64,000 nt of DNA, taken from the NCBI GenBank assembly GCA_003994795.1, contig AP018269.1, positions 6,165,687 through 6,229,686 on the forward strand, written 5' to 3'. The position numbers were made by a program, and so were the translations under genes. The DNA is from Cylindrospermum sp. NIES-4074. Lineage in GTDB: Bacteria > Cyanobacteriota > Cyanobacteriia > Cyanobacteriales > Nostocaceae. Within the stretch, counting starts at the first letter, position 1. Every line of letters starts with the position of its first letter. The notes beneath the pieces were generated by a model, which had not been told where the DNA came from, did not search any database, and saw nothing but the letters and a program-made list of their open reading frames with translations. Below are positions 1 through 64,000 of the stretch, in pieces.

Positions 1-411
1 AGCTGTGGGGATATTTTTGCGAAATCTAATGGGCGGATGGCGTTGGTGTAGCCAGCCGCAGGCATCGCTCACCTGTGGCTCCTCTGGTAATAGTCTAACT
101 TGGGCTGGTCGAGTGCGGTAATCTTTAATTTCTACACCTGTTTCTAGCTTGTTTATCGCCTCTGCATCGGGAATTCGCTCCACCTGCACCCAGTATGTAC
201 GTTTATGCCCAAAACGCGGATTAGAGAGGCGATGCTGCAATTTTCCGTCGTTTGTCAATAACATTAACCCTTCACTGTCCCAATCTAAACGCCCCACAGG
301 ATAGATATCGGGAATTTGAATATAATCTTTCAGGGTGCTATGTTTGGGCGTTTCTTGCGTAAACTGGCTCAGAACCCCATAAGGCTTGTGAAAAATAATA
401 TGTTTGGTCAT
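1..411 (-). CDS. rluE: 23S rRNA pseudouridine synthase, RluE type (3' end outside window)
   Basis: Isomerises a uridine of 23S rRNA to pseudouridine (RluE acts on U2457 in E. coli). The visible 137 residues begin MTKHIIFHKPYGVLSQFT, the family start, and carry the catalytic motif GRLDWDSEGLMLLT whose first Asp is the expected nucleophile. The reading runs off the left edge inside the conserved PPIRFRKNIPTA segment, so the C-terminus is missing here. No N-terminal S4 domain precedes the catalytic domain, as expected for RluE. Just before PPIRF the protein has an unusual stretch (SDACGWLHQRH) encoded by a GC-rich short repeat of the kind scattered through this genome, so a repeat seems to have been inserted in frame. 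The start codon at 409-411 lies at the edge of a heptamer repeat tract that occupies the upstream region. Confidence 0.85.
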   Translation of the reverse strand, partial: MTKHIIFHKPYGVLSQFTQETPKHSTLKDYIQIPDIYPVGRLDWDSEGLMLLTNDGKLQHRLSNPRFGHKRTYWVQVERIPDAEAINKLETGVEIKDYRTRPAQVRLLPEEPQVSDACGWLHQRHPPIRFRKNIPTA

Positions 412-445
412 TGGTCATTAGTCATTAGTCATTGGTCATTAGTTT
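403..445. repeat. Heptamer tandem repeat (TGGTCAT/TAGTCAT)
   Basis: Five to six copies of a 7-base unit, alternating TTGGTCA and TTAGTCA. It overlaps the start codon of the rluE-like gene on the minus strand. This matches the short tandemly repeated repetitive (STRR) sequences known in heterocystous cyanobacteria; related tracts recur at about 32346, 36043, 43014, 57763, 59433 and 59875. Confidence 0.85.
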
Positions 446-540
446 AAGAGTAATTTTGCTTGAGGAATGGGGAGGAGTGGGTGAGAGTTAGCGATCGCCC
501 CGTATTACCATATTACTTAGACTATTTCCCATATTTCGTA

Positions 541-561
541 GAACAGGCGTCTCGCCTGTTT
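541..561. repeat. Short hairpin repeat, AACAGGCG/CGCCTGTT core
   Basis: An 8-bp perfect inverted repeat with a 3-base loop. The same core occurs twice each in the larger elements at 37565-37732 and 53372-53547, so this looks like a solo fragment of that family. Confidence 0.6.
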
Positions 562-615
562 TAGGGTACAGGTAGGATAGATGCAATTGAGTCTTCAACC
601 CATTCCCTAACTTCC

Positions 616-786
616 ATGACTCTTGCTAAACCTACTGAATTAGACATTACTCATCTTCCCGACCACACAGAGTTACCAAAGTCAGACGGAACCTTTGTCA
701 AAAATTTTCAAGAACACCCCCAAAGCATTCTGCTGACTGACTCTATTAACAGCGTATTGCAACAACTACTAATTTGCGAGCCATAG
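616..786 (+). pseudogene. Truncated N-terminus of a Uma2-family (DUF820) nuclease gene
   Basis: The 56-residue reading starts MTLAKPTELDITHLPDHTEL and contains SDGTFVKNFQEHPQSILLTD. That is the usual N-terminal signature of the Uma2/DUF820 PD-(D/E)XK-like proteins that are very abundant in cyanobacteria. Full members are about 180-240 residues, whereas this one stops after Q-Q-L-L-I-C-E-P, before any of the nuclease core. The following 110 bases hold a GC-rich short repeat (cgcctaccctgcgggaacgc and neighbours) and no continuation of the family that I can see. I infer a gene remnant left by deletion; translation of a 56-residue peptide cannot be excluded. Confidence 0.65.
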
Positions 787-906
787 CTTAGTAAATAATA
801 GATATTTTTTGCGCTCTTACTTTGCGACTTTGCGCCTACCCTGCGGGAACGCCTGAAGGCGAATGCGTGAGATAAAAAATATGTATCTAAATAAACGGAA
901 ATAATT

Positions 907-1131
907 ATGACTAAACCAAACTTTGACACCATGACCGAGGCAGAATTACGCAGCTATGTTTATGAACATCGAGATGATCAAGAGGCTTTTTACGCATTTG
1001 TGGATCGTTTGCAAGCAAAACCTCGTGGAGTAGTTTATCCTGCATCGATGACACCAGAAGAAATCCACCAAGTAATATTAGAACGGGTTCAGCGGCTACA
1101 AAAATCGCCAGACACCGAAACCACAGCTTAA
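907..1131 (+). CDS. Small cyanobacterial protein, DUF6887-like
   Basis: A 74-residue acidic protein of unknown function. The N-terminal MTKPNFDTMTEAELRSYV and the central HRDDQEAFYAFVDR resemble the small DUF6887 proteins found widely in filamentous cyanobacteria, often beside DUF6888. No DUF6888 partner is visible here. The assignment is from memory of the family and is moderate. The gene lies between the Uma2 remnant and the thiC riboswitch, on the same strand as thiC, but the riboswitch starts about 70 bases after its stop, so the two are probably separate units. Confidence 0.6.
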   Translation: MTKPNFDTMTEAELRSYVYEHRDDQEAFYAFVDRLQAKPRGVVYPASMTPEEIHQVILERVQRLQKSPDTETTA

Positions 1132-1202
1132 CATCCCCCCAAATCCTCATGAATTGTTAACGCCGTCCCCCCTCATTTAACGCAAATGGTAGAATTTACA
1201 CC

Positions 1203-2675
<1,473 letters not shown>

Positions 2676-2689
2676 CATAATTCCCGTTA

Positions 2690-2724
2690 AATATCGTTAC
2701 TGGGTTTAACCTGGTAACGATATT
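2690..2724 (+). terminator. Hairpin downstream of thiC
   Basis: Perfect 11-bp stem AATATCGTTAC / GTAACGATATT (2690-2700 with 2714-2724) with an inner GGTTTAACC that can pair further. It lies 15 bases after the thiC stop and probably ends thiC transcription, though no long T-run follows. It overlaps the end of the toxin remnant read on the other strand. Confidence 0.6.
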
Positions 2725-2762
2725 AATGTCGGCGGTAACTGTGCATCAATCCAAATCTTTAT
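2706..2762 (-). pseudogene. Remnant of a DUF5615 PIN-like toxin gene
   Basis: Read on the minus strand the segment gives (I)KIWIDAQLPPTL and then diverges to a stop. This is the N-terminal signature of DUF5615 PIN-like toxins, in which the Asp is an active-site residue. The original ATG has become ATA. Only about 12 codons match. A nearly identical fragment, with its ATG intact, lies at 7942-8007 after a DUF433 antitoxin gene. The two remnants share about 35 bases with one difference. Confidence 0.6.
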
Positions 2763-2786
2763 ATTGAAATTAAACCCTAAAAATCA

Positions 2787-2966
2787 ATGAGTGAACCGAT
2801 TAAATGGACTGCTGAAGCCGAAGCTAAACTCAAAGACATTCCTTTTTTTGTCCGTCCTTTCGCACGCAAAAAAATTGAAGCCTATGCTCAAGAGAATAGT
2901 ATATCTGTAATCACTCTCGAAATTTATGACCAGGCTAAACAACTATTTAATAAGAATCATAATTAA
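2787..2966 (+). CDS. Stand-alone PCP_red domain protein
   Basis: A 59-residue protein consisting only of the small helical domain (PCP_red) that normally ends the ChlB subunit of light-independent protochlorophyllide reductase. Seen in sequence: WTAEAEAKLKDIPFFVRPFA followed by RKKIEAYAQ and a C-terminal helix with ITLEIYDQAK. Similar free-standing copies occur in other cyanobacteria and their role is unclear. The assignment rests on the FFVRPFARxKIE motif. It sits between a toxin remnant and a broken nuclease-like gene, the position that the DUF433 antitoxin gene holds in the second copy of this module near 8.1 kb. Confidence 0.75.
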   Translation: MSEPIKWTAEAEAKLKDIPFFVRPFARKKIEAYAQENSISVITLEIYDQAKQLFNKNHN

Positions 2967-2985
2967 CATATCTATCTAAATTTTC

Positions 2986-3879
2986 ATGACTCGACAATCT
3001 CATGACCAATTCGCTAAAGAATATCTAGAGTAATTATTAACACCTTTAGGAACGATTAAAAAAAGCGAAAAAGTCAAAAGCGAAGTTCAAGAAATTGATG
3101 TTTGGTTTGAACCATTTCCTTCTCAAACTCAGAATAATCTACCTTTAGGTTTATTAGGGAAAATGGCTCAAACCCAATGTTTAATTGAGCCTTTTCGTAA
3201 TCCACCATCGGAAATAGAAATTCGCAGTTGTTTACTGAAATTATATGCCGTTCATGGCGATGTTGTCAGGAAAGCTAAACGGGAAAACAGAAATATTTCT
3301 GAATCAGAGTTACCGATTTTATGGATTTTAACACCAACTTTTTCATCTCGCATAATTGCAGGATTAGGTGCAAATGAAATTACAGAAGATTGGGTTCAAG
3401 GTGTTTATTTTCTGCCAAATATCCTGAAAACAGCAATAGTTGTGATTCATCAGTTACCAGAAAATGAGGACACTTTATGGTTGAGAGTTTTGGGGAAAGG
3501 AGGAACGCAGAAAAGAGCAGTTGAGGAGTTAACTGAACTACCTGAAAACAACCCTTTTCGAGAGAATTTGTTAGAAATTTTAGCCGACTGGCGCAAGAAT
3601 TTAGAATTGAGAGATAATTTAAGTAAGGAAGAAGAGGAAGTAATTATGAACTTATCACCAGCTTATTTACAACAACGGGAAGAATGGAAGCAAGAAGGAG
3701 AACTTTATTTGATAACTTCTCTTCTGGAAGGGCGTTTTGGTAGTCTGGATGCTGAGTTATCTGGTGTGGTGGAAAAGATTGCTAAATTTCCTATTTCAGA
3801 ACGCACTCAGTTACTTCTTTCTTTGGGTAATTTATCCCGTGAGGAGTTGTTGCAAAGATTGAGTAATGAGGAAGTTTAG
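2986..3879 (+). pseudogene. Rpn/DUF4351-type nuclease-like gene, interrupted by a TAA
   Basis: The reading starts MTRQSHDQFAKEYLE and is stopped by TAA at 3031-3033 (codon 16). The same frame then continues uninterrupted to 3879 (KSEKVKSEVQEIDVWFEPF onwards). Its paralogue at 8289 has GAA where this copy has TAA, so one base change explains the break. A shorter protein could start at the ATG at 3163 (238 residues) but would lack the N-terminal part. The family resembles cyanobacterial Rpn-like recombination-promoting nucleases (PD-(D/E)XK type) with a C-terminal DUF4351-like tail (RFGSLDAEL...LSREELLQRL). Function is not known. Same strand and order as the copy at 8289, forming a direct repeat around the restriction cassette. 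Confidence 0.75.
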
Positions 3880-3910
3880 GATATATTGTTTAATGTGTTT
3901 TTTTATATAG

Positions 3911-3963
3911 TCCTCAGATTAGAAATCTGGGGCTATACAGACAAAGCCTACCTGCGTAGGCTA
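3911..3963. repeat. Dispersed double-hairpin repeat
   Basis: Two adjacent hairpins, CCTCAGATT..AAATCTGGGG and AGCCTA..TAGGCT. The layout (text like 'gaaatctggggctatacagacaaagcc') resembles a common Nostoc intergenic repeat; a related, more degenerate one is at about 29030-29150. It lies in the gap between the broken nuclease gene and the McrB-like gene and may stop upstream transcription. Confidence 0.5.
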
Positions 3964-4007
3964 ATTTTATGGTATAAATTAGTTAGTGAAATATTCAAGG
4001 TTAACAA

Positions 4008-5111
4008 ATGCCACCAATTCAGAAGATTCTCTTTGGAAGTCCAGGAACAGGAAAAAGCTTTAGTGTTCGTAAAATTGCTACAAACGAAAAGTTACTAAAT
4101 ATCAAGTGGAATGAACAAACTAAATCTTTAGAAAATACAATTAAAACTGTATTTCATCCAGAATATACTTATTCGGATTTTGTCGGCAAGCTATTACCAC
4201 AAACTACAGGTCTTGGTTCAGTCATATATAAATTCTATCCAGGACATTTTTTACAAGCATTAGGTTTAGCCTACAGACAAATAATTGATGGTACTAATGA
4301 AAATGTTCTTTTAGTCATAGATGAATTAAATAGAGGTAATGCTGCGGCAATATTTGGAGCAATTTTTCAATTATTAGATAGAGAAGATGATTATTGGTCA
4401 ACCTATGAAGTTAATTTATCTGAACTTGAGATAGTAGGACTTTTTCAATCAATGGGATATAAAGCTAATATTACTCATGAAAATATACAGGTAAATGGTA
4501 ATGAATTTAAGAGTTTTTATGAAATTACTCATAACAATCTAAGCAAGAATAATAATGAAGATGGTTTGCGTATTTTAGAAAGACTAAAAAGTAATAGTAT
4601 TACTATCCCCTATAATCTATCCATTATTGCCACAATTAATACATCCGATGAATCAATCTATTATCTTGATAGTGCATTCAAACGTCGTTGGGATTGGGAA
4701 TATATAGATGTTCCAAATAGTAAAAGTAAAGTACTAGAAGAAATTGCATCTATTAAAGTAAACATATTTTGGGCATTTGATGACTATCAATATTATTGGT
4801 CTAGTTTAGTAATTAAATTAAATGAATTTATAAAATCTCATCATCAATCTATTAGAAGAATTGAAGATAAACAGATTGGTTGGTGGTTTTTGAAAGCTGA
4901 TGAAAATAATGAAATTACAGAAGCAGCAATTAAAAATAAGCTGATGTTTTATCTTTGGGATAGTGTTTTTGCAAAAGATAAAAGACCTTTAGAAGAACTA
5001 CTAGGAGTAAAATTGATTACCTATGCTGATTTTGCTGATTTATATTTTGAATTTATAGAGAAAATAAATCCAGAAAAATTTAAGGAAAATACAGATGTTG
5101 AGAATTTCTAA
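4008..5111 (+). CDS. McrB-like AAA+ NTPase of a restriction system
   Basis: A 367-residue NTPase resembling the motor subunit of McrBC- and LlaJI-type restriction systems. It has Walker A GSPGTGKS at residues 10-17, Walker B LLVIDELNRGN with D105-E106, and the McrB-type signature TINTSDESI with N211 and D214, equivalent to the MNTAD motif that sets GTP specificity in McrB. FKRRWDWEYI supplies basic finger residues. There is no N-terminal DNA-recognition domain: the protein begins only nine residues before the P-loop, so target recognition must lie in the partner. The ATG at 4008 follows CAAGG. The nuclease-like gene starts 38 bases downstream on the same strand, which suggests an operon. Base composition is strongly AT-rich, unlike the housekeeping genes, which points to horizontal transfer. 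Confidence 0.85.
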   Translation: MPPIQKILFGSPGTGKSFSVRKIATNEKLLNIKWNEQTKSLENTIKTVFHPEYTYSDFVGKLLPQTTGLGSVIYKFYPGHFLQALGLAYRQIIDGTNENVLLVIDELNRGNAAAIFGAIFQLLDREDDYWSTYEVNLSELEIVGLFQSMGYKANITHENIQVNGNEFKSFYEITHNNLSKNNNEDGLRILERLKSNSITIPYNLSIIATINTSDESIYYLDSAFKRRWDWEYIDVPNSKSKVLEEIASIKVNIFWAFDDYQYYWSSLVIKLNEFIKSHHQSIRRIEDKQIGWWFLKADENNEITEAAIKNKLMFYLWDSVFAKDKRPLEELLGVKLITYADFADLYFEFIEKINPEKFKENTDVENF

Positions 5112-5149
5112 TTATTTACTATAAATCCAGGCATAATTGAGAGCTAACA

Positions 5150-7018
5150 ATGATAAATTTTGAAGAATTAGAACTCAAAGTTAATACTAAATATTCTTTT
5201 GTAGGAATACAAAAAGAAGGTTCAAAACTTATCTTTCATATCCCTAAAGGGTTTTCTGAATCTGACAGTTCATTAAACACATTTGACAGCAAGCGAGATT
5301 TATTTTTTCGTCTTTATCGAGTTTTGAACCTTTTTAAACAAACCTGTATCGAAAAGGGTTATTTTAAAACAGGAGTTGTTACCAAAGCGGATGATCGTGA
5401 TGGAGTTGCTGAGGATGATACTGGTTCAGAAATTACATCTAATGACGATAGCAAAAATATTTTTTATTCTAAAATTGATGCTTTGGGAAGCATATTAGAT
5501 GCTTATGATGAATTAAAAATACTCAGTCTTGTTAGCAGATTAGGAAAATCAGAAAGATTAGACTATAGTAAATTACATCGTTATTTAAACAAAGCTGTTT
5601 TTCTAAATAACGGTTCAATTTATATTGATGCTATGAATTTGCCCCGTAAGGAAATACATTTTGATGCAACTGATATAGTTGCTATGTATTGTTATATCCT
5701 AATTGAACTTAAGGAACAATTAAAACTAGAAGTAAATTCTTCTGAAATAAACTCTTTAGCAGAGCGTTTTAAAGAAAAATATTTAGGCTCTGAATATAGT
5801 TTATTTAGTGAAAAATATTATCTGCGAGTTATTAATGATTTGCAAGATGCTTTAGAATCAATTGATCATTACACTCCGATAAAAGATAGTGATTATTGGG
5901 ATTTTTACGAAGCTATTTATAAATTCTTGTTTGGAGAATTTGACAATTCTATTCAAGGTAAAGTTTGGGGATTTAGTAATTTTAATACTATTTGGGAGTC
6001 AATGTGTTTAACTCACGTAATTCAAACATTAAAACTTAATTCTATTCTCTATTTAGATAAAAAATTCATATCTAATACTTTTATAAGTAAATGGAATAAT
6101 TGTAATAAAATTATTGATATTTCGCATATATTCAATATCAATGACACTGATATATTTCCTGATTTGGTCATTTGGTCATTTGAATCTGAAGAAGATGAAA
6201 TTCTATCATTAAACTATAGAGAGTTTAATAAAAAAAATCATATTAAATATAGTATATCCAAAGACGATTCTTGGAATGATTATGGCTATCTCACCCAATT
6301 TGATATAAGTATAGATTTTGGTGGCAAACGAGTTGGTAAATCAAAAATAATTAAAATAACAGATATTAATCAACGCTTGAAAGAAAATTGTTTTGACCAT
6401 TGCTTGAACTACTTATCTATCAACAGTAATAAGAAATTGAAAGATAATTTTTTCTCTTATTGGGATATTATTAATATAAGTCATGAAGAATTAACAATGA
6501 TGCAATCTCTAAATCATATATTTCATAGAGCATTACTTATGAAAATATATGATCATACTAATTTTTTTAATCAATTTATATGTAATGTCTTAGGTGATGA
6601 AGCAAGCATTTATGATAATATTTTTTATCAATCACTATTTCGTCAAGATTCGAGAAGACGTGCTACTCATGAAATTAATAATCTATATAAGGAATTTATT
6701 GATAAACTAAATTTTTATATTATTGATATAAAATACTCTACTCCTGACTATTACACAAATTCAGAAAATATACAAGAAATAAAAAGCATAAGCTTAAGAA
6801 AACAATTCGTTTATGAATATCTGCTGCAAAAGCATCTTGAAAAAACTAACAACCCATTGAAAGAATTAGACATAAAAAGCGAATTTTGGCTTCCTGCTTA
6901 TTCTTCAAATGAAGAAACATTTACACCACTTCCAAAATATATGGATGATTATGTCAAATTAACAGGTGTTAACATTATGGCTGTAATTGACAGCTATTTA
7001 GAGACGGAAGAAACGTAA
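5150..7018 (+). CDS. Large LlaJI/McrC-like restriction endonuclease subunit (putative)
   Basis: A 622-residue protein, the probable nuclease partner of the upstream McrB-like NTPase. I do not recognise the N-terminal half, which is where DNA recognition might be. The C-terminal half shows a possible PD-(D/E)XK site: FPDLVIW with D338 and FYIIDIKYS with D526 and K528, followed by conserved-looking IKSISLRKQFVYEYLL. The D-x-K after a long insertion recalls RE_LlaJI nucleases and, more distantly, McrC. No DNA methyltransferase gene is visible nearby, so a modification-dependent (type IV) mode or non-restriction defence is possible. Strongly AT-rich. The assignment is inference from context and weak motifs. 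Confidence 0.6.
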   Translation: MINFEELELKVNTKYSFVGIQKEGSKLIFHIPKGFSESDSSLNTFDSKRDLFFRLYRVLNLFKQTCIEKGYFKTGVVTKADDRDGVAEDDTGSEITSNDDSKNIFYSKIDALGSILDAYDELKILSLVSRLGKSERLDYSKLHRYLNKAVFLNNGSIYIDAMNLPRKEIHFDATDIVAMYCYILIELKEQLKLEVNSSEINSLAERFKEKYLGSEYSLFSEKYYLRVINDLQDALESIDHYTPIKDSDYWDFYEAIYKFLFGEFDNSIQGKVWGFSNFNTIWESMCLTHVIQTLKLNSILYLDKKFISNTFISKWNNCNKIIDISHIFNINDTDIFPDLVIWSFESEEDEILSLNYREFNKKNHIKYSISKDDSWNDYGYLTQFDISIDFGGKRVGKSKIIKITDINQRLKENCFDHCLNYLSINSNKKLKDNFFSYWDIINISHEELTMMQSLNHIFHRALLMKIYDHTNFFNQFICNVLGDEASIYDNIFYQSLFRQDSRRRATHEINNLYKEFIDKLNFYIIDIKYSTPDYYTNSENIQEIKSISLRKQFVYEYLLQKHLEKTNNPLKELDIKSEFWLPAYSSNEETFTPLPKYMDDYVKLTGVNIMAVIDSYLETEET

Positions 7019-7157
7019 CTTAAAATACTGTGTTGTTGAACTAGTGCGATGTGGTTTAGCGAACTGACAAATCAGTGCTTGTGGTGAGGAGTGCGATCGC
7101 GTTGAGATAAAATAGAATAAGCTAACTATTTTCTCTTCCTGTCAAAACGAGGTACAG

Positions 7158-7388
7158 ATGACAGATTTAGAACTACATCAAAAGATTGAACAACAGATAT
7201 CCCAACTACAACCAGAACAGCTTTCCTTAGTTAGTGATTTTCTTGACTCTATTCAGACCAAAAGCACCGTAAATCAACGCCCCTTACGTCGCATCTCCCC
7301 AATCAAGCGAGGTAAAAAAGCAGGTGATTTGCTACGTTATGCTGGAACTTGGCATGGTGATGATCTTAATGATGTGTATTTAAATTGA
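7158..7388 (+). CDS. Small antitoxin-like protein, truncated C-terminus
   Basis: A 76-residue protein with an N-terminal amphipathic helix (LHQKIEQQISQLQPEQ), then LSLVSDFLDSIQ, a basic linker RRISPIKRGKKAGDLLRYAG and TWHGDDLNDVYLN. The TWxGDDL ending resembles cyanobacterial type II antitoxins that pair with PIN toxins and normally continue about ten residues further (ECLxxVYxTR). Here the end looks shortened. No toxin gene follows; the next gene encodes a secreted protein. The family match is tentative. Confidence 0.5.
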   Translation: MTDLELHQKIEQQISQLQPEQLSLVSDFLDSIQTKSTVNQRPLRRISPIKRGKKAGDLLRYAGTWHGDDLNDVYLN

Positions 7389-7423
7389 GTAACTCCATTC
7401 AAAAAATCTGGAACAATAGAATC

Positions 7424-7867
7424 ATGCAACTAATCAAATATGCGACAGCAATCACAATTTCTTCTCTGTCTATATTTTCAACACCCGTCACTGCTCAAAT
7501 AAACAAGGAACGGTGGGTAGATTTTGGTAAAACTAATAGCGGTGAAATACTAAGATTAAACGAAAGCAGTATTGGGTTTCGGATGATGCTGGTTGACGAT
7601 ACTCTCAACAATGAAGATGGATTCTATGACGATAACGACAAGTTTCCAAAGATAAAAGTTGTTGTATTTGACTACAGCATCAGTGGTAGGAAAAGAAGTG
7701 CATACACCAAATCCTGTAACTATGGAAACTTGGCTCCTAATCCAACCTGGAAAACCTACACTTCTTTTATAGACTATTGGCCTCAATATTTTCTGGTTGA
7801 AGCTGACAGCGTTGCCAGCAAGAAAATGTTACAACGGGTTTGTGCTTTAAGTCTATACAAGCAATAA
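7424..7867 (+). CDS. Secreted protein, possibly Adhesin_E-like
   Basis: A 147-residue exported protein of unknown function. The start at 7424 is chosen because it gives a clean signal peptide (MQLIKYATAITISSLSIFST, cleavage after PVTA). An upstream TTG at 7385 would add 13 charged residues and overlap the previous stop. The mature part begins ERWVDFGKTNSGEILRLNES, a pattern seen in small periplasmic proteins of the surface-adhesin E type, and has two Cys (in KSCNYG and RVCAL) that could form a disulfide. Resemblance is weak. It may be cargo of the accessory island. Confidence 0.5.
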   Translation: MQLIKYATAITISSLSIFSTPVTAQINKERWVDFGKTNSGEILRLNESSIGFRMMLVDDTLNNEDGFYDDNDKFPKIKVVVFDYSISGRKRSAYTKSCNYGNLAPNPTWKTYTSFIDYWPQYFLVEADSVASKKMLQRVCALSLYKQ

Positions 7868-7941
7868 TTAATCAGAAGATGAACAGTACAGAATCTATGT
7901 ATCCTAGCTTTATGAAAAGGCTTCTATAGCAAAAGTATTTG

Positions 7942-8007
7942 TTACCCAACTTGTGTTACCCAACTTGCCAATGTCGGTGGTAACTGTGCATCAATCCAAA
8001 TCTTCAT
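7942..8007 (-). pseudogene. Truncated DUF5615 PIN-like toxin gene
   Basis: Read on the minus strand from the ATG at 8005-8007: MKIWIDAQLPPTLASWVTQVG then stop, only 21 residues instead of about 110. The start overlaps the stop of the DUF433 antitoxin gene as ATGA, the usual coupling of this toxin-antitoxin pair. The sequence is cut at a 14-base tandem duplication (gttacccaacttgt twice, 7941-7967). The toxin is therefore dead and the antitoxin is an orphan. Confidence 0.7.
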
Positions 8008-8228
8008 GCTGTCAATCGTGCAAAATCAGTACGTCGTGCAGCAAACAAAAGGCAAGCTTGGATATCTTCTGGTTCTAGATCGGGAAAGTCTTCTAAAATT
8101 TCGCTAACGGTGACATTCTCCGCTAACATTTCTAAAATGTCAGTGACTCTAATTCTCATACCTCGAATGCAAGGACGACCTCCACATTGACCAGGAATTT
8201 GCGTAATACGAGTCAATAATTCATTCAT
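8004..8228 (-). CDS. DUF433 antitoxin (orphan)
   Basis: A 74-residue DUF433 protein with MNELLTRITQIPGQCGGRPC, IRGMRIRVTDILEMLAENVT and a C-terminal DLEPEDIQACLLFAARR, all family hallmarks. DUF433 proteins act as antitoxins to DUF5615 PIN-like toxins. The start at 8228 matches the family; a longer reading to 8312 adds 28 residues without family resemblance. The partner gene, overlapping by ATGA, is truncated after 21 codons. What keeps this antitoxin gene intact is unclear; it may neutralise a related toxin elsewhere. Confidence 0.8.
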   Translation of the reverse strand: MNELLTRITQIPGQCGGRPCIRGMRIRVTDILEMLAENVTVSEILEDFPDLEPEDIQACLLFAARRTDFARLTA

Positions 8229-8288
8229 TGAGTTAATTAGTGGTTTGACTAACAGACAATATTTTACCATAATTTTTGATATCATAAA

Positions 8289-9170
8289 ATGACTCGTCAA
8301 TCTCATGACCAATTTGCCAAAGAATATTTAGAGGAATTATTAGCACCTCTAGGGACAATTAAAAAGAGCGAAAAAGTTAAAAGTGAAGTTCAAGAAATTG
8401 ATGTGTGGTTTGAACCCTTTTCTCCTCAACCAAAAGGGAATCTACCTTTAGGTTTATTAGGAAAGATGGCGACAACTCAGTGTTTGCTTGAGCCTTTTCG
8501 CAACCCACCCTCAGAGGTGGAAATTCGCAGTTGTTTACTCAAGTTATATGCTGTTCATGGCGATGTTTTAAGGAAGTCGAAACGGGAAAACAGAACTATT
8601 TCCGAAGCTGAATTACCCATTTTATGGATTTTAACACCAACATTTTCATCTCGAATGATTCAAGGGTTAGGAGCAACTGAGACTTAAGAAGATTGGGTTA
8701 AAGGGGTTTATTTTCTCCCGAATATTTTCAAAACAGCAATAGTCGCTATTCATCAGTTACCAGTAAATGAAGATACCTTATGGTTGAGAGTATTGGGGAA
8801 AGGAGGAACGCAAAAAAGAGCCGTAGAGGAGTTGGCTGAACTACCAGAACAAAACCCTTTTAGAGAGAATTTGTTAGAAATTTTAGCCGACTGGCGCAAG
8901 AATTTAGAGTTGAGAGATAATTTAAGTAGCGAGGAACAGGAAGTGATTATGAACCTATCACCAGCTTATTTACAACAACGGGAAGAGTGGAAGCAAGAAG
9001 GACAACTTTCGATGATAGCCTCTCTTCTGGAAGGGCGATTTGGTACTCTAGATACTGAATTATCTAGTCTGGTTGAAAAGATTGCTCAAATTCCGGTGTC
9101 AGAACGCACTCAGTTACTTCTTTCTTTGGGTAATTTATCTCGTGAGGAATTGTTAGAAAGATTGAGATAA
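8289..9170 (+). pseudogene. Second Rpn/DUF4351-type gene, interrupted by a TAA
   Basis: Begins MTRQSHDQFAKEYLEELLAP and reads to TAA at 8685-8687, then continues in the same frame (EDWVKGVYFLP...) to 9170. The copy at 2986 reads T-E-D-W at this place, so ACA-to-TAA-like change (two bases) broke the frame. Where the other copy is broken (codon 16) this one is intact, so together the two copies spell the complete ancestral protein of about 293 residues: an N-terminal nuclease-like domain and a C-terminal DUF4351-like part (LEGRFGTLDTEL...LSREELLERL). Two truncated products (132 residues, and 128 from 8784) are possible. Confidence 0.75.
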
Positions 9171-9241
9171 AGATTAAAACTGCGATCGCACAAATGTTAA
9201 TTCTTAATGATTCGCTGTACGTTATGTGATATGATATAGAG

Positions 9242-9270
9242 CCACAGATAAACGCGAGATTTATCTGTGG
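9242..9270. terminator. Perfect 11-bp hairpin
   Basis: CCACAGATAAA (9242-9252) pairs with TTTATCTGTGG (9260-9270) over a 7-base loop. It lies between the convergent nuclease-like pseudogene and the AMIN/beta-lactamase gene and could act as a two-way terminator. Confidence 0.6.
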
Positions 9271-9316
9271 TTAACTTTTCGCAAATCCTAGAGCAGAAGG
9301 TTAATGGTTAGGTTGT

Positions 9317-10684
9317 TCAAGTTTTAGGAGAATCAACTGAAGCCACGGGAACCTGCTGACTCAGGTAATTGTAGACTAGCTGAGAAACTTGGCGAATAAA
9401 ATTTCTACCTCTAACATCTTTATAAGGACGTTTGACATAGATAGCTGCTAGATAATGCTTACCATTTGGCATAGTAATAAATCCAGCATCGCCGATGAGA
9501 AAGCCGATATCGCCAGTTTTGTGGGAGATCAGCGCGTCTTTCCCCAAACCGGCGGGAAGCAATGTGCGCGTTTTGGTTTGACGGAGAATATCTAAAGCCT
9601 GTTCTTTGCTTTGGCTGGAAACTAACTTGTCATTCACCAACAAAGCCAAAACCCGCGCCATATCTCGGGAACTGGTGGTGTTAGTTCCCCGGAAGTCACC
9701 TAAAAGATTGCGAATTACTGTATTTTTCAGTCCCCAAGTGCGAAAACGCTGATTGAGTCGCGCCGTTCCACCCAAGTAATCGATAATCATGTTGGTGGCG
9801 GTATTGTCGCTGATCACAATCATCTTGGTGATGGTTTCCAACGCTGTATACTTTTTGCCGACTCGCTCATATTGCATGATTCCAGAACCGCTTGCTACCA
9901 AGTCACCGCGCATGGTTAGCTGTTTGTTGAGGCTAACTTTACCTGCGTCTAAATCTTGAAAAAAGGCGACGAGAATGGGTAGTTTGATGGTGCTGGCTGC
10001 GGGAAAAACGCGATCGCCACCTATATCTAAATAATTCCCATTATCCAAGTCCAAAAAGAACATCCCTGTCTGCAAAAAGCTATACCGACTCATCAAGGCT
10101 TTAATCTGCGGTTCCAGTCCCTTCATTGATGAATTCAACGGCACCACACCAGCAAATAAGTTACTGTTAGCCACACCTGGGGAAACTCTAATTTTAGAAA
10201 TATCCGTCCGGGGGGAAAACCTCGGTTGCGGTGCATTAATGTCTGGAATGTTCCTCTGGGTGACAGCTAATTGCACTGGCTTGGGTAACTTTATAGACCA
10301 GCGGGTGGGTGATTCCTCTTGCAGCTTCACCTGTGCGGGGTCGAAGGTATAACCAGGTGCTAAGGTAATTGAGATGCGGGTATTATTTGCATTCAACTGT
10401 CCAATACTAACTTCTCTAATTACTGACCCTACCCTGCGGCTAGCCAGTGGATAACCTAGACTAACTCCCGGTAAATCAATTACCAGCCGAGTAGGGTTAG
10501 CAAGGACTTGGACTTTGGGTTGCACATTCTCGTCGGTGCTGAAATCCAACTCGTTACGATTGCTGTCAAAATGCCAATTGGCCACAGTTGCAGCTTTGAC
10601 GGTGGAACCAAGCAGGAGGACACTTAAAAAGCTGGATAAAAACCAGCTTGCTTTGATGATGTTGTGTGTGTGTGTGAGTCGCAT
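9317..10684 (-). CDS. AMIN-domain serine hydrolase, class A beta-lactamase fold
   Basis: A 455-residue exported protein. Residues 1-31 form a signal peptide ending near TVKAA. Residues about 33-135 match an AMIN domain (VQVLANPTRLVIDLPG), which binds peptidoglycan or targets the periplasm. The C-terminal part has the penicilloyl-hydrolase motifs in order: STIK (SxxK), SDN and HKTG (KTG). The class A Glu-166 loop is not evident to me. Cyanobacteria commonly carry such AMIN plus beta-lactamase-like proteins; a role in cell-wall maturation is as likely as antibiotic hydrolysis. Monocistronic, in the periplasm. Confidence 0.85.
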   Translation of the reverse strand: MRLTHTHNIIKASWFLSSFLSVLLLGSTVKAATVANWHFDSNRNELDFSTDENVQPKVQVLANPTRLVIDLPGVSLGYPLASRRVGSVIREVSIGQLNANNTRISITLAPGYTFDPAQVKLQEESPTRWSIKLPKPVQLAVTQRNIPDINAPQPRFSPRTDISKIRVSPGVANSNLFAGVVPLNSSMKGLEPQIKALMSRYSFLQTGMFFLDLDNGNYLDIGGDRVFPAASTIKLPILVAFFQDLDAGKVSLNKQLTMRGDLVASGSGIMQYERVGKKYTALETITKMIVISDNTATNMIIDYLGGTARLNQRFRTWGLKNTVIRNLLGDFRGTNTTSSRDMARVLALLVNDKLVSSQSKEQALDILRQTKTRTLLPAGLGKDALISHKTGDIGFLIGDAGFITMPNGKHYLAAIYVKRPYKDVRGRNFIRQVSQLVYNYLSQQVPVASVDSPKT

Positions 10685-11018
10685 CGATTAAAACTTTTTG
10701 TGAAAGGAAGATTAGGGAACCAACGAAAATCGAAGTCCATTAAAGCACAATAGGGTGAATTTTGTTGGACAATCTGCCTTTTACCAATATTCGGCACAAT
10801 ATGACAGCAGAAAACCGCCTGAGAATGAATTCTGAGGAACCAATAGCAAACAAAAGCTGTTTAAAGGCGACTGGATAGGGTTTTAGTCTGTTTAAACTGA
10901 AGTAGCCTACGGCAACGCTACGCGAACAGAGCGGGTTATGTCTAGAATTAAATAGCCCTGTTTCCATCCAGGTATATTCAGACAATTTAGAAAATCATCC
11001 CTGACTGTGATTGCTGGA
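10685..11018. other. Intergenic region with a GC-rich short repeat
   Basis: Promoter region of the AMIN/beta-lactamase gene plus a short repeat at about 10900-10935 (gtagcctacggcaacgctac). No convincing coding sequence; the minus-strand reading across it is built from the repeat. Confidence 0.5.
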
Positions 11019-11207
11019 TTATTTACCCTTTTTATCTAACTTTTCTTGTATCGCTTCTCTAACAAAATCATTTTTTTCATCACCTAATGATTTAAGGTCA
11101 TCAGACATAGATTTAGTAATCTTTAATGATAAAGGTTCTGTTAATGGTTCATCCCTGTCGGTAGTGAACGGTTTTAAGCTGTCTGGATTACCTTTGGGAT
11201 TGGGCAT
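11019..11207 (-). CDS. Small ribbon-helix-helix-like protein
   Basis: A 62-residue protein starting MPNPKGNPDSLKPFTTDRDE followed by PLSLKITKSMSDDLKSL and DFVREAIQEKLDK. The order (short polar head, one beta-strand SLKITKS, two helices) and the MPNPKGN start match a small protein family common in filamentous cyanobacteria that looks like ribbon-helix-helix DNA-binding proteins. Partner gene not seen. It may be an antitoxin or plain regulator. Confidence 0.65.
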   Translation of the reverse strand: MPNPKGNPDSLKPFTTDRDEPLTEPLSLKITKSMSDDLKSLGDEKNDFVREAIQEKLDKKGK

Positions 11208-11331
11208 ATAAATATAAATAAAACATTAATATTGCTTATTCACAGGTATTCCCGTGTTTGAATTAATCCAGTAGGTTTGCTCTGGAAAGTTACACCTACT
11301 GAATACCCCTAGTAGAGGCAATTACTATTAT

Positions 11332-11793
11332 ATGCACAGTCCCGAATCGCTACTAGTTCTTAGCTGCGAGCAATTACGAATGCTTGCGACTAGCTTAAAA
11401 GCTGATATCACTGGCATTGAGTCAAACCATGCTGAGTTAGTTAACACAGTATTGGATGCCCAATATCAGTTTTTACTGGAATTTCTTTCATGTAACCCCA
11501 AGACACGCATCGCACACGCTAACAGCATTAGATACAGCGTTAATACTTTGAGAAATGGATTAAGCAACAGAGAGATACAACTATTGCAACTTCCAGTTAA
11601 AGAGAAGATTGATAACCCAATCAGTCAAGTTCTGCTAGATGAAACCAGGAAAGTTTATCGAGCAATTGCTCTGATTGAAAAAGCTGCTAGCTTGTTGGAA
11701 GATTGTCAAATTGCCAAAGCACAAGTATTGACACTAAACCAAGCAACACATTTACTAACATCAAAACAAGCTAAAAAGATGTTGGTGAAATAA
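11332..11793 (+). CDS. Hypothetical helical protein
   Basis: A 153-residue protein I do not recognise. It is predicted mostly helical, begins MHSPESLLVLSCEQLRMLAT and has no membrane segment or signal peptide. Directly downstream, 2 bases after its stop, a second reading starts (MHTTQLLDTLTCEQL) with a similar beginning, so this gene seems to have been partly duplicated. Codon use looks like its neighbours. The plausible ATG at 11332 follows the weak sequence GAGGCAATTACTATTAT. Confidence 0.5.
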   Translation: MHSPESLLVLSCEQLRMLATSLKADITGIESNHAELVNTVLDAQYQFLLEFLSCNPKTRIAHANSIRYSVNTLRNGLSNREIQLLQLPVKEKIDNPISQVLLDETRKVYRAIALIEKAASLLEDCQIAKAQVLTLNQATHLLTSKQAKKMLVK

Positions 11794-11795
11794 TC

Positions 11796-11879
11796 ATGCA
11801 CACAACACAATTACTGGATACCCTCACTTGTGAGCAGTTAATTCCTATTGCACAGGGATTAAAAATCCATATCACATAA
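11796..11879 (+). pseudogene. Remnant resembling the start of the preceding gene
   Basis: Twenty-seven codons, beginning MHTTQLLDTLTCEQLIPIAQ and ending GLKIHIT before TAA. The pattern S/T-CEQL and A-x-x-L/GLK(A)-I-T matches the first 27 residues of the protein at 11332, after which nothing continues. I infer a tandem duplication that was later deleted. Confidence 0.45.
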
Positions 11880-11887
11880 GTAATTCT

Positions 11888-11915
11888 GTAGAGACGTTTC
11901 ATGAAACGTCTCTAC
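11888..11915. repeat. 28-bp perfect palindrome (dispersed)
   Basis: GTAGAGACGTTTCA followed by its exact reverse complement. An identical palindrome extended to 30 bp occurs at 20824-20853. As RNA it would be a 12-14 bp hairpin. It recurs exactly, which marks it as a dispersed repeat family rather than a gene-specific terminator. Confidence 0.85.
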
Positions 11916-12005
11916 TACATTTTGCCTCAATGAAACAGCGCGGGGTGCGGGAGGCGATGGTTGGGCAACAGCACCCGCATGGCGATCGCATAATTTGCTA
12001 TATTT

Positions 12006-13514
12006 TTAAAGCCCCAAATCTGTCGCAATGCGGTGGGCACAAGCAAACCCAGAAAAAGCCACCGCATTCAACCCCTGACCAGGAAAGGTACTATCCCCCA
12101 CACAATACAGCCCAGGAATCGCAGTGCGATTAAACGGCATCCCCAGCAACCCCTGCAACTTGCGTCGGGGTATTGGCCCATAAGTGCCATCCACACGACC
12201 CAAAAAGCGCCGATGAGTGCGGGGTGTTCCCACTTCCAGATAATCCAAACCTGCATCTAAACCGGGAAAAATCTTTTCTAAACGGTCAATAATTTCCCCC
12301 GCAACCTGTTCTTTCTTCGCTTCGTACTTACTCGGAGAAAGTTTTTGCCAATCATCAATCCAGTGAGGGGTAAAAGCATGAATAATGTGATATCCTGCTG
12401 GGGCTAAATCTGGGTCAAGTAAGGTAGGAATAGAAACGAAAATTGTACCCGCTGACGCTGCCATGTTTTCCCAATCTTCCAGCAAGATATGATGGCATTC
12501 CGTCCCCGCAGGTAAAACTGATGCCTCTACCCCCATGTGCAAACTCAGAAAGCTGGGTGATTTTTGATAACGTTGTTGCCAATTATTCTCATTATCGGGA
12601 ATTGTTTCTGCTGGGAGTAATTTTTCAAAAGTATCCCAGCGTGTAGCGTTAGAAACTATGCGTTTACCGTGAAAGACTTTACCATTAGCCAATTGTACAC
12701 CCACAGCTTGACCGTTTTCGGTGATAATTTTCGTCACCCTGGCTTGGTAATAAATCTCACCCCCAGCCTTTTCTAAACCCTCAACCAATTTTTGGGCAAT
12801 TTGTCCCACTCCACCTTTAGGGTAGTTAACTCCGCCATAATGTCTGTCAGAAAATACCATCCCTGCATTAATCATTGGTGTCATATCAGCTGGCACTACT
12901 GACCAGCAATAACACTCTATATCGATAAATTTTAATAATTGGGGGTCTTTGATGTAGCGACGTGCTATGTCGCCAACATTTTGGGGTAGATATTTGGCCA
13001 AACCAAGACAAGCTAAAGGATGCTGGAGAAACACTCGCATCAGATACCGAGGTTCTTCCAGGGATAGCAAATCTATTTTATTTAAGCAATTAAATACCTG
13101 CTGACATTCATTATAAAAGCGACGAATCCCTTTTTCTTCGTGGGGAAAATAAGCAATAAGATTTTGCAAAAATTTGTCATAATTTCGGTCAACTTTCAAA
13201 TCTAATTCATTGGGGAGATGATAGTGAATCTGTACAGGATCAATAATTGATGGTTGGCTGACATTCACTGCATCTAAGGCGCGGGTAAGTAAGTTGGTTG
13301 TACCCTTTTGTCCCATGCCAAAAATCATCGAAGCCCCGACATCAAATCGATAACCTTGACGTTCAAAATAACCAGCGCTACCACCAGGAATTAGATAACG
13401 TTCCAGTACCAGGACTTTAGCTCCCTTTGCTGCTAGCTGGGTTGCTGTCACTAAGCCACCGATGCCAGAGCCGATGATGATGGCATCAAATAAAGTATGA
13501 GGGGGCATAAGCAT
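12006..13514 (-). CDS. crtH: Prolycopene isomerase (carotene cis-trans isomerase)
   Basis: Isomerises tetra-cis-lycopene to all-trans lycopene in carotenoid synthesis, at the thylakoid or plasma membrane. The 502 residues fit CrtH/CrtISO. Evidence: N-terminal FAD-binding [20 protein letters not shown], followed by [20 protein letters not shown], the family stretch [18 protein letters not shown], and a C-terminal [20 protein letters not shown] that completes the FAD site. The alternative CrtI desaturase is less likely given the CrtH-specific [12 protein letters not shown]. Single gene, divergent from upp with a 373-base gap. Confidence 0.93.
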
Positions 13515-13887
13515 TTAAGAAGGGAAATTTTGTTCGTAGTGAGCGATTTATCGCTTTATTCAAACATTTTAAGGACTAAAGCCGTGACTACGCGCAAAAA
13601 TGCCGGATGAATTGAAGTCATATTCCAGAAATTGTCAATTACTTTCTTGATTTTTCCCCAAAAAAGAGGGACAAGCCTGCTACCGCCCGCTTATCCCGTC
13701 TGCCGATCCTTAAAAGAGAGGAGAACACTGTATAACAATATAACCTTGATTGAGAATTTATGTCAACTATTAATGAAAAAGATTATCAATAAATCTGTGG
13801 GTGTTGATTTTAGCGGTCAACTGTACACCGAAAAGAGTATTATGAGGTTTCAGTTCTCAGATAGTAAAAAGTCGCCTTAATCTGGCT
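13515..13887. other. Divergent promoter region of crtH and upp
   Basis: Contains the upstream sequences of crtH (minus) and upp (plus). An open frame at 13632-13880 has no recognisable protein and I do not call it. No clear repeat seen. Confidence 0.4.
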
Positions 13888-14538
13888 ATGACGCAACAAC
13901 TGCGTGTTTACGTTCCACCCCATCCCTTGATAAAGCACTGGCTAGCAGTTGCTCGTGATGTTGCTACTCCTTCAGTATTATTTCGTAGTGCGATAACTGA
14001 GTTGGGACGATGGCTGACTTATGAAGCAGCGCGAGAGTGGTTGCCAACGCTAGATATAACTGTCCAGACTCCTTTAGAATCCTGTCCAGGAACTGTGATT
14101 AACCCAGAAGCACCTGTGGCGGTTGTGCCGATTCTGCGGGCTGGGCTAGGATTGTTAGAGGGGGCACAGACGATATTGCCTTTGGCATCAATTTACCATT
14201 TTGGTTTGGTGCGAAATGAGGAAACACTAGAACCTCTGTGTTACCTGAATAAATTGCCTGAAAAGTTCGCTCCCCAAACACGGGTGTTAATAACCGATCC
14301 GATGTTGGCGACGGGAGGATCGATAATGGCTGTAATGGCTGAATTGATAGCAAGGGGTGTTGATCCAAGTCTGGTACGGATTGTTTGTGTGGTGGCTGCT
14401 CCACCGGCTTTGCAAAAGCTAAGTGCGGCTTATCCAGGTTTAATTATTTATGCCGCTACTATTGATGAGACGGTCAACGACAAGGGTTTTATTGTACCAG
14501 GGTTGGGAGATGCTGGCGATCGCATCTTTGGGACTTAA
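13888..14538 (+). CDS. upp: Uracil phosphoribosyltransferase
   Basis: Salvages uracil with PRPP to UMP in the cytoplasm. The 216-residue length is typical. Seen: the PRPP-binding loop ITDPMLATGGSIMAVMAEL, the AVVPILRAGLGLLEG stretch near the middle, and the uracil-binding C-terminus ATIDETVNDKGFIVPGLGDA followed by GDRIFG. Starts with ATG at 13888. The next gene (14637) is on the same strand after 98 bases, but shows no functional link. Confidence 0.97.
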   Translation: MTQQLRVYVPPHPLIKHWLAVARDVATPSVLFRSAITELGRWLTYEAAREWLPTLDITVQTPLESCPGTVINPEAPVAVVPILRAGLGLLEGAQTILPLASIYHFGLVRNEETLEPLCYLNKLPEKFAPQTRVLITDPMLATGGSIMAVMAELIARGVDPSLVRIVCVVAAPPALQKLSAAYPGLIIYAATIDETVNDKGFIVPGLGDAGDRIFGT

Positions 14539-14636
14539 CTAACTGGCGCCATCATCCCCTACTATGCAGTCAAGGCAAGAAAATAGCTTAATCAATCTAA
14601 TGTAAAAGTCGCAGGTTTCTTCAAGGCGGTAAAGAT

Positions 14637-14981
14637 ATGAGTCAGCGAGATGGTTTTGCCGGTGGTTTTTTAGCGGGGGCTTTTGTTGGTGGCGTAGTTG
14701 GTGGTATTCTAGGAGCAGTGATTGCCTCTCGACGCGATTCTCTGTTGGCAGATGAGGAAATAGAACTGACTGGTAGCCCAACCGACACAAAAAAGGTATC
14801 AGCGAAACGGCGTCAGATGAGAGCCTCAGATAGTGAGAGCATGGAAGTGGAAAATGCGCGGCGATCGCTAGAAGATAAGATTGCCCAGCTGAATGCCACA
14901 ATTGATGATGTGCGAAAGCAGTTAGGGAACGTCAACGGGAATGCACCTCAAACAGTTAGCGATCGCCCCCAAGACTCTTGA
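14637..14981 (+). CDS. Conserved cyanobacterial glycine-zipper membrane protein
   Basis: A 114-residue protein of unknown function. Residues 7-30 are a glycine-rich membrane helix (GFAGGFLAGAFVGGVVGG then ILGAVIAS), followed by a basic RR pair, a polar linker and a C-terminal coiled-coil-like helix (ARRSLEDKIAQLNATIDDVR). This layout, one N-terminal helix with a soluble helical tail, recalls YtxH-like proteins. Same strand as the YggT gene 130 bases downstream. Confidence 0.6.
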   Translation: MSQRDGFAGGFLAGAFVGGVVGGILGAVIASRRDSLLADEEIELTGSPTDTKKVSAKRRQMRASDSESMEVENARRSLEDKIAQLNATIDDVRKQLGNVNGNAPQTVSDRPQDS

Positions 14982-15112
14982 AGTGCTTTTGTGGCGTGAT
15001 TAAAGCAGCAATTGTGTTAAATGTGGGAGTTATCCGCCAACGTTATGACATGGACTAAATTAAAATCAATCATAAGACCCCATTTGACACTTAAGAGGAA
15101 ACCAAACCAATC

Positions 15113-15364
15113 ATGAGTTTACTGATTACGGTACTCGCTCAATTCATCACCTACTATAGTTTTTTGCTGATTATTCGGGTTTTGTTAACCTGGTTCCCCA
15201 ACATTAACTGGTATAACCAACCATTTGCTGCTTTGAGCCAGATAACTGATCCCTATCTAAATCTATTCCGCTCCATTATTCCCCCATTGGGTGGCATGGA
15301 TTTTTCCCCAATGTTAGCGATTATACTACTGCAAATAGTAGGTGGTGGACTGCAAGCGATCTAA
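15113..15364 (+). CDS. YggT / Ycf19 (YlmG) family membrane protein
   Basis: An 83-residue protein with two membrane helices flanking a conserved loop: helix 1 ITYYSFLLIIRVLLTWFPN, loop with ITDPYLNLFRSIIPPLGGMD, helix 2 FSPMLAIILLQIVGGGL. The loop is the YggT/YCF19 hallmark. Plastid and cyanobacterial homologues (YlmG, Ycf19) affect nucleoid distribution and thylakoid function. Starts at ATG 15113 after AAGAGGAAACC. A strong hairpin ends the transcript. Confidence 0.92.
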   Translation: MSLLITVLAQFITYYSFLLIIRVLLTWFPNINWYNQPFAALSQITDPYLNLFRSIIPPLGGMDFSPMLAIILLQIVGGGLQAI

Positions 15365-15394
15365 AAACGCTTAACTTGCAGTTTAGAGATTTAC

Positions 15395-15418
15395 GTTCTG
15401 GGCTAGTTAGCCCAGAAC
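15395..15418. terminator. Bidirectional terminator between converging genes
   Basis: Perfect 11-bp stem GTTCTGGGCTA / TAGCCCAGAAC with a 2-base loop, followed by ATTTTAATT on the plus strand. It sits between the ends of the YggT gene (plus) and the gene at 15430 (minus). Confidence 0.8.
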
Positions 15419-15429
15419 ATTTTAATTGA

Positions 15430-15939
15430 TTAACGTCGGACTTGACCACTAAACCCAGCGGCTTTAAACTGCTTCAGCTGCAAAGGTAACGGCTGAGAGG
15501 CAGGTACAGAAATTCTGATTTCAAAATCACTGATTCCTGGTGGTACTTCAGCAATACCACCTATACGGGTGCGGTTTTGCATCACTGAGTCGTTGTTGGC
15601 ATCATAGATGCGTCCAAAAATATCTGCATCGTAGACTGTTTTATTAGTGCCATTTTGTGCTTTACCAGTGACAATAAAGCAGTTAGCAGCCCCAGAACCG
15701 CTACTAATAACGGCTCCTTTTGCCACTTCTGCGGGACAATCTTGATAAGAGACATCAAATAGCTTAATCTGCGTCAAGGCTACAGCGCTGGGAGTAAACA
15801 CCCAGGATAGAACCCCGATGAGGCAAGAAGTAAATATGACCTTGATTAATCTTGGGTACTGAGTTATAAATCCTGTGTAGTTTCCCATAGCTAAAGCCAG
15901 ATAATTCCCCAAAAGTGCTAAACGGTTTTTATTTTCCAT
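15430..15939 (-). CDS. Conserved cyanobacterial exported protein
   Basis: A 169-residue protein with an N-terminal cytoplasmic stretch and a hydrophobic segment (VIFTSCLIGVLSWVFTPSAV, residues about 34-53) that probably acts as signal anchor or cleavable signal. The remainder forms an immunoglobulin-like beta sandwich: CFIVTGKAQNGTNKTVYDAD, FGRIYDANNDSVMQN, PPGISDFEIRISVPA and a C-terminal basic tail. The conserved IKLFDVSYQDCP motif is familiar from cyanobacterial genomes but has no known function that I can name. The fold pattern is like FxLYD domains. Confidence 0.55.
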   Translation of the reverse strand: MENKNRLALLGNYLALAMGNYTGFITQYPRLIKVIFTSCLIGVLSWVFTPSAVALTQIKLFDVSYQDCPAEVAKGAVISSGSGAANCFIVTGKAQNGTNKTVYDADIFGRIYDANNDSVMQNRTRIGGIAEVPPGISDFEIRISVPASQPLPLQLKQFKAAGFSGQVRR

Positions 15940-16090
15940 ATCTAAAAAATGGTAGCAACGAAAGCTAACTAAACTTTACTCAGCACTGGTTTAACTCCCA
16001 GCTTACAGGAATTTTACTGCTAGGGGATTGGAGACTTTAAATTTAAATTTTGTGATAATGAGGAAAATATACCCTCAATTGCGATAACCT

Positions 16091-16699
16091 ATGACACCAG
16101 ATGAGATTGAAGCAGCTTTGCAAGCAGCCTTTAATTGTTGTGATGCAGCCAGCTGTCCTCTCACTGTTACGCAGAAACAAATATTACTGCAAGTAGTCGA
16201 GCAAATTCAGGGAAACCCTAATTTTAGGGTATCAGATAGTTCCAATCCTTTAGACGAACTTACGCCAGAGGAATTAGAAGCGTTTTTGCAATTCGTTAAG
16301 GTGGAGGAGGAAGAGAACAGGACTTGGAAAGTCCAATTACTCAACGACTGGCTTCTAGAACAAGATTCTGGGAAAGTGCAATTTATTCGCCAACGCTATG
16401 GTTTACAGTGGTTGAATCGTGTTGAGTCATACCATTTTGACAAGTATGTTGATGGTGAAGATGGGCTAAAGTTAAAAATAGGCGATCGCATTGAAGTTTG
16501 CAATGCACTATGGGAATGGGTACAGGAGAATGGCCCTTGTCAGCGTCAATGGTTCCCCTGCATGGTGATTCAGATTGAGGAAGTTAGCAATGGGGATGAA
16601 TCCTTTACTAATTGCCAGATTCGCTTCTACGATGGCAATGAGTTAGAAATTCAAGGAATCTATGAATGGAATCGCTATAATTGGCGCTATCCGCAATAG
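16091..16699 (+). CDS. Conserved cyanobacterial hypothetical protein
   Basis: A 202-residue soluble protein of unknown function. The N-terminus is helical (MTPDEIEAALQAAFNCC, with LTVTQKQILLQVVEQIQ). A central acidic region includes LDELTPEELEAFLQFV. The C-terminal half, rich in Trp and beta strands, has the odd motif KLKIGDRIEVCNALWEWVQE and ends YEWNRYNWRYPQ. No signal peptide, membrane segment or catalytic motif seen. Followed by a hairpin repeat and a convergent ATPase gene. Confidence 0.5.
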   Translation: MTPDEIEAALQAAFNCCDAASCPLTVTQKQILLQVVEQIQGNPNFRVSDSSNPLDELTPEELEAFLQFVKVEEEENRTWKVQLLNDWLLEQDSGKVQFIRQRYGLQWLNRVESYHFDKYVDGEDGLKLKIGDRIEVCNALWEWVQENGPCQRQWFPCMVIQIEEVSNGDESFTNCQIRFYDGNELEIQGIYEWNRYNWRYPQ

Positions 16700-16776
16700 A
16701 ATGCACTCGTGTAGCTAAAATTCCTAATAAAATAGTATTTTTTCTTAGATACTTCAAAATAAAAAATCCCTTAACT

Positions 16777-16839
16777 CTTGTGGGATGGGCGTCTCGCCCG
16801 TCCTTAATATTTGGGCGGGCAAGATGCCCACCCCACAAG
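16777..16839. repeat. Dispersed hairpin repeat (CTTGTGGGATGGGCG ends)
   Basis: Starts CTTGTGGGATGGGCG and ends with the near reverse complement (GATGCCCACCCCACAAG), with inner GGGCGTCTCGCCCG / CGGGCGGGC pairing. The same core forms the middle of the inner element at 19452-19597. It separates two convergent genes. Confidence 0.75.
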
Positions 16840-16864
16840 ATTGTATAATTTATTTTGGGTAATT

Positions 16865-19234
16865 TTATTCTTCTTCTAGCAACTGTTCAATAAATCTTTG
16901 CACTAAAGGGACTTGTAAAGCGTCACCTTCTGGTGCGACGATATCTTTGCGGGATAGTTTTTTGATAACGCCTTTGTCTTGGGGGGTGGGAGTTGCACCA
17001 GAGATTAAACGCCTGAGAAAATTACGGTCATTCTCTTCCAGACTAGTCCATAATTCCCGAAAATACTGATCGCCTCTTTCTAGCACAGTGGGAATAACAT
17101 TTTCAACATCCTGCGCGGTGGCTTTTGCGCTATTTGCTGCGCGTCTGTTTCCTCTGATGTCGCGGTTTAACAACTCCACCAACTCATAACACACCAACTG
17201 CACCAGAAAAGGCTGACAGCGAGTTAGTTGAATAATCGCATCTACAGCACTTGACTCATAGATTTTCGGGAATTCCTCAACAGGCTGTAAAATCAATTCA
17301 CGGGCTTCTGACTCTTCCAAGTAAGTCATCCGCAAAGCACGAGTGTTAATTAAATAATCATTCCAATAAGCGGGAAGTTCAGATAATTGGTGAGAACCGC
17401 TGAAAAGCAAAGTCCATTTTTGTTGATGTTGCAGCAAGTTGCGGAGAAAATTGAGAGGTACACGGCTGTTTGTTGCTTCCACAACCTCACTCAAACGCTC
17501 AAATTCATCCAAACAAAGGAGAAATTGCTTACCAGGATTTCTGCGTTCTATTTCTCCTAGCCAAGTTTGCAAAGCCGGAAAGGGATCTTTTGCTAATTTA
17601 TCGGCATTTGGATAAGGTAAATCTAGACTTCGGGGTAAACGCCGTGCAGCTTCAATAATTTGTTTTGCGAGATTTTCTGCTAACCCCTGCAACGTTGTCG
17701 CTGATGCTGCACCTTGCAAATCTATCAGCAAAGGTATGATATTTGGGACTATCTTGTGGGGTAGATATTTCAGTGCTGAAGTTTTCCCTGTCCTTCTTCC
17801 ACCATAGAGTAACAACACAGGTGGCTGTTGGGAAAGTGTCAAATTTTCGATTTCCCGAAATATGTCAATGCGTCCTTTAAAGCGATATTTAGCCGTATCG
17901 GGATCTAGTGAATTACCAGCAATGTAAACCTGCGGGATTTCTTTTGATTGCTGTGCCTGTTGTGCTAAAGTGCGTTGTGCTGTTTCTAGAATTGTTAACC
18001 AACGTTCTGCTGTGCTGCCAAAAATTATAGCTACATCTGCATATCCCCCAAAAGGTAGACGGGTTTTCAGTTCTTGCAAAGCCTTGATGGGAATATTTAG
18101 TAATTCATATTTACGATAAGGTGTAGTGGCTTCATTTGCTGCCCTGACACTTTGGCTAATATCCAAAAATTGCGGTAAAACAGTCCCGTATTCTTTGGGT
18201 GCTGGTGAGGGTATCCAAGTTATTTGGTTGGTAATTTCTACAATATCGCTTAAGTGTTGACATCGGCTGAGAATATCTCTACCAATTTCTGAAATTGCCT
18301 GTGCTGCTACTTTTTGCTGATTGGTGGAAGAGATTAAATAATCAATAGTTTCACGGGCAGCAGTTGGGTTATCTCGATAGGATTCTACAATCATTTGACC
18401 CATGAAAGGCAGAGGTAAAATAATTATTTCATCAAAGCGGGGGGGTAGGTAGCGTAAATAATTTAGCTGTTTTCCAATGCGGGAAAAAAAGAATAAGGTG
18501 AGTATCCACAGCAATTCTGGCAACCAGAAGTAAACTCGTAATACACCAAGAATAAACGTCATACCAAACGCCATGCCAAACGCCACGCCTAACGCCGCGA
18601 TACTCGCCACGCCAAACGCCACGATACTCGCCACGCCAAACGCCATGCCTAACGCGATCACCACGCTACTCTCCACGCCTAACCCCACGCTTAAGGCCAC
18701 ACCAAACGCCACGCCAACAGCCACGCTACTCGCCACGCCTAACGCCACGGCAAACGCCACGGCAAACGCCACGCTACTCACCACACCACAGGCCATGCCA
18801 TATGCCATGCTACTCGCCGCCACACCTGATAAAAATGACGAGGTAAGAAAGGCAAAAAAAACAGTAACTAGTCTAGTTTTGTAGTTACCACGCGCAAATA
18901 TCAAACCAATCAACCAACCCAACAAAAACGGGCAACTGAGAACCCAGTCAAATGTTTCACTACTAGCTAGGGTATAAATTGGTGCTACTACCAAAACCAC
19001 CAATATTGGAACTATGGCAGTTAACCACCAAATCTGCCCAGCATAGCGACGCAAGCGGGGGTTAGTGTGAAACTCAGCCTGTTTTGTAAATGGGTTATCT
19101 CTTGGCTTTAATTCTGGATGGATATCGCGTAGCCAGCGTTCCAAGGTGTAAGGCTTGAAGTATGTCCAATAGAGGAGGCGGACACATTCAGCTATATAAG
19201 TCCACAGTTTAGCGGTTGGGTGTTCTTTGCTCAT
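16865..19234 (-). CDS. Membrane-anchored STAND-like P-loop NTPase with low-complexity membrane domain
   Basis: A 789-residue protein. The N-terminal region is cytosolic, followed by membrane helices from about residue 70 and then a long Ala/Val/Gly/Phe/Ser low-complexity hydrophobic stretch (residues about 135-225, motif GVAFGVA) and further helices to about 265. The C-terminal half has Walker A GGRRTGKTS (about 476-484) and Walker B FLLCLDEFERL, then a winged-helix-like tail; this is the pattern of STAND/AAA ATPases used in signalling or defence. A small STAND-like gene with a C-terminal membrane anchor lies upstream (19703-20758) on the same strand. Function unknown. The repeated region has no in-frame break even though the DNA repeats are degenerate. 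Confidence 0.7.
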   Translation of the reverse strand: MSKEHPTAKLWTYIAECVRLLYWTYFKPYTLERWLRDIHPELKPRDNPFTKQAEFHTNPRLRRYAGQIWWLTAIVPILVVLVVAPIYTLASSETFDWVLSCPFLLGWLIGLIFARGNYKTRLVTVFFAFLTSSFLSGVAASSMAYGMACGVVSSVAFAVAFAVALGVASSVAVGVAFGVALSVGLGVESSVVIALGMAFGVASIVAFGVASIAALGVAFGMAFGMTFILGVLRVYFWLPELLWILTLFFFSRIGKQLNYLRYLPPRFDEIIILPLPFMGQMIVESYRDNPTAARETIDYLISSTNQQKVAAQAISEIGRDILSRCQHLSDIVEITNQITWIPSPAPKEYGTVLPQFLDISQSVRAANEATTPYRKYELLNIPIKALQELKTRLPFGGYADVAIIFGSTAERWLTILETAQRTLAQQAQQSKEIPQVYIAGNSLDPDTAKYRFKGRIDIFREIENLTLSQQPPVLLLYGGRRTGKTSALKYLPHKIVPNIIPLLIDLQGAASATTLQGLAENLAKQIIEAARRLPRSLDLPYPNADKLAKDPFPALQTWLGEIERRNPGKQFLLCLDEFERLSEVVEATNSRVPLNFLRNLLQHQQKWTLLFSGSHQLSELPAYWNDYLINTRALRMTYLEESEARELILQPVEEFPKIYESSAVDAIIQLTRCQPFLVQLVCYELVELLNRDIRGNRRAANSAKATAQDVENVIPTVLERGDQYFRELWTSLEENDRNFLRRLISGATPTPQDKGVIKKLSRKDIVAPEGDALQVPLVQRFIEQLLEEE
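18560..18830. repeat. Degenerate 12-base tandem repeats inside the ATPase gene
   Basis: Plus-strand units such as acgccaaacgcc and gccacgctactc repeat for about 270 bases and encode, on the minus strand, the GVAF / VASS tetrapeptide repeats. The period keeps the reading frame. Repeat-number variation between strains would change the membrane domain length by four residues per unit. Confidence 0.75.
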
Positions 19235-19336
19235 CCTTGCACCTTTTTATGATTCTCTGTTAGCCTCCTAACCCGCCCAGAAATGAATTTCCGGGCTAAT
19301 AGCCAAAGTCTACTAAAGTAGACTAAAAATTTTTCT

Positions 19337-19606
19337 CAGGACTTACGCAAAATTATGAAGAAACGAACCGCAAAGAACGCAAAGGACACGAAGGAAGAAG
19401 GGAAGAAGGGAAGAACGGAAGAAAGAAGGGTTTGAGAGATTTGTTGCGTAAGGGAACTCCAACAAATAAATTATCCAATCTTGTGGGATGGGCGTCCCCA
19501 ATCTTGTGGGATGGGCGTCCCGCCCGTCCAATAAACTGGGCGGGCTAGAAGCCCACCCCACAAGAATTAGTTGGATATTTTTTTAGTTGGAACTCCCTAA
19601 GTCCTG
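19337..19606. mobile_element. MITE of the AGGACTTAC family, carrying a nested insertion
   Basis: Left end C-AGGACTTACGCAAAA; right end GCGTAA then, after the nested insert, GTCCT-G. The flanks carry the 5-base target duplication TTTCT (19332-19336 and 19607-19611). The internal part includes a GC-poor stretch like 'cgaaccgcaaagaacgcaaa'. The right terminus is split by the element at 19452-19597. No transposase gene is present in the window. Confidence 0.8.
19452..19597. mobile_element. Nested MITE with GGGAACTCCAAC ends
   Basis: 146 bases bounded by GGGAACTCCAAC and GTTGGAACTCCC, with imperfect terminal inverted repeats of about 28 bases. It is flanked by a TAA duplication (19449-19451 and 19598-19600) and interrupts the right end of the surrounding MITE. 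The centre carries two partial copies of the CTTGTGGGATGGGCG hairpin repeat. Confidence 0.75.
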
Positions 19607-19702
19607 TTTCTCAGTCGTCTTGAGACGAATGATTGTTATTAGCCTCAGAATTCATTCTGAGGCGGTCGTTGGGAACCAGTGCAAGATATTATTGCTATGT
19701 CT

Positions 19703-20758
19703 CTACTTGATACCCAGCTTGTCACGCACAAAATCCCAAACATCATTCCAGTGCAGCACACCGGCAAATACCAAAACTAACATCAGCAAAATTCCAATTC
19801 CCATCACCCAATTAGTGACTTCACCTACACTTGCACCAAGGAATTTGGTGAAACTACCCAAACGCACTGGTAAATCCCAAACTACCCAACGCAACCACCG
19901 CCACTGTTTTGCTTTAGGCTGAAAATCAGCAAGCTGGTTGTCAAACTGCTGTTTTGCCCATTTGACAGACTTACCTCGTTGTCGTGCTTCCACTAAATAG
20001 TAGCCAGCCAATTGCAATTTATAAGGATGACGTTTTCCCCAACGCTGGGCGCAATTCTGCTCATCTATGCTTAAAACTGGTACTGAGCCAGTTGACAAAC
20101 GCACCAGTTTAATAGCGTCGTCTGTGGTGAGTTCCTCTAGAGATAAAGAGTGTCCTATGTTGAAAAACCCAGAAACAAAACGATGCTCACTTCCGTAAAT
20201 CTTCAGGGTTTTGCGGGAAGCTATGACTAGCATTAAGGCGTTATCATCCATTAGCGATCGCAAATTGTCATAAAATCCGTTATCAAATTCCTGGGGATGT
20301 TTCAAAAGGCTTTCAAAATCATCCAAGCAAATAACGGGTAGTTTTCCCTGCTGTTTCCATTGTTTGATAGCATCTGAGAATCCTTGGCGATTTAGCGATT
20401 TAGCCTTTAAGGCATTATTTAGCCATTTTTGCCATCCAGAAACTAAATTCGGTAAACCTTGCGCTACAGCCTCATAGAAACCTATCTCTGTTTGACAATC
20501 CCCATCCCTTAGCGACAGGTAAATTACCGCAAAACGGCTAGAATCTTGTACTCGCTGTTCCCAAGTCTCCCAGAAATGATGCAACAACGAAGACTTACCA
20601 ATGTGCTGATCACCAATAATATTAATACTTGTGGGCTGTGCGCCGGTCATCCGAGATGCGATCGCTTGCAATTCATCCTCACGCCCAACAAATAGCCTAG
20701 AATCTTCAATCATCCCCGCAGCCACAAACGGGTTGGAGGGAAGGGAGCCATAAGTCAT
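19703..20758 (-). CDS. STAND-like NTPase with C-terminal membrane anchor
   Basis: A 351-residue protein. Residues about 22-30 have VGREDELQAI, the sequence that begins many STAND/AAA-16 type ATPase domains, followed by Walker A GDQHIGKSS (about 47-55) and Walker B VICLDDFE (about 142-149). A helical lid with SLSLEELTTDDAIKLVRL follows. One membrane helix lies near the C-terminus (MGIGILLMLVLVFAGVLHW). No sensor domain such as TPR, WD40 or TIR is attached. The larger membrane ATPase at 16865 is the next gene on the same strand, so the two may act together; this is inference from adjacency. Confidence 0.7.
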   Translation of the reverse strand: MTYGSLPSNPFVAAGMIEDSRLFVGREDELQAIASRMTGAQPTSINIIGDQHIGKSSLLHHFWETWEQRVQDSSRFAVIYLSLRDGDCQTEIGFYEAVAQGLPNLVSGWQKWLNNALKAKSLNRQGFSDAIKQWKQQGKLPVICLDDFESLLKHPQEFDNGFYDNLRSLMDDNALMLVIASRKTLKIYGSEHRFVSGFFNIGHSLSLEELTTDDAIKLVRLSTGSVPVLSIDEQNCAQRWGKRHPYKLQLAGYYLVEARQRGKSVKWAKQQFDNQLADFQPKAKQWRWLRWVVWDLPVRLGSFTKFLGASVGEVTNWVMGIGILLMLVLVFAGVLHWNDVWDFVRDKLGIK

Positions 20759-20823
20759 TATTTAGAAAATTTAATTACATTATTTTAAGTGTTAGCACTT
20801 ATGATAATAAACCGAAAAGGGAG

Positions 20824-20853
20824 TGTAGAGACGTTTCATGAAACGTCTCTACA
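20824..20853. repeat. 30-bp perfect palindrome (second copy)
   Basis: TGTAGAGACGTTTCA followed by its exact reverse complement. It shares 28 bp with the palindrome at 11888-11915. Confidence 0.85.
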
Positions 20854-20985
20854 GTTGGATGAGACAGTTATTATCTATGTATTTTTCTTCTTTGAGAGGA
20901 ATTTCACTGCGTGATCTAACCCCTTACCGCCTTTATTAGGCTACCGCTTGCACACAAGTCTTCTAGGGTTGCCTCACACAGTTTT

Positions 20986-21062
20986 GATCCCCCCAACCCC
21001 CCTTAAAAAGGGGGGCAAGAAACTCTTAAAGTCCCCCTTTTTAAGGGGGATTTAGGGGGATC
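20986..21062. repeat. Long inverted repeat, C-rich/G-rich hairpin
   Basis: Two nearly complementary arms of about 30 bases, GATCCCCCCAACCCCCCTTA and the reverse-complementary TAAGGGGGATTTAGGGGGAT, each containing an internal CCCCCTTAAAAAGGGGG palindrome. It lies in the gap between the STAND gene and the FetB-like gene. It belongs to a family common in Nostoc genomes. Confidence 0.8.
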
Positions 21063-21123
21063 TACAGGGATTTTGATTTTGCACAGAGATGTGTGTAAAC
21101 ATTAGCCTACAAGGAGAGAGGTT

Positions 21124-21897
21124 TTAGACTAACTGCATGGCGGAATTAAAAAACTGACGACACAAACCCCTCGTAACTAATATTGTGGTTAGCAAGTTAG
21201 CTACAACCACCATAAACATAATCAAGATTTCGTAGGATACGGCATCAAGTGGGTTTACACCTGCTAATATTTGTCCGCTGGTGATTCCTGGTAATGCCAC
21301 CATACCAATCAGCATCATTTGATTGAGGGTGGGAATCAAGGCGGCTCTAATGGCTTCTTTGCGGTATTGTTTAACTGCTTGCTGGGGAGTTGCGCCTAAA
21401 CTGAGGTGGGTTTCTATTTCTACCGAAGTCATGTTAATTGTACTGACAAGCCGATCGCCAGCGATCGCAGCTGCATTCATGGCATTACCCAACAAAATCC
21501 CCGCTAAAGGCAGCATATATTGCGGTTCATACCATCTGTTGGGTTGAATAATCAAAAAGTTGACGTATAGCACCGTCAAGGCGGTACTAGCTAAGATTGC
21601 GCCCCAAACCAAAGGCAAAACCTGGGGAATTTTTTGACTGATGCGATTTCGGGCGGCGATCGCAGCAATTGTCAGCATTACTGTTAAAATCGCCAGAACT
21701 GCCCAAATATTGCCAACAGCAAAAATGAAGTCGAAGACGTATCCCAATACGATTAGCTGGAGGATAGTTCTCCCAGTAGCGATCGCTAAGTTTAACTCTA
21801 GTCCTAACTTTTCCCAAGCAGATAAGCCAATTGCGATCGCCATTAATCCCACAGCCATAACCAAATCTACCAAATCCAGCTTGATTAAATCCTGCAT
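21124..21897 (-). CDS. FetB/UPF0014 family ABC-type permease
   Basis: A 257-residue membrane protein with about seven helices. It resembles the UPF0014/FetB permeases, in which FetAB exports iron or helps resist peroxide stress in E. coli, and the plant STAR2/ALS3 proteins. Hallmarks: LPLAGILLGNAMNAAAIAGD in the middle, LSLGATPQQAVKQYRKEAIR after it, then NQMMLIGMVALPGITSGQIL. No FetA ATPase gene is next to it, so it must use a remote ATPase or act alone. Monocistronic on the minus strand. Confidence 0.85.
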   Translation of the reverse strand: MQDLIKLDLVDLVMAVGLMAIAIGLSAWEKLGLELNLAIATGRTILQLIVLGYVFDFIFAVGNIWAVLAILTVMLTIAAIAARNRISQKIPQVLPLVWGAILASTALTVLYVNFLIIQPNRWYEPQYMLPLAGILLGNAMNAAAIAGDRLVSTINMTSVEIETHLSLGATPQQAVKQYRKEAIRAALIPTLNQMMLIGMVALPGITSGQILAGVNPLDAVSYEILIMFMVVVANLLTTILVTRGLCRQFFNSAMQLV

Positions 21898-21996
21898 GGG
21901 TTCCCTACCTCCTGGGATTTTATTTTAAACACAGCCTACACACCCGGAACTTTAATTCCCAGCGTTGGATCTTGGTGGATATATGACATAGAGCAA

Positions 21997-22090
21997 TAGG
22001 ACTTACGCAAAAACTCTCCCAGACTCTTATTCCTCTGTGTTCTCTGTGTCCTCTGCGGTTCCTTTTTTCATGATGAAAGCGTAAGTCCTG
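21997..22090. mobile_element. MITE of the AGGACTTAC family, 94 bp
   Basis: Ends T-AGGACTTACGCAAAAA and GCGTAAGTCCT-G; flanked by the apparent duplication AGCAA (21992-21996 and 22091-22095). The interior holds 'ctctgtgttctctgtgtcctctgcggttcc', a motif related to the interior of the 19337 element. It lies in the divergent gap between the FetB-like gene and the aminotransferase gene. Confidence 0.75.
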
Positions 22091-22303
22091 AGCAATTCAA
22101 AATTGTCTAAACATATCGTGCTAAATACCCATTATGCTTAATATCTGTAAATTAAATCAGCACTAACTTAGTGCAGGTTAGCAGCAATAGACAAAAAGCC
22201 TAGTGTGTAAGCTTTTTGAATTTTGAATTTTGCGGAAATCAGCACTTTCCCAGACGAATTTTGCAAAATGCTTTCTTTGTATCTCCTGATAAAATGAGAA
22301 CTT

Positions 22304-23452
22304 ATGATCCAAAGTGTAAATTCCATCCCAGCCTTTGATATTAAACAGCAATACGCCTCTATCGAAGCAGAAGTAAACACAGCAGTCCTAGAAGTTCTGG
22401 CTTCTGGGCGTTATATTGGCGGCCCAGTGGTTGCAGAATTTGAACAACAGTTTGCCGCTTATCATCATGTATCTGAATGTGTAGCTTGTAATTCTGGTAC
22501 TGATGCCCTTTACCTAGCACTACGCGCCCTGGAAATTGGCGCAGGTGATGAAGTTATCACCACACCTTTCAGCTTTTTTGCCACTACTGAGGTAATCAGC
22601 GCTGTGGGTGCAAAGCCGGTGTTTGTGGATATTGACGCTACCACCTTTAATTTAGATGTTGAGCAATTAGCAGCGGCGATTACATCCAAAACCAAGGCTA
22701 TTATCCCAGTTCACCTGTTTGGACTCCCGGTGGAAATGACAGGGTTAATGGCGATCGCACAATCTCACAGTTTAGCAGTGATTGAAGATTGCGCTCAGTC
22801 CACAGGTGCAAGTTGGGCTGGTGCAAAGGTAGGCAGCATTGGACACATTGGTTGCTTTAGTTTCTACCCCACTAAAAATCTTGGTGGTTGCGGTGATGGT
22901 GGCGCCATTACAACTAACGATCCGGCGATCGCCACAAAGTTGCGGATATTACGAGAACACGGCAGCAAAACGCGATACATTCACGAGGAAATTGGCGTCA
23001 ATAGCCGCCTGGACGCCATACAAGCAGTGATTTTGCAAATAAAACTGCGTCACCTCGATTTTTGGAACCAGCAACGCCAGCAAATCGCCAATTATTACTA
23101 TCAATTCCTCAGTCAGATTCCTGGTATTGTCCCACCCCAAGAATTACCCGGTGGTGTAGGAGTCTGGAATCAATACACCATCCGCATTTCCGGCGAAGGA
23201 CGAAATGGTGCCAGCGCCAAATATCGGGATTGGGTGCGTAGTCAATTGCAAGAAAAAGGCGTGAGTACCATGCTTTATTACCCCCGTCCTTTACATTTGC
23301 AGCCAGTTTATGAAAGTCTGGGCTATCAACCAGGACAGTTACCAATTTCAGAACAAGCCTGTCATGAGGTAATATCTTTGCCCATGTTCCCAGAACTGAC
23401 ACAGCAACAGCAAGACCAAGTGATTTATGCCCTAAAGGATTGTTTGTCCTAA
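22304..23452 (+). CDS. DegT/DnrJ/EryC1/StrS-type sugar aminotransferase
   Basis: A 382-residue PLP enzyme that typically transfers an amino group to a nucleotide-linked keto sugar, as in cell-surface polysaccharide synthesis. Evidence: NSGTDALYLALRALEIGAGD with the early substrate-binding loop, VIEDCAQSTGASWAGAKVG, and the PLP-lysine segment FSFYPTKNLGGCGDGGAITT. The C-terminal end has RPLHLQPVY. No polysaccharide cluster is visible next to it, so substrate is unknown. Starts ATG 22304. Confidence 0.9.
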   Translation: MIQSVNSIPAFDIKQQYASIEAEVNTAVLEVLASGRYIGGPVVAEFEQQFAAYHHVSECVACNSGTDALYLALRALEIGAGDEVITTPFSFFATTEVISAVGAKPVFVDIDATTFNLDVEQLAAAITSKTKAIIPVHLFGLPVEMTGLMAIAQSHSLAVIEDCAQSTGASWAGAKVGSIGHIGCFSFYPTKNLGGCGDGGAITTNDPAIATKLRILREHGSKTRYIHEEIGVNSRLDAIQAVILQIKLRHLDFWNQQRQQIANYYYQFLSQIPGIVPPQELPGGVGVWNQYTIRISGEGRNGASAKYRDWVRSQLQEKGVSTMLYYPRPLHLQPVYESLGYQPGQLPISEQACHEVISLPMFPELTQQQQDQVIYALKDCLS

Positions 23453-23454
23453 GT

Positions 23455-23590
23455 TGTAGAGGGTGTAGGGTGTAGGGTGTAGGGTGTAGGGGAAGAAGAG
23501 AAGAGGGGGGTAGGGTAAGAAGAGGAAAGGGAGAAGGGGGAAATATTTTTTCTCTTCCCCACACCCCACACCCCACACCCCACACCCCAC
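23455..23590. repeat. G-rich and C-rich tandem heptamers
   Basis: Repeats of GGGTGTA (23460-23489) followed, about 70 bases on, by their complementary ACACCCC units (23561-23588). The two arms can form a long hairpin between the converging aminotransferase and Ycf23 genes. Confidence 0.7.
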
Positions 23591-23594
23591 GAAT

Positions 23595-24344
23595 TTACGC
23601 GAATGTCCGAGAAGTGCTAGCAGATGCCAATGCTTCTACCAAACCACGGACAGCGGCAATCATGGCGATTTCGCTATTAAGTTGGTTGATAGCGGAACCA
23701 ACACCAACACCAGCTGCACCAGAAGCGATCGCTAATGGTGCAGTAACATTAGAAATGCCGGAAGCGCACAACACAGGCACAGACACGGCGCGGGCGATTT
23801 CATAAGCTGCTGCTAAGGTGGGGGCAGCTTTTTCAATTAAACCCAGAGTTCCGGGGTGAGTGGGTTGGCTGCTGGTACCGCCTTCGGTTTGAATAATGTC
23901 TGCTCCCGCTTTCACCAATTCCTCAGCTAGTTGTACCTGTTGGTCTAATTGCAGGATGTGGGGAACGGTGACAGATAAGGTGATATTTGGAAGCAGGGCG
24001 CGGGTTTGGTGAGTTAGTGCCAACACTTCCTCGGCTTCAAATCTGCGTCCTTGTGCATAGAAGCAATCAAAATTCCCAATTTCAATCAAATCTGCACCAG
24101 CTGCCACAGCTGCCACAAATTTTTCTGGTTCAACCGCTGATACACAAACTGGTAAATTAATCAAGCTTTTTATCAATTGGACTAAATCCGCATCAGCAGC
24201 GATATCAACAAAAGTTGCACCACCCACTTCAGCCGCTTTCACGATCGCCGCGACGCGAACGCCATCGAAGTTATTCAAACCGCTGATTACTTTCAAGACA
24301 CTGCGGTTACTAAATGCACGTTGGAGGCTAGGATGCATTGTCAT
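23595..24344 (-). CDS. ycf23: Ycf23 / DUF561 family protein
   Basis: A 249-residue protein with a TIM-barrel pattern, typical of Ycf23. Evidence: LKVISGLNNFDGVRVAAIVK near the start, FVDIAADADLVQLIKSLINL, then GADLIEIGNFDCFYAQGR and QTEGGTSSQPTHPGTLGLIE, which are the conserved stretches of this family. The barrel-end phosphate motif is around SGISNVTAPLAIASGAAGVG. The family is found in cyanobacteria and red algal plastids; the function is not established. Monocistronic on the minus strand. Confidence 0.85.
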   Translation of the reverse strand: MTMHPSLQRAFSNRSVLKVISGLNNFDGVRVAAIVKAAEVGGATFVDIAADADLVQLIKSLINLPVCVSAVEPEKFVAAVAAGADLIEIGNFDCFYAQGRRFEAEEVLALTHQTRALLPNITLSVTVPHILQLDQQVQLAEELVKAGADIIQTEGGTSSQPTHPGTLGLIEKAAPTLAAAYEIARAVSVPVLCASGISNVTAPLAIASGAAGVGVGSAINQLNSEIAMIAAVRGLVEALASASTSRTFA

Positions 24345-24461
24345 GGTTTGTTTTTTTTAGCTATCAAAGTAGGAATATTGTTACACTACCAGGTGCTAGA
24401 GGCTAGGGGCTAGGGAAAGAGAATTCAGGGATTGAAGATATTTCGCTGCAAATGTGCGATT

Positions 24462-24539
24462 GCGCTGATTTGTGTTTTTCTTCTAGATTATCAGTAAATC
24501 AAGCTAAAATATCAGGCAAATCTGTTACCTGCCAACAAG
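24462..24539 (+). promoter_or_regulatory. Shared 78-base upstream segment of the kinase/pilin genes
   Basis: Sequence from GCGCTGATTTGTG through TTCTAGATTATCAG and CAGGCAAATCTGTTACCTGC, ending at the ATG. Near-identical copies precede all three paralogues (24462-24539, 26137-26214, 27090-27167). The conservation through the whole segment means each duplicated unit carries its own promoter and leader, so each copy is probably transcribed alone. No -10/-35 pair was assigned. Confidence 0.6.
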
Positions 24540-26066
24540 ATGAGCCTCTGCATCCGTCCCAACTGCCCAAACCCTCAAAATCCCGACAATATCCTATTTT
24601 GCCTAGCTTGTGGTTCAGAATTGCTCCTAGAAGGACGGTATCGAGTAGCTAGCATTCTGGGTGGTGGTGGCTTTGGCAAAACATTTGCGGTGAGTGATGC
24701 GCGAAGCAACACAACCAAAGTTCTGAAAGTCCTCATCAACGAGCATCCCAAAGCAGTAGAGTTATTTCAGCGAGAAGCAGAAGTTCTGGCTCGGTTAAAT
24801 CATCCTGGTATTCCCAACGTCGATACAGATGGATACTTTACCTTTTTTCCCCACAGTAGCCAGGAACCATTGCACTGTCTGGTGATGGAGAAAATTGAGG
24901 GTTTGGATTTAGAAAAATATTTGAGACAAAGAGGCGATCGCCCCATTGATCAAAAAATGGCAGTTCAATGGTTGACGGAAATAGTCACCATACTGCAAAA
25001 AGTTCATGAGCAAAACTTTTTCCATCGCGACATAAAACCACCCAACATCATGCTCAGAGCAGATGGACGTTTAGCATTAATTGACTTTGGCACAGCACGA
25101 GCAGTTACAGGAACTTACGTCGCAAAACAAGCTATTGGGCAGGTTACAGGGGTCATTTCCGCAGGTTACACACCCTCAGAGCAAATCAATGGTCAAGCTG
25201 TACAACAATCTGATTTCTTTGCTTTGGGACGCACCTTTGTTTATTTACTCACAGGAAAAGACCCAAGTCACTTTTATGATCCTATAAATGATGTCCTAAG
25301 CTGGCGTGATCATGCTACTCACATCTCACCCCAATTCGCCGATTTACTTGATCAGATGATGGCGCGTTTAGTAAGTCAACGCCCTCAAAATGCAGAAGTG
25401 ATTTTGCAAAGTTTAGCAAATATTAACCAGTCTTCTCAACTAGGTTCTACACCAACTCAACCAACGGCTGTTCCTAGAGTTCCTCCTACTCAGCCAGTTA
25501 CCCACCAACCACCAGTATCTTCACAAATTGCCCCAAATTTTGGAGCCAGCCCCTTAGTTGCCCAAGTTAGCTCATCACCGGGAAATAAAACTAATGTGGC
25601 ACTGATTATTGGTTTAGGTTGTTTTCTCCCATTTGTTGGTTTATTTCTACTGATAGGTGCTATAGCTTTACCATCATTTTTAAATCAGGCAAACAAAGCT
25701 AAACAATCAGAGGCTAAAACCTATATTGGGTCAATGAATAGAGCGCAACAAGCATATTTTCTGGAGAACAATAAATTTTCTTCAACCATTGCTGAATTGC
25801 AACTTGGTATTAAATCGGAAACTCAAAATTATTCATATAGTGTTAATGTCATTAACCCAAAACAGTCTGTGAGATTAACTGCTAAAGCAAAAGTATCAGG
25901 ACTCAAGAGTTATACAGGTGCAGTATTTGTCCAAAATGCTAAAGAGTTTCTGACAATTGCTGGAACTTGCGAGACAACTGCACCATCACAAACACCTCCT
26001 AATATGCCTGAATTGGTTAAGGGTGCTATTCAGTGTCCCGCTGGTTCTCAATCCTTAGCCAGATAA
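24540..26066 (+). CDS. Ser/Thr kinase with zinc ribbon and C-terminal pilin-like domain
   Basis: A 508-residue protein. Residues 4-24 form a zinc ribbon (C-x4-C and C-x2-C). The kinase domain (about 31-300) has the glycine loop GGGGFGKTF, K63 in VLKVL, catalytic HRDIKPPNIM (H162, D164) and DFGTA (D182), so it should be active. A Pro-rich linker leads to one membrane helix (NVALIIGLGCFLPFVGLFLL) and then a domain like type IV pilins (KAKQSEAKTYIGSMNRAQQA, LENNKFSSTIAELQLGIKSE). The pilin GFTLIE peptidase site is absent, so it stays membrane-anchored. First of three tandem paralogues and the only one with a full kinase. Confidence 0.85.
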   Translation: MSLCIRPNCPNPQNPDNILFCLACGSELLLEGRYRVASILGGGGFGKTFAVSDARSNTTKVLKVLINEHPKAVELFQREAEVLARLNHPGIPNVDTDGYFTFFPHSSQEPLHCLVMEKIEGLDLEKYLRQRGDRPIDQKMAVQWLTEIVTILQKVHEQNFFHRDIKPPNIMLRADGRLALIDFGTARAVTGTYVAKQAIGQVTGVISAGYTPSEQINGQAVQQSDFFALGRTFVYLLTGKDPSHFYDPINDVLSWRDHATHISPQFADLLDQMMARLVSQRPQNAEVILQSLANINQSSQLGSTPTQPTAVPRVPPTQPVTHQPPVSSQIAPNFGASPLVAQVSSSPGNKTNVALIIGLGCFLPFVGLFLLIGAIALPSFLNQANKAKQSEAKTYIGSMNRAQQAYFLENNKFSSTIAELQLGIKSETQNYSYSVNVINPKQSVRLTAKAKVSGLKSYTGAVFVQNAKEFLTIAGTCETTAPSQTPPNMPELVKGAIQCPAGSQSLAR

Positions 26067-26214
26067 TTTTCTCAAGTGTGCGATCGCCCTTGGCGGGGCG
26101 TAGCCCATCGCGTACCCGCCTGCCGGAGGCGATATCGCGCTGATTTGTGTTTTTATTTTAGATTATCAGTAAAGCAAGCTAAAATATAAGACAAATCTGT
26201 TACCTGCCAACACA

Positions 26215-26967
26215 ATGAGCCTCTGCATCAATCCTAAATGCCCAAACGCCCAAAATCCTGACAATATCCTATTCTGTCAAACTTGTGGTTCAGAATTGCT
26301 CCTAGAAGGAAGGTATCGAGTCGCTAGCATTCTGGGTAGTGGTGGTTTTGGCAAAACATTTGCGGTGAGTGATGCGCGAAGCAACACAACCAAAGTCTTG
26401 AAAGTCCTCCCACCAGTATCTTCAACAATTGCCCCAAATTTTGGAGCCAGCCCCTTAGTTGCCCAAGGTAGCTCATCACCGGGAAAGAAAACTAATGTGG
26501 CACTGATTATTGGTTTAGGTTGTTTCCTACCATTAGTTGGTTTATTTCAACTGCGGGCTGCTATAGCTTTACCATCACTTTTAAATCAGGCGAGTAAAGC
26601 TAAACAGGCAGAGGCTAAAAACTATATTGGGACAATGAACAGAGCGCAACAAGCATATTTCCTGGAGAACGGAAAATTTGCTTCAACAATTTCAGAATTG
26701 CAACTTGGTATTAAATCGGAAACTACAAATTATTCATATAGTGTTAATGTTATTAACCCAAAACGGTCTGTGAGATTAACTGCTAAAGCAAAAAACTCAG
26801 GAATCAAGAGTTACACTGGTGCAGTTTTTGTTCAAAACGCTAAAGAGTCTTTTACAATTGCTGGAGTTTGTGAGACAAATGCACCCTCACAAACACCTCC
26901 CAGTATGCCTCAATTCGTTAAGGGCATCATTCGGTGTCCCGCTGGTTCTCAATCCTTAGCCAGATAA
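26215..26967 (+). CDS. Kinase-deleted paralogue: zinc ribbon plus pilin-like domain
   Basis: A 250-residue paralogue of the gene at 24540. It keeps the zinc ribbon, glycine loop and beta-3 lysine (TKVLKVL) and then jumps directly to PPVSSTIAPNFG, the linker before the membrane helix. About 270 residues, including the whole HRD/DFG core, are missing by an in-frame deletion. The pilin-like domain is complete (SKAKQAEAKNYIGTMNRAQQ and the C-terminus PAGSQSLAR). It can have no kinase activity. Intact reading frame and start suggest it is still translated and under selection, or only recently formed. It could act as a non-catalytic partner of the full kinase. Confidence 0.75.
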   Translation: MSLCINPKCPNAQNPDNILFCQTCGSELLLEGRYRVASILGSGGFGKTFAVSDARSNTTKVLKVLPPVSSTIAPNFGASPLVAQGSSSPGKKTNVALIIGLGCFLPLVGLFQLRAAIALPSLLNQASKAKQAEAKNYIGTMNRAQQAYFLENGKFASTISELQLGIKSETTNYSYSVNVINPKRSVRLTAKAKNSGIKSYTGAVFVQNAKESFTIAGVCETNAPSQTPPSMPQFVKGIIRCPAGSQSLAR

Positions 26968-27167
26968 TCTCCTAAAATGTGCGATGGGCTACGCCCCGCC
27001 AAGGGCGATCGCTATTTTGAACGAGTGGTAAAGTGCGATCACCTACGGTGGGGCGTAGCCCATCGCGTACCCGCCCGCTGGAAGCGATCGCGCTGATTTG
27101 TGTTTTTCTTCTAGATTATCAGTAAATCAAGCTAAAATATCAGGCAAATCTGTTACCTACCAACAAG

Positions 27168-28190
27168 ATGAGCCTCTGCATCCATCCCAAGTGCTCAAAC
27201 CCCCAAAATCCTGACAATAGCCCATTTTGTCTGGCTTGTGGTTCAGAATTGCTCCTAGAAGGACGGTATCGAGTAACTAGCATTCTGGGTGGTGGAGGCT
27301 TTGGTAAAACATTTGCGGTGAGTGATGCGCGCAGCAACACAACCAAAGTCCTGAAAGTCCTCATCGACGAACATCCCAAAGCAGTAGAGTTATTTCAGCG
27401 AGAAGCAGAAGTTCTAGCTCGGTTAAATCATCCTAGTATTCCCCAAGTCGATACAGATGGATACTTTACCTTTTTCCCGCGCAATAGCCAGGAACCATTG
27501 CACTGTCTAGTGATGGAGAAAATTGAAGGCTTAGATTTAGAACAATATTTGAGACAAAGAGGCGATGGTTCTACACCAACTCAACCAGCTACTGTTCCTA
27601 GAGTTCCTCCTACTCAGCCAGTTACCCACCAACCACCAGTATCTTCACAAATTGCCCCAAATTTTGGAGCCAGCCCCTTAGTTGCCCAAGTTAGCTCATC
27701 ACCGGGAAAGAAAACTAATGTGGCACTGATTATTGGTTTAGGTTGTTTTCTCCCATTAGTTGGTTTATTTCTAGTGATAGCTGCTATAGTTTCACCATTA
27801 CTTTTAAATAGTACAGGCAGAGTTAAACAACCAGAGCCTAAACAGTATGTTGGGATAATGAACAGAGTGCAGCAAGCATATTTTCTGGAGTACAATAAAT
27901 TTGCTTCAACAATTTCTGAATTGCAACTCGGTATTAAACCAGAAACTCCAAATTATTCATATAGTGTTAATGTTGTTAACCCAAAACAGTCTGTGCTATT
28001 AACTGCTAAAGCGAAAGTATCAGGACTCAAGAGTTATACAGGTGCAGTATTTGTCCAAAATGCTAAAGAGTCTCTGACAATTGCTGGAACTTGCGAGACA
28101 ATTGCACCCTCACAAACGCCTCCTAATATGCCTGAATTGGTTAAGGGCACTATTCAGTGTCCCGCTGGTTCCCAATCCTTAGCTAGATAA
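27168..28190 (+). CDS. Partly kinase-deleted paralogue with pilin-like domain
   Basis: A 340-residue paralogue. It keeps the zinc ribbon and the kinase N-lobe up to YLRQRGD, then continues at GSTPTQPATVPRVPP, the Pro-rich linker. The deletion removes about 170 residues, including HRD, DFG and the activation segment. The membrane helix and pilin-like domain follow intact. Endpoints differ from those in the 26215 copy, so two independent deletions made two different shortened forms, both in frame. Downstream lies a WD40 fragment (28244-28378). Confidence 0.75.
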   Translation: MSLCIHPKCSNPQNPDNSPFCLACGSELLLEGRYRVTSILGGGGFGKTFAVSDARSNTTKVLKVLIDEHPKAVELFQREAEVLARLNHPSIPQVDTDGYFTFFPRNSQEPLHCLVMEKIEGLDLEQYLRQRGDGSTPTQPATVPRVPPTQPVTHQPPVSSQIAPNFGASPLVAQVSSSPGKKTNVALIIGLGCFLPLVGLFLVIAAIVSPLLLNSTGRVKQPEPKQYVGIMNRVQQAYFLEYNKFASTISELQLGIKPETPNYSYSVNVVNPKQSVLLTAKAKVSGLKSYTGAVFVQNAKESLTIAGTCETIAPSQTPPNMPELVKGTIQCPAGSQSLAR

Positions 28191-28243
28191 TCTCCTAAAG
28201 TGTGCGATGGCGTACGCACCCGCCAAGCATCGCTTAAATTGTG

Positions 28244-28378
28244 ATAAGCAATAGACAAGAAATTTACACCGTCAACGCTCATTTAGGTAGTGTAAATGCA
28301 GTCACATTTAGCCCAGATGGTCAGTTTCTGATTAGTGGCGGTAAAGACAGTACAATCAGGGTTTGGCAAATTAATTAA
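28244..28378 (+). pseudogene. Single WD40 blade remnant
   Basis: Read in the frame ending at TAA 28376-28378: ISNRQEIYTVNAHLGSVNAV, then TFSPDGQFLISGGKDSTIRV and WQIN. This is one C-terminal WD40 blade with the typical HxxxVxxVxFSPDG and GGxDxTIRVW pattern, with no start codon. It is probably what remains of a kinase-WD40 or WD40 protein gene that was mostly deleted. Confidence 0.75.
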
Positions 28379-28517
28379 ATATTTTGTAAAATCTTCCCTT
28401 GCTTTTCTTTCTTCTCTTTGCGCCCTTTGCGTTCTTTGCGGTTCGTTAAAAAATCCTTTTCACAACTCAGATAATACTGCTATAGTTACAATTCTCAAAC
28501 CCCAATCACACCCCATC

Positions 28518-28997
28518 ATGACCAACATACCCCAACCCGGACAACCAGCACCAGACTTCTCCACCCCCGACGAAAACGACAACCCAGTCACCCTCAACGA
28601 CTTCAGCAATAACTGGGTTATCCTCTACTTCTACCCCAAAGACGATACCCCCGGCTGCACCACAGAAGCAAAAGACTTTACCGACTTATATCAAGAATTC
28701 AGCCAACTAGACGCGAAAATCTTAGGCGTAAGTCCAGATTCTACTAAAACCCATTGCAAATTTATTAATAAACATAACTTGTCAATCACCCTTTTAAGTG
28801 ACCCAGAACATCAACTCACAGAAGCTTATGGTGCTTGGCGTTTAAAGAAATTTATGGGTAAAGAATATATGGGTGTTGCTCGCTCAACTTTTTTGATTTC
28901 ACCAGATAAAATTATTGCTTATACTTGGCCCAACGTCAAAGCCAAAGGTCATGCTCAAGCAGTATTAACCAAATTGAAAGAATTAGCAGCCAAATGA
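28518..28997 (+). CDS. Peroxiredoxin of the BCP/PrxQ family
   Basis: Reduces hydroperoxides with electrons from thioredoxin, in the cytoplasm. The start is placed at 28518 (MTNIPQPGQPAPDFSTPDEN), because the longer upstream reading is repeat sequence. Residues 40-51 are PKDDTPGCTTEA with peroxidatic C47. The resolving Cys usual five residues later is Lys here (K52), so this is a one-Cys type PrxQ unless C80 (KTHCKF) serves. RSTFLISPDKIIAYTWPNV is the usual C-terminal motif. Monocistronic, 159 residues. Confidence 0.92.
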   Translation: MTNIPQPGQPAPDFSTPDENDNPVTLNDFSNNWVILYFYPKDDTPGCTTEAKDFTDLYQEFSQLDAKILGVSPDSTKTHCKFINKHNLSITLLSDPEHQLTEAYGAWRLKKFMGKEYMGVARSTFLISPDKIIAYTWPNVKAKGHAQAVLTKLKELAAK

Positions 28998-29029
28998 AGT
29001 TTAAAGGTGTTGTTTACATACATTTTGCA

Positions 29030-29150
29030 TTCAGCGGCTAGAAGTCGGAGCTACAAAGACAAAACCCACCTGTGCGGTTTTCAAACTCTTTATAAGTTCG
29101 CGTGGCATACTTCGTTTGTGTACCTGTAAACTCCGCGATTTCTAATCGCC
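29030..29150. repeat. Degenerate dispersed repeat
   Basis: Text such as 'agcggctagaagtcggagct' and 'actccgcgatttctaatcgcc' matches the intergenic double-hairpin family seen at 3911-3963. It fills most of the gap between the peroxiredoxin gene and the nuclease-like gene. Confidence 0.5.
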
Positions 29151-29199
29151 AAGGGTGCATATTTTATATAATAGTAATATTATCTCTATTCTATTCATT

Positions 29200-29986
29200 A
29201 TGGTTCAATTCCTTCAAGCGCAAAATGTAGGTATTGCCTATTTAGAAGAAAGATTCGGTCTGCAACAAGCTGAGAATGAAGATTTTTTTACAGAGTGGTT
29301 TGACAATCTCCCAGAAATTACAGAATTAGAAAAACAATATCTAGATAGAGTTAAAGCTAATTTTTTCAGCTTAATTAAGCGTCCGCCAATTTTAGAAAAT
29401 GCTGTAAAAATGGTAGTATTATCTCCCTTGCTAGATTTGTCCGGTTTTTATCGCCATCCTTTCCATATTGCCACAGAAGAATCTATAGAAATTAGTGAAG
29501 AAATAATTATAGATATTCAAGAGAATACAGAAGAAATTAAAGAAATCATCAAAGGCGAAATTGACGTACTAGTTCTTCAGCATCAGCTATGGTTAATAGT
29601 CATTGAGGCTAAAAGGTCTAGCTTCTCTTTAGCTAAAGCAATTCCCCAAGCGCTTACTTATATGCTGGCTAATCCTAAGCCTAATAATTCTATATATTCA
29701 TTGGTAATAAATGGAGAAGATTTTCAATTCATCAAAATAACACAACAAGATAAGCCAATTTACGCTTTATCTGATAGATTCTCGTTATATCGACGGGAAA
29801 ATGAACTATATCAGGACTTACGCAACTGGCACATTAGTAGGGTGCGTCAGATGTCAAAAATCTGTTTATTTGCCAGATTTATCGAGTCTGACGCACCCTA
29901 CAATCGATGTTTATTATGACACTTGCGTAAGTCCTATATATAAAGTTCTACAAATCTTGAAAAAACTAGGTCAAATCTTGAGTTAA
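29200..29986 (+). pseudogene. HsdR_N-like nuclease gene interrupted near its end by a MITE
   Basis: Start MVQFLQAQNVGIAYLEERFG at 29200 (an upstream ATG at 29155 adds 15 unlike residues). The body resembles cyanobacterial proteins with a type I restriction HsdR N-terminal-like nuclease domain: VKMVVLSPLLDLSGFYRHPF, GEIDVLVLQ with D122, and LIVIEAKR with E136 and K138, the D...ExK nuclease pattern. At YRRENELY the frame enters a 125-base MITE and ends at 29919. After the MITE the original last residues (KVLQILKKLGQILS, stop at 29986) are still readable in another frame. So the last 14-15 residues are replaced by MITE-encoded ones; the nuclease core is untouched, so activity may remain. Confidence 0.8.
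29812..29936. mobile_element. MITE of the AGGACTTAC family, 125 bp
   Basis: Ends C-AGGACTTACGCAA and TTGCGTAAGTCCT-A, with 13-bp perfect inverted repeats. Flanked by the 5-base duplication TATAT (29807-29811 and 29937-29941). A second inverted pair, AGGGTGCGTCAGA and TCTGACGCACCCT, lies inside. The 63620 element has the same inner pair, so they are the same subfamily. Confidence 0.85.
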
Positions 29987-29988
29987 TT

Positions 29989-31161
29989 ATGTCTAATCGC
30001 CCTATTTACCTGGATTGTCACGCTACCACACCCGTAGATGAACGGGTACTAGCAGCAATGATTCCCTACTTCACAGAAAAATTTGGCAACCCAGCCAGTG
30101 TTAATCATGTTTACGGTTGGGAAGCAGAAGCGGCTGTTAAACAAACGCGGGAAATTTTAGCCGCAGCTATTAACGCCACACCAGAAGAAATTGTTTTTAC
30201 TAGTGGCGCAACAGAAGCTAATAATTTAGCTATTAAAGGTGTAGCTGAAGCTTATTTTTCCAAAGGTCAGCATATTATTACAGTTGCCACTGAACATGGT
30301 GCTGTTCTCGATCCTTGTAAATATTTAAAAAGCCTTGGGTTTGAAATTACAATCTTGCCAGTCAAGAAAGATGGGTTAATTGACTTAACAGAATTAGAAA
30401 AAGCTTTGCGTCCTGACACCATTTTAGTATCGGTGATGGCAGCAAATAATGAAATTGGCGTTTTACAACCTTTAGCTTCAATTGGGGAAATCTGCCGCGA
30501 TCGCCAAATCACCTTTCACACAGACGCCGCTCAAGCAATTGGTAAAATTCCCCTGGATGTGCAAGCAATGAAAATTGACTTGATGTCCCTCACAGCACAT
30601 AAGGTATACGGGCCTAAAGGCATCGGGGCGCTATACGTCCGCAGACGCAACCCCAGAGTCCAAATTGCACCCCAGCAACATGGAGGTGGACATGAGCGGG
30701 GGATGCGTTCTGGAACTTTGTACACACCGCAAATTGTCGGTTTTGGTAAAGCTGTAGAAATTGCCTTGACAGAACAAGCAACAGAAATCCAACGCCTTAC
30801 GGAACTCAGAGAAAGATTGTGGTTACAGCTTTCCACCTTGGAAGGAGTGCATCTCAACGGACATCCTACCCAGCGACTAGCAGGAAACTTGAGTATCAGT
30901 GTGGAGGGGGTGGATGGTGCCGCACTTTCGCTAGGATTGCAGCCAGTAATGGCGGTGTCTTCTGGTTCTGCTTGCTCATCGGCGACCACTGCACCCTCCC
31001 ATGTTCTCACCGCACTAGGACACTCAGAACAGCTAGCTTATGCCTCAATCCGCTTTGGTATTGGGCGTTTCAACACCGTAGCGGAGATTGATCAAGTTGC
31101 ACAACAGGCGATCGCTACTATTCAAGGTTTACGCAAGCAGAAGACCCTGGTACAGCAATAA
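29989..31161 (+). CDS. Cysteine desulfurase, IscS/NifS type
   Basis: PLP enzyme that takes sulfur from cysteine for Fe-S clusters and other sulfur uses. Evidence: IYLDCHATTPVDERVLAAMI at the start, HTDAAQAIGKIPLD, PLP lysine K205 in SLTAHKVYGPKG and the active-site loop SSGSACSSATTAPSHVL with catalytic C329. The loop is of the group I (IscS/NifS) type rather than SufS. 390 residues, usual length. A hairpin follows the stop. The nfu-like scaffold gene is 12 kb away, so no operon link. Cyanobacteria have several paralogues, so I cannot say which this is. Confidence 0.92.
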   Translation: MSNRPIYLDCHATTPVDERVLAAMIPYFTEKFGNPASVNHVYGWEAEAAVKQTREILAAAINATPEEIVFTSGATEANNLAIKGVAEAYFSKGQHIITVATEHGAVLDPCKYLKSLGFEITILPVKKDGLIDLTELEKALRPDTILVSVMAANNEIGVLQPLASIGEICRDRQITFHTDAAQAIGKIPLDVQAMKIDLMSLTAHKVYGPKGIGALYVRRRNPRVQIAPQQHGGGHERGMRSGTLYTPQIVGFGKAVEIALTEQATEIQRLTELRERLWLQLSTLEGVHLNGHPTQRLAGNLSISVEGVDGAALSLGLQPVMAVSSGSACSSATTAPSHVLTALGHSEQLAYASIRFGIGRFNTVAEIDQVAQQAIATIQGLRKQKTLVQQ

Positions 31162-31180
31162 ATTCAAAATTGAATTTTTG
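31161..31180. terminator. Hairpin after the cysteine desulfurase gene
   Basis: AATTCAA / TTGAATT stem (31161-31167 and 31170-31176) followed by TTT on the plus strand; serves both converging genes. Confidence 0.65.
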
Positions 31181-31181
31181 T

Positions 31182-32171
31182 TCAATAAGGACTTGAGCTA
31201 ATCCTTCCCTGCTTAACGCTGCGGAGATAGTACCCCGATATCGGTCGATTTTTCAGGTTGAATGTACCACCATTCCTAACTTTCCAAATCTTGTAGTTAG
31301 AAAATGTCAGCGGAGTTCGGGGTTCGCATACTTCCGGCTTGTGATCGCCAAGTACAAAGTAAGCTGAACCCTTACCCATAACTTTAGCTAAACCGTTTCT
31401 ATCTACAACCAGCGAAGTACCTTCACTTACAGCAATACCCAAAGCACTTTTCGACACACCATCCTTAATTTGACGGGCAATGAAAGCCATCAAGCGTCCC
31501 ATTCTATCCCGTTTGTCGAAATGTGTATCGATAATAGTGTTGTCGAGATTTCTCCAGGTAAAAAAGTTGTAAGTAAAGGTAATATCTCGGTAGGGATCTT
31601 GGAGCGCATCCCTAGCGTCAACACTGTTTTCACAAGCATTAAAAATGTACTCACCTTGAATCATTGCACCCGCGCTAGTGCCACCAATACCACCACCTTT
31701 TTTGTAAACTGACTCAACCGCTGTTTTCAGCTTGGTATCTTTCCAATTGCGGATGTATTTACATTGGTCACCACCTGCAAAGAAAATCACTTCCGCATTC
31801 TTTACCTTATTCACAACCTCAGCTTTGTTGGCATCTTCTCTGTTGCTAATCACAAGAGTTTCCACCGAGTCTACTCCCTTCATGGAATAAATTGGCGGAT
31901 TGTAGCCATCAGTGCCAGAAGCCCGAATCACCACCACATCAACCTTGGTAGCACAGTTAGTACACCCGCGCACCTGGTTAATCATCCACTGAATCGCCTC
32001 ATCCACATCGGGGCCACCTCCGCCCAAGTTCAAGACAGGGCCAGCTAAGGGGGGATTGACATCAGCCGCGTTGCCCTTTAGGTGGCGCTTTCCCCTTGCC
32101 TCCACAGAGTATGTCAGCAAGCCAGCCACAATCAACAACAGCGCCACCCCAATCTGGAACAACTTTGTCAT
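31182..32171 (-). CDS. Secreted cyanophycinase-like peptidase (family S51)
   Basis: A 329-residue exported protein. The start at 32171 is chosen because GAGGG lies 7 bases upstream and it gives a clean signal peptide (MTKLFQIGVALLLIVAGLLT). The nucleophile motif is GGTSAGAM with Ser 166 and FFAGGDQ precedes it, the pattern of S51 peptidases (cyanophycinase CphB, peptidase E). AVSEGTSLVVD is another family stretch. Cyanophycinase cuts the storage polymer cyanophycin, but the usual cytosolic enzyme has no signal peptide; this one may act outside the cell or in the periplasm, and its substrate is uncertain. Confidence 0.8.
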   Translation of the reverse strand: MTKLFQIGVALLLIVAGLLTYSVEARGKRHLKGNAADVNPPLAGPVLNLGGGGPDVDEAIQWMINQVRGCTNCATKVDVVVIRASGTDGYNPPIYSMKGVDSVETLVISNREDANKAEVVNKVKNAEVIFFAGGDQCKYIRNWKDTKLKTAVESVYKKGGGIGGTSAGAMIQGEYIFNACENSVDARDALQDPYRDITFTYNFFTWRNLDNTIIDTHFDKRDRMGRLMAFIARQIKDGVSKSALGIAVSEGTSLVVDRNGLAKVMGKGSAYFVLGDHKPEVCEPRTPLTFSNYKIWKVRNGGTFNLKNRPISGYYLRSVKQGRISSSPY

Positions 32172-32345
32172 CAGCTTGCCCTCTAGATTGAACTGCATTT
32201 ATAGTTCAATCTCGCATCTGAGGCTAGGATTTCAAAGCGTACAGGGTTTGTAACCAGATAATGGGGCATTGGGCAATGGTAATTAATTATTCTTTACTAA
32301 CGTAAATTACTAATTATGAAGACGCAATAGGAAAAAGGCAAAAGG

Positions 32346-32432
32346 CAAGAGTAACTATTACCCATTACCCATTACCCATTACCCATTACCCATTACCTAT
32401 TACCCATTACCCATTACCTATTACCCATTACC
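32346..32432. repeat. Heptamer tandem repeat TTACCCA
   Basis: About twelve copies of TTACCCA/TTACCTA, ending four bases before the stop codon of the GH13 gene. One of several such tracts here. Confidence 0.9.
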
Positions 32433-32435
32433 CAA

Positions 32436-34283
32436 TTAGATTGTCACCGTCCAAATTCTGCCGTAGTTACCAGGAATTTTTACCCAATATTCCGAATAAC
32501 TGGGAACGCCAATTAAATTGTTTTCACCATGTAGTTCTTCTTGATAATCGCCGGCAATTGGAAACCAGAAGGGTACACTCTGCTCACTATCACCAAAGTT
32601 AAGTGCTACTAGGCTAAACTTGTTACCGTATTGACGAGAGAATAGCAAGACATTTTTTGAGTGATAACGGTCATAATTGTTGTAAAAGAAATGATTGCCT
32701 TGGGTAAACTGCGATTGTTGACGACGTAGTTTAATTAGCTTTCGTACTAAGCTAATCAGGCTGTTGCCAATGGAATCATAAAAATAATCCCATCGCACAG
32801 GTCGCAGCAACATTACTCGCCCAAAACCTTGTTCTGGGAGAAAATAGTTTTCACCAAATTCTTGACCTTGCCATAGCAGGGGAATACCTTTGGCTGTTAA
32901 TAACCCAATTAGGTAAGGTTGTACTTTATACCAAAGTTCTCGATTACCTTCTTGCAATAAATCGTTATCGCGTGCGATCGTGCCAAAGTTGCAGACAAAA
33001 CGAGAATGGTCGTGATTTTCAATATATTGCAGTGCTGTCTTGACAATTTTATCCCCGTTGACTGTAATCTCTTCTGGATAGCCATCCAGACCAAATTTAA
33101 AGCCAAGGTTAGCTAAATCGCCTTTGTTTCCCCGCGCGACACTTTGAGTTGCACCCAAGGTTTCATTTTGCCAGGTGCTATTGGTATAAGTCTGCTCCAA
33201 AATCTCTTTGGGTCCTTCTAATTGTTCAGCACACTGAATCAAATTAATGGTGTTGTTATTAAAAAATCTTTGCCAGTATTCACCAGCATTTTGCTTATCT
33301 TTGACTGTGTTGTAGGTGTTAAATACTAAGTTAGCATAGCCAACTCCAGTGCTACCATCCCAATAATTGGGCACGCAGTCATAGCGAAAACCATCAACGT
33401 GATAAACATCTAACCAGTGATAGTTAACTGTATAGAAAAAGTCTTGGGTAAACTTACGATTGTAGTCGGTACTTTCGCCAAAGTAATCTTTAGCAAATGT
33501 CCCCATAAAAGGATTTTCTCTATATCCTAATTTTCGGTAAAGATAAGAGTAGGGGAAATGATCACTTGTGTGACCATAGACGCCATCTACAATAACCGCA
33601 ATGTTATTTTGATGTGCTGCATCAATTAATTTTTGTAAATCTCTTCTTTTGCCAAAGCGTTCATCTACACCAAAATAGCCAATTGGTAAAAAGCCCCAAT
33701 CTACCGTCAAAGCTACGTTAGAAAGGGGCATGATTTCCAGGCAGTTAACTCCCAAATCTGCCAAATAGCCGAAGCGTTCAATTGTTTTGTCAATATCGCC
33801 GCCGAACTCAGCAATCATCAATTCGTACAGCACAATATCTTTTATAGGTGGAGTTTTCCAGGTAGTTTCTTGCTGACTCCATTCATATGGTTGATATCCT
33901 AAAGTGAAAGCAGATAATTTACCTACACCAAACTCTCGTGCAAAAGGGTCAATTATCCAATCTATATTTCCCTTATTAGGATTTTGGAGAAAATAGCGGT
34001 AAACATATCTTCCTGGCTCTCCCCAAGCCGCCTTAGGGTGCGGTTTTGGTTGCGTATTGATGTTTATTTGAGTTGACCAATAATCCCCATATTCTGGATC
34101 GATAGAATGCTCTAGTTCAAATATGAGTGGCTGAGTAATTTGCAGGAATTGGTCTTTTTCGTGGATGACTTTAACCCATAGGCGATTGCCATCATTTTTA
34201 GATACCCAAGGGAGAAATACTCCAAAATCAACAATACCGTTGGCTTCTCTTGCTCCTAGTTTATCCAAAGGTAGCAGTTTCAT
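32436..34283 (-). CDS. GH13 alpha-amylase-family enzyme with N-terminal CBM48-like domain
   Basis: A 615-residue cytoplasmic enzyme. The first 130 residues form a beta-sandwich (IVDFGVFLPWVSKNDGNRLW) like CBM48. The barrel has DIVLYELMIAEFGG, VDGVYGHTS, the nucleophile region HVDGFRYDCV, the acid LIQCAEQLEG, and the third acid in ENHDHSRF, so all three GH13 residues are present. The layout resembles glycogen branching or trehalose-forming GH13 enzymes, but the exact reaction is not determined. Near the GT4 gene just upstream on the same strand (252 bases). No signal peptide. Ends in the heptamer tract at 32432. Confidence 0.85.
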   Translation of the reverse strand: MKLLPLDKLGAREANGIVDFGVFLPWVSKNDGNRLWVKVIHEKDQFLQITQPLIFELEHSIDPEYGDYWSTQININTQPKPHPKAAWGEPGRYVYRYFLQNPNKGNIDWIIDPFAREFGVGKLSAFTLGYQPYEWSQQETTWKTPPIKDIVLYELMIAEFGGDIDKTIERFGYLADLGVNCLEIMPLSNVALTVDWGFLPIGYFGVDERFGKRRDLQKLIDAAHQNNIAVIVDGVYGHTSDHFPYSYLYRKLGYRENPFMGTFAKDYFGESTDYNRKFTQDFFYTVNYHWLDVYHVDGFRYDCVPNYWDGSTGVGYANLVFNTYNTVKDKQNAGEYWQRFFNNNTINLIQCAEQLEGPKEILEQTYTNSTWQNETLGATQSVARGNKGDLANLGFKFGLDGYPEEITVNGDKIVKTALQYIENHDHSRFVCNFGTIARDNDLLQEGNRELWYKVQPYLIGLLTAKGIPLLWQGQEFGENYFLPEQGFGRVMLLRPVRWDYFYDSIGNSLISLVRKLIKLRRQQSQFTQGNHFFYNNYDRYHSKNVLLFSRQYGNKFSLVALNFGDSEQSVPFWFPIAGDYQEELHGENNLIGVPSYSEYWVKIPGNYGRIWTVTI

Positions 34284-34535
34284 ATTGACATCCTTAATTA
34301 ATTGACTTTTTTGCTGGTCTTTCTGATGATGAAATTGAGTTAGAACCCAAACAAATTTTATACTACTCCAGAAACTGAAGTAGTACCTTTCGTCAAGTTA
34401 TCTAAGCTTGGTTAGGAATTTATGCAAGTATAAAAGGAAAATTATATCTCTTATCCATATTCTGTTTTAAATTATTTGCCAAGGGTAGCTAAATTTAACT
34501 ACCCCTAAAGTCACATATGAAACATCAAGTTTTAT

Positions 34536-35726
34536 CTAAAACCACACAATTTGCGATCGCTCTTTCACAACTCGCTGATAAACCTCCTCTGTTTGCTGGG
34601 CTAATTTCGGCCAGCTAAAACGGCGCTCTAAATCCTCATAAGCATTATCAATCAGCCATTGCCGATAACCTGGATTTTTCAAAACTTCCAAAATTCCCCA
34701 AGCGAGGGAATCAGGATTATTGACCCAAGTCACAATACCTGTCTTGGTGTGTTGTACCACTTCTGGAAAACCGCCCGTATCTGAAACTACTACAGGTACG
34801 CGAGAAGCAAAGCTTTCTAAGGCCACAATTCCAAAAGGTTCATAAAGACTGGGAAACACCGCACAATCGGCAATGGTTTGGAATCTATCTAAGTATGCAT
34901 CGGAGAGAAAGCCCGTAAAATAGCATTTATGCCAAATTCCTAAATCCCAAGCTTGGCGTTTGAGATGATCAGTATTACCGCCGCCAATGATCACAAATTT
35001 AACAGCACCTCCCATTTCTGCCAGGATCTTGGGAGCAGCATTCAGTAATACATTTATACCCTTTTCATAGGTCATACGACCGAGGTAGTAAACGATTTTT
35101 TCGTGGTCTTCAGCAAATTGGCGGCGAAAATCCTGAGCATAAAAGTCTTCGCGATGTTGTTTTTTTTCTGGGCGTATACCGTTATAAATCACATCGATTT
35201 TGTCATACGGACTGTGTAGTGCTCGTTCTACTTCCCGTCGCATATATTCCGTACAAACGATTACTCGCCAAGCATTATAAGCTAGCAGATTTTCTTTGTC
35301 ATTAATATAGCCTTGGGTAGGATTGTGAATACCGTTATAGCGACCGTATTCAGTCGCATGAATCGTGGCAATGAGGGGGATTTTAAAGTTATGTTTGAGT
35401 GCGATCGCCGCATCCCCAACTAACCAATCATGAGCATGAATGACATCAAACGGCCCTTCTTCTAAAAGCAACTTACCGCCATGATGTCCCATACTCTCGT
35501 TGAGGTTGACTACCCAGTGAAAAAAGTCATTACTTTGAGCCACTGGTACGCGATGTACATAAACCCCCTCCACCACCTCATATAGGGATGCCTGACCAAA
35601 CTCTACTGTAATTAAGTGAATTTCATGGCCCAGCTTGACCAATTCCGGGTACAACTCCGCCACATGACGCGCAATTCCCCCAACTATCCTTGGTGGAAAT
35701 TCCCAACTCAGTACTAGTATCTTCAT
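34536..35726 (-). CDS. Glycosyltransferase family 4, glycogen-synthase-like
   Basis: A 396-residue GT-B enzyme. The start MKILVLSWEFPPRIVGGIAR has the GT4/GT5 glycine motif, followed by DVIHAHDWLVGDAAIAL, IHATEYGRYNGIHNPTQG, the nucleotide-binding LGRMTYEKGINVLLNA and the second domain ending PSLYEPFGIVALESFASRVP. The pattern matches archaeal/cyanobacterial GT4 glucan synthases (GlgM/GlgA-like) that use ADP-glucose. The GH13 gene is downstream on the same strand. The donor is inferred, not shown. Confidence 0.85.
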   Translation of the reverse strand: MKILVLSWEFPPRIVGGIARHVAELYPELVKLGHEIHLITVEFGQASLYEVVEGVYVHRVPVAQSNDFFHWVVNLNESMGHHGGKLLLEEGPFDVIHAHDWLVGDAAIALKHNFKIPLIATIHATEYGRYNGIHNPTQGYINDKENLLAYNAWRVIVCTEYMRREVERALHSPYDKIDVIYNGIRPEKKQHREDFYAQDFRRQFAEDHEKIVYYLGRMTYEKGINVLLNAAPKILAEMGGAVKFVIIGGGNTDHLKRQAWDLGIWHKCYFTGFLSDAYLDRFQTIADCAVFPSLYEPFGIVALESFASRVPVVVSDTGGFPEVVQHTKTGIVTWVNNPDSLAWGILEVLKNPGYRQWLIDNAYEDLERRFSWPKLAQQTEEVYQRVVKERSQIVWF

Positions 35727-35959
35727 TTACTCCCCTCCCCGATGATTTACAATTATCTAAAAAACTACATTTATCTAAAAATACAAAGTGTGACAATTGC
35801 CATAGGTATGGTTACTAAAATTTTTAGATTTTTTAATAGTTTTTTTGAAAAAGCTGATCAAAGGTTATCAAGGTTGGGGAACTGGTTGCACTTTTCTTAA
35901 TTAAAACCCAGGCTGAAACTCGTAATACTAGCAGCTGCTATTGACAGCATTTAGGCAAG

Positions 35960-36095
35960 GGGCAGGGGAGTGTGGGGAGTGTGGGGAGTGTGGGAAGTGT
36001 GGGAAGTGTGGGGAGTGTGGGGAGCAGGTGGAGTAATTTTCCCCATTACCAATTACCAATTACCAATTACCAATTACCAATTACCCATTACCTTA
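35960..36095. repeat. Tandem AGTGTGGGG nonamers and ATTACCA heptamers
   Basis: GGGAGTGTG units (35966-36023) and then ATTACCA units (36043-36091). The tracts end 16 bases before the stop codon of the methyltransferase gene. Confidence 0.85.
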
Positions 36096-36111
36096 TTGCC
36101 CTCAAACCCTA

Positions 36112-37008
36112 TCAGACATTGCGTGTGGCAACACACATGAGTGATAGAGCAGCTTGTGGTGAATCTGGATTGATCCCAGACAATAATTGAGCAAAGCGAT
36201 ATTTCCTATCAGCTTGGCCATAATTGCCCTGTAACACATGAGCACCGATTGTATGGTTGTGGGGATAAAGTTTGACTGTAAAGCCAAGCGGCTCTAGTAT
36301 TTTGGTGAAAAGTTCTGGTGTTACTCCATCACCTGGTCGATGATGAACCTCAGTTGCTAATCCCCAAGTTTGCTCTGCTGTTGAGCTATGGCCTCCTCGT
36401 TGGATTAGACGATACAGTGGTAAGCGTAGGTTCCATAACCACATACCCAGTCCTGTTAAATTCCAAGCACTAAGCTGAGGGTCGTGATCCATAATTAAGA
36501 TGCCGCCCGGACGAACTAAACGGGCTGCTTGCGCCAATACCACTTCCATGTCATCGCAATGATGCAAAGTGGCATTGAGTGCCACTATATCAGCAAAACT
36601 GTTAACGAAAGGAAGTTGGTGAGCATCTGCCAGTATGGGCGTATAACCGATAGACTGGGCCATTTCTAGTGCCCCATAGCTAACATCCACGCCGATGAGC
36701 AACCGTGGCGCTCCCCCCAGTGAAGCATACAGATTGCCAGGCCCACAACCGATATCTACCACAATTTTGTTATCCCAACTACCAGTAGCAGCCCGCCAGC
36801 GAGACTGGAAGGCTTCATCACGGTGACAAGCTTCAAAGTAGTTTTTCGCCCATTCAGGATGTCCAAAGTAATAACTATTAGCTTGTATGGCTGGACTGGG
36901 AGCAGAAATTGGGCTAATGAGAATACTGTTTTCGTCTAAATCAGCATGAAAATCTGAGGCGAGATAAGGCTCTAGGACTGAATAGGAAGAAGTCACCATG
37001 CTTATCAC
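36112..37008 (-). CDS. Class I SAM-dependent methyltransferase
   Basis: A 298-residue cytoplasmic protein. SAM motif I VVDIGCGPGNLYASLGGAPR, acidic loop GVDVSYGALEMAQS, motif around LADAHQLPFVNSFADIVALN and LVRPGGILIMDHDP mark a Methyltransf_11/UbiE-like fold. The substrate is not clear. A 48-residue N-terminal region precedes the SAM fold. It has its own promoter, with the divergent gap toward 37009. Confidence 0.8.
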   Translation of the reverse strand: MISMVTSSYSVLEPYLASDFHADLDENSILISPISAPSPAIQANSYYFGHPEWAKNYFEACHRDEAFQSRWRAATGSWDNKIVVDIGCGPGNLYASLGGAPRLLIGVDVSYGALEMAQSIGYTPILADAHQLPFVNSFADIVALNATLHHCDDMEVVLAQAARLVRPGGILIMDHDPQLSAWNLTGLGMWLWNLRLPLYRLIQRGGHSSTAEQTWGLATEVHHRPGDGVTPELFTKILEPLGFTVKLYPHNHTIGAHVLQGNYGQADRKYRFAQLLSGINPDSPQAALSLMCVATRNV

Positions 37009-37234
37009 CTTTATTAAGATCCTGTTTGAGTTTGGTGTAGAGTTAAGCTGTTATTTTTGTCAATTTTGAGGGAATATGAGCAAATTTTGGATTAATTTGA
37101 GGAGTTAGGCACTCTACAAATTTGCAATAATGTAGATTATGAGACTTAAATAATTTAAGTCTTTTCCCATAACCATGATTTGCTTTCATCAAAAATGGCA
37201 CTAATCCTTAAGTAGTAGGACTTGGGATTAAGAT

Positions 37235-37406
37235 AGAAGATCATTAGCATCATTGTTGTCTGCTTTCAGATAGAGATTTCATGGTTTAAATTCTAAGAAG
37301 CAGAGTGTCCGAGATTACTTAGAAGATCATTAGCACTATTGTTATCTGCTTTCAGATAGAGATTTCATGATTTAAATCATAAGAAACCCGGTTTCTGAAA
37401 TTACAT
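37235..37406. repeat. 86-bp tandem duplication
   Basis: Two adjacent copies (37235-37320 and 37321-37406), starting AGAAGATCATTAGCA, each with CTGCTTTCAGATAGAGATTT. About 80% of bases agree. The region has no gene; it lies between the methyltransferase gene and lepA. Confidence 0.75.
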
Positions 37407-37433
37407 CCACGTAAATGTCAGAAACCGGGTTTT
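37384..37433. repeat. Inverted repeat AAACCCGGTTTCTG / CAGAAACCGGGTTT
   Basis: A 14-bp perfect stem with a 20-base loop, followed by TTT. Overlaps the end of the 86-bp repeat. Forms a terminator-like hairpin. Confidence 0.75.
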
Positions 37434-37564
37434 TAGTAGCTTGTGATTTGGGTTTAACTCAAATTAGGGTTGCAGGTTCGGGGAAGAAGAGGAAAGGGAA
37501 AAGGGGGAAATACTTTTCCTGTGCCTTTTCCCCACGCCCGACACCTTCGCTGTTTGAGAAACTA

Positions 37565-37732
37565 AGAGTAATCCACTTTCATAAATTATCCCGTAGGGTG
37601 GGCGTCTCGCCTGCCCCCGAACAGGCGAGACGCCTGTTCTACAAAATATTTGGGATACTTTTGAATGCCCCCGAACAGGCGAGACGCCTGTTCTACAAAA
37701 TATTTGGGATACTTTTGAAGTTGAAACACTCT
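37565..37732. mobile_element. Hairpin-rich repeat element of about 170 bp, copy A
   Basis: Begins AGAGTAATCCACTTTCATAA and ends GAAGTTGAAACACTCT, which are imperfect inverted repeats. The interior holds two copies of GAACAGGCGAGACGCCTGTT followed by ctacaaaatatttgggatac. Copy B is at 53372-53547. Copy A ends four bases before the lepA stop codon (37737-37739). Confidence 0.75.
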
Positions 37733-37736
37733 AATG

Positions 37737-39548
37737 CTAGTTTTGATCTAAGCGCAGCACAGCCATAAAAGCTTCCTGGGGTACATCCACTGTTCCCACA
37801 GATTTCATCCGCTTTTTACCCTTGGCTTGCTTTTGTAAGAGTTTCTTCTTGCGGCTAATATCACCACCGTAGCACTTAGCTAGTACGTCTTTCCGCAAGG
37901 CGGGAATGTGTTCGCTGGCGATGACTTTACTACCAATGGATGCCTGAATTGGCACTTTAAATTGATGACGAGGAATCAGTTCTTTTAGCTTTTCAGCCAT
38001 TGAACGTCCTACCCCATAGGCTTTATCACGGTGGACAATCATCGCCAAGGAATCCACTGGATCACCGTTAATCATGATATCCAACTTCACCAAAGGATTT
38101 TCTCGGTAGCCAATGAGATGATATTCCATGCTGGCGTAACCACGCGATCGCGATTTCATTTGGTCAAAAAAGTCTGTAACCACTTCTGCCAAAGGAATTT
38201 CGTAAGTAAGTGTGGTGCGTCCTTGGGTGAGATATTTCATATCTTTGAACACACCACGCCGATTTTGCGATAACTCCATTAAAGAACCAACGTAGATTTC
38301 TGGCGTAATCATTTCTACTTTGACATAGGGTTCTTCTATTCTTTCGCGTTCGTTGGGAGAAGGTAACCGGCTAGGATTGTCAATGTACAGTTCCTCACCT
38401 TTGATGGTGATGACTTTGTACACCACGGAGGGGGCTGTAATAATTAAATCTAAGTTATACTCTCGCTCTAGGCGTTCTTGGACAATTTCCATGTGCAGCA
38501 AACCCAAGAACCCGCAACGGAAGCCGAACCCCATCGCGCTAGAAGTTTCTGGTTCGTAGTGTAGCGCCGCATCGTTGAGTTCAAGTTTTTCTAGGGCTTC
38601 CCGTAAGTCTTCAAATTGGTCTGCATCGATGGGGAACATGCCACAAAAAACCATTGGGTTAGCTTCGGCGTAACCAGGCAGGGGTTCTGCGGCTTTGGCG
38701 TTAGCTAAAGTAATGGTATCACCCACCCGTGCATCGGCTACTGCTCTAATTGATGCCCCTAGATAGCCTACTTCCCCAGCGTGCAGTTCGGCAACTTGCT
38801 TTTGGGTGGGGGAGAGAACGCCTAACTCATCAATTTCAAATTCTTTCCCCGATGCCATCAAATGAATGCGATCGCCTTTTTTCAGGGTGCCGTCCATCAC
38901 CCGAAAATAAACGATCACTCCTCGGTAACTATCGTAATAGCTATCGAAAATTAACGCCCGGACACGTTCATCTACGGTGTTGGCTGGTGGGGGAATCCGT
39001 TCCACAACTGCTTCTAAAATTTCATCAATCCCTAGTCCTTCTTTAGCAGATGCCAAAATTGCCCCACTGCAATCTAGACCAATGATTTCTTCAATTTCAC
39101 CAATTACCCTGTCTGGTTCTGCCCCTGGCAAATCGATTTTATTTAACACTGGGATAATTTCCAAATTATTCTCCAGTGCTAAATACACATTTGCCAAGGT
39201 TTGCGCTTCCACACCTTGAGAAGCGTCTACTACTAACAGCGCCCCTTCACAAGCTACAAGTGAACGGGACACTTCATAAGAAAAGTCAACGTGTCCCGGA
39301 GTGTCAATCAAGTTCAGCACATACTGCTGACCATCCTTGGCTGTGTAGTTCATCCGGGCAGCTTGCAGCTTAATTGTAATGCCGCGCTCCCGTTCCAGAT
39401 CCATGTTATCGAGAAACTGTTCCTTCATCTGTCGGCTTTCTACAGTGCCAGTGGCTTGTAGTAAGCGATCGGCGAGGGTTGATTTCCCGTGGTCAATGTG
39501 AGCAATAATACAAAAATTGCGAATGCGAACTGCGGGAACGTCAGTCAT
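37737..39548 (-). CDS. lepA: Elongation factor 4 (LepA)
   Basis: Ribosome-back-translocating GTPase. 603 residues from the start [20 protein letters not shown] at 39548, which matches known LepA; the longer reading to 39587 adds 13 unlike residues. GTPase motifs: [15 protein letters not shown] (P-loop), [12 protein letters not shown]. The C-terminal LepA_C ([39 protein letters not shown]) is complete. The stop lies four bases after copy A of the hairpin element, which may end the transcript. Confidence 0.97.
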
Positions 39549-40031
39549 ATACCATCTTTGCTGAAGTAGCAACCAAAGTGAAAGCAATTTACTTAATGTA
39601 TTTTAATGCTTTCTTCGCCAAGACGGGTAATGGGTTATGGGCAAAGAGGAGAAGAAATTATTTTGTCCCATGACCAATGACTCTCAAGACAGGTGAACTT
39701 TTAAGAAGATTGTGAAAGTCTATTGATAGCTGCTGGTATTCAGCAACTAGAAGCGTACAATAAATATAAATTAAGCACATCTAAATATCATGGACGATTA
39801 CTAATCGTAATTGTCCTCAAACTGTGTTTTAGTGAAAAAACTTCTAGAGTTCTTGTCTAGCAAGGTATATGAAAACTGCCATCTTATTACCTGAACAAGT
39901 GTTAGTTTGGCACTATTTCGGGGAACTATGTAACTGTACTATCTCAGATTTGTGCAGTTAAATAGCCCGAATGATGAATATAGCTGCTTGACAAAGTTTT
40001 TAGACAAAACAATTTCAGAGCATCTAAACCC
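39549..40031. other. Intergenic region
   Basis: Divergent promoter region between lepA and the small gene at 40032. Nothing recognisable was seen in it apart from AT-rich sequence. Confidence 0.4.
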
Positions 40032-40268
40032 ATGAATATGCAAGAAAAACCTACCGAAGCGGAACACAGACAAACCGATAAGGTAGAAATCGCCGTCCGC
40101 CTAGACTCTGAGTTAGTAGAGCAAATTCAGCATCTCACCAATGACCCCAGTAAAGTGATTGAGGTGGCAATCCGTCAGTGGTTACGGGGGGATGTACCTA
40201 GAGATGATGAACTAACACGCACTCCAGTGCGGACTCCTGTTCCTCCACGGGGTGAATGGAACGACTAA
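40032..40268 (+). CDS. Small ribbon-helix-helix-like protein
   Basis: A 78-residue protein with a polar N-terminus, KVEIAVRLDSELVEQIQHLT and KVIEVAIRQWLRGDV, the strand-helix-helix order of ribbon-helix-helix regulators, and a Pro-rich tail (TPVRTPVPPRGEW). No toxin gene is adjacent. Unknown target. Moderate confidence in the fold only. Confidence 0.6.
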   Translation: MNMQEKPTEAEHRQTDKVEIAVRLDSELVEQIQHLTNDPSKVIEVAIRQWLRGDVPRDDELTRTPVRTPVPPRGEWND

Positions 40269-40415
40269 GTGTTCTAGAAAACGTTAGCCAAAGATTAAGA
40301 AAATGTGAAATTTGTCGTTCTGGACGCCAGAAATGCCAAAAATGTCTGATTAAAAATGTGAAAGCTGTAAAACTTTATGCCAAAATTTAAGCAGCTTTAG
40401 TATAAGCACGGTGGG

Positions 40416-42239
40416 ATGCCATTTGTCTATCCAACTCGATTAATGACTATTACTGCCAATACTCAATTGCCGAATTTATTTCCCCAGAATCTGGAATCTA
40501 TTCCAAATAACAATCATGGCGTATTGCCAACTCTTGATTCTGAGTTGGTGTATACCCAAGATGGGGCAGGGCGCTATCTGACCTTTTATTGGCAGCAGAG
40601 CGAACTCCTGGGGTTAAACACTGAGAACATAGTTGAAGAGCTAAATAGGAATCAAGACTTTGAACCTGTAGACAAAGTTTCTTATTTAGAAAGGTTACAG
40701 CGGGTTTTAACAAGTTTAGTGCCGGAAAGGGTTCAGTGTTGGTTTAGTTACCGCCAGGAGTTATTTGAGTTGGAGTTGGCGATCGCTCCCTTGATGCCGC
40801 GATTGGGCGAAACTGCAACTACAGTTTTGGTTATGGGGCGGTTACTGCAAGCTAAAGTCAATACCCTGCAAGTGAATGGGGGATTAAAAACACCCACTCC
40901 ACTAGAGTTGTCCGTGCGACCGCGAAGCGTGCCGCAGGTATCGCGAAACGTGTCGCAGGTATCGCAGCAACGCCAGAAACTAGTAAATAAAATTACTAGT
41001 AATATCCGGCGGACATTGGATCTAGATATTATTTGGCAGCAAACAGTTGACAGTTTAGGGAAAGCCCTAGAGCTAGAGCGGTGTATTATTTGTCCTTACC
41101 AGCCCTCTAGCTCCAAGGTGAAGGTGATAGCAGAGTATCACCACCCAGAACAAGACTCAATGGTCGGCTCAGAGATAGATGTAACTTCTGAGCCAGCCTT
41201 TGCCCAGGCCCTAGAAACCTTGGAACCAATTGTCATGGACGTGAGTGGAGCTAATCAGTTTCCGCAGCAGAAAATTTTGGTAGTTGCCACTTGCTATCAA
41301 GATCAAGCCAATGGTTTGATTGCCATGAACGTGCGGGATGAATGCTACCCCTTGACAGAATTAGAACTGGAACTAGCAAAGGAAGTAGCAGATCATCTGG
41401 GAACTGCGATCGCCCATGCTACCTTATACAAAGAACTAGAAGCAGCACGGCAAAAAGCAGAAGAAGCTTCCCGCCTCAAAAGCGAGTTTTTAGCCAATGT
41501 CTCCCATGAAATTCGTACCCCCCTCAATGGAATGATTGGCTTCTTAAAGCTGATTTTAGAAGGGATGGCAGATGACCCAGAAGAGCAAAACCAGTTTTTG
41601 ACAGAAGCTCACCATTTATCAATACATCTACTGAATATCATCAATGACATCTTAGATATTGCCAAAATCGAAGCAGGCAAAATGGAGTTAGATTGTTCTC
41701 CAGTCAGCTTAGATGAGCTATTCAATGATGTAGAAAATTTCATGCGCCCCCAGGCAGAGATGAAAAAACTGAGCTTTCAGATGCAAAAGCCTGCTACCTC
41801 CGATGAAATCATCGTCCAAGGCAACTACCAACGACTGCTACAAGTCATGCTCAATTTGGTGGGTAATGCCATCAAATTTACCCATGAAGGTGGTGTCACC
41901 ATCAGCGCTGATGTAGTCCTGAAAAAGGGAATGGCGAAATCACCCAGCCAGCAATTACCTGGTAAAGTCAAAGTCCGTGTAGCAGACACAGGCATTGGCG
42001 TTTCTCTGGACAAACAAGATAAACTGTTTCAATTATTCTCTCAAGTAGATGGCTCCCGCACTCGCCATTATGGCGGCACCGGTTTGGGGTTGACAATATC
42101 CCAAAAACTAGTTGAGGCTATGGGCGGTGAGGTACATTTTTATAGTCTTGGTGAAGGACTTGGCTCAACAGTCACCTTTACAGTGCCACTATATGGATCT
42201 ACCGTTCCCCTGATGCTAATCAAACCCCAGTCAAGCTGA
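40416..42239 (+). CDS. Hybrid-free sensor histidine kinase with PAS-like and GAF domains
   Basis: A 607-residue soluble kinase. Residues about 35-140 form a PAS-like fold ([20 protein letters not shown]), about 200-345 a GAF domain ([14 protein letters not shown], with the CC-poor pocket typical of non-bilin GAF), and then HisKA with H364 in [13 protein letters not shown] and HATPase ([34 protein letters not shown]). The linker between PAS and GAF contains [18 protein letters not shown], encoded by a GC-rich short repeat inserted in frame (40912-40965). The start could also be 40443 (MTITANTQ). No response regulator gene next to it. Confidence 0.88.
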
Positions 42240-42351
42240 AAGTCTTGCTCTGCTTGCAGAAACGCCTGTTCTTATGAGTAAGTTTCACAAATCAAATAGG
42301 ATTGCCATAGACTTTAGACTACACTGATAAAAGTGCAGTCAAAGTGCTTGT

Positions 42352-43011
42352 ATGACAGTTCAGAAAACAGCAGGCGTTTTATTCCAAACCGCTTATGAAA
42401 GTCGTTACACTTGGGACGAAAACTTTCCCGGTTACAGTGCAAATGTGCAACTGCTACAGGGCGATCAAGTTTACACTGGAAAAATTCGCATTAACCGTGA
42501 CTTGAGTGTAGAAGTAACGGATATTGCCGATGTAGAAGTAAAAGAAGGAATCCATATCCAGTTACAGGAAATAGTCACCCGTTGCCAACGCTCCGATTTT
42601 CAGCAGTCTTACGGTAAGTTCGAGTTTACCGAATGTGAGACAAACGAAACTGGGGTGGTGGAAATCTTAGTCAAAGGTGACTCTATAGATTCCCATTATA
42701 AAATCCGAGAGCAGGAGATTAGCCAAGAAATTCGGGTGATGGGACGCATGGCTTTAGTGATTGATACTCACGAAAACTTCGATACAGGTTCCGGCTATAT
42801 TGCAAGTCGCTACGATGTGGTATTCCGCAATTCCCAAACCAATCAAGTTAACAGCGTGCTGAAATTTGCCGATACCTATGAAAAAGTTGGCGACTATTAC
42901 ATAATGACCAAACAGATTGTGCAAGAGTATGAAGAGGGCGTTAGCAGCGCTCAGTCCATAACTGAGTTTAGCTACTCTAATATCACACTGCTAGCACCAG
43001 CAATCGTTTAG
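42352..43011 (+). CDS. DUF3386 family protein
   Basis: A 219-residue cyanobacterial protein. Opens with AYESRYTWDENFPGYSANVQ and contains RINRDLSVEVTDI, DTHENFDTGSGYIASRYDVV and YYIMTKQIVQEYEEG, the DUF3386 hallmarks. It is a beta-rich soluble protein with no signal peptide and the function is not known. Monocistronic, followed by repeat sequence. Confidence 0.85.
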   Translation: MTVQKTAGVLFQTAYESRYTWDENFPGYSANVQLLQGDQVYTGKIRINRDLSVEVTDIADVEVKEGIHIQLQEIVTRCQRSDFQQSYGKFEFTECETNETGVVEILVKGDSIDSHYKIREQEISQEIRVMGRMALVIDTHENFDTGSGYIASRYDVVFRNSQTNQVNSVLKFADTYEKVGDYYIMTKQIVQEYEEGVSSAQSITEFSYSNITLLAPAIV

Positions 43012-43013
43012 TT

Positions 43014-43125
43014 AAAGGGTCATTGGTCATTGGTCATTGGTAATGGGGAAAATTACTCCCCCTGCTCCCCTGCTCCCCTGCTCCCCACACTCCCCACACT
43101 CCCCACACTCCCCCAATCCCCAATT
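43014..43125. repeat. Heptamer and CTCCCCACA tandem repeats
   Basis: GGTCATT units (43018-43040) followed by CTGCTCCCC and then CACACTCCC units (about 43064-43112). Similar tracts occur at 57763-58010. Confidence 0.85.
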
Positions 43126-43251
43126 CCCCGATCTAGGATCGATTTAACAAAGCAGGAAAATAAAATTTTAGGTATTTTGGGTAATGGGCAACACTCCTAA
43201 TTTCCATTTACCGATTTCTATTCCCATCGTTAACTTACCAGGACTAAAACT

Positions 43252-43482
43252 ATGGAACTTACCATTGACAACGTGGAAACAGTCTTAGATGAAATGCGCC
43301 CTTATCTTATGTCTGATGGCGGTAATGTGGAACTTGTAGAACTTGATGGCCCCATTGTCAAACTACGGTTGCAAGGTGCTTGCGGTTCTTGTCCTAGTTC
43401 GGCAATGACCCTGAGAATGGGTATTGAACGCCGCTTAAAAGAAATGATCCCGGAAATTGCTGAAATTGAACAAGTTGCTTAG
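43252..43482 (+). CDS. NifU-like Fe-S scaffold (Nfu)
   Basis: A 76-residue C-terminal-type NifU domain protein that carries Fe-S clusters to apoproteins. [33 protein letters not shown] and [20 protein letters not shown] with the CxxC ligands are all canonical for Nfu. Likely works with cysteine desulfurases such as that at 29989. Monocistronic with a Shine-like region GGACTAAAACT upstream. Confidence 0.95.
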
Positions 43483-43782
43483 GACTCGACTACAACAACT
43501 TTGAGGGGTTGAGGCGCACACGGGGAGATGAGGAGACAGGAACGCAAAGAGGTTTTTCACCAAAGGGATTTGACTTTGGTTCAAGGGCAAATGTATGAAA
43601 ATTACTCACCGCGTCTTTGCGTTTCCTGTTGTCCGCATCAGTCTGAGCTATTATTTTTTGGCTTGACAGACGGCTCTGGCCTAGGGATTAGTGCTTTGAT
43701 GAGTGATGAATAGTAAATTGTTATCATTGATAACTTATCATTAATTACCCAATCCCTAATCCCTACTCCTTAATCACTGCTT

Positions 43783-46017
43783 ATGCCTCATCCCTTGCAC
43801 GTTGCTTTTATCTGGCATCAACATCAGCCGCTGTACAAATCCCCTGGCAGCGGCGTTTCTGCATCTTTGAGTCAGCAGTACCGTCTGCCTTGGGTACGCT
43901 TGCATGGCACTAAAGATTATCTGGATCTGGTATTAATCCTAGAGCAGTATCCTAAGTTGCACCAAACGGTGAATTTGGTACCATCACTGATTTTGCAATT
44001 AGAAGACTATATTGCTGGTACTGCTTTTGACCCTTACCTCACAGCCAGCTTAACACCCACTGAACGACTCACTCAAGAACAGCGGGAATTTATTATCCAG
44101 CACTTTTTTGATGCCAATCACCACACCCTGATAGATCCTCATCCCCGCTATGCTGAGTTGTATTACCAAAGGCAGGAACGAGGGCAAGCTTGGTGTTTAG
44201 CAAATTGGCAATTGCCAGAGTATGGGGATTTGCTAGCTTGGCATAATTTGGCATGGATTGATCCGCTATTTTGGGATGATCCAGAAATTGCCGCTTGGTT
44301 AAAACAGGGACGCAATTTTACTTTAAGCGATCGCCAACGCATCTATTCTAAACAGCGAGATATCCTCAGCCGCATCATCCCCCAACACCGGAAAATGCAG
44401 GCTTCTGGGCAGCTAGAAATCACCACCACCCCCTACACTCACCCTATCTTGCCTTTGTTAGCAGATACCAATTCCGGTCGGGTAGCAGTGCCGCAAATGA
44501 ATCTACCACGGCAGCGGTTTCAGTGGGTAGAAGATATTCCTCGTCACTTACAGAAAGCTTGGGATTTATATATAGACCGCTTTGGGCAAGTACCCCGTGG
44601 TTTATGGCCTTCGGAACAGTCAGTCAGTCCCGAAATTTTGCCCTACATTATTAAGCAAGGCTTTAATTGGATTTGTTCCGATGAAGCGGTTTTGGGGTGG
44701 ACACTCAAACACTTTTTCCATCGGGATGGGGCAGGGAATGTACAGCAACCAGAACTGCTATATCAACCATATCGCGTGCAAACCCCTGCGGGCGATTTGG
44801 CGATCGTGTTTCGTGACCACAGATTATCAGATTTGATTGGCTTTACCTATGGGGCAATGCCAGCAAAACAAGCAGCAGCAGACTTAGTGGGACATTTGCA
44901 AGCGATCGCTAAAATGCAAAGAGATAGCCAAAGTGAAAAACCTTGGTTAGTTACCATTGCCTTAGATGGAGAGAATTGTTGGGAATATTATCCCCAAGAC
45001 GGCAAACTCTTCCTAGAAGCTTTATATCAAAATTTAAGCAACGAACCGCACTTAAAACTCGTCACCGTTTCCGAGTTCATTGAACAATTCCCTCCCACAG
45101 CCACTATCCCCGGAGAGCAATTGCATAGCGGTTCTTGGGTGGATGGCAATTTCACCACCTGGATAGGAGATCCCGCCAAAAATCGCGCTTGGGACTACCT
45201 AGCAGAAGCTAGGGCTGTCTTAGCAAGTCATCCTGAAGCCACAGAAGAAAATAATCCCGAAGCCTGGGAAGCTTTGTATGCTGCTGAAGGTTCCGACTGG
45301 TTCTGGTGGTTTGGTGAAGGACATTCCTCAAATCAGGATGCCATCTTTGATCAGTTATTTCGAGAACATTTGTATGGCATCTACAAGGCATTAAATGAAC
45401 CCATACCTGCATATTTACGGCAACCAGTAGAAGTTCACGCAGCCAGGACAGATCATACTCCAGATGGTTTTATTCATCCTGTGATTGATGGTAGAGGAGA
45501 TGAACAAGATTGGGACAAAGCTGGACGGATAGAAATCGGTGGGGCCCGGGGAACGATGCACAACAGCAGCCTCGTCCAGCGACTTTGGTACGGAGTAGAT
45601 CACCTGAATTTCTATTTGCGGGTAGATTTTAAAAATGGAGTTGTCCCTGGAAAGGAATTACCACCAGAGTTAAATTTGCTGTGGTTCTATCCCGACAAAA
45701 CAATGATCAATAGCCCCATACCTTTGGCAGAAGTACCAGATATAGCACCAGTTAATTACCTATTTCACCATCATCTAGAAATTAATTTGCTGACACAATC
45801 GCTGCACTTTCGCGAAGCAGGAGGAAATTATCAATGGCATCCCCGTGCCAGCCGCGCTCAAGTAGCTTTAAACACTTGCTTAGAAGTGGCAGTGCCTTGG
45901 GCAGATTTGCAAGTACCACCTGATTATCCCCTGCGGCTGATTTTGGTACTTGGGGATGAAGGACGATTCTGTAACTATTTGCCGGAAAATACTTTGATTC
46001 CGATTGAGGTGCCATAA
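43783..46017 (+). CDS. Glycoside hydrolase family 57 protein
   Basis: A 744-residue enzyme. MPHPLHVAFIWHQHQPLYKS starts with the GH57 motif HQPLY. Further: LHGTKDYLDL, a nucleophile region GLWPSEQSVSPEILPYI with the Glu, and FRDHRLSDLIGFTYGAMP with the acid Asp. The C-terminal 220 residues (about 530-744) are a beta-rich region with HTPDGFIHPVIDGRGDEQDW, like the C-terminal domain of cyanobacterial amylopullulanase-like GH57 enzymes. Acts on alpha-1,4/1,6 glucans such as glycogen. No signal peptide, so cytoplasmic. Linked in theme to the GH13 and GT4 genes. Confidence 0.88.
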   Translation: MPHPLHVAFIWHQHQPLYKSPGSGVSASLSQQYRLPWVRLHGTKDYLDLVLILEQYPKLHQTVNLVPSLILQLEDYIAGTAFDPYLTASLTPTERLTQEQREFIIQHFFDANHHTLIDPHPRYAELYYQRQERGQAWCLANWQLPEYGDLLAWHNLAWIDPLFWDDPEIAAWLKQGRNFTLSDRQRIYSKQRDILSRIIPQHRKMQASGQLEITTTPYTHPILPLLADTNSGRVAVPQMNLPRQRFQWVEDIPRHLQKAWDLYIDRFGQVPRGLWPSEQSVSPEILPYIIKQGFNWICSDEAVLGWTLKHFFHRDGAGNVQQPELLYQPYRVQTPAGDLAIVFRDHRLSDLIGFTYGAMPAKQAAADLVGHLQAIAKMQRDSQSEKPWLVTIALDGENCWEYYPQDGKLFLEALYQNLSNEPHLKLVTVSEFIEQFPPTATIPGEQLHSGSWVDGNFTTWIGDPAKNRAWDYLAEARAVLASHPEATEENNPEAWEALYAAEGSDWFWWFGEGHSSNQDAIFDQLFREHLYGIYKALNEPIPAYLRQPVEVHAARTDHTPDGFIHPVIDGRGDEQDWDKAGRIEIGGARGTMHNSSLVQRLWYGVDHLNFYLRVDFKNGVVPGKELPPELNLLWFYPDKTMINSPIPLAEVPDIAPVNYLFHHHLEINLLTQSLHFREAGGNYQWHPRASRAQVALNTCLEVAVPWADLQVPPDYPLRLILVLGDEGRFCNYLPENTLIPIEVP

Positions 46018-46149
46018 TTCAGGTTATTGACGCGGCAATTGACAAGTATTCTTTCTTAATTTTAAAGCTGGTGCAGGGACTAAAACTCTACACCAGCTTT
46101 GTATAAATATATTGAATGCTTTGTCGGTCTGTTTTCACGAAACCGCTAA

Positions 46150-46282
46150 CTCACATCTTGCACCAGTTATTGAATGCCAATTTTTGTAGGGTGGGCAATG
46201 CTTTTATTGCCATGAAACCCCGATTCTTGCGTCACGGGCATTGCCCACCTTTGGGTTAATTAAAAATGGTGCAAGATGTGAG
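46150..46282. mobile_element. MITE with CTCACATCTTGCACCA ends, 133 bp
   Basis: Starts CTCACATCTTGCACCA and ends TGGTGCAAGATGTGAG, perfect 16-bp inverted ends, flanked by CTAA (46146-46149 and 46283-46286). An inner hairpin GGTGGGCAATG...CATTGCCCACC lies in the middle. Different family from the AGGACTTAC elements. Sits 19 bases beyond the stop of the PEP-CTERM gene on its minus strand, downstream of the GH57 gene. Confidence 0.85.
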
Positions 46283-46301
46283 CTAACAAGCTTGGGGCAA
46301 A

Positions 46302-47186
46302 CTAATTAACTAACTTGCGGCTACGACCGTAGCGACTTAACAGACCAAGAACACTGACACCGAGGAAAGCACCAAAACCAATGCTTGGCTCAGGGACAAC
46401 AGCTGTGAGTCCGGTCAGGCGTCTACCAGTACCGATAGTGCCCAATGACGTAGCCGCGCCTGTGGTTAAATTGACGCTGTATAAACTGGAGCCTGTTGTT
46501 GAGGCTGGAGTCAATGCCGCGAAGGCACTATTCACACCATTTGCTGTAAAGATGTCAAACCCTGCTGTCGAGTCAATGTCGATACCCAGAGAACCTACTT
46601 GCACCAATGTGCCATTATTAGGTGGATTCTGTATAAATAATGCATCACTGATATAGTCAATATCATACAGTGTGGTTCCAGTTGCTGGGTTATTATCTGC
46701 ATTAGTGTATGCTACAGCAGTGACGTTGGGGTCTCCTGGGTTCAGTGACCCGTCAACAATAACTGCACCAGTATCTACATTAATGCGGAAACTTTGGTCA
46801 TTACCACCAATCACCCGTAGGCGATCGGGTACTGGGTTGAAGTCCACTCCAGAAATAGTCCCCCCAGTGAAAGGTACGGAGAGGGTACTGACAAAAGTTG
46901 CTGCACCAGTGAATGGGTTAATGGTGTAAAGGTTGTTGGTATCTGTCAGACCGTAGATGAGATTGTTAGCTGGACGACGGTCGATGCCCAATAACGTACC
47001 CTTGATACCAGTAACTTGGACACTGCTAGTAGAACTGGGATTGCTGGAGTCAAAGTTAACTAAAGTATTGCCTTCAGTTAGACCTACCAGACTAACGGCA
47101 GCCGCAGGTTTAGCGACGCTGAGTAGGTTAGATATTGCTGCTACGGTTAGTGCGGTGACGACTGTAGTGAGTCTATTTAATTTCAT
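46302..47186 (-). CDS. DUF4394 protein with PEP-CTERM sorting signal
   Basis: A 294-residue exported protein. The start at 47186 (MKLNRLTTVVTALTVAAISN) follows GAGGGG by 7 bases and gives a clean signal peptide ending near VAKPAAA; the ATG at 47201 is in the leader. The body has several beta repeats (VGLTEGNTLVNFDSSNPSS, NPFTGAATFVSTLSVP, DFNPVPDRLRVIGGNDQSFR) of the DUF4394 type, a beta-propeller-like fold. The C-terminal VPEPSIGFGAFLGVSVLGLL followed by RYGRSRK is a PEP-CTERM signal, so it is processed and anchored at the cell surface by an exosortase-like system. No exosortase in the window. Confidence 0.88.
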   Translation of the reverse strand: MKLNRLTTVVTALTVAAISNLLSVAKPAAAVSLVGLTEGNTLVNFDSSNPSSTSSVQVTGIKGTLLGIDRRPANNLIYGLTDTNNLYTINPFTGAATFVSTLSVPFTGGTISGVDFNPVPDRLRVIGGNDQSFRINVDTGAVIVDGSLNPGDPNVTAVAYTNADNNPATGTTLYDIDYISDALFIQNPPNNGTLVQVGSLGIDIDSTAGFDIFTANGVNSAFAALTPASTTGSSLYSVNLTTGAATSLGTIGTGRRLTGLTAVVPEPSIGFGAFLGVSVLGLLSRYGRSRKLVN

Positions 47187-47201
47187 GGAAAAGCCCCTCA
47201 T

Positions 47202-47551
47202 TACTAATTTTTGCTAATCAGACAAGTAAAATTTTCGACAATTAGGCGATCGCTTGTTGTGACTTGTTTATCGTCAGCAGTTCATGAACTTTACAAAGTT
47301 GTAAACGGTATATTAGGTAATACGGTTAATTTAATAAACTGGATTTACCTTCATCGAAGCTTTAAAATTACTTAACTTAAAGTATACAATTGAGGCTAAT
47401 GAGCATCATGCAAAACAGTAACAAAGCTCTCAATGTGGCGATGCAAGCGAGTGATGCGGGGAGTATGTCAAATACTACTGGCGTCAAGCCCTAATTGTAG
47501 TTAAATTGAAAACATACCAGTGTAGCTTTCTCACTTGCACCTGTTTAACCG
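47202..47551. other. Divergent promoter region
   Basis: Between the PEP-CTERM gene and the kinase gene at 47552. A short reading at 47399-47494 (31 codons) has no support. No repeat or riboswitch seen. Confidence 0.4.
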
Positions 47552-48646
47552 ATGAATCGCTTCTCTCAGAACATCACGAATTTGCAAGAGTATAGTTTAC
47601 AGCAAACTCAGCTTGGTCAGATGTGTGGTTCCAAGCTGCTATTTCGCGATCGCTATGAAATCATCAAAATTTTGGGCAGGGGTGGTTTTGGCATCACGTT
47701 TTTGGCCAAAGATGTCCTACTACCAGGCAATCCATTGTGTGTAATTAAACAGCTATTTCCCAGGATCACAAACGCCAAAAGTTGGCAAAGGTCTTGTCAG
47801 CGCTTTGAAAAAGAAGCAAAAACCTTAGGTCAACTTGGTAGCCATTCACAAATTCCCTTGCTTTTAGACTACTTTGAAGGGGATGGGGAATTTTATTTAG
47901 TGCAAGAATACGTGCAGGGTCAGACTTTGGCACGAGAAGTAAGACGCACTGGCCCTAAAAGTGAAGCCGCAGTTAAACAGTTTTTGCGGGAATTATTACC
48001 AGTATTGCGTTATCTTCATCAACATCATGTAATTCATCGGGATATTAAGCCCCAAAACTTGTTGCGATGTGAAGAACACCAACGAATAGTGCTGATAGAT
48101 TTTGGTGCTGTAAAAGAGCAATTAGTTGATACTTCAGAAAACTCAATCTATAAAAGCGCGACTACTAATTTCGTTGGCACAATGGGATTTGCGCCACCAG
48201 AACAGTATTGCTTCCGTCCAGTTTATGCCAGTGATATTTATGCCTTGGGTATAACTTGTCTTTATTTATTGACTGGTAAAGGGCCTTTAGACTTTGACCA
48301 TGACCGACAAACTGGTGAGATATATTGGCAACAAGAGGTAAAAATCAGCGATGGCTTTGCCAATATTTTAGGCAAGATGATCAAAGTTTCTTTAGATGAG
48401 CGGTTTAAGACTGCTGATGATGTAATTAAAGCTATCGGCACCCAAATCTATTTGCCTACTTTGAATAATTGTTTAACAACCCAACCTTTAAGTAATAAAA
48501 GTAGTGACCAATCAGAAGTATCGCCTGAAGTATACCTGTCACCTATAGCCCGGACTGCTAAAGCTATTCGGGAACGGAGGGCCAAGCTCAAAAATATCAA
48601 CTTGCACAGCAATTGGCCCCATTACCAATCTCAAGCGTCAAATTAG
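47552..48646 (+). CDS. Ser/Thr protein kinase (kinase domain with short tails)
   Basis: A 364-residue kinase. N-terminal about 31 residues contain QMCGSKLLF, a degenerate zinc ribbon with only one Cys, then the kinase domain with glycine loop GRGGFGITF, K in VIKQLFPR, HRDIKPQNLL and DFGAVKEQ, plus the C-lobe VGTMGFAPPEQYCFRPVYAS DIYALG pattern. No membrane segment or sensory domain in the C-terminal tail (TQPLSNKSSDQ onwards). Likely active. The next gene is a related kinase with WD40 repeats. Confidence 0.88.
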   Translation: MNRFSQNITNLQEYSLQQTQLGQMCGSKLLFRDRYEIIKILGRGGFGITFLAKDVLLPGNPLCVIKQLFPRITNAKSWQRSCQRFEKEAKTLGQLGSHSQIPLLLDYFEGDGEFYLVQEYVQGQTLAREVRRTGPKSEAAVKQFLRELLPVLRYLHQHHVIHRDIKPQNLLRCEEHQRIVLIDFGAVKEQLVDTSENSIYKSATTNFVGTMGFAPPEQYCFRPVYASDIYALGITCLYLLTGKGPLDFDHDRQTGEIYWQQEVKISDGFANILGKMIKVSLDERFKTADDVIKAIGTQIYLPTLNNCLTTQPLSNKSSDQSEVSPEVYLSPIARTAKAIRERRAKLKNINLHSNWPHYQSQASN

Positions 48647-49042
48647 CAATTACTCTTCTGAATATTTCTCACCTCAAAAAATAAATTTGGTAAATATTTA
48701 GACCTGATTGAATTTGATTTATTGTTGCATAATCATGGTTTGAGATTAATACTTAGTTTGCAAGTGATTACTAAGATACAAACACAATTGTAGACTCAGC
48801 AATTTTACAAGACTTTCGAGGTAGATTGCTATATAATCAAGAAAATAATTAATTTTATGGCTCTCGGATTTTTCTAGTGCTAAGTACAACTGACCACTAT
48901 TTACAAACGCTGACTATATTAAGTAATTCCCCAATCCCTAAAACAGGGTCATCTACTATAAGTAAGCGAGAGCCGATTCTAAGAAAGGGAAAATCCGGTG
49001 GAATCTTAGCATTATTTGTCACGCAGTCGCGCCTGTCAGTTC
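48647..49042. other. Intergenic region, AT-rich
   Basis: Between two kinase genes on the same strand. I saw no clear feature; the plus-strand reading from 48877 overlaps the start of the next gene and lacks support. Confidence 0.35.
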
Positions 49043-51127
49043 ATGATTTGCTGCTTAAATCCCGATTGCCCAAACCCCCAAAATCCTGATCGCAAGAAGT
49101 TTTGTCAAACTTGTAGTACGCCACTAGTGCCACTTTTGAGAAATCGTTTCCGTGTGATTCGGGTGCTTTCAGATGAAGGGGGATTTGGCAGAACCTATCT
49201 CTCAGAAGATATAGATAAACTCAATGAACCCTGTGTTGTTAAGCAATTAGCGCCAAAATTTCAAGGAACTTGGTCGCAAAAAAAGGCGATGGAGTTGTTT
49301 GGTGAAGAAGCAAAGCGACTGCAAGAACTAGGAGAACATCCACAAATTCCCACTCTGCTAGCTTACTTTGAGCAAGATAACTGTTTGTATTTAGTGCAGC
49401 AGCTAATCAATGGGCAGAATTTATTAAGGGAATTGCAGTTGCGGAAAACTTATAGAGATTGGGATATTCAATCAATTTTGTTAGATTTATTACCCATCAT
49501 TAAATTTATCCATGATCGTGGTGTTATTCATCGAGATATCAAGCCAGAAAATATCATCCGGCGCAAAAGTGATGGCAGATTAACCTTGATCGATTTTGGC
49601 TCCTCTAAACAATTTTCTGCCAAAGTCCAAAATAAAATGGGTACGTCGATTGGGTCACATGGCTATTCTCCGATTGAACAAATTAGAGATGGTAAAGCTT
49701 ACCCAGCTAGTGATTTATTTGGTTTAGGCGCTACCTGTTTTCATTTGCTCACGGGAATTTCACCTTTTCATTTGTGGATGGAACATGGATATAGCTGGGT
49801 AGCAAATTGGCAACAATATTTGCGATGTCCCCTGAGTAGTGAATTGACTCAAGTGCTTGACAAGCTGTTAAAAAAAGATATCCAACAGCGTTACCAATCA
49901 GCCGATGAAGTCATCAGAGATTTGACAAAAAAGCACCAATTATTACTACCACCAGCCATTAATTCAGTTGTTAAAAAACCAGTAACTCAGCCACCAGATT
50001 TCCCCAAAAAATATGTGTTCTTGAGGAATTTACTTTTGGCTGTTGGCGTCGGTTTGGTGTTGGTATTGGGAGGATCTGGGTATAGACAATATCGCCTTTT
50101 GCAAACTGGTCTTTCTTCTAGCTTGAATCGGTCGAATAATAATTCAGCCCCTAGTGAAGCAGTTTTAGATCAATCAACAAAGAGTACTGGGGGCAATATT
50201 GCTTTAGCGAATACCTTGACAGGACATGATGAATCGGTTTTGTCTGTGGCTATCAGTCCCGACGGCAAGACTATTGCTAGCAGTGGCGATCGCAATATCA
50301 AATTATGGGATCTCGCTACAGGTCAGCAAATATCTACCTTGAGTGGGCATTCTCAAACAGTGAATGTGGTGTCATTTACCCCAGATGGCAAAACCTTGGT
50401 TAGCGGTAGTGATGACTACACTATTAAAGTCTGGGATCTAGCTACCAAAAAGGAAATTCGCACACTAAAAGGTCATTCTGACTCAGTTCATGCCCTAACT
50501 ATTAGCCCAGATAGCCAAACCCTGATTGATGGCAGTGATGATAACACCATCAAAGTCTGGAATTTAGCAACAGGAAAACAAATCCGCACATTATCCGCAC
50601 ATTCATATTGGGTGCGGTCTGTCGCCCTGAGCAAGGACGGTGTTACCCTGGCTAGTGGGAGTTTTGATAAAACTATTAAACTCTGGAATGTCAGCAATGG
50701 TAAGCTAATTCGCACGCTGACAGGGAATATGCAAACAGTGACATCTGTAGCCTTTAGCCCAGATGGTAAGACTTTAGCTAGTGGCAGTCGCGATCGCTTC
50801 CAGGGTACAGGAGGCAATGGAAGCGATCGCACTATCAAACTCTGGGATGTAGCCACAGGAAAGGAAATTCGCGCATTAGCGGCTAACACCGTTACATCTA
50901 TAGCTTTTAGCCCAGATGGCAAGATTTTGGCTAGTGCAAGTCGCGTTCGCGAACAGTCTCCTGGCGGTGTTTCCACTATCAAACTCTGGAATCTCTCCAC
51001 TGGTGAGGAAATTATCACCCTAACGGGACATACCAACACTGTTACAGCCCTCACTTTTAGTGCTGATGGTAAAACTTTGGTTAGTGGCAGTGAGGATAAC
51101 ACGATTAAAATTTGGCATTTGTCTTAG
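49043..51127 (+). CDS. Ser/Thr protein kinase with C-terminal WD40 propeller
   Basis: A 694-residue protein. The start at 49043 (MICCLNPDCPNPQNPDRKKF) gives a zinc ribbon C-x4-C, C-x2-C; the earlier TTG at 49016 is less likely. Kinase domain about 35-300 with GGFGRTYL, VVKQLAP, HRDIKPENII and DFGSSKQ. One membrane helix about 335-355 (LLLAVGVGLVLVLGGSGY), so the WD40 part is extracytoplasmic. The C-terminal 300 residues hold WD40 repeats (LTGHDESVLSVAISPDGKTI and others, up to TIKIWHLS). Blades 5 and 6 carry extra insertions (RDRFQGTGGNGSD and SRVREQSPGGVS); the first is an in-frame palindromic repeat (see findings). Confidence 0.9.
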   Translation: MICCLNPDCPNPQNPDRKKFCQTCSTPLVPLLRNRFRVIRVLSDEGGFGRTYLSEDIDKLNEPCVVKQLAPKFQGTWSQKKAMELFGEEAKRLQELGEHPQIPTLLAYFEQDNCLYLVQQLINGQNLLRELQLRKTYRDWDIQSILLDLLPIIKFIHDRGVIHRDIKPENIIRRKSDGRLTLIDFGSSKQFSAKVQNKMGTSIGSHGYSPIEQIRDGKAYPASDLFGLGATCFHLLTGISPFHLWMEHGYSWVANWQQYLRCPLSSELTQVLDKLLKKDIQQRYQSADEVIRDLTKKHQLLLPPAINSVVKKPVTQPPDFPKKYVFLRNLLLAVGVGLVLVLGGSGYRQYRLLQTGLSSSLNRSNNNSAPSEAVLDQSTKSTGGNIALANTLTGHDESVLSVAISPDGKTIASSGDRNIKLWDLATGQQISTLSGHSQTVNVVSFTPDGKTLVSGSDDYTIKVWDLATKKEIRTLKGHSDSVHALTISPDSQTLIDGSDDNTIKVWNLATGKQIRTLSAHSYWVRSVALSKDGVTLASGSFDKTIKLWNVSNGKLIRTLTGNMQTVTSVAFSPDGKTLASGSRDRFQGTGGNGSDRTIKLWDVATGKEIRALAANTVTSIAFSPDGKILASASRVREQSPGGVSTIKLWNLSTGEEIITLTGHTNTVTALTFSADGKTLVSGSEDNTIKIWHLS
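50790..50830. repeat. Palindromic repeat inserted in frame in the WD40 gene
   Basis: GCGATCGCTTCC (50790-50801) and its exact reverse complement GGAAGCGATCGC (50819-50830), with a 17-base loop. Each arm contains a HIP1 octamer. It encodes the extra residues in one WD40 blade. Confidence 0.75.
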
Positions 51128-51609
51128 TGTTAGAGGCACAAGACTGTTGTGCCTCTGATTTTTAGATAAGAAATATAGCGATATTTATTAAATTTTGTGC
51201 TTGATATCAGCAACAAACCAATAATTAATTAGCTAAAAGTAAGATGGTATTGAATTAATTTATCAGTGATTTTACTGCCATTTTAACCAGAGAAATACTT
51301 GTGGAATATAGTTTTAAGCCAATACTATACAGTAATAATATTTGTTGCCTTGCTGTCAGTAATTATAGAAAATTATGCCCCGACAAGCATTGCCAGGTTT
51401 TTGGAAGTTCACAATTATAATTAATTTTATAGTAAAATGGATAACCAATTTATCTATAATAGATATAGATAAGAAGTTGCTGTGAGATATTGCTCGCACA
51501 AAAATTCCTTTAGGAAATACACCTTTTGACATCAGAGCTAAATAATAAATTGCTCTCCTTATGCCTTTAGTTGCCTTTTCTAAAGACAGCTAAATTAAGG
51601 AGGCTCCTT
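51128..51609. other. Intergenic region, AT-rich
   Basis: Long AT-rich leader before the Crp-like gene. Contains no recognised repeat; likely contains the regulator's promoter. Confidence 0.4.
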
Positions 51610-52347
51610 ATGTTAGTGGAAAAATATTCCCTGCCAGCAAGACAAAATAGGCTGCTCGCTGCTTTGCCTACCAGTGAGTATGAGCGTCTTATTCCCCACC
51701 TGAAGCTTGTCTCGCTCCCATTGAACCAAATTATTTACGAAGCAGAAGAACCCATTACACAGGTTTATTTTCCCCATCAATCAGTTATTTCTATAGTTTC
51801 CACGATGGAAAATGGCTCAACAGTGGAAGTTGGTTTAGTGAGCAATGAAGGTATGGTGGGTATTCCCGTAATTTTGGGAGGTAACAGCACAACCACAACA
51901 GCGATTGTGCAGATCCCAGACAGTGCTATGCGAATGAATGCAGATGTGCTTAAAACCATGTTCGACCAGGGTGGCCTGCTGCAAACCCTACTTTTGCGCT
52001 ACATACAAGCTCGATTCACCGATATAACCCAAGGTTGTGCTTGCAACCGTCTGCATACACTGGATGAGCGACTTGCCCGTTGGCTGCTAACCGTCTCTGA
52101 CCGTCTGCAATCAAACGATTTTCCCCTGACTCAAGAATTTATCTCTCAAATGCTGGGTGTACGCCGCTCCGGTGTCACGGTGGCGGCTAACTCCCTCAGT
52201 CGAGCAGGATTGATTAGCTATCATCGTGGTCAAATTAACATCCTCAATCGAGAAGCTTTGGAAGCTACTTCTTGCGAGTGTTATCGAGTAATTAGAGATG
52301 AATTCGCACGATTGCTAGACAATTTCTCTCTATACAATTCCTCTTAA
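51610..52347 (+). CDS. Crp/Fnr-family transcription regulator
   Basis: A 245-residue regulator. The ATG at 51610 follows TAAGGAGG with 6 bases between, a strong ribosome site that decides the start over 51571. The cyclic-nucleotide-binding fold spans about residues 10-145 (QIIYEAEEPITQVYFPHQSV). The C-terminal helix-turn-helix is MLGVRRSGVTVAANSLSRAG. The middle CACNRLHTLDERLARWLL has two Cys (CxC), not an Fnr-type Fe-S cluster. The effector is unknown. A response regulator gene follows on the same strand. Confidence 0.88.
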   Translation: MLVEKYSLPARQNRLLAALPTSEYERLIPHLKLVSLPLNQIIYEAEEPITQVYFPHQSVISIVSTMENGSTVEVGLVSNEGMVGIPVILGGNSTTTTAIVQIPDSAMRMNADVLKTMFDQGGLLQTLLLRYIQARFTDITQGCACNRLHTLDERLARWLLTVSDRLQSNDFPLTQEFISQMLGVRRSGVTVAANSLSRAGLISYHRGQINILNREALEATSCECYRVIRDEFARLLDNFSLYNSS

Positions 52348-52473
52348 AACTTTTTTACTTTCTATGTGCGAAAACGGACAGACTGACAATATTGAGTTTG
52401 TATAGCCTTAAGAAAAGTGTGGATTTCAATGCCCTTGTTCTTCAAGGTTTTAGAACTACAGGAAGATAATATT

Positions 52474-52902
52474 ATGCTTACTCAATCTATATGTTTGGAT
52501 GGGTTACGTTTGCTGGTTGTTGATGACGATGCTGATACAAGAGAAATACTCACATTTTTATTTGAAATGGAGGGAGCGGAAATTAAATCTGTTGGTTCTG
52601 CAAATGAGGCTTTAGAGCTAATATCCAATTTTAAACCTGATATCCTAATCAGCGACATCCATCTACCAGATGAAGACGGCTGCTCACTGTTACCGAAAGT
52701 CAGAAACCTGGAAGTAGAGAAAGGGAGATGGATTCCGGCGATCGCTCTGACGGGATCTGTGATGGAAGAAGATCGTGCTGAGGCATTTTCCGCAGGTTTT
52801 CAGAAGTACCTATGCAAGCCGATTAACTTAGATGAGTTAATCTCTGTGGTTGCTAATCTAGCTAGAGGTAATTTGTTTGCTGGTAGCCTTCAGACTTGTT
52901 AA
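52474..52902 (+). CDS. Single-domain response regulator
   Basis: A 142-residue receiver domain (REC) with no output domain. The start at 52474 (MLTQSICLDGLRLLVVDDDA) follows CAGGAAGATAAT. Acidic pocket VVDDDAD, phospho-Asp D61 in LISDIHLPDEDG, a Thr in ALTGSV and the Lys in KPINLDELI, so it should be phosphorylated. The Crp-like gene upstream (126 bases apart) may share regulation. No kinase next to it. Confidence 0.9.
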   Translation: MLTQSICLDGLRLLVVDDDADTREILTFLFEMEGAEIKSVGSANEALELISNFKPDILISDIHLPDEDGCSLLPKVRNLEVEKGRWIPAIALTGSVMEEDRAEAFSAGFQKYLCKPINLDELISVVANLARGNLFAGSLQTC

Positions 52903-53054
52903 TTTCGCTTGAGGATTTTGTGCAATTTTAATTATTTGACGCCAAATCTTGACTAATGTACAGGTTTCAATAGCAAAGTTTTTTCACGATTTTCTACACC
53001 AGAGGCACTGAGACACTATTAAAATAGAAATACTAGAACAAACAACAAACAATC

Positions 53055-53321
53055 ATGTTTTTATCCTTAACTCCAGAACTTGAAAAGTTCATCCAAAGTC
53101 AGATATCTAGCGGTAAATACACATCAGCAGAGGAAGTAATCATTACTGCTATCAAGTTGTTAGAAGCACAGGGAAACGTTTATCAAGGTCAATTTGACGA
53201 ACTGCAACGGGCAATTATGATTGGTGTTGAGGCTTCAGAATGGGGCGAAGTTGTAGATGGAGAAACACTTTTTCATCAACTGGAACAAAAATTACAACAG
53301 CGTCGGGAAAAAGCAAGTTGA
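53055..53321 (+). CDS. parD: ParD-like antitoxin
   Basis: An 88-residue protein with the ParD ribbon-helix-helix start FLSLTPELEKFIQSQISSGK and YTSAEEVIITAIKLLEAQ. The stop TGA shares its last base with the ATG of the parE reading (TGATG), so they are coupled. ParD normally blocks the ParE toxin, which acts on gyrase. Here the toxin gene is broken, so this antitoxin is an orphan. Confidence 0.85.
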   Translation: MFLSLTPELEKFIQSQISSGKYTSAEEVIITAIKLLEAQGNVYQGQFDELQRAIMIGVEASEWGEVVDGETLFHQLEQKLQQRREKAS

Positions 53322-53680
53322 TGAGAAATATTTGTCAGTTTACTATTCCTGCAAGTCGAGATATTGAAAACATAGTAATCGACTTTCATAAATTATCCCG
53401 TAGGGCGGGCGTCTCGCCTGCCCCTGAACAGGCGAGACGCCTGTTCTACAAAATATTTGGGATATTTTTGAAGTCTCGCCTGCCCCTGAACAGGCGAGAC
53501 GCCTGTTCTACAAAATATTTGGGATATTTTTGAAGTTGGAAGACTCTGATCGATTATGTGGCTGACAACAGCGGTTTAGATGCTGCGGATAACTTACTAA
53601 AAAAAATTAACGATAAGTGCCAAACTTTAGCACAATTCCCTATTTTAATGTTTTCAATTATTAATCGCACCCCTAACTAA
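53321..53680 (+). pseudogene. ParE-like toxin gene, interrupted and truncated
   Basis: Starts MRNICQFTIPASRDIENIV, the ParE beginning, and is split by the repeat element at 53372-53547. After it the frame resumes IDYVADNSGLDAADNLLKKI, NDKCQTLAQFP and then diverges to a stop at 53680. The normal continuation with the YR-IxxxRxGR core is lost, replaced by ILMFSIINRTPN. So the toxin has two lesions: insertion and C-terminal loss. The end of this reading runs into the CLC gene on the other strand. Confidence 0.8.
53372..53547. mobile_element. Hairpin-rich repeat element of about 170 bp, copy B
   Basis: Left ATAGTAATCGACTTTCATAA, right GAAGTTGGAAGACTCT, with two copies of the GAACAGGCGAGACGCCTGTT hairpin inside. 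Almost the same as copy A at 37565-37732. Inserted in parE. A target duplication ATCGA can be read on both sides (left 53378-53382 and right 53549-53553), but if so the element ends would differ by a few bases. Confidence 0.7.
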
Positions 53681-56275
53681 AATTACTGTACTTTCTACAC
53701 CAGAGGCGATCGCTTCTGGAATATTACCTTGAATCGCTTGCTGTAACAATCCCTCACGGGAAGCACCCAACACCACAACATCAAAGCCTTCAGTTTTCAC
53801 CAGGTTAATCACACCTTCAGAAACAGAATTGGCTTGGACTGGGGAAGCAATTACAGTGCTGGATAATTGGCGGCGGCGCATTAGCTGGCGGATGGCTTGT
53901 TCTAAAACTATCATATTTGGCTTGAACTCCGATGGCTTAAACACCTGTGTGAGGCGAATTTGGGGATTATTTCCCAAAGTCACCAAAGCAGGTAACAATT
54001 TAATCGCTACCCGCGCATTAGGGCCACCAGCCATTGGTACCAGCCAGCGGTTGAACTGAAGAGATGGGGTAACTGTTGACTCCGGGATATTGCCTAATTT
54101 AACCAACACGACATCACAGGTAGCTTGGCGAATTACCGTATCGACAACATTGCCAAAAATCCGACCAGGGGTAGAAGTATTTCCTTTCCACCCCATTAAG
54201 ATTATGTCAATGTGTCGTTCGTTGATTGTCTCTAAAATTGCTTGGGCGACATCATGGGCAACTCGGATTTGCGTATGCAGGGGAATACGCCACTTTTTCG
54301 CTAAAACTTCCGCTTGTCTGAGTAAGCGACGACTTTTGGTAGTCTTTACCTGTGTTTCTGCTGGGGAAACGTGAGGGGACACCAGCATGATTTGCACACA
54401 CTCTATTTCATAATGGCGATCGCGGGCAATAGCAGCTGCCATTTCTAATAATGTCGTTGCTGTCTCTGGATTTGCCACCGTTACTAATAGTCTACCTCTG
54501 CCAATATTAGGCGATCGCGTTTGGTAAACTACATAAGAAGGCTCTGGTTGGGGCGCTGGAACTCCATTTTTGCAATTGAGATGATTTGCTTCGGCGCGAA
54601 TAATATCCGCACGGGTAATAATACCAATTAGTTTCTGTCCTTCTATCACTGGTAAGCGGCTGATTTGATAGCGATCAAGTAAATACAGCACATTACTCAA
54701 CTGATAGGTGGGTGTAACTGTCAGCGGTTGCGGGGTCATAATTTCCCGCAGAAAACTATCATTTTCTAGATGCTGTTCGCTGATTTTTTGCAAATCTGAT
54801 TGGGTGATAATACCCACCAACTTACAGTTATCTACAACCGGAAAACCACGATGGTGAGAACGGGAAAATGCCTGTATGACTTCATCCAAAGTCATTTCTG
54901 CATCTAGAGTTTCTACCCGCTGTTGCATTACATCTTTGGCTGTTAACTTCGTCAATATCCCCTCAATAGAAGCGTCTTTTTGGATATTGATGCCATTCAA
55001 TAGCAAAAGCTTGTCATACAGCGATCCTGGTACTACCTTTTCCGCCACCAAGTAAGATGTTACAGACACAATCATCAAAGGTAAAACCAGATTGAAATCT
55101 GTAGTCATTTCAAACACAATCACAATTGCCGTAATCGGCACTTTGGAAACAGCGCTAAAAAATCCCCCCATACCCGCTAAAGCATAGGTAGCCGGGGAAC
55201 CTAACCCCAAAAAGTGGAATTCAAACGCACCCACAAGATGTCCTAAACAAGAACCTAAAATGAGGCTGGGAGCAAATAATCCTCCTGGTGCGCCGGAACC
55301 AAAAGCTACTAAAGTGAGGATAAACTGAGATACGAAAGCGATCGCCGCAAAGGAAGAATGAGCTTCACCTGTAATTACATACTCTCTTAACCCCGTATTA
55401 TCACGGAAGTAATCAGGCAGCATTGCCACGACAATGCCTGATATACAACCAGCTAACGCCACTCGCAGGGGTAAGCTGATATGTAATCTTCTATATAATT
55501 TAATACTTAAAATCAAGCCCCGATTAAATAATGCGCCTAACAATCCTGCCAAAACACCTAGCAGCAAAAAAGCCGGAATTTCTGGAAGGGAGAATTGACT
55601 AGAGGATTGGGTTAATTGCAAGTTTAGTTCCCAACTGCCACCCCCCAACAGCCGGGAGACAACCCCACCAATAAAGGAGGCGATAATGGCAGTGCCTAAA
55701 GTCAGTCCTGATAAATCCTGGAGTAACTCTTCAACAATAAACAACACCCCGGCAATTGGGGCATTGAAAGCAGCTGCCAAACCGGCACCAGCACCCGCTG
55801 CAATCATTTGTCGCCGATGATCTGGGGAAGTGGGCACCCAGCGACTCATGCCAGCTGCTAAACCTGCCCCTACTTGGACGGTGGGGCCTTGTCTGCCGAG
55901 AGTCATTCCTGAACCCAAAGTGGCGATCGCACTGAGTAATTTCACAAATGCCACACGCCAGGATAATGTCATCGGCACATTGGCAAGGGTGGCTTTAACT
56001 TGAGGAATACCGCTACCCGCTGCCTCTGGGGCAAACCGCTGCACCAACCAACCAGCTAATAACCCAAACCCCAAACCGAATGCTGGTAGAGTTATCCAAG
56101 CTGGTAACAGGTAAGTAGTATGGACTCGCCATGTTCCTAACCATCCCGATCCCACTTTCAGAAATACCGCAGATAGGGCCGCGACCAACCCGATAACAGA
56201 AGCTTCTGCGATCGCTAAACCTCTTCTAGGCTGCCACAAGTAGCGAAACCGCTGAGTCAGAACAGGAAGCGACAT
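53654..56275 (-). CDS. CLC chloride transporter with CBS pair and Usp-like domains
   Basis: An 873-residue membrane protein. CLC motifs: GSGIPQVK, GRQGPTVQVGAGLA, GSGAPGGLFAPSL and an intracellular FIVEELL, in about 12 helices to about residue 415. A CBS pair follows (about 445-575: TAKDVMQQRVETLDAEMTLD, GIITQSDL and IGIITRADI), then two universal-stress-protein-like domains (GRGRLLVTVANPETATTLLE and PMAGGPNARVAIKLLPAL). The external gating Glu is Gln here (Q129, codon CAA), see findings. Single gene, minus strand. Confidence 0.9.
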   Translation of the reverse strand: MSLPVLTQRFRYLWQPRRGLAIAEASVIGLVAALSAVFLKVGSGWLGTWRVHTTYLLPAWITLPAFGLGFGLLAGWLVQRFAPEAAGSGIPQVKATLANVPMTLSWRVAFVKLLSAIATLGSGMTLGRQGPTVQVGAGLAAGMSRWVPTSPDHRRQMIAAGAGAGLAAAFNAPIAGVLFIVEELLQDLSGLTLGTAIIASFIGGVVSRLLGGGSWELNLQLTQSSSQFSLPEIPAFLLLGVLAGLLGALFNRGLILSIKLYRRLHISLPLRVALAGCISGIVVAMLPDYFRDNTGLREYVITGEAHSSFAAIAFVSQFILTLVAFGSGAPGGLFAPSLILGSCLGHLVGAFEFHFLGLGSPATYALAGMGGFFSAVSKVPITAIVIVFEMTTDFNLVLPLMIVSVTSYLVAEKVVPGSLYDKLLLLNGINIQKDASIEGILTKLTAKDVMQQRVETLDAEMTLDEVIQAFSRSHHRGFPVVDNCKLVGIITQSDLQKISEQHLENDSFLREIMTPQPLTVTPTYQLSNVLYLLDRYQISRLPVIEGQKLIGIITRADIIRAEANHLNCKNGVPAPQPEPSYVVYQTRSPNIGRGRLLVTVANPETATTLLEMAAAIARDRHYEIECVQIMLVSPHVSPAETQVKTTKSRRLLRQAEVLAKKWRIPLHTQIRVAHDVAQAILETINERHIDIILMGWKGNTSTPGRIFGNVVDTVIRQATCDVVLVKLGNIPESTVTPSLQFNRWLVPMAGGPNARVAIKLLPALVTLGNNPQIRLTQVFKPSEFKPNMIVLEQAIRQLMRRRQLSSTVIASPVQANSVSEGVINLVKTEGFDVVVLGASREGLLQQAIQGNIPEAIASGVESTVILVRGAINN

Positions 56276-56408
56276 ATAAATTAAAAATTAAAAATTAAGA
56301 ATTAAAAAGCGAGAATTAAAATCCGCATTTATTTTGTAGTCATTGCAACCTCTTGCCCAATTACCTCTTGCCCAATTACCAATTACCTATTAGCTATTAC
56401 CAATTACC

Positions 56409-57719
56409 TCATTGCCTGCCGGTAGTTGACAGTCCTTCCACTATCAGAGAAGGAGTGTAACAAGGCCCATTCCAATCAGTATCACCACCTAATTTAACTA
56501 ATTGTTTGAGGGCAGTATAAACATTACCAGCAACCATCGTATCCTTAACGCGCCCAATTACTTGGCCATTTTCCACACGATAGCCCAAATCAATATTGAT
56601 AGAAAAGTCGCCAGAAATGCCACCACCACCACCCAGCATTTGATCCACAATTAAGCCATGATCCATATATTGAATTAAGTCTTGTAGGGATGCAGAACCA
56701 GGTTCGATGAGGAAATTAAATAAACCAGGAGTGGGATAGCTGCCCAAAGCAGGGCGAAAACCGTTACCAGTGGTATTCATACCGAGTTGGCGTCCGGTGG
56801 TGCGATCGCAATAATAATTCTGTAAAATTCCCTTTTCGATAAATATTAAGGACTGAGTAGGTTGGCCTTCATCATCAAAAGGACAACTATAAGGCCCGGC
56901 TTCTGGATCTTGGTAGAGGGTGAAATTGGGAGACATAACTAATTTACCCAACTTTTCTGCCCAAGGTGAAGCTTTTTCTAAGATGTGCTTGCCATTTAAA
57001 GCGGCTTGCACAGTTCCCCAAAGCATATCAGCTGCTTTAGAAGTAAATAAAACGGGGATGCGACCGCTAGGGGTAGAAACGTTGTCTTTAACCCAAAGCA
57101 ACCGCTGTAAAATTTGGTGAGCTAATTTATCCGGGTGAAGTTGGCCCCGCTGGGTTTGTCCATCGGAAACGCTTAAAATATCATCACCCCGTACCCATTC
57201 GGCTGACATATAGCAGCTGAGAGTAGTGTCGGTGTAGTGACAATCTAAACCTGTGCTGTTGACTAGTCTGGTATTTTCAATATCACATTCCCAGTCACTA
57301 TGACAGAGAACATCAGGGTAGACCTCACGAACGAGGGCGATCGCTTCTTTGCCCCAATTTACCAACACATCCAATGGCACGGCAACCCCGACATCTGGAT
57401 AGGATGACTGGGAATTGCTGCTTAATTCCAATTGTTCCGGTTGATTGAGTTGACTCAAAGCTAGCGATCGTTCCACAATTACTTGTGGTTCCACCGCACC
57501 ATAAGCCACCGTAAGTCCTGGACGGCCGTTACGCCACAATCGCAGCGCCGTGCCTTCAGATTGGCTAGTTTCTAGCTGTTTGAGCCGGTTGGCCTCAAAA
57601 AATACTGGTCGAGAAAGCGATCGCGACTGATACACCTCAGCTGCTTCTGCTCCAGATTTTATAGCTAGTTCCAGCAGCTGTTCTGCTAGTGTATCTTGTG
57701 ACAAATTTTCAGAACCCAT
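56409..57719 (-). CDS. TldE/PmbA-family protein
   Basis: A 436-residue protein from the start MGSENLSQDTLAEQLLELAI at 57719, which follows AAGGGTC by a few bases; the longer reading begins in repeat sequence. TldE hallmarks: SEGTALRLWRNGRPGLTVAY near the start and PTGG-type C-terminal stretches GGGGGISGDFSINIDLGYRV and VKDTMVAGNVY. No HExxH zinc motif, as expected for the PmbA/TldE partner of TldD. TldD/E processes modified peptides. No tldD gene is in the window. Confidence 0.9.
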   Translation of the reverse strand: MGSENLSQDTLAEQLLELAIKSGAEAAEVYQSRSLSRPVFFEANRLKQLETSQSEGTALRLWRNGRPGLTVAYGAVEPQVIVERSLALSQLNQPEQLELSSNSQSSYPDVGVAVPLDVLVNWGKEAIALVREVYPDVLCHSDWECDIENTRLVNSTGLDCHYTDTTLSCYMSAEWVRGDDILSVSDGQTQRGQLHPDKLAHQILQRLLWVKDNVSTPSGRIPVLFTSKAADMLWGTVQAALNGKHILEKASPWAEKLGKLVMSPNFTLYQDPEAGPYSCPFDDEGQPTQSLIFIEKGILQNYYCDRTTGRQLGMNTTGNGFRPALGSYPTPGLFNFLIEPGSASLQDLIQYMDHGLIVDQMLGGGGGISGDFSINIDLGYRVENGQVIGRVKDTMVAGNVYTALKQLVKLGGDTDWNGPCYTPSLIVEGLSTTGRQ

Positions 57720-57762
57720 GACCCTTGGTGAATAGTGGATTGTGGATTTTGAACCGCAGATA

Positions 57763-58010
57763 GTCATTAGTCATTGGTCATTAGTCATTGGTCATTAGTC
57801 ATTAGTCATTAGTCATTGGTCATTGGTCATTGAAGGAGGCAAGAGGCAATGAGGCAATAAGTAATTATCCCCCCTGCTCCCCACACTCCCCACACTCCCC
57901 ACACTCCCCACACTCCCCACACTCAGCACTCAGCACTCAGCACTCAGCACACTCCCCTGCCCCTCTGTTCCATTACCAATTACCAATTACCAATTACCCA
58001 ATACCCATTC
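57763..58010. repeat. Cluster of heptamer and nonamer tandem repeats
   Basis: TAGTCATTGGTCAT units (57763-57829), then CACACTCCC units (57885-57925), CAGCACT units (57925-57948) and AATTACC units (57971-58004). Four repeat types in 250 bases between the converging pmbA-like and Tab2-like genes; both genes read away from it. Confidence 0.85.
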
Positions 58011-58023
58011 CCCCTCCAATAAT

Positions 58024-58887
58024 TTAAGGCAAATTGACCTCTTGTAACAGCCAAAATCCTGCAAAAGATTGTGCTTGGGGATCAGACTGCACGCCGATAA
58101 AATGTGTACCGTTGGCTATTTGCTTGGCGGCTTCAAAGCCTTTAGCTTCTGCAAGGAGTTTAGGGGTTCTAATATTTGCCACAATCCAGCTTTCTGTTGC
58201 ACCCGTTTCTAAAATCAATCTCTCACCAAGGCTAGTGTCAAATTTTAAGTAAGCTAACTCTAAACCAGACATCCAACCGGCTAAGGGTAAGGCTCTAGGT
58301 GAGAAAATCAAAATACCAGGAATGCGAGTTTCGGGGGATAATTGCGCCAACTCTAGGGGGAAAGCTTCGCCAAAGCCAATTTCCCACTCTGGCATATCCG
58401 CAAAATCACTAGCCTCTAAGGTGACAAATGCCCACTGCTGCCCTTCCAAAGCATCTGGTAAACGTTGTGGTAAAGGTCTTTCTAATCGCACCGAAGCATT
58501 AGACCCCCCTTGATAACCTGGTTCTAGAGGATAAACTTCCTCCATCCGCTGTTTCAGCCATTGGTTGAGAATCAAAGTCCGGCGGCTAGGTAAGGCGGGA
58601 ACACCTACATCCTGACAGGCTTTAGTAATCATGTTGTTCATTTGGCGGCGGAAAAAGCGGACTTTGATTGGTGCTTCCCCTGCTTTGTTAATGGCTTCTT
58701 GCAACGCCGTCCGCAACCAGCCCGAATTTACCTGGGTACTGGAGCAATATTGAGCATAGCGAAACAGAGAATCTGTCTTGGTGCGGACATCTAGGGGGCT
58801 TTCGCATACTAAGACTTCCCAAACTTTTTTCTGATTTTCGTCCAAAATCGGACGGGAGTAAAAATCGATTTCCCAAATACTGCCCAT
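58024..58887 (-). CDS. Tab2/Atab2-family RNA-binding protein
   Basis: A 287-residue protein. The start at 58887 (MGSIWEIDFYSRPILDENQK) matches the Tab2 family; the longer reading adds 16 basic residues. Conserved: WEVLVCESPLDVRTKTDSLF, RFFRRQMNNMITKACQDVGV and PSRRTLILNQWLKQR, and the C-terminal ESWIVANIRTP. In algae and plants Tab2/Atab2 is needed for translation of photosystem I mRNA; the cyanobacterial role is less clear. Monocistronic. Confidence 0.9.
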   Translation of the reverse strand: MGSIWEIDFYSRPILDENQKKVWEVLVCESPLDVRTKTDSLFRYAQYCSSTQVNSGWLRTALQEAINKAGEAPIKVRFFRRQMNNMITKACQDVGVPALPSRRTLILNQWLKQRMEEVYPLEPGYQGGSNASVRLERPLPQRLPDALEGQQWAFVTLEASDFADMPEWEIGFGEAFPLELAQLSPETRIPGILIFSPRALPLAGWMSGLELAYLKFDTSLGERLILETGATESWIVANIRTPKLLAEAKGFEAAKQIANGTHFIGVQSDPQAQSFAGFWLLQEVNLP

Positions 58888-59392
58888 GTTTTGCCGTAAA
58901 AATCTGGCGACTTTATGTTTTGCTGATATTTTCACTTTACCAAGCTACACGAACCTTAATCCCCTCTCGTACAGGAATCTCATTTTCAATCTACCCACAG
59001 ACGCCATAGACACGGAAGAGGAGGCGGGGAATGTCAGTATATTAATCACCACGTCAATCTACACCCAAAATTCCTGGAGCCAGCGAACTACTGGGGGGTT
59101 AGGTATTTTGTAATTCATTTAATGGAAAACTGTTGTATTATTCCGACAGCTTTGTCAGCATTGTAGATCACATCAACTGCCTTGAATTATTCCTGTCTAT
59201 AAAAAAATCCGCCTAATTGGCTACAAGTCTTTGATTCTCTCTGATAGATTATTGTAGTTATTGACTTGTGTGCTATTCGGTTAACAGTTTGAGATACTAA
59301 CACAATCTACCAAAGTGTTGTCAGTAGAGTCATCGCTAACCTTGCCTGACAAAAGCGTTGGTTTGTCCTAAACTGTGCCTAAAAACATTAAG

Positions 59393-59425
59393 ACCTCAGA
59401 ATTTACCACTTCTGGGGTTTTTCGT
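59393..59425 (+). terminator. Orphan terminator-like hairpin
   Basis: ACCTCAGAA (59393-59401) pairs with TTCTGGGGT (59410-59418), with one G-U pair, then TTTTT. The nearest plus-strand gene upstream ends far away, so it may end a small RNA transcribed from about 59100-59390. Confidence 0.6.
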
Positions 59426-59824
59426 TTTATAGGTAATGGGTAATTGGTAATGGGTAATTGGTAATTGGTAATAGAGTTATAGAAGATTAAGGAGTAAAGC
59501 GTTTTTTTTATCCAACAGAAATCCTATATACAAATATTTGTATTGCAATCAAATCAGACAAAATTATCTTACTTATGTCCAAAGATAGATTGATGTAAAT
59601 TTCCTGCTTTACATCATTAACTGGTTTTATGTCAACTACCTAGAATAGGAATTTAAAAAAAATATTGTATCTAAATCAAAGTTGACTCAGACATAAAACC
59701 TGTATTTGTGTCTTTAGATTTAATCCAAGGGGCTTGATTTTTCAATTTTAGTCAATAAAAATATATATAAGTCTAACAACTTGTAGGCTCTCTTGGTAAC
59801 AACTTAACCTTATCCAATGTCCAC

Positions 59825-59842
59825 AGTCCGCACCTGCGGACT
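59825..59842. terminator. Hairpin AGTCCGCA / TGCGGACT
   Basis: Perfect 8-bp stem with a CC loop and a T-rich flank (TTTATTTAT). Confidence 0.5.
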
Positions 59843-59874
59843 TTATTTATGGAAATTTTAGGGTTCAAGAATAT

Positions 59875-59940
59875 TGGTAATAGGTAATTGGTAATAGTTT
59901 CTCTTGCCTATTACCCATTACCCATTACCCATTACCTATT
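59875..59940. repeat. Heptamer tandem repeat ending at the TPR gene
   Basis: GGTAATA/ATTACCC units with an interruption TTTCTCTTGCC. The stop codon of the gene at 59932 (TTA on the plus strand) is itself part of the last unit (ATTACCTATT). Confidence 0.8.
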
Positions 59941-61185
59941 CGCTTTCGCCAGAGTTTCAATTTGCTCTTTAAAATACGCTTCTTGATGTTTGAGTTGTTG
60001 TGCTAGTTCTAGACCTTTTTCAAAAGCTGTCAGCGCTTGGGGATACTGTTTGCTTTCTAAATACAATTTCCCAATTTGGTCGTAGGCTTGCATTAATCCA
60101 TAAAAGTCGGTGGACAGTTCTTCTGTAGCTACAAGAATCTGGCTAGTTTGCAAAGCTGCTTCTATTTGTCCTTGAGAACGATACAGGGTGATTAATTTTT
60201 GTAAGGCTTCACTAGCAGTAACATACTGCTGCAATTGCCAAGCTATAGTATAAGCTTCTTGATAATTGTCAAAAGCTGCTTGCAGTAAACTGGGATTTTC
60301 TTGTGCTATGGTTTCATAATTTGTGGCGATCGCAATCTTCAGCACTGGAATCTGAGTTAGATTATTTTCATTGGTAAAAATCTCTACCAGCTTACCAAGT
60401 ACATTGATAGATTTCTGGGGCTGTTTTCCCTGTTCGTAGGTGTAAACCAGCTTTTTTAAATATGCAACTTCACTTAGTCCATCACCCTTGACGGTAGCTA
60501 AACCTAATAATTCCTCATAGGTAGCAGCGGCTTGGGGATAATCAAACCAACTTAAATGCAATTCCCCAATAGTTTGCAGAGTTTCTACTTCTGCGGTGGA
60601 ATCTTGCTGCTGTCGCACTAACGCTAAAACTTGGTTATAAGCCTCTAGGGCGAGTTTAGGAACGCGGAGGTTTTGGTAAGCTTGACCTAGCGATCGCATT
60701 AAATCCAAATCAACAGGTTTCGGGGTAGAGTCTTTTTTGCTAGATGTCTTTTGGGGTAAAGCCTGTTTTTGAATTACCTGCAACCGTTGTGTAATATACT
60801 GGATTTCTGCGCGGTCGTTTTGATTCCAGGCGATCGCACCCACTCGTGATAATGCCTCTACCTCTGCTATTGAACCTAACAATCGCCGCAGACGCAATTC
60901 CCGGTTCCAAATCTCAAACGCCGTCACCTTATCCCCCGCTTGCAGTGTCGCTGCTGCTTCTTGATTTAACTCATCTAGCGCCGTTTCTAACTTTTGCAAT
61001 TCTTCTAGAGTTAACGGCTGTTTCTCAAAGGAAGGACGTAGCAGCGGATCAGGTGTAATAACTTCTAATGGCCCGGGAAGAAATTTATCCAGTTGATTTG
61101 GGTCTTTTGTCTGTGCCAGCGTCACAGAACTGCACAGATGCCAGAAAATAAAGGTACTAACTATAATACTGAAGCGCCGGAGCAT
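59932..61185 (-). CDS. Secreted TPR-repeat protein
   Basis: A 417-residue exported protein. Signal peptide MLRRFSIIVSTFIFWHLCSS then VTLAQ. The mature part is helical with TPR motifs, such as RSLGQAYQNLRVPKLALEAY, TIGELHLSWFDYPQAAATYE and QIGKLYLESKQYPQALTAFE. TPR proteins mediate protein contacts, here in the periplasm or lumen. Its last codons and stop lie in a heptamer repeat. Function unknown. Confidence 0.8.
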   Translation of the reverse strand: MLRRFSIIVSTFIFWHLCSSVTLAQTKDPNQLDKFLPGPLEVITPDPLLRPSFEKQPLTLEELQKLETALDELNQEAAATLQAGDKVTAFEIWNRELRLRRLLGSIAEVEALSRVGAIAWNQNDRAEIQYITQRLQVIQKQALPQKTSSKKDSTPKPVDLDLMRSLGQAYQNLRVPKLALEAYNQVLALVRQQQDSTAEVETLQTIGELHLSWFDYPQAAATYEELLGLATVKGDGLSEVAYLKKLVYTYEQGKQPQKSINVLGKLVEIFTNENNLTQIPVLKIAIATNYETIAQENPSLLQAAFDNYQEAYTIAWQLQQYVTASEALQKLITLYRSQGQIEAALQTSQILVATEELSTDFYGLMQAYDQIGKLYLESKQYPQALTAFEKGLELAQQLKHQEAYFKEQIETLAKANR

Positions 61186-61390
61186 GGGTACTTTACCTAA
61201 ATTTAAGTCAGTTGTCTGCGGAATTTGGGATGAGGGATTGATGATTTGCTAGACGCACACACTATTGATTATGATCCCGATAGCACTTAATTTTCACTTC
61301 ATGCCCAAATTTTTGATTGTCCATTGTTCATAACTAAGCTTTAAAATATTCCCAGATTATACTTAACCGTTCAAAACCCAAACCCTTATA

Positions 61391-61990
61391 ATGACCCATT
61401 CTACAGATATTGCCACCTTAGCCCAATGGATGGCAGCTGATTTTAGCAATCAAGCACAAGCTTTTGAAAATCCACCTTTTTTTGCTCATATTCGCGTTTG
61501 TATGCGTCCCCTTCCCCTAGACCTGTTATCAGGGGTAAGTTTGTTTGTGGAACAAGCTTATGACTATCTGCTAAATGACCCTTATCGCGTGCGGGTGTTG
61601 AAGTTGATCAACGCAGGACAACACATCCAAATCGAAAACTACATTGTCAAGAACGAAGAAAAATTCTACGGTGCATCCCGTAACCTAGAACGTCTCAAAA
61701 CTCTCAACAGCAACGACTTGGAAAAATTATCAGGCTGTAATATGCTTGTCGAGTGGACTGGTAACAGCTTCAAAGGCACTGTAGAACCAGGTAAAGGCTG
61801 CATCGTTGTTCGCAAAGGTCATAAAACCTATTTGGATAGCGAATTTGAGATTAACGAAGAGAAGTTTGTTAGCCTGGACAGAGGACGAGATTTAGAATCT
61901 AACGAGCATATTTGGGGTTCTGTCGCTGGGCCATTTTACTTTGTGCGTTGGGGCAGTTTTGCCAATGAAGTGAAAGTGAGTGCTGAGTAA
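61391..61990 (+). CDS. cpcT: CpcT/CpeT-type phycobilin lyase
   Basis: Attaches phycocyanobilin to Cys-155 of beta-phycocyanin (by analogy with CpcT). The 199-residue length fits. Conserved: AQWMAADFSNQAQAFENPPF, VEQAYDYLLNDPYRVRVL, ENYIVKNEEKFYGASRN, LSGCNMLVEWTGNSFKGTVE and GPFYFVRWGSFANEV. Starts at ATG 61391. Monocistronic. It supports a phycobilisome-bearing cyanobacterium. Confidence 0.92.
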   Translation: MTHSTDIATLAQWMAADFSNQAQAFENPPFFAHIRVCMRPLPLDLLSGVSLFVEQAYDYLLNDPYRVRVLKLINAGQHIQIENYIVKNEEKFYGASRNLERLKTLNSNDLEKLSGCNMLVEWTGNSFKGTVEPGKGCIVVRKGHKTYLDSEFEINEEKFVSLDRGRDLESNEHIWGSVAGPFYFVRWGSFANEVKVSAE

Positions 61991-62035
61991 CGATAGGGTT
62001 TTCAGCATTTCCCTGATAAATAGCAAATACTATTG

Positions 62036-62150
62036 TTGGCTAGGGCGGGCTATCCGTCCCACAATAAATATATGACTCTTGTGGGGGAGCCACTGCGTTG
62101 CCGGGGTTTCCCCGGTTGTAGCAAGTGGCCTTGGCCATCCTGCCCGCCTA
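62036..62150. repeat. Dispersed hairpin repeat
   Basis: GGCTAGGGCGGGC... with CTTGTGGGGGAG and ATCCTGCCCGCC arms and a CCGGGGTTTCCCCGG palindrome in the middle. It recalls the CTTGTGGG family at 16777 and 19452. Lies between cpcT and the phosphodiesterase gene. Confidence 0.6.
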
Positions 62151-62205
62151 TTTTATATTTCATTGTGTCTACCTGCTTAACGTTTCTACATTCACAAGCC
62201 AGAGG

Positions 62206-63006
62206 TTACGCTAAATCTGGAAGATGAAAATAAGGAACTCGTTCTACAGAAGTTTCCCATGTGCCATTAGGGTAAAGTTTCAATAGACGAAATCCTGGGG
62301 GTTTTTGGTCGATCGCTAAATTTGCACTTGCTGACAGAAATTGAATGCAGGTTGAAGGACTACTCAGGTATTCAACATTGTGACGGGTGTACTGAAATTC
62401 CTGGTGAATGTGACCAAATAAAACCAGCTTAACTTGAGGATGACGGTCGAGAACCGCAAAAAATTCCTCTGAATTTTGTAGGATGCTGACATCCAGCCAT
62501 GCAGAATTGACGAAAATGGGGGGATGATGAAGTGAGACTACAGTAGGTTTATCACCTAACAACTTTAACTCGGAGTCTAGCCAATCTAGGGTCGTAGCTG
62601 AAAGATGACCATGCATACTCCCCACAACTGAAGAATTAAGTAAGATAAAATTCCAACTACCACGAGTAAAAGATTTCCGCCGCGAAAGCATTCCCAGACT
62701 TAAGTTATCATCCATTGCGATCGCGCAATCATGATCTCCAGGTAGCCAATAAGTCGGTATTTTTAGCGGATTTAGTAAAAATTGGAGATTTTCATAAGAT
62801 TCACCTGTCCCATCACCAGACAAATCTCCCGTTAATATCAGTAAATCAAGTTCAGATTGCAATTCCTGTAACCGCTGGATAACTGCCCCAAAAGACTCAG
62901 TGGTAGGTATTCCTAGCAGCTTATGGTTTTCGGCAGCAAACAGATGTATATCTGTTATTTGGGCAATGGATATAGGAGAAGCTTGATTTATATTTGCCGA
63001 AAGCAA
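62206..63006 (-). CDS. Metallophosphoesterase, CpdA/Icc-like
   Basis: A 266-residue protein with the full metal-binding set of calcineurin-type phosphoesterases: DIHLF, LTGDLSGDG, LPGDHDCAI, SLHHPPIF and GHIHQEF. This fits the 3',5'-cAMP phosphodiesterase CpdA/Icc family. The usual GNHD is GDHD here. Cytoplasmic. It could regulate cAMP levels sensed by a Crp-like factor, but that link is only thematic. Confidence 0.88.
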   Translation of the reverse strand: MLSANINQASPISIAQITDIHLFAAENHKLLGIPTTESFGAVIQRLQELQSELDLLILTGDLSGDGTGESYENLQFLLNPLKIPTYWLPGDHDCAIAMDDNLSLGMLSRRKSFTRGSWNFILLNSSVVGSMHGHLSATTLDWLDSELKLLGDKPTVVSLHHPPIFVNSAWLDVSILQNSEEFFAVLDRHPQVKLVLFGHIHQEFQYTRHNVEYLSSPSTCIQFLSASANLAIDQKPPGFRLLKLYPNGTWETSVERVPYFHLPDLA

Positions 63007-63451
63007 TGTTTGCGTCTTAATATCCGATTCTCCTTCCAGGAAAGTAACTTATTTTAACTCAAGTAACAAAATTAGCCTGATAGCAAATCCGCCCTGACAA
63101 AATTTATCAATTTCGCTCTCCACAAAATAGGCAATGTATAATTATGCCTAGCCTTGGCTTAAGTGATAACCGAACTAAAAATCAATATATTATACAAATC
63201 TTTTACCTCCAAGATTTCCATCTATCTTAAGATACAATCTGTCAAATTTGTCTTGTCTTTGAGGGTAATAACTGAAAAAATTGTAAAAATCCGGCTTTAC
63301 CACACAATTACAGTTCAGTGGCTATACAAAAAGTGCGATCGCTTAGTGTGAAAATATGCCATAACCCACCAATTTACTCAAATCTCCAAAAAATCCCTCA
63401 CAAGGGATGCAATTTTGCTAAAATGTTGGTACTATTAGTAATTGTAAGTCT
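63007..63451. other. Intergenic region before tRNA-Cys
   Basis: AT-rich, no repeat or gene recognised. Promoter sequences of the phosphodiesterase gene and tRNA-Cys should lie here. Confidence 0.4.
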
Positions 63452-63522
63452 GGCGGCATAGCCAAGTGGTAAGGCAAGGGTCTGCAAAACCTTCACCCCC
63501 AGTTCAAATCTGGGTGCCGCCT
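63452..63522 (+). tRNA. tRNA-Cys (anticodon GCA)
   Basis: Acceptor arms GGCGGCA (63452-63458) and TGCCGCC (63515-63521), discriminator T, D-loop AAGTGGTAAGG, anticodon arm AGGGT-CTGCAAA-ACCTT with anticodon GCA at 63484-63486, T-arm with GTTCAAATC. No CCA encoded. Confidence 0.97.
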
Positions 63523-63619
63523 TTAAGAAAAACAATAGCCTCATGGCAAAAAATAAAGGGACGGGTGTAATGCTCGTCCCAAATTTTTTGGGGTAAGTTT
63601 GGGTAGTTTAGGGAAAATA

Positions 63620-63748
63620 CAGGACTTACACAACTAGCATGGCTTTGTAGGGTGCGTCAGACTCGATAATTCGGTAACAATCAAGAGATTTTCAGCATCT
63701 GACGCACCCTACAATCTTACATTGAGTGTGATGATCGCGTAAGTCCTA
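63620..63748. mobile_element. MITE of the AGGACTTAC family, 129 bp
   Basis: Ends C-AGGACTTACACAA and GCGTAAGTCCT-A; flanked by the 5-base duplication AAATA (63615-63619 and 63749-63753). Inner arms AGGGTGCGTCAGA and TCTGACGCACCCT match the element at 29812. Inserted downstream of tRNA-Cys. Confidence 0.85.
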
Positions 63749-63813
63749 AAATATTGGGATAAATTTGTAAAGTCAAGGTGTCTACCCCAATAAAAAACTA
63801 TATATTCTCAAAA

Positions 63814-64000
63814 CTATGCAGCTACTAGATTATTTAGCTGCAATTCACACTGTTGAAAGATATAATTAACAGCACCAAAGAGTTTATCTAGTTCCTGAAT
63901 CGTATAAAAAATAATATTTCTAGTAAATACTTCTCCTTCTAGCTTGCCAAATTGCCAGCAATCACCATTAGAAACAATCCCGAAAATAATTACTTTAAAT
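63814..64000 (-). CDS. Hypothetical protein, C-terminal part only
   Basis: Minus-strand reading of 62 residues entering from the right edge: FKVIIFGIVSNGDWQFGKLE, then FTRNIIFYTIQELDKLFGAV and NYIFQQCELQL. The GIVxNGxxWxFGKLxG pattern occurs at the end of some cyanobacterial restriction-nuclease-like hypothetical proteins. The start lies outside the window. Confidence 0.6.
   Translation of the reverse strand, partial: FKVIIFGIVSNGDCWQFGKLEGEVFTRNIIFYTIQELDKLFGAVNYIFQQCELQLNNLVAA

Follow-up and report, generated by a model that had tools for sequence, protein, structure and literature searches.

A tandem array of kinase–Pilin_GH genes at the putative pkn22 position of Cylindrospermum sp. NIES-4074

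Pkn22 is a known kinase of stress and cell differentiation. In Nostoc/Anabaena PCC 7120 it is encoded by alr2502, which is annotated with PbH1(8), taken here to denote a beta-helix. The Nostoc HetR protein is phosphorylated at Ser130 with Pkn22, and the PCC 7120 gene has an NtcA box, GTt-N8-TAC, centred about 250 nt upstream of its transcription start. It is the first gene of an operon that also encodes PrxQ-A and OsiS (PMC4518582). Type IV pilin-like G/H proteins (PF16734, Pilin_GH) occur as stand-alone pilins, and the domain is also found with unrelated N-termini. Pseudokinases retain the kinase fold. For bacteria, catalytically dead, kinase-derived membrane proteins are described in a review of bacterial pseudokinases (PMC12599244). 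A literature search, with most subscription papers outside its reach, found no paper on kinase–Pilin_GH fusions; the word "pilin" does not occur in PMC2176072 or in PMC12599244, and PMC13114239 and PMC13297417 merely name a G/H protein (a down-regulated gene; a signal-peptide source).

Gene order and descent of the kinase

In a 64,000-nt stretch of the NIES-4074 genome (the window), three tandem paralogous genes encode products of 508, 250, and 340 amino acids (table 1). The first-pass annotation had described them as sharing a ribbon, a membrane helix, a pilin-like domain, and an upstream segment, which is confirmed by the reading frames, Pfam, NF045510, and alignments. It had placed the array at 24462..28378; this span does hold the three genes, but its 3′ end is a WD40 scrap that is part of no copy. 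We rejected the scrap as an array member because its frame differs from that of copy 3 and it resembles the end of a WD40 gene. In a genome of the same genus (G074), the locus holds a kinase–WD40 gene, split by a stop and with a more distant kinase, but the scrap is too short to prove descent from such a gene. Another genome of the genus (G028) lacks a kinase there, so that, with both genomes considered, the kinase has no simple line of descent inside the genus.

Table 1. Features of the array and its downstream neighbors (window coordinates)
Feature	Position	Strand	Remarks
Copy 1 upstream segment	24457..24539	+	common to all three genes; TAAAAT is −10-like (by eye)
Copy 1	24540..26066	+	open frame, complete kinase; residues: 4-Cys ribbon 1-31, Ser/Thr kinase 34-287, Pro-rich linker, membrane helix/pilin alpha-1 353-403, Pilin_GH 389-500
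Copy 2 upstream segment	26132..26214	+	10/83 differences from copy 1
Copy 2	26215..26967	+	ribbon and kinase beta1-beta3 (through codon 65), then linker, membrane helix, Pilin_GH
Copy 2 deletion junction	26409/26410		
Copy 3 upstream segment	27085..27167	+	2/83 differences from copy 1
Copy 3	27168..28190	+	ribbon, whole kinase N-lobe and helix D (through codon 133), then linker, membrane helix, Pilin_GH
Copy 3 deletion junction	27566/27567		
Copy 3 burst	27771..27872	+	codons 370-403, copy-1 numbering
WD40 scrap	28241..28378	+	last WD40 repeat, directly 5′ of the peroxiredoxin gene; remnant of an earlier or neighboring WD40 gene
PrxQ/Bcp-type peroxiredoxin	28518..28997	+	frame listed from 28335; ATG at 28518 is the likely start
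Conserved neighbor gene	29155..29919	+	predicted protein without assigned function; occurs also at the Nostoc parmelioides locus
Cysteine desulfurase	29989..31161	+	OsiS position

The array is followed by a PrxQ-type peroxiredoxin and then a cysteine desulfurase gene and thus stands where Nostoc has pkn22. Copy 1 was sister to eight kinase–beta-helix proteins (support 98/96) in a tree from which 10 of the 55 kinase domains, more distant kinases of the same genome, had been excluded beforehand, and which did not include the alr2502 sequence itself. A peroxiredoxin was matched downstream of the kinase in seven of the eight kinase–beta-helix loci, and one locus (L008) combines kinase–beta-helix, peroxiredoxin, the same extra gene, and cysteine desulfurase. 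Copy 1 is therefore like Pkn22 (Alr2502) in its kinase clade and its place ahead of PrxQ-A and cysteine desulfurase, and its K63 also agrees with Pkn22; the C-terminal beta-helix of a Pkn22 orthologue is missing, with Pilin_GH in its place. Where Alr2502 has PbH1(8), the array has a membrane helix and pilin head, in three copies of which two lack a working kinase. What is new is that the array, as judged from gene order, occupies the pkn22 position of Nostoc and that its kinase groups as sister to beta-helix kinases. Position and sister group together support the reading of the locus as pkn22-prxQA-osiS, in which a pilin-like membrane module took the place of the C-terminal beta-helix in a Pkn22-type kinase, after which the gene was triplicated and two copies lost different kinase parts. 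Among the matches listed (192 genomes sampled), there was no second genome with the array, and outside its own genome no match extended past residue 426 of the 508-residue query.

The copy 1 upstream segment is similar to the upstream ends of orthologous kinase genes. Over 83 nt, the segments of copies 1 and 3 differ at 2 positions, while that of copy 2 differs from either at 10, and a promoter scan of the three placed a plus-strand promoter-like site only in that of copy 2 (26157-26185). An NtcA box, GT[A/T]-N8-TAC, is absent within 300 nt of each copy, a distance not directly comparable with that of the PCC 7120 box, which is given relative to the transcription start.

Domain content and the two kinase deletions

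Pilin_GH was detected by Pfam in copies 1, 2, and 3 (3.7e-36, 2e-38, and 2.3e-34; 124, 132, and 119 bits, against a curated cut-off of 28.9), as was the 4-Cys prefix NF045510 (40.9, 42.9, and 37.5 bits; cut-off 24), and copy 2, despite its larger deletion, scores best on both. Pkinase matched residues 34-287 of copy 1 and, below the curated cut-off, residues 34-132 of copy 3 (4.8e-6), with no Pkinase match in copy 2. The kinase of copy 1 is complete, as had been claimed, with K63, HRD at 162 (D164), and DFG at 182 (D182). The alignments likewise bear out two different in-frame kinase losses that leave the pilin domain intact: in copy-1 numbering, the loss covers codons 66-323 in copy 2 (774 nt) and codons 134-301 in copy 3 (504 nt, nearly the whole C-lobe), both multiples of three. 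In the coding alignment the deletion is the only length change, and the frames of copies 2 and 3 contain no stop; as the chance that both deletions fall in frame is 1/9, frame-keeping alone is weak evidence. By eye, and with copy 1 standing in for the lost sequence, neither junction has shared bases. Pseudokinases keep a two-lobed kinase fold without catalytic residues, whereas copies 2 and 3 both lack the C-lobe. In a structure model of copy 3, the whole N-lobe reached a pLDDT of about 73-85, with a mean of 46.4 for the model, which is poor beyond the N-lobe.

The membrane helix reported earlier is present in all three proteins, but the alignment with PilA makes it the pilin's own N-terminal alpha-1 helix and not a separate element. 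The array proteins share with type IV pilin-like G/H proteins a pilin head above the family cut-off and the PilA match including alpha-1. They differ in being fused to a cytoplasmic kinase or kinase remnant and in lacking the prepilin cleavage motif: by eye, no class III motif (GFTLIE-like) precedes alpha-1 in any of the three copies, which are thus not ordinary pilus subunits, whereas stand-alone Pilin_GH relatives have GFTLIE.

Selection on the copies

Pairwise dN/dS was 0.19-0.22 for codons 1-65, 0.20 for the N-lobe (66-133, copy 1 versus 3), and 0.35-0.57 for the pilin head (381-508), with bootstrap intervals that overlap between regions. Comparison with neutral simulations shows constraint in every copy on codons 1-65 and on the pilin head (404-508) but not on alpha-1 of copy 3 (353-403), and the loss of profile score over codons 1-65 and the pilin head is far below neutral in copies 2 and 3. 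The changes unique to copy 2 comprise 24 silent and 27 replacement changes (76% replacements expected, p = 0.0004), and those unique to copy 3, outside its burst, 10 silent and 9 replacement changes (p = 0.012). The proposal that it is the pilin-like part that is being retained is thus only half right: the head is constrained, but the ribbon and N-lobe look no less so. Two observations bear on these tests: the linker shows 0-1 silent differences among the copies, a sign of exchange that could blur them, and neutral runs were often free of stops (14% for copy 2, 22% for copy 3), so that we dropped the open frames as proof of selection. Much of the constraint in copies 2 and 3 may also predate the deletions, which cannot be dated.

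The burst in copy 3 comprises 17 unique replacements against 1 unique silent change, and its alpha-1 holds two prolines. A DNA search of the same genome for a donor matched just the three copies, and a diversity-generating retroelement was ruled out as the source because the changes are not confined to A (C>T 5, A>G 5, 8 others). Copy 3 also carries residues disfavored among relatives in the ribbon and N-lobe (H6, P19, D67, and S90).

Possible roles of the shortened copies

As two copies lack the catalytic part, the array may yield one membrane kinase together with two siblings that are inactive. Our preferred reading, a tentative one of somewhat under even probability, joins the Pkn22-type origin to a copy 1 whose output is set by copies 2 and 3. 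Copy 1 would work at the membrane as a kinase, oriented like pilins before processing, so that the catalytic part lies inside the cell and the pilin head outside; copies 2 and 3 would be produced as its catalytically dead siblings, alike in head, ribbon, and upstream segment. By sharing or holding back the binding partner of copy 1, outside through the head or inside through the ribbon and N-lobe, they would set its output, and the changed alpha-1 of copy 3 may alter its pairing partner. The first-pass annotation had already suggested, as a possibility, that kinase-less forms might compete with or modulate the full kinase at the membrane. The whole N-lobe of copy 3, the near identity of the copy 1 and 3 upstream segments, and the constraint in the shortened copies argue for such siblings. 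Against them stand the results of PMC6985446, in which Pkn22 of Nostoc PCC 7120 shows no self-interaction in a two-hybrid test, the promoter-like site found just at copy 2, the restriction of the array to one known genome, and the disfavored residues and alpha-1 prolines of copy 3, as a decaying gene might have.

A serious competitor, almost as probable, is that of redundant tandem duplicates in decay, in which two recent deletions kept the frame by chance, the remainder still looks constrained, and nothing of note is done. With the array present in just one genome among the matches listed, private, frame-neutral decay stays plausible, and the junctions, different and without shared bases, are as private deletions would be. 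The probability of a stop-free frame under neutrality is not small, and alpha-1 of copy 3 is unconstrained. On the other hand, both frames are stop-free with the deletion as sole length change, copy 2 has the best domain scores, and copies 1 and 3 are nearly identical in their upstream segments, against a silent divergence of about 0.19 in codons 1-65.

Kinase receptors regulated by truncated siblings are known from animals and plants, and functional shortened copies would mean that bacteria have them too; should the copies have no function, the locus would capture cleanly how decay follows on an exchange of domains. A natural strain with a swapped tail, a tripled gene, and a core cut twice would reveal the part of the protein on which its role depends. 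A bolder extension of the dead-sibling proposal, which we consider rather unlikely, is that the Pkn22 step was re-plumbed, the beta-helix kinase becoming a receptor kinase of the membrane whose outer head is pilin-like. Two of its own copies would have turned into dedicated kinase-dead co-receptors, the pairing helix of one having changed adaptively, and HetR would have lost the serine phosphorylated with Pkn22; this would be a bacterial parallel of receptor kinases with decoy receptors. Residue 130 of the NIES-4074 HetR is Gly, where Nostoc has the phosphorylated Ser, and it is Ser or Thr in 101 of the 104 HetRs read (111 loci, of which 7 were unread by the pattern, four of these showing Thr, Thr, Thr, and Ser).

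It is unlikely that copies 2 and 3 serve just as surface proteins of pilin-like type that use the promoter and start of the kinase, with the remnants as ballast and no contact with copy 1. The occurrence of Pilin_GH with other N-termini and alone would suit this, but codons 1-65 look no less constrained than the pilin head, the missing prepilin motif speaks against an ordinary pilus subunit, and alpha-1 of copy 3 is not conserved. An assembly error at the repeats, which the first-pass annotation had named as a possible refutation, is very improbable even though three 300-nt repeats stand in tandem, because these stretches, while alike far above chance, are only 79-94% identical (differing by 6-21%) and lie on a 6.85-Mb contig of a five-contig genome.

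Fusion of a kinase to Pilin_GH is not unique to the array, and we dropped that idea. A protein from another family of the same order (G194, locus L148) likewise combines a complete kinase with a membrane helix and Pilin_GH in a single protein; unlike the array, it shows no 4-Cys prefix by eye and is single-copy in the 3-kb stretch read, and it is probably a separate fusion. In another genome (G054, locus L119) a kinase with part of its core missing is likewise joined to Pilin_GH. That remnant, whose relatives at E 1e-40 are found in 1 of 192 genomes, its own, aligns to the C-lobe part of the profile (158-198 of 263) and not to the N-lobe, unlike the array. Among those read by eye of the 20 4-Cys matches in the NIES-4074 genome, two without a kinase (one below cut-off) end in phosphatase-like sequence and are not shortened kinases.

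Layout of the tandem genes

The first-pass annotation described a tandem triplication of kinase/pilin genes, and the three genes are indeed real and well described. Features of the array are collected below, with codons numbered as in copy 1.

Features of the kinase/pilin array and its surroundings
Feature	Position	Strand	Description
Copy 1	24540-26066	+	508 aa: 4-Cys prefix (ribbon), complete Ser/Thr kinase, Pro-rich linker, membrane helix, Pilin_GH
Linker of copy 1	25443-25595
Copy 2	26215-26967	+	250 aa; ends as in copy 1; lacks codons 66-323 of copy 1
Copy 3	27168-28190	+	340 aa; ends as in copy 1; lacks codons 134-301 of copy 1
Burst in copy 3	27771-27872		codons 370-403
Inverted repeats	26080-26111; 26981-27066		between copies; GC-rich
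WD40 scrap	28241-28378		last repeat; directly before the peroxiredoxin gene

Copy 2 retains the ribbon and beta1-beta3, including K63, and copy 3 the entire N-lobe plus helix D. Residues 29-132 of copy 3 align with solved Hanks kinases. In its structure model, five strands plus helix C reach pLDDT about 73-85 and a further helix, at 124-130, about 62; the model as a whole averages 46.4 and is unreliable outside the N-lobe strands and helices. Judged by eye, no bases are shared at the deletion junctions of copies 2 and 3; the copy 3 junction sits within a GGCGATCGCC palindrome of copy 1. An assembly error, which had been named as a possible refutation, is unlikely because the copies differ so much (300-nt repeats 79-94% alike), and the array lies inside a 6.85-Mb contig.

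By eye, the shared segment upstream of each copy is similar to the final ~40 bases preceding the start codon in orthologs, and a promoter scan listed a plus-strand site in the copy 2 segment only. The inverted repeats between the copies carry GCGATCGC motifs, and their 32-nt arms are fully complementary.

The membrane helix is present, though not as the separate part first described: it is the pilin's own alpha-1, and its alignment with PilA runs from position 10 onward. Stand-alone pilin relatives have a GFTLIE-type motif that the array proteins lack, so the latter should not undergo cleavage and incorporation into a pilus. By analogy with the topology of pilins, the kinase would lie inside and the pilin head outside.

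Constraint on the shortened copies and their possible role

The pilin-like part had been proposed as what is being kept. Its head looks constrained (codons 381-508, pairwise dN/dS 0.35, 0.57, and 0.42), but it does not stand out, as values are 0.19 (copies 1 and 2), 0.22 (1 and 3), and 0.22 (2 and 3) for codons 1-65 and 0.20 (1 and 3) for N-lobe codons 66-133, with wide bootstrap intervals that overlap among regions. Unlike the rest, the linker and the matching parts of copies 2 and 3 show 0-1 silent differences, a sign of either exchange between copies (gene conversion) or constraint at the DNA level. Against 76% replacements expected, unique changes comprise 24 silent and 27 replacement in copy 2 (p = 0.0004), 10 and 9 in copy 3 excluding codons 370-403 (p = 0.012), and 9 and 13 in copy 1 (p = 0.08).

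We also measured loss of profile score, using 52 N-terminal and 70 pilin relatives and 1500 neutral runs each, with the copies' majority sequence, which is not the true ancestor, as the starting point. Neutral runs scored at least as high as the actual codons 1-65 in 0, 0, and 0.5% of cases for copies 1, 2, and 3, respectively, and as the pilin head (404-508) in 1.5%, 0, and 0.07%; none did so for the copy 3 N-lobe (66-133, starting from copy 1). For alpha-1 (353-403), the shares were 0, 5.6%, and 57%. By these shares the kept parts look constrained, save alpha-1 in copy 3 and, to a weaker degree, in copy 2, and the changes may predate the deletions. Open frames by themselves prove little, since 14% of neutral runs for copy 2 (51 changes) and 22% for copy 3 (37 changes) stay free of stops.

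In copy 3, 18 of the 37 unique changes fall within the 34 codons of the burst, a clustering matched by 0 of 20,000 random placements. Seventeen are replacements and one is silent, versus 9 replacements and 10 silent changes in the rest of the copy (Fisher p = 0.003, patch limits set post hoc). Taken alone, 17 of 18 is not firmly unlike the neutral share (p = 0.09); replacements per site in the patch exceed silent changes per site elsewhere (p = 0.0008, site numbers approximate). The burst may reflect adaptation of the helix, a loss of constraint combined with a local mutation surplus, or a patch from a now-lost donor, the genome itself having yielded no donor. A retroelement origin was rejected, its signature being absent.

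In the most likely reading, though at somewhat less than an even chance, copy 1 would act as a membrane kinase with its pilin head outside, and copies 2 and 3, as dead siblings sharing its binding surfaces, would thereby set its output. An N-lobe contact is favored by a pseudokinase described as forming a back-to-back dimer through an N-lobe interface, for which a parallel is drawn with certain canonical kinases of bacteria (PMC12599244). Against the dead-sibling mechanism, Pkn22 of Nostoc is reported to lack self-interaction in two-hybrid tests (PMC6985446). Nearly as likely is that the shortened copies are decay in progress.

Locus and descent of the kinase

Downstream of the array lie, in order, genes for a PrxQ/Bcp peroxiredoxin, an uncharacterized protein, and a cysteine desulfurase. 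The same three genes occur in Nostoc parmelioides, preceded by a 4-Cys kinase that ends in a beta-helix. A tree built from 45 kinase domains places copy 1 as sister to eight kinase-beta-helix proteins (support 98/96), the tails being assigned by a Pfam run for loci L015 and L118 and by eye, as like tails, for the others. In seven of the eight sister loci the kinase is followed by a match to the peroxiredoxin, the stretch for the eighth ending too early. PbH1 is a beta-helix repeat. In PMC2176072 the entry for alr2502, which encodes Pkn22, carries PbH1(8), and the ATP lysine of Pkn22 is given as Lys63 (PMC6985446), a residue also present in copy 1. From the tree, the neighboring genes, and the shared lysine, we conclude that copy 1 is best seen as carrying a Pkn22-type kinase domain with an exchanged tail. 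This address makes the array more telling than first stated.

Kinases at the peroxiredoxin locus differ in their tails. Of 12 further family genomes examined that have this peroxiredoxin, four carry a related kinase inside the 1.5-kb flank (with WD40 in G074, RDD in G002, a beta-helix in G003, and no Pfam partner in G006) and eight do not. At the place matching the WD40 scrap, the congeneric genome G074 has the end of a kinase-WD40 gene that is interrupted by a stop and whose kinase shares only 57% identity with copy 1. The kinase in the window may thus have reached the locus beside, or replacing, a WD40 kinase.

In the genome's own HetR (L154, C1:4007981-4008427), residue 130, reported as a site of Pkn22-dependent phosphorylation, is Gly (TSLTG). 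The HetR comparison covered 111 loci (own, 30 best-scoring, and 80 hand-picked from the same match list), of which 104 were pattern-read: 96 Ser, 5 Thr, 2 Gly, and 1 Ala, leaving 3/104 without Ser/Thr. Site loss does not simply track the kinase, as Ser is retained in two congeneric genomes, G028, which lacks a kinase at the locus, and G074; Gly130 in one genome is no correlation with the kinase change.

Other Pilin_GH fusions

No second match spanning kinase and pilin was found among the matches listed for 192 genomes of the family. Foreign Pilin_GH frames above 400 aa numbered ten among the matches listed, and all ten were read; being drawn from listed matches, the following are counts, not frequencies: one full kinase-TM-Pilin_GH (G194, L148); one Pilin_GH with part of a kinase C-lobe (G054, L119; G054:C8:5500-9500); one caspase-like peptidase with a membrane helix and Pilin_GH (G360, L102; G360:C182); three pentapeptide proteins (G285, G346, G461); one of 559 aa with four Pilin_GH heads in tandem (G246, L151; G246:C6:2056500-2059000); and three with no partner above its Pfam cut-off (G117, G118, G623). 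Pilin_GH thus has many fusion partners, and the joining of kinase to pilin was probably more than one event. Further on from the L119 frame, another frame carries, by eye, a similar kinase remnant.
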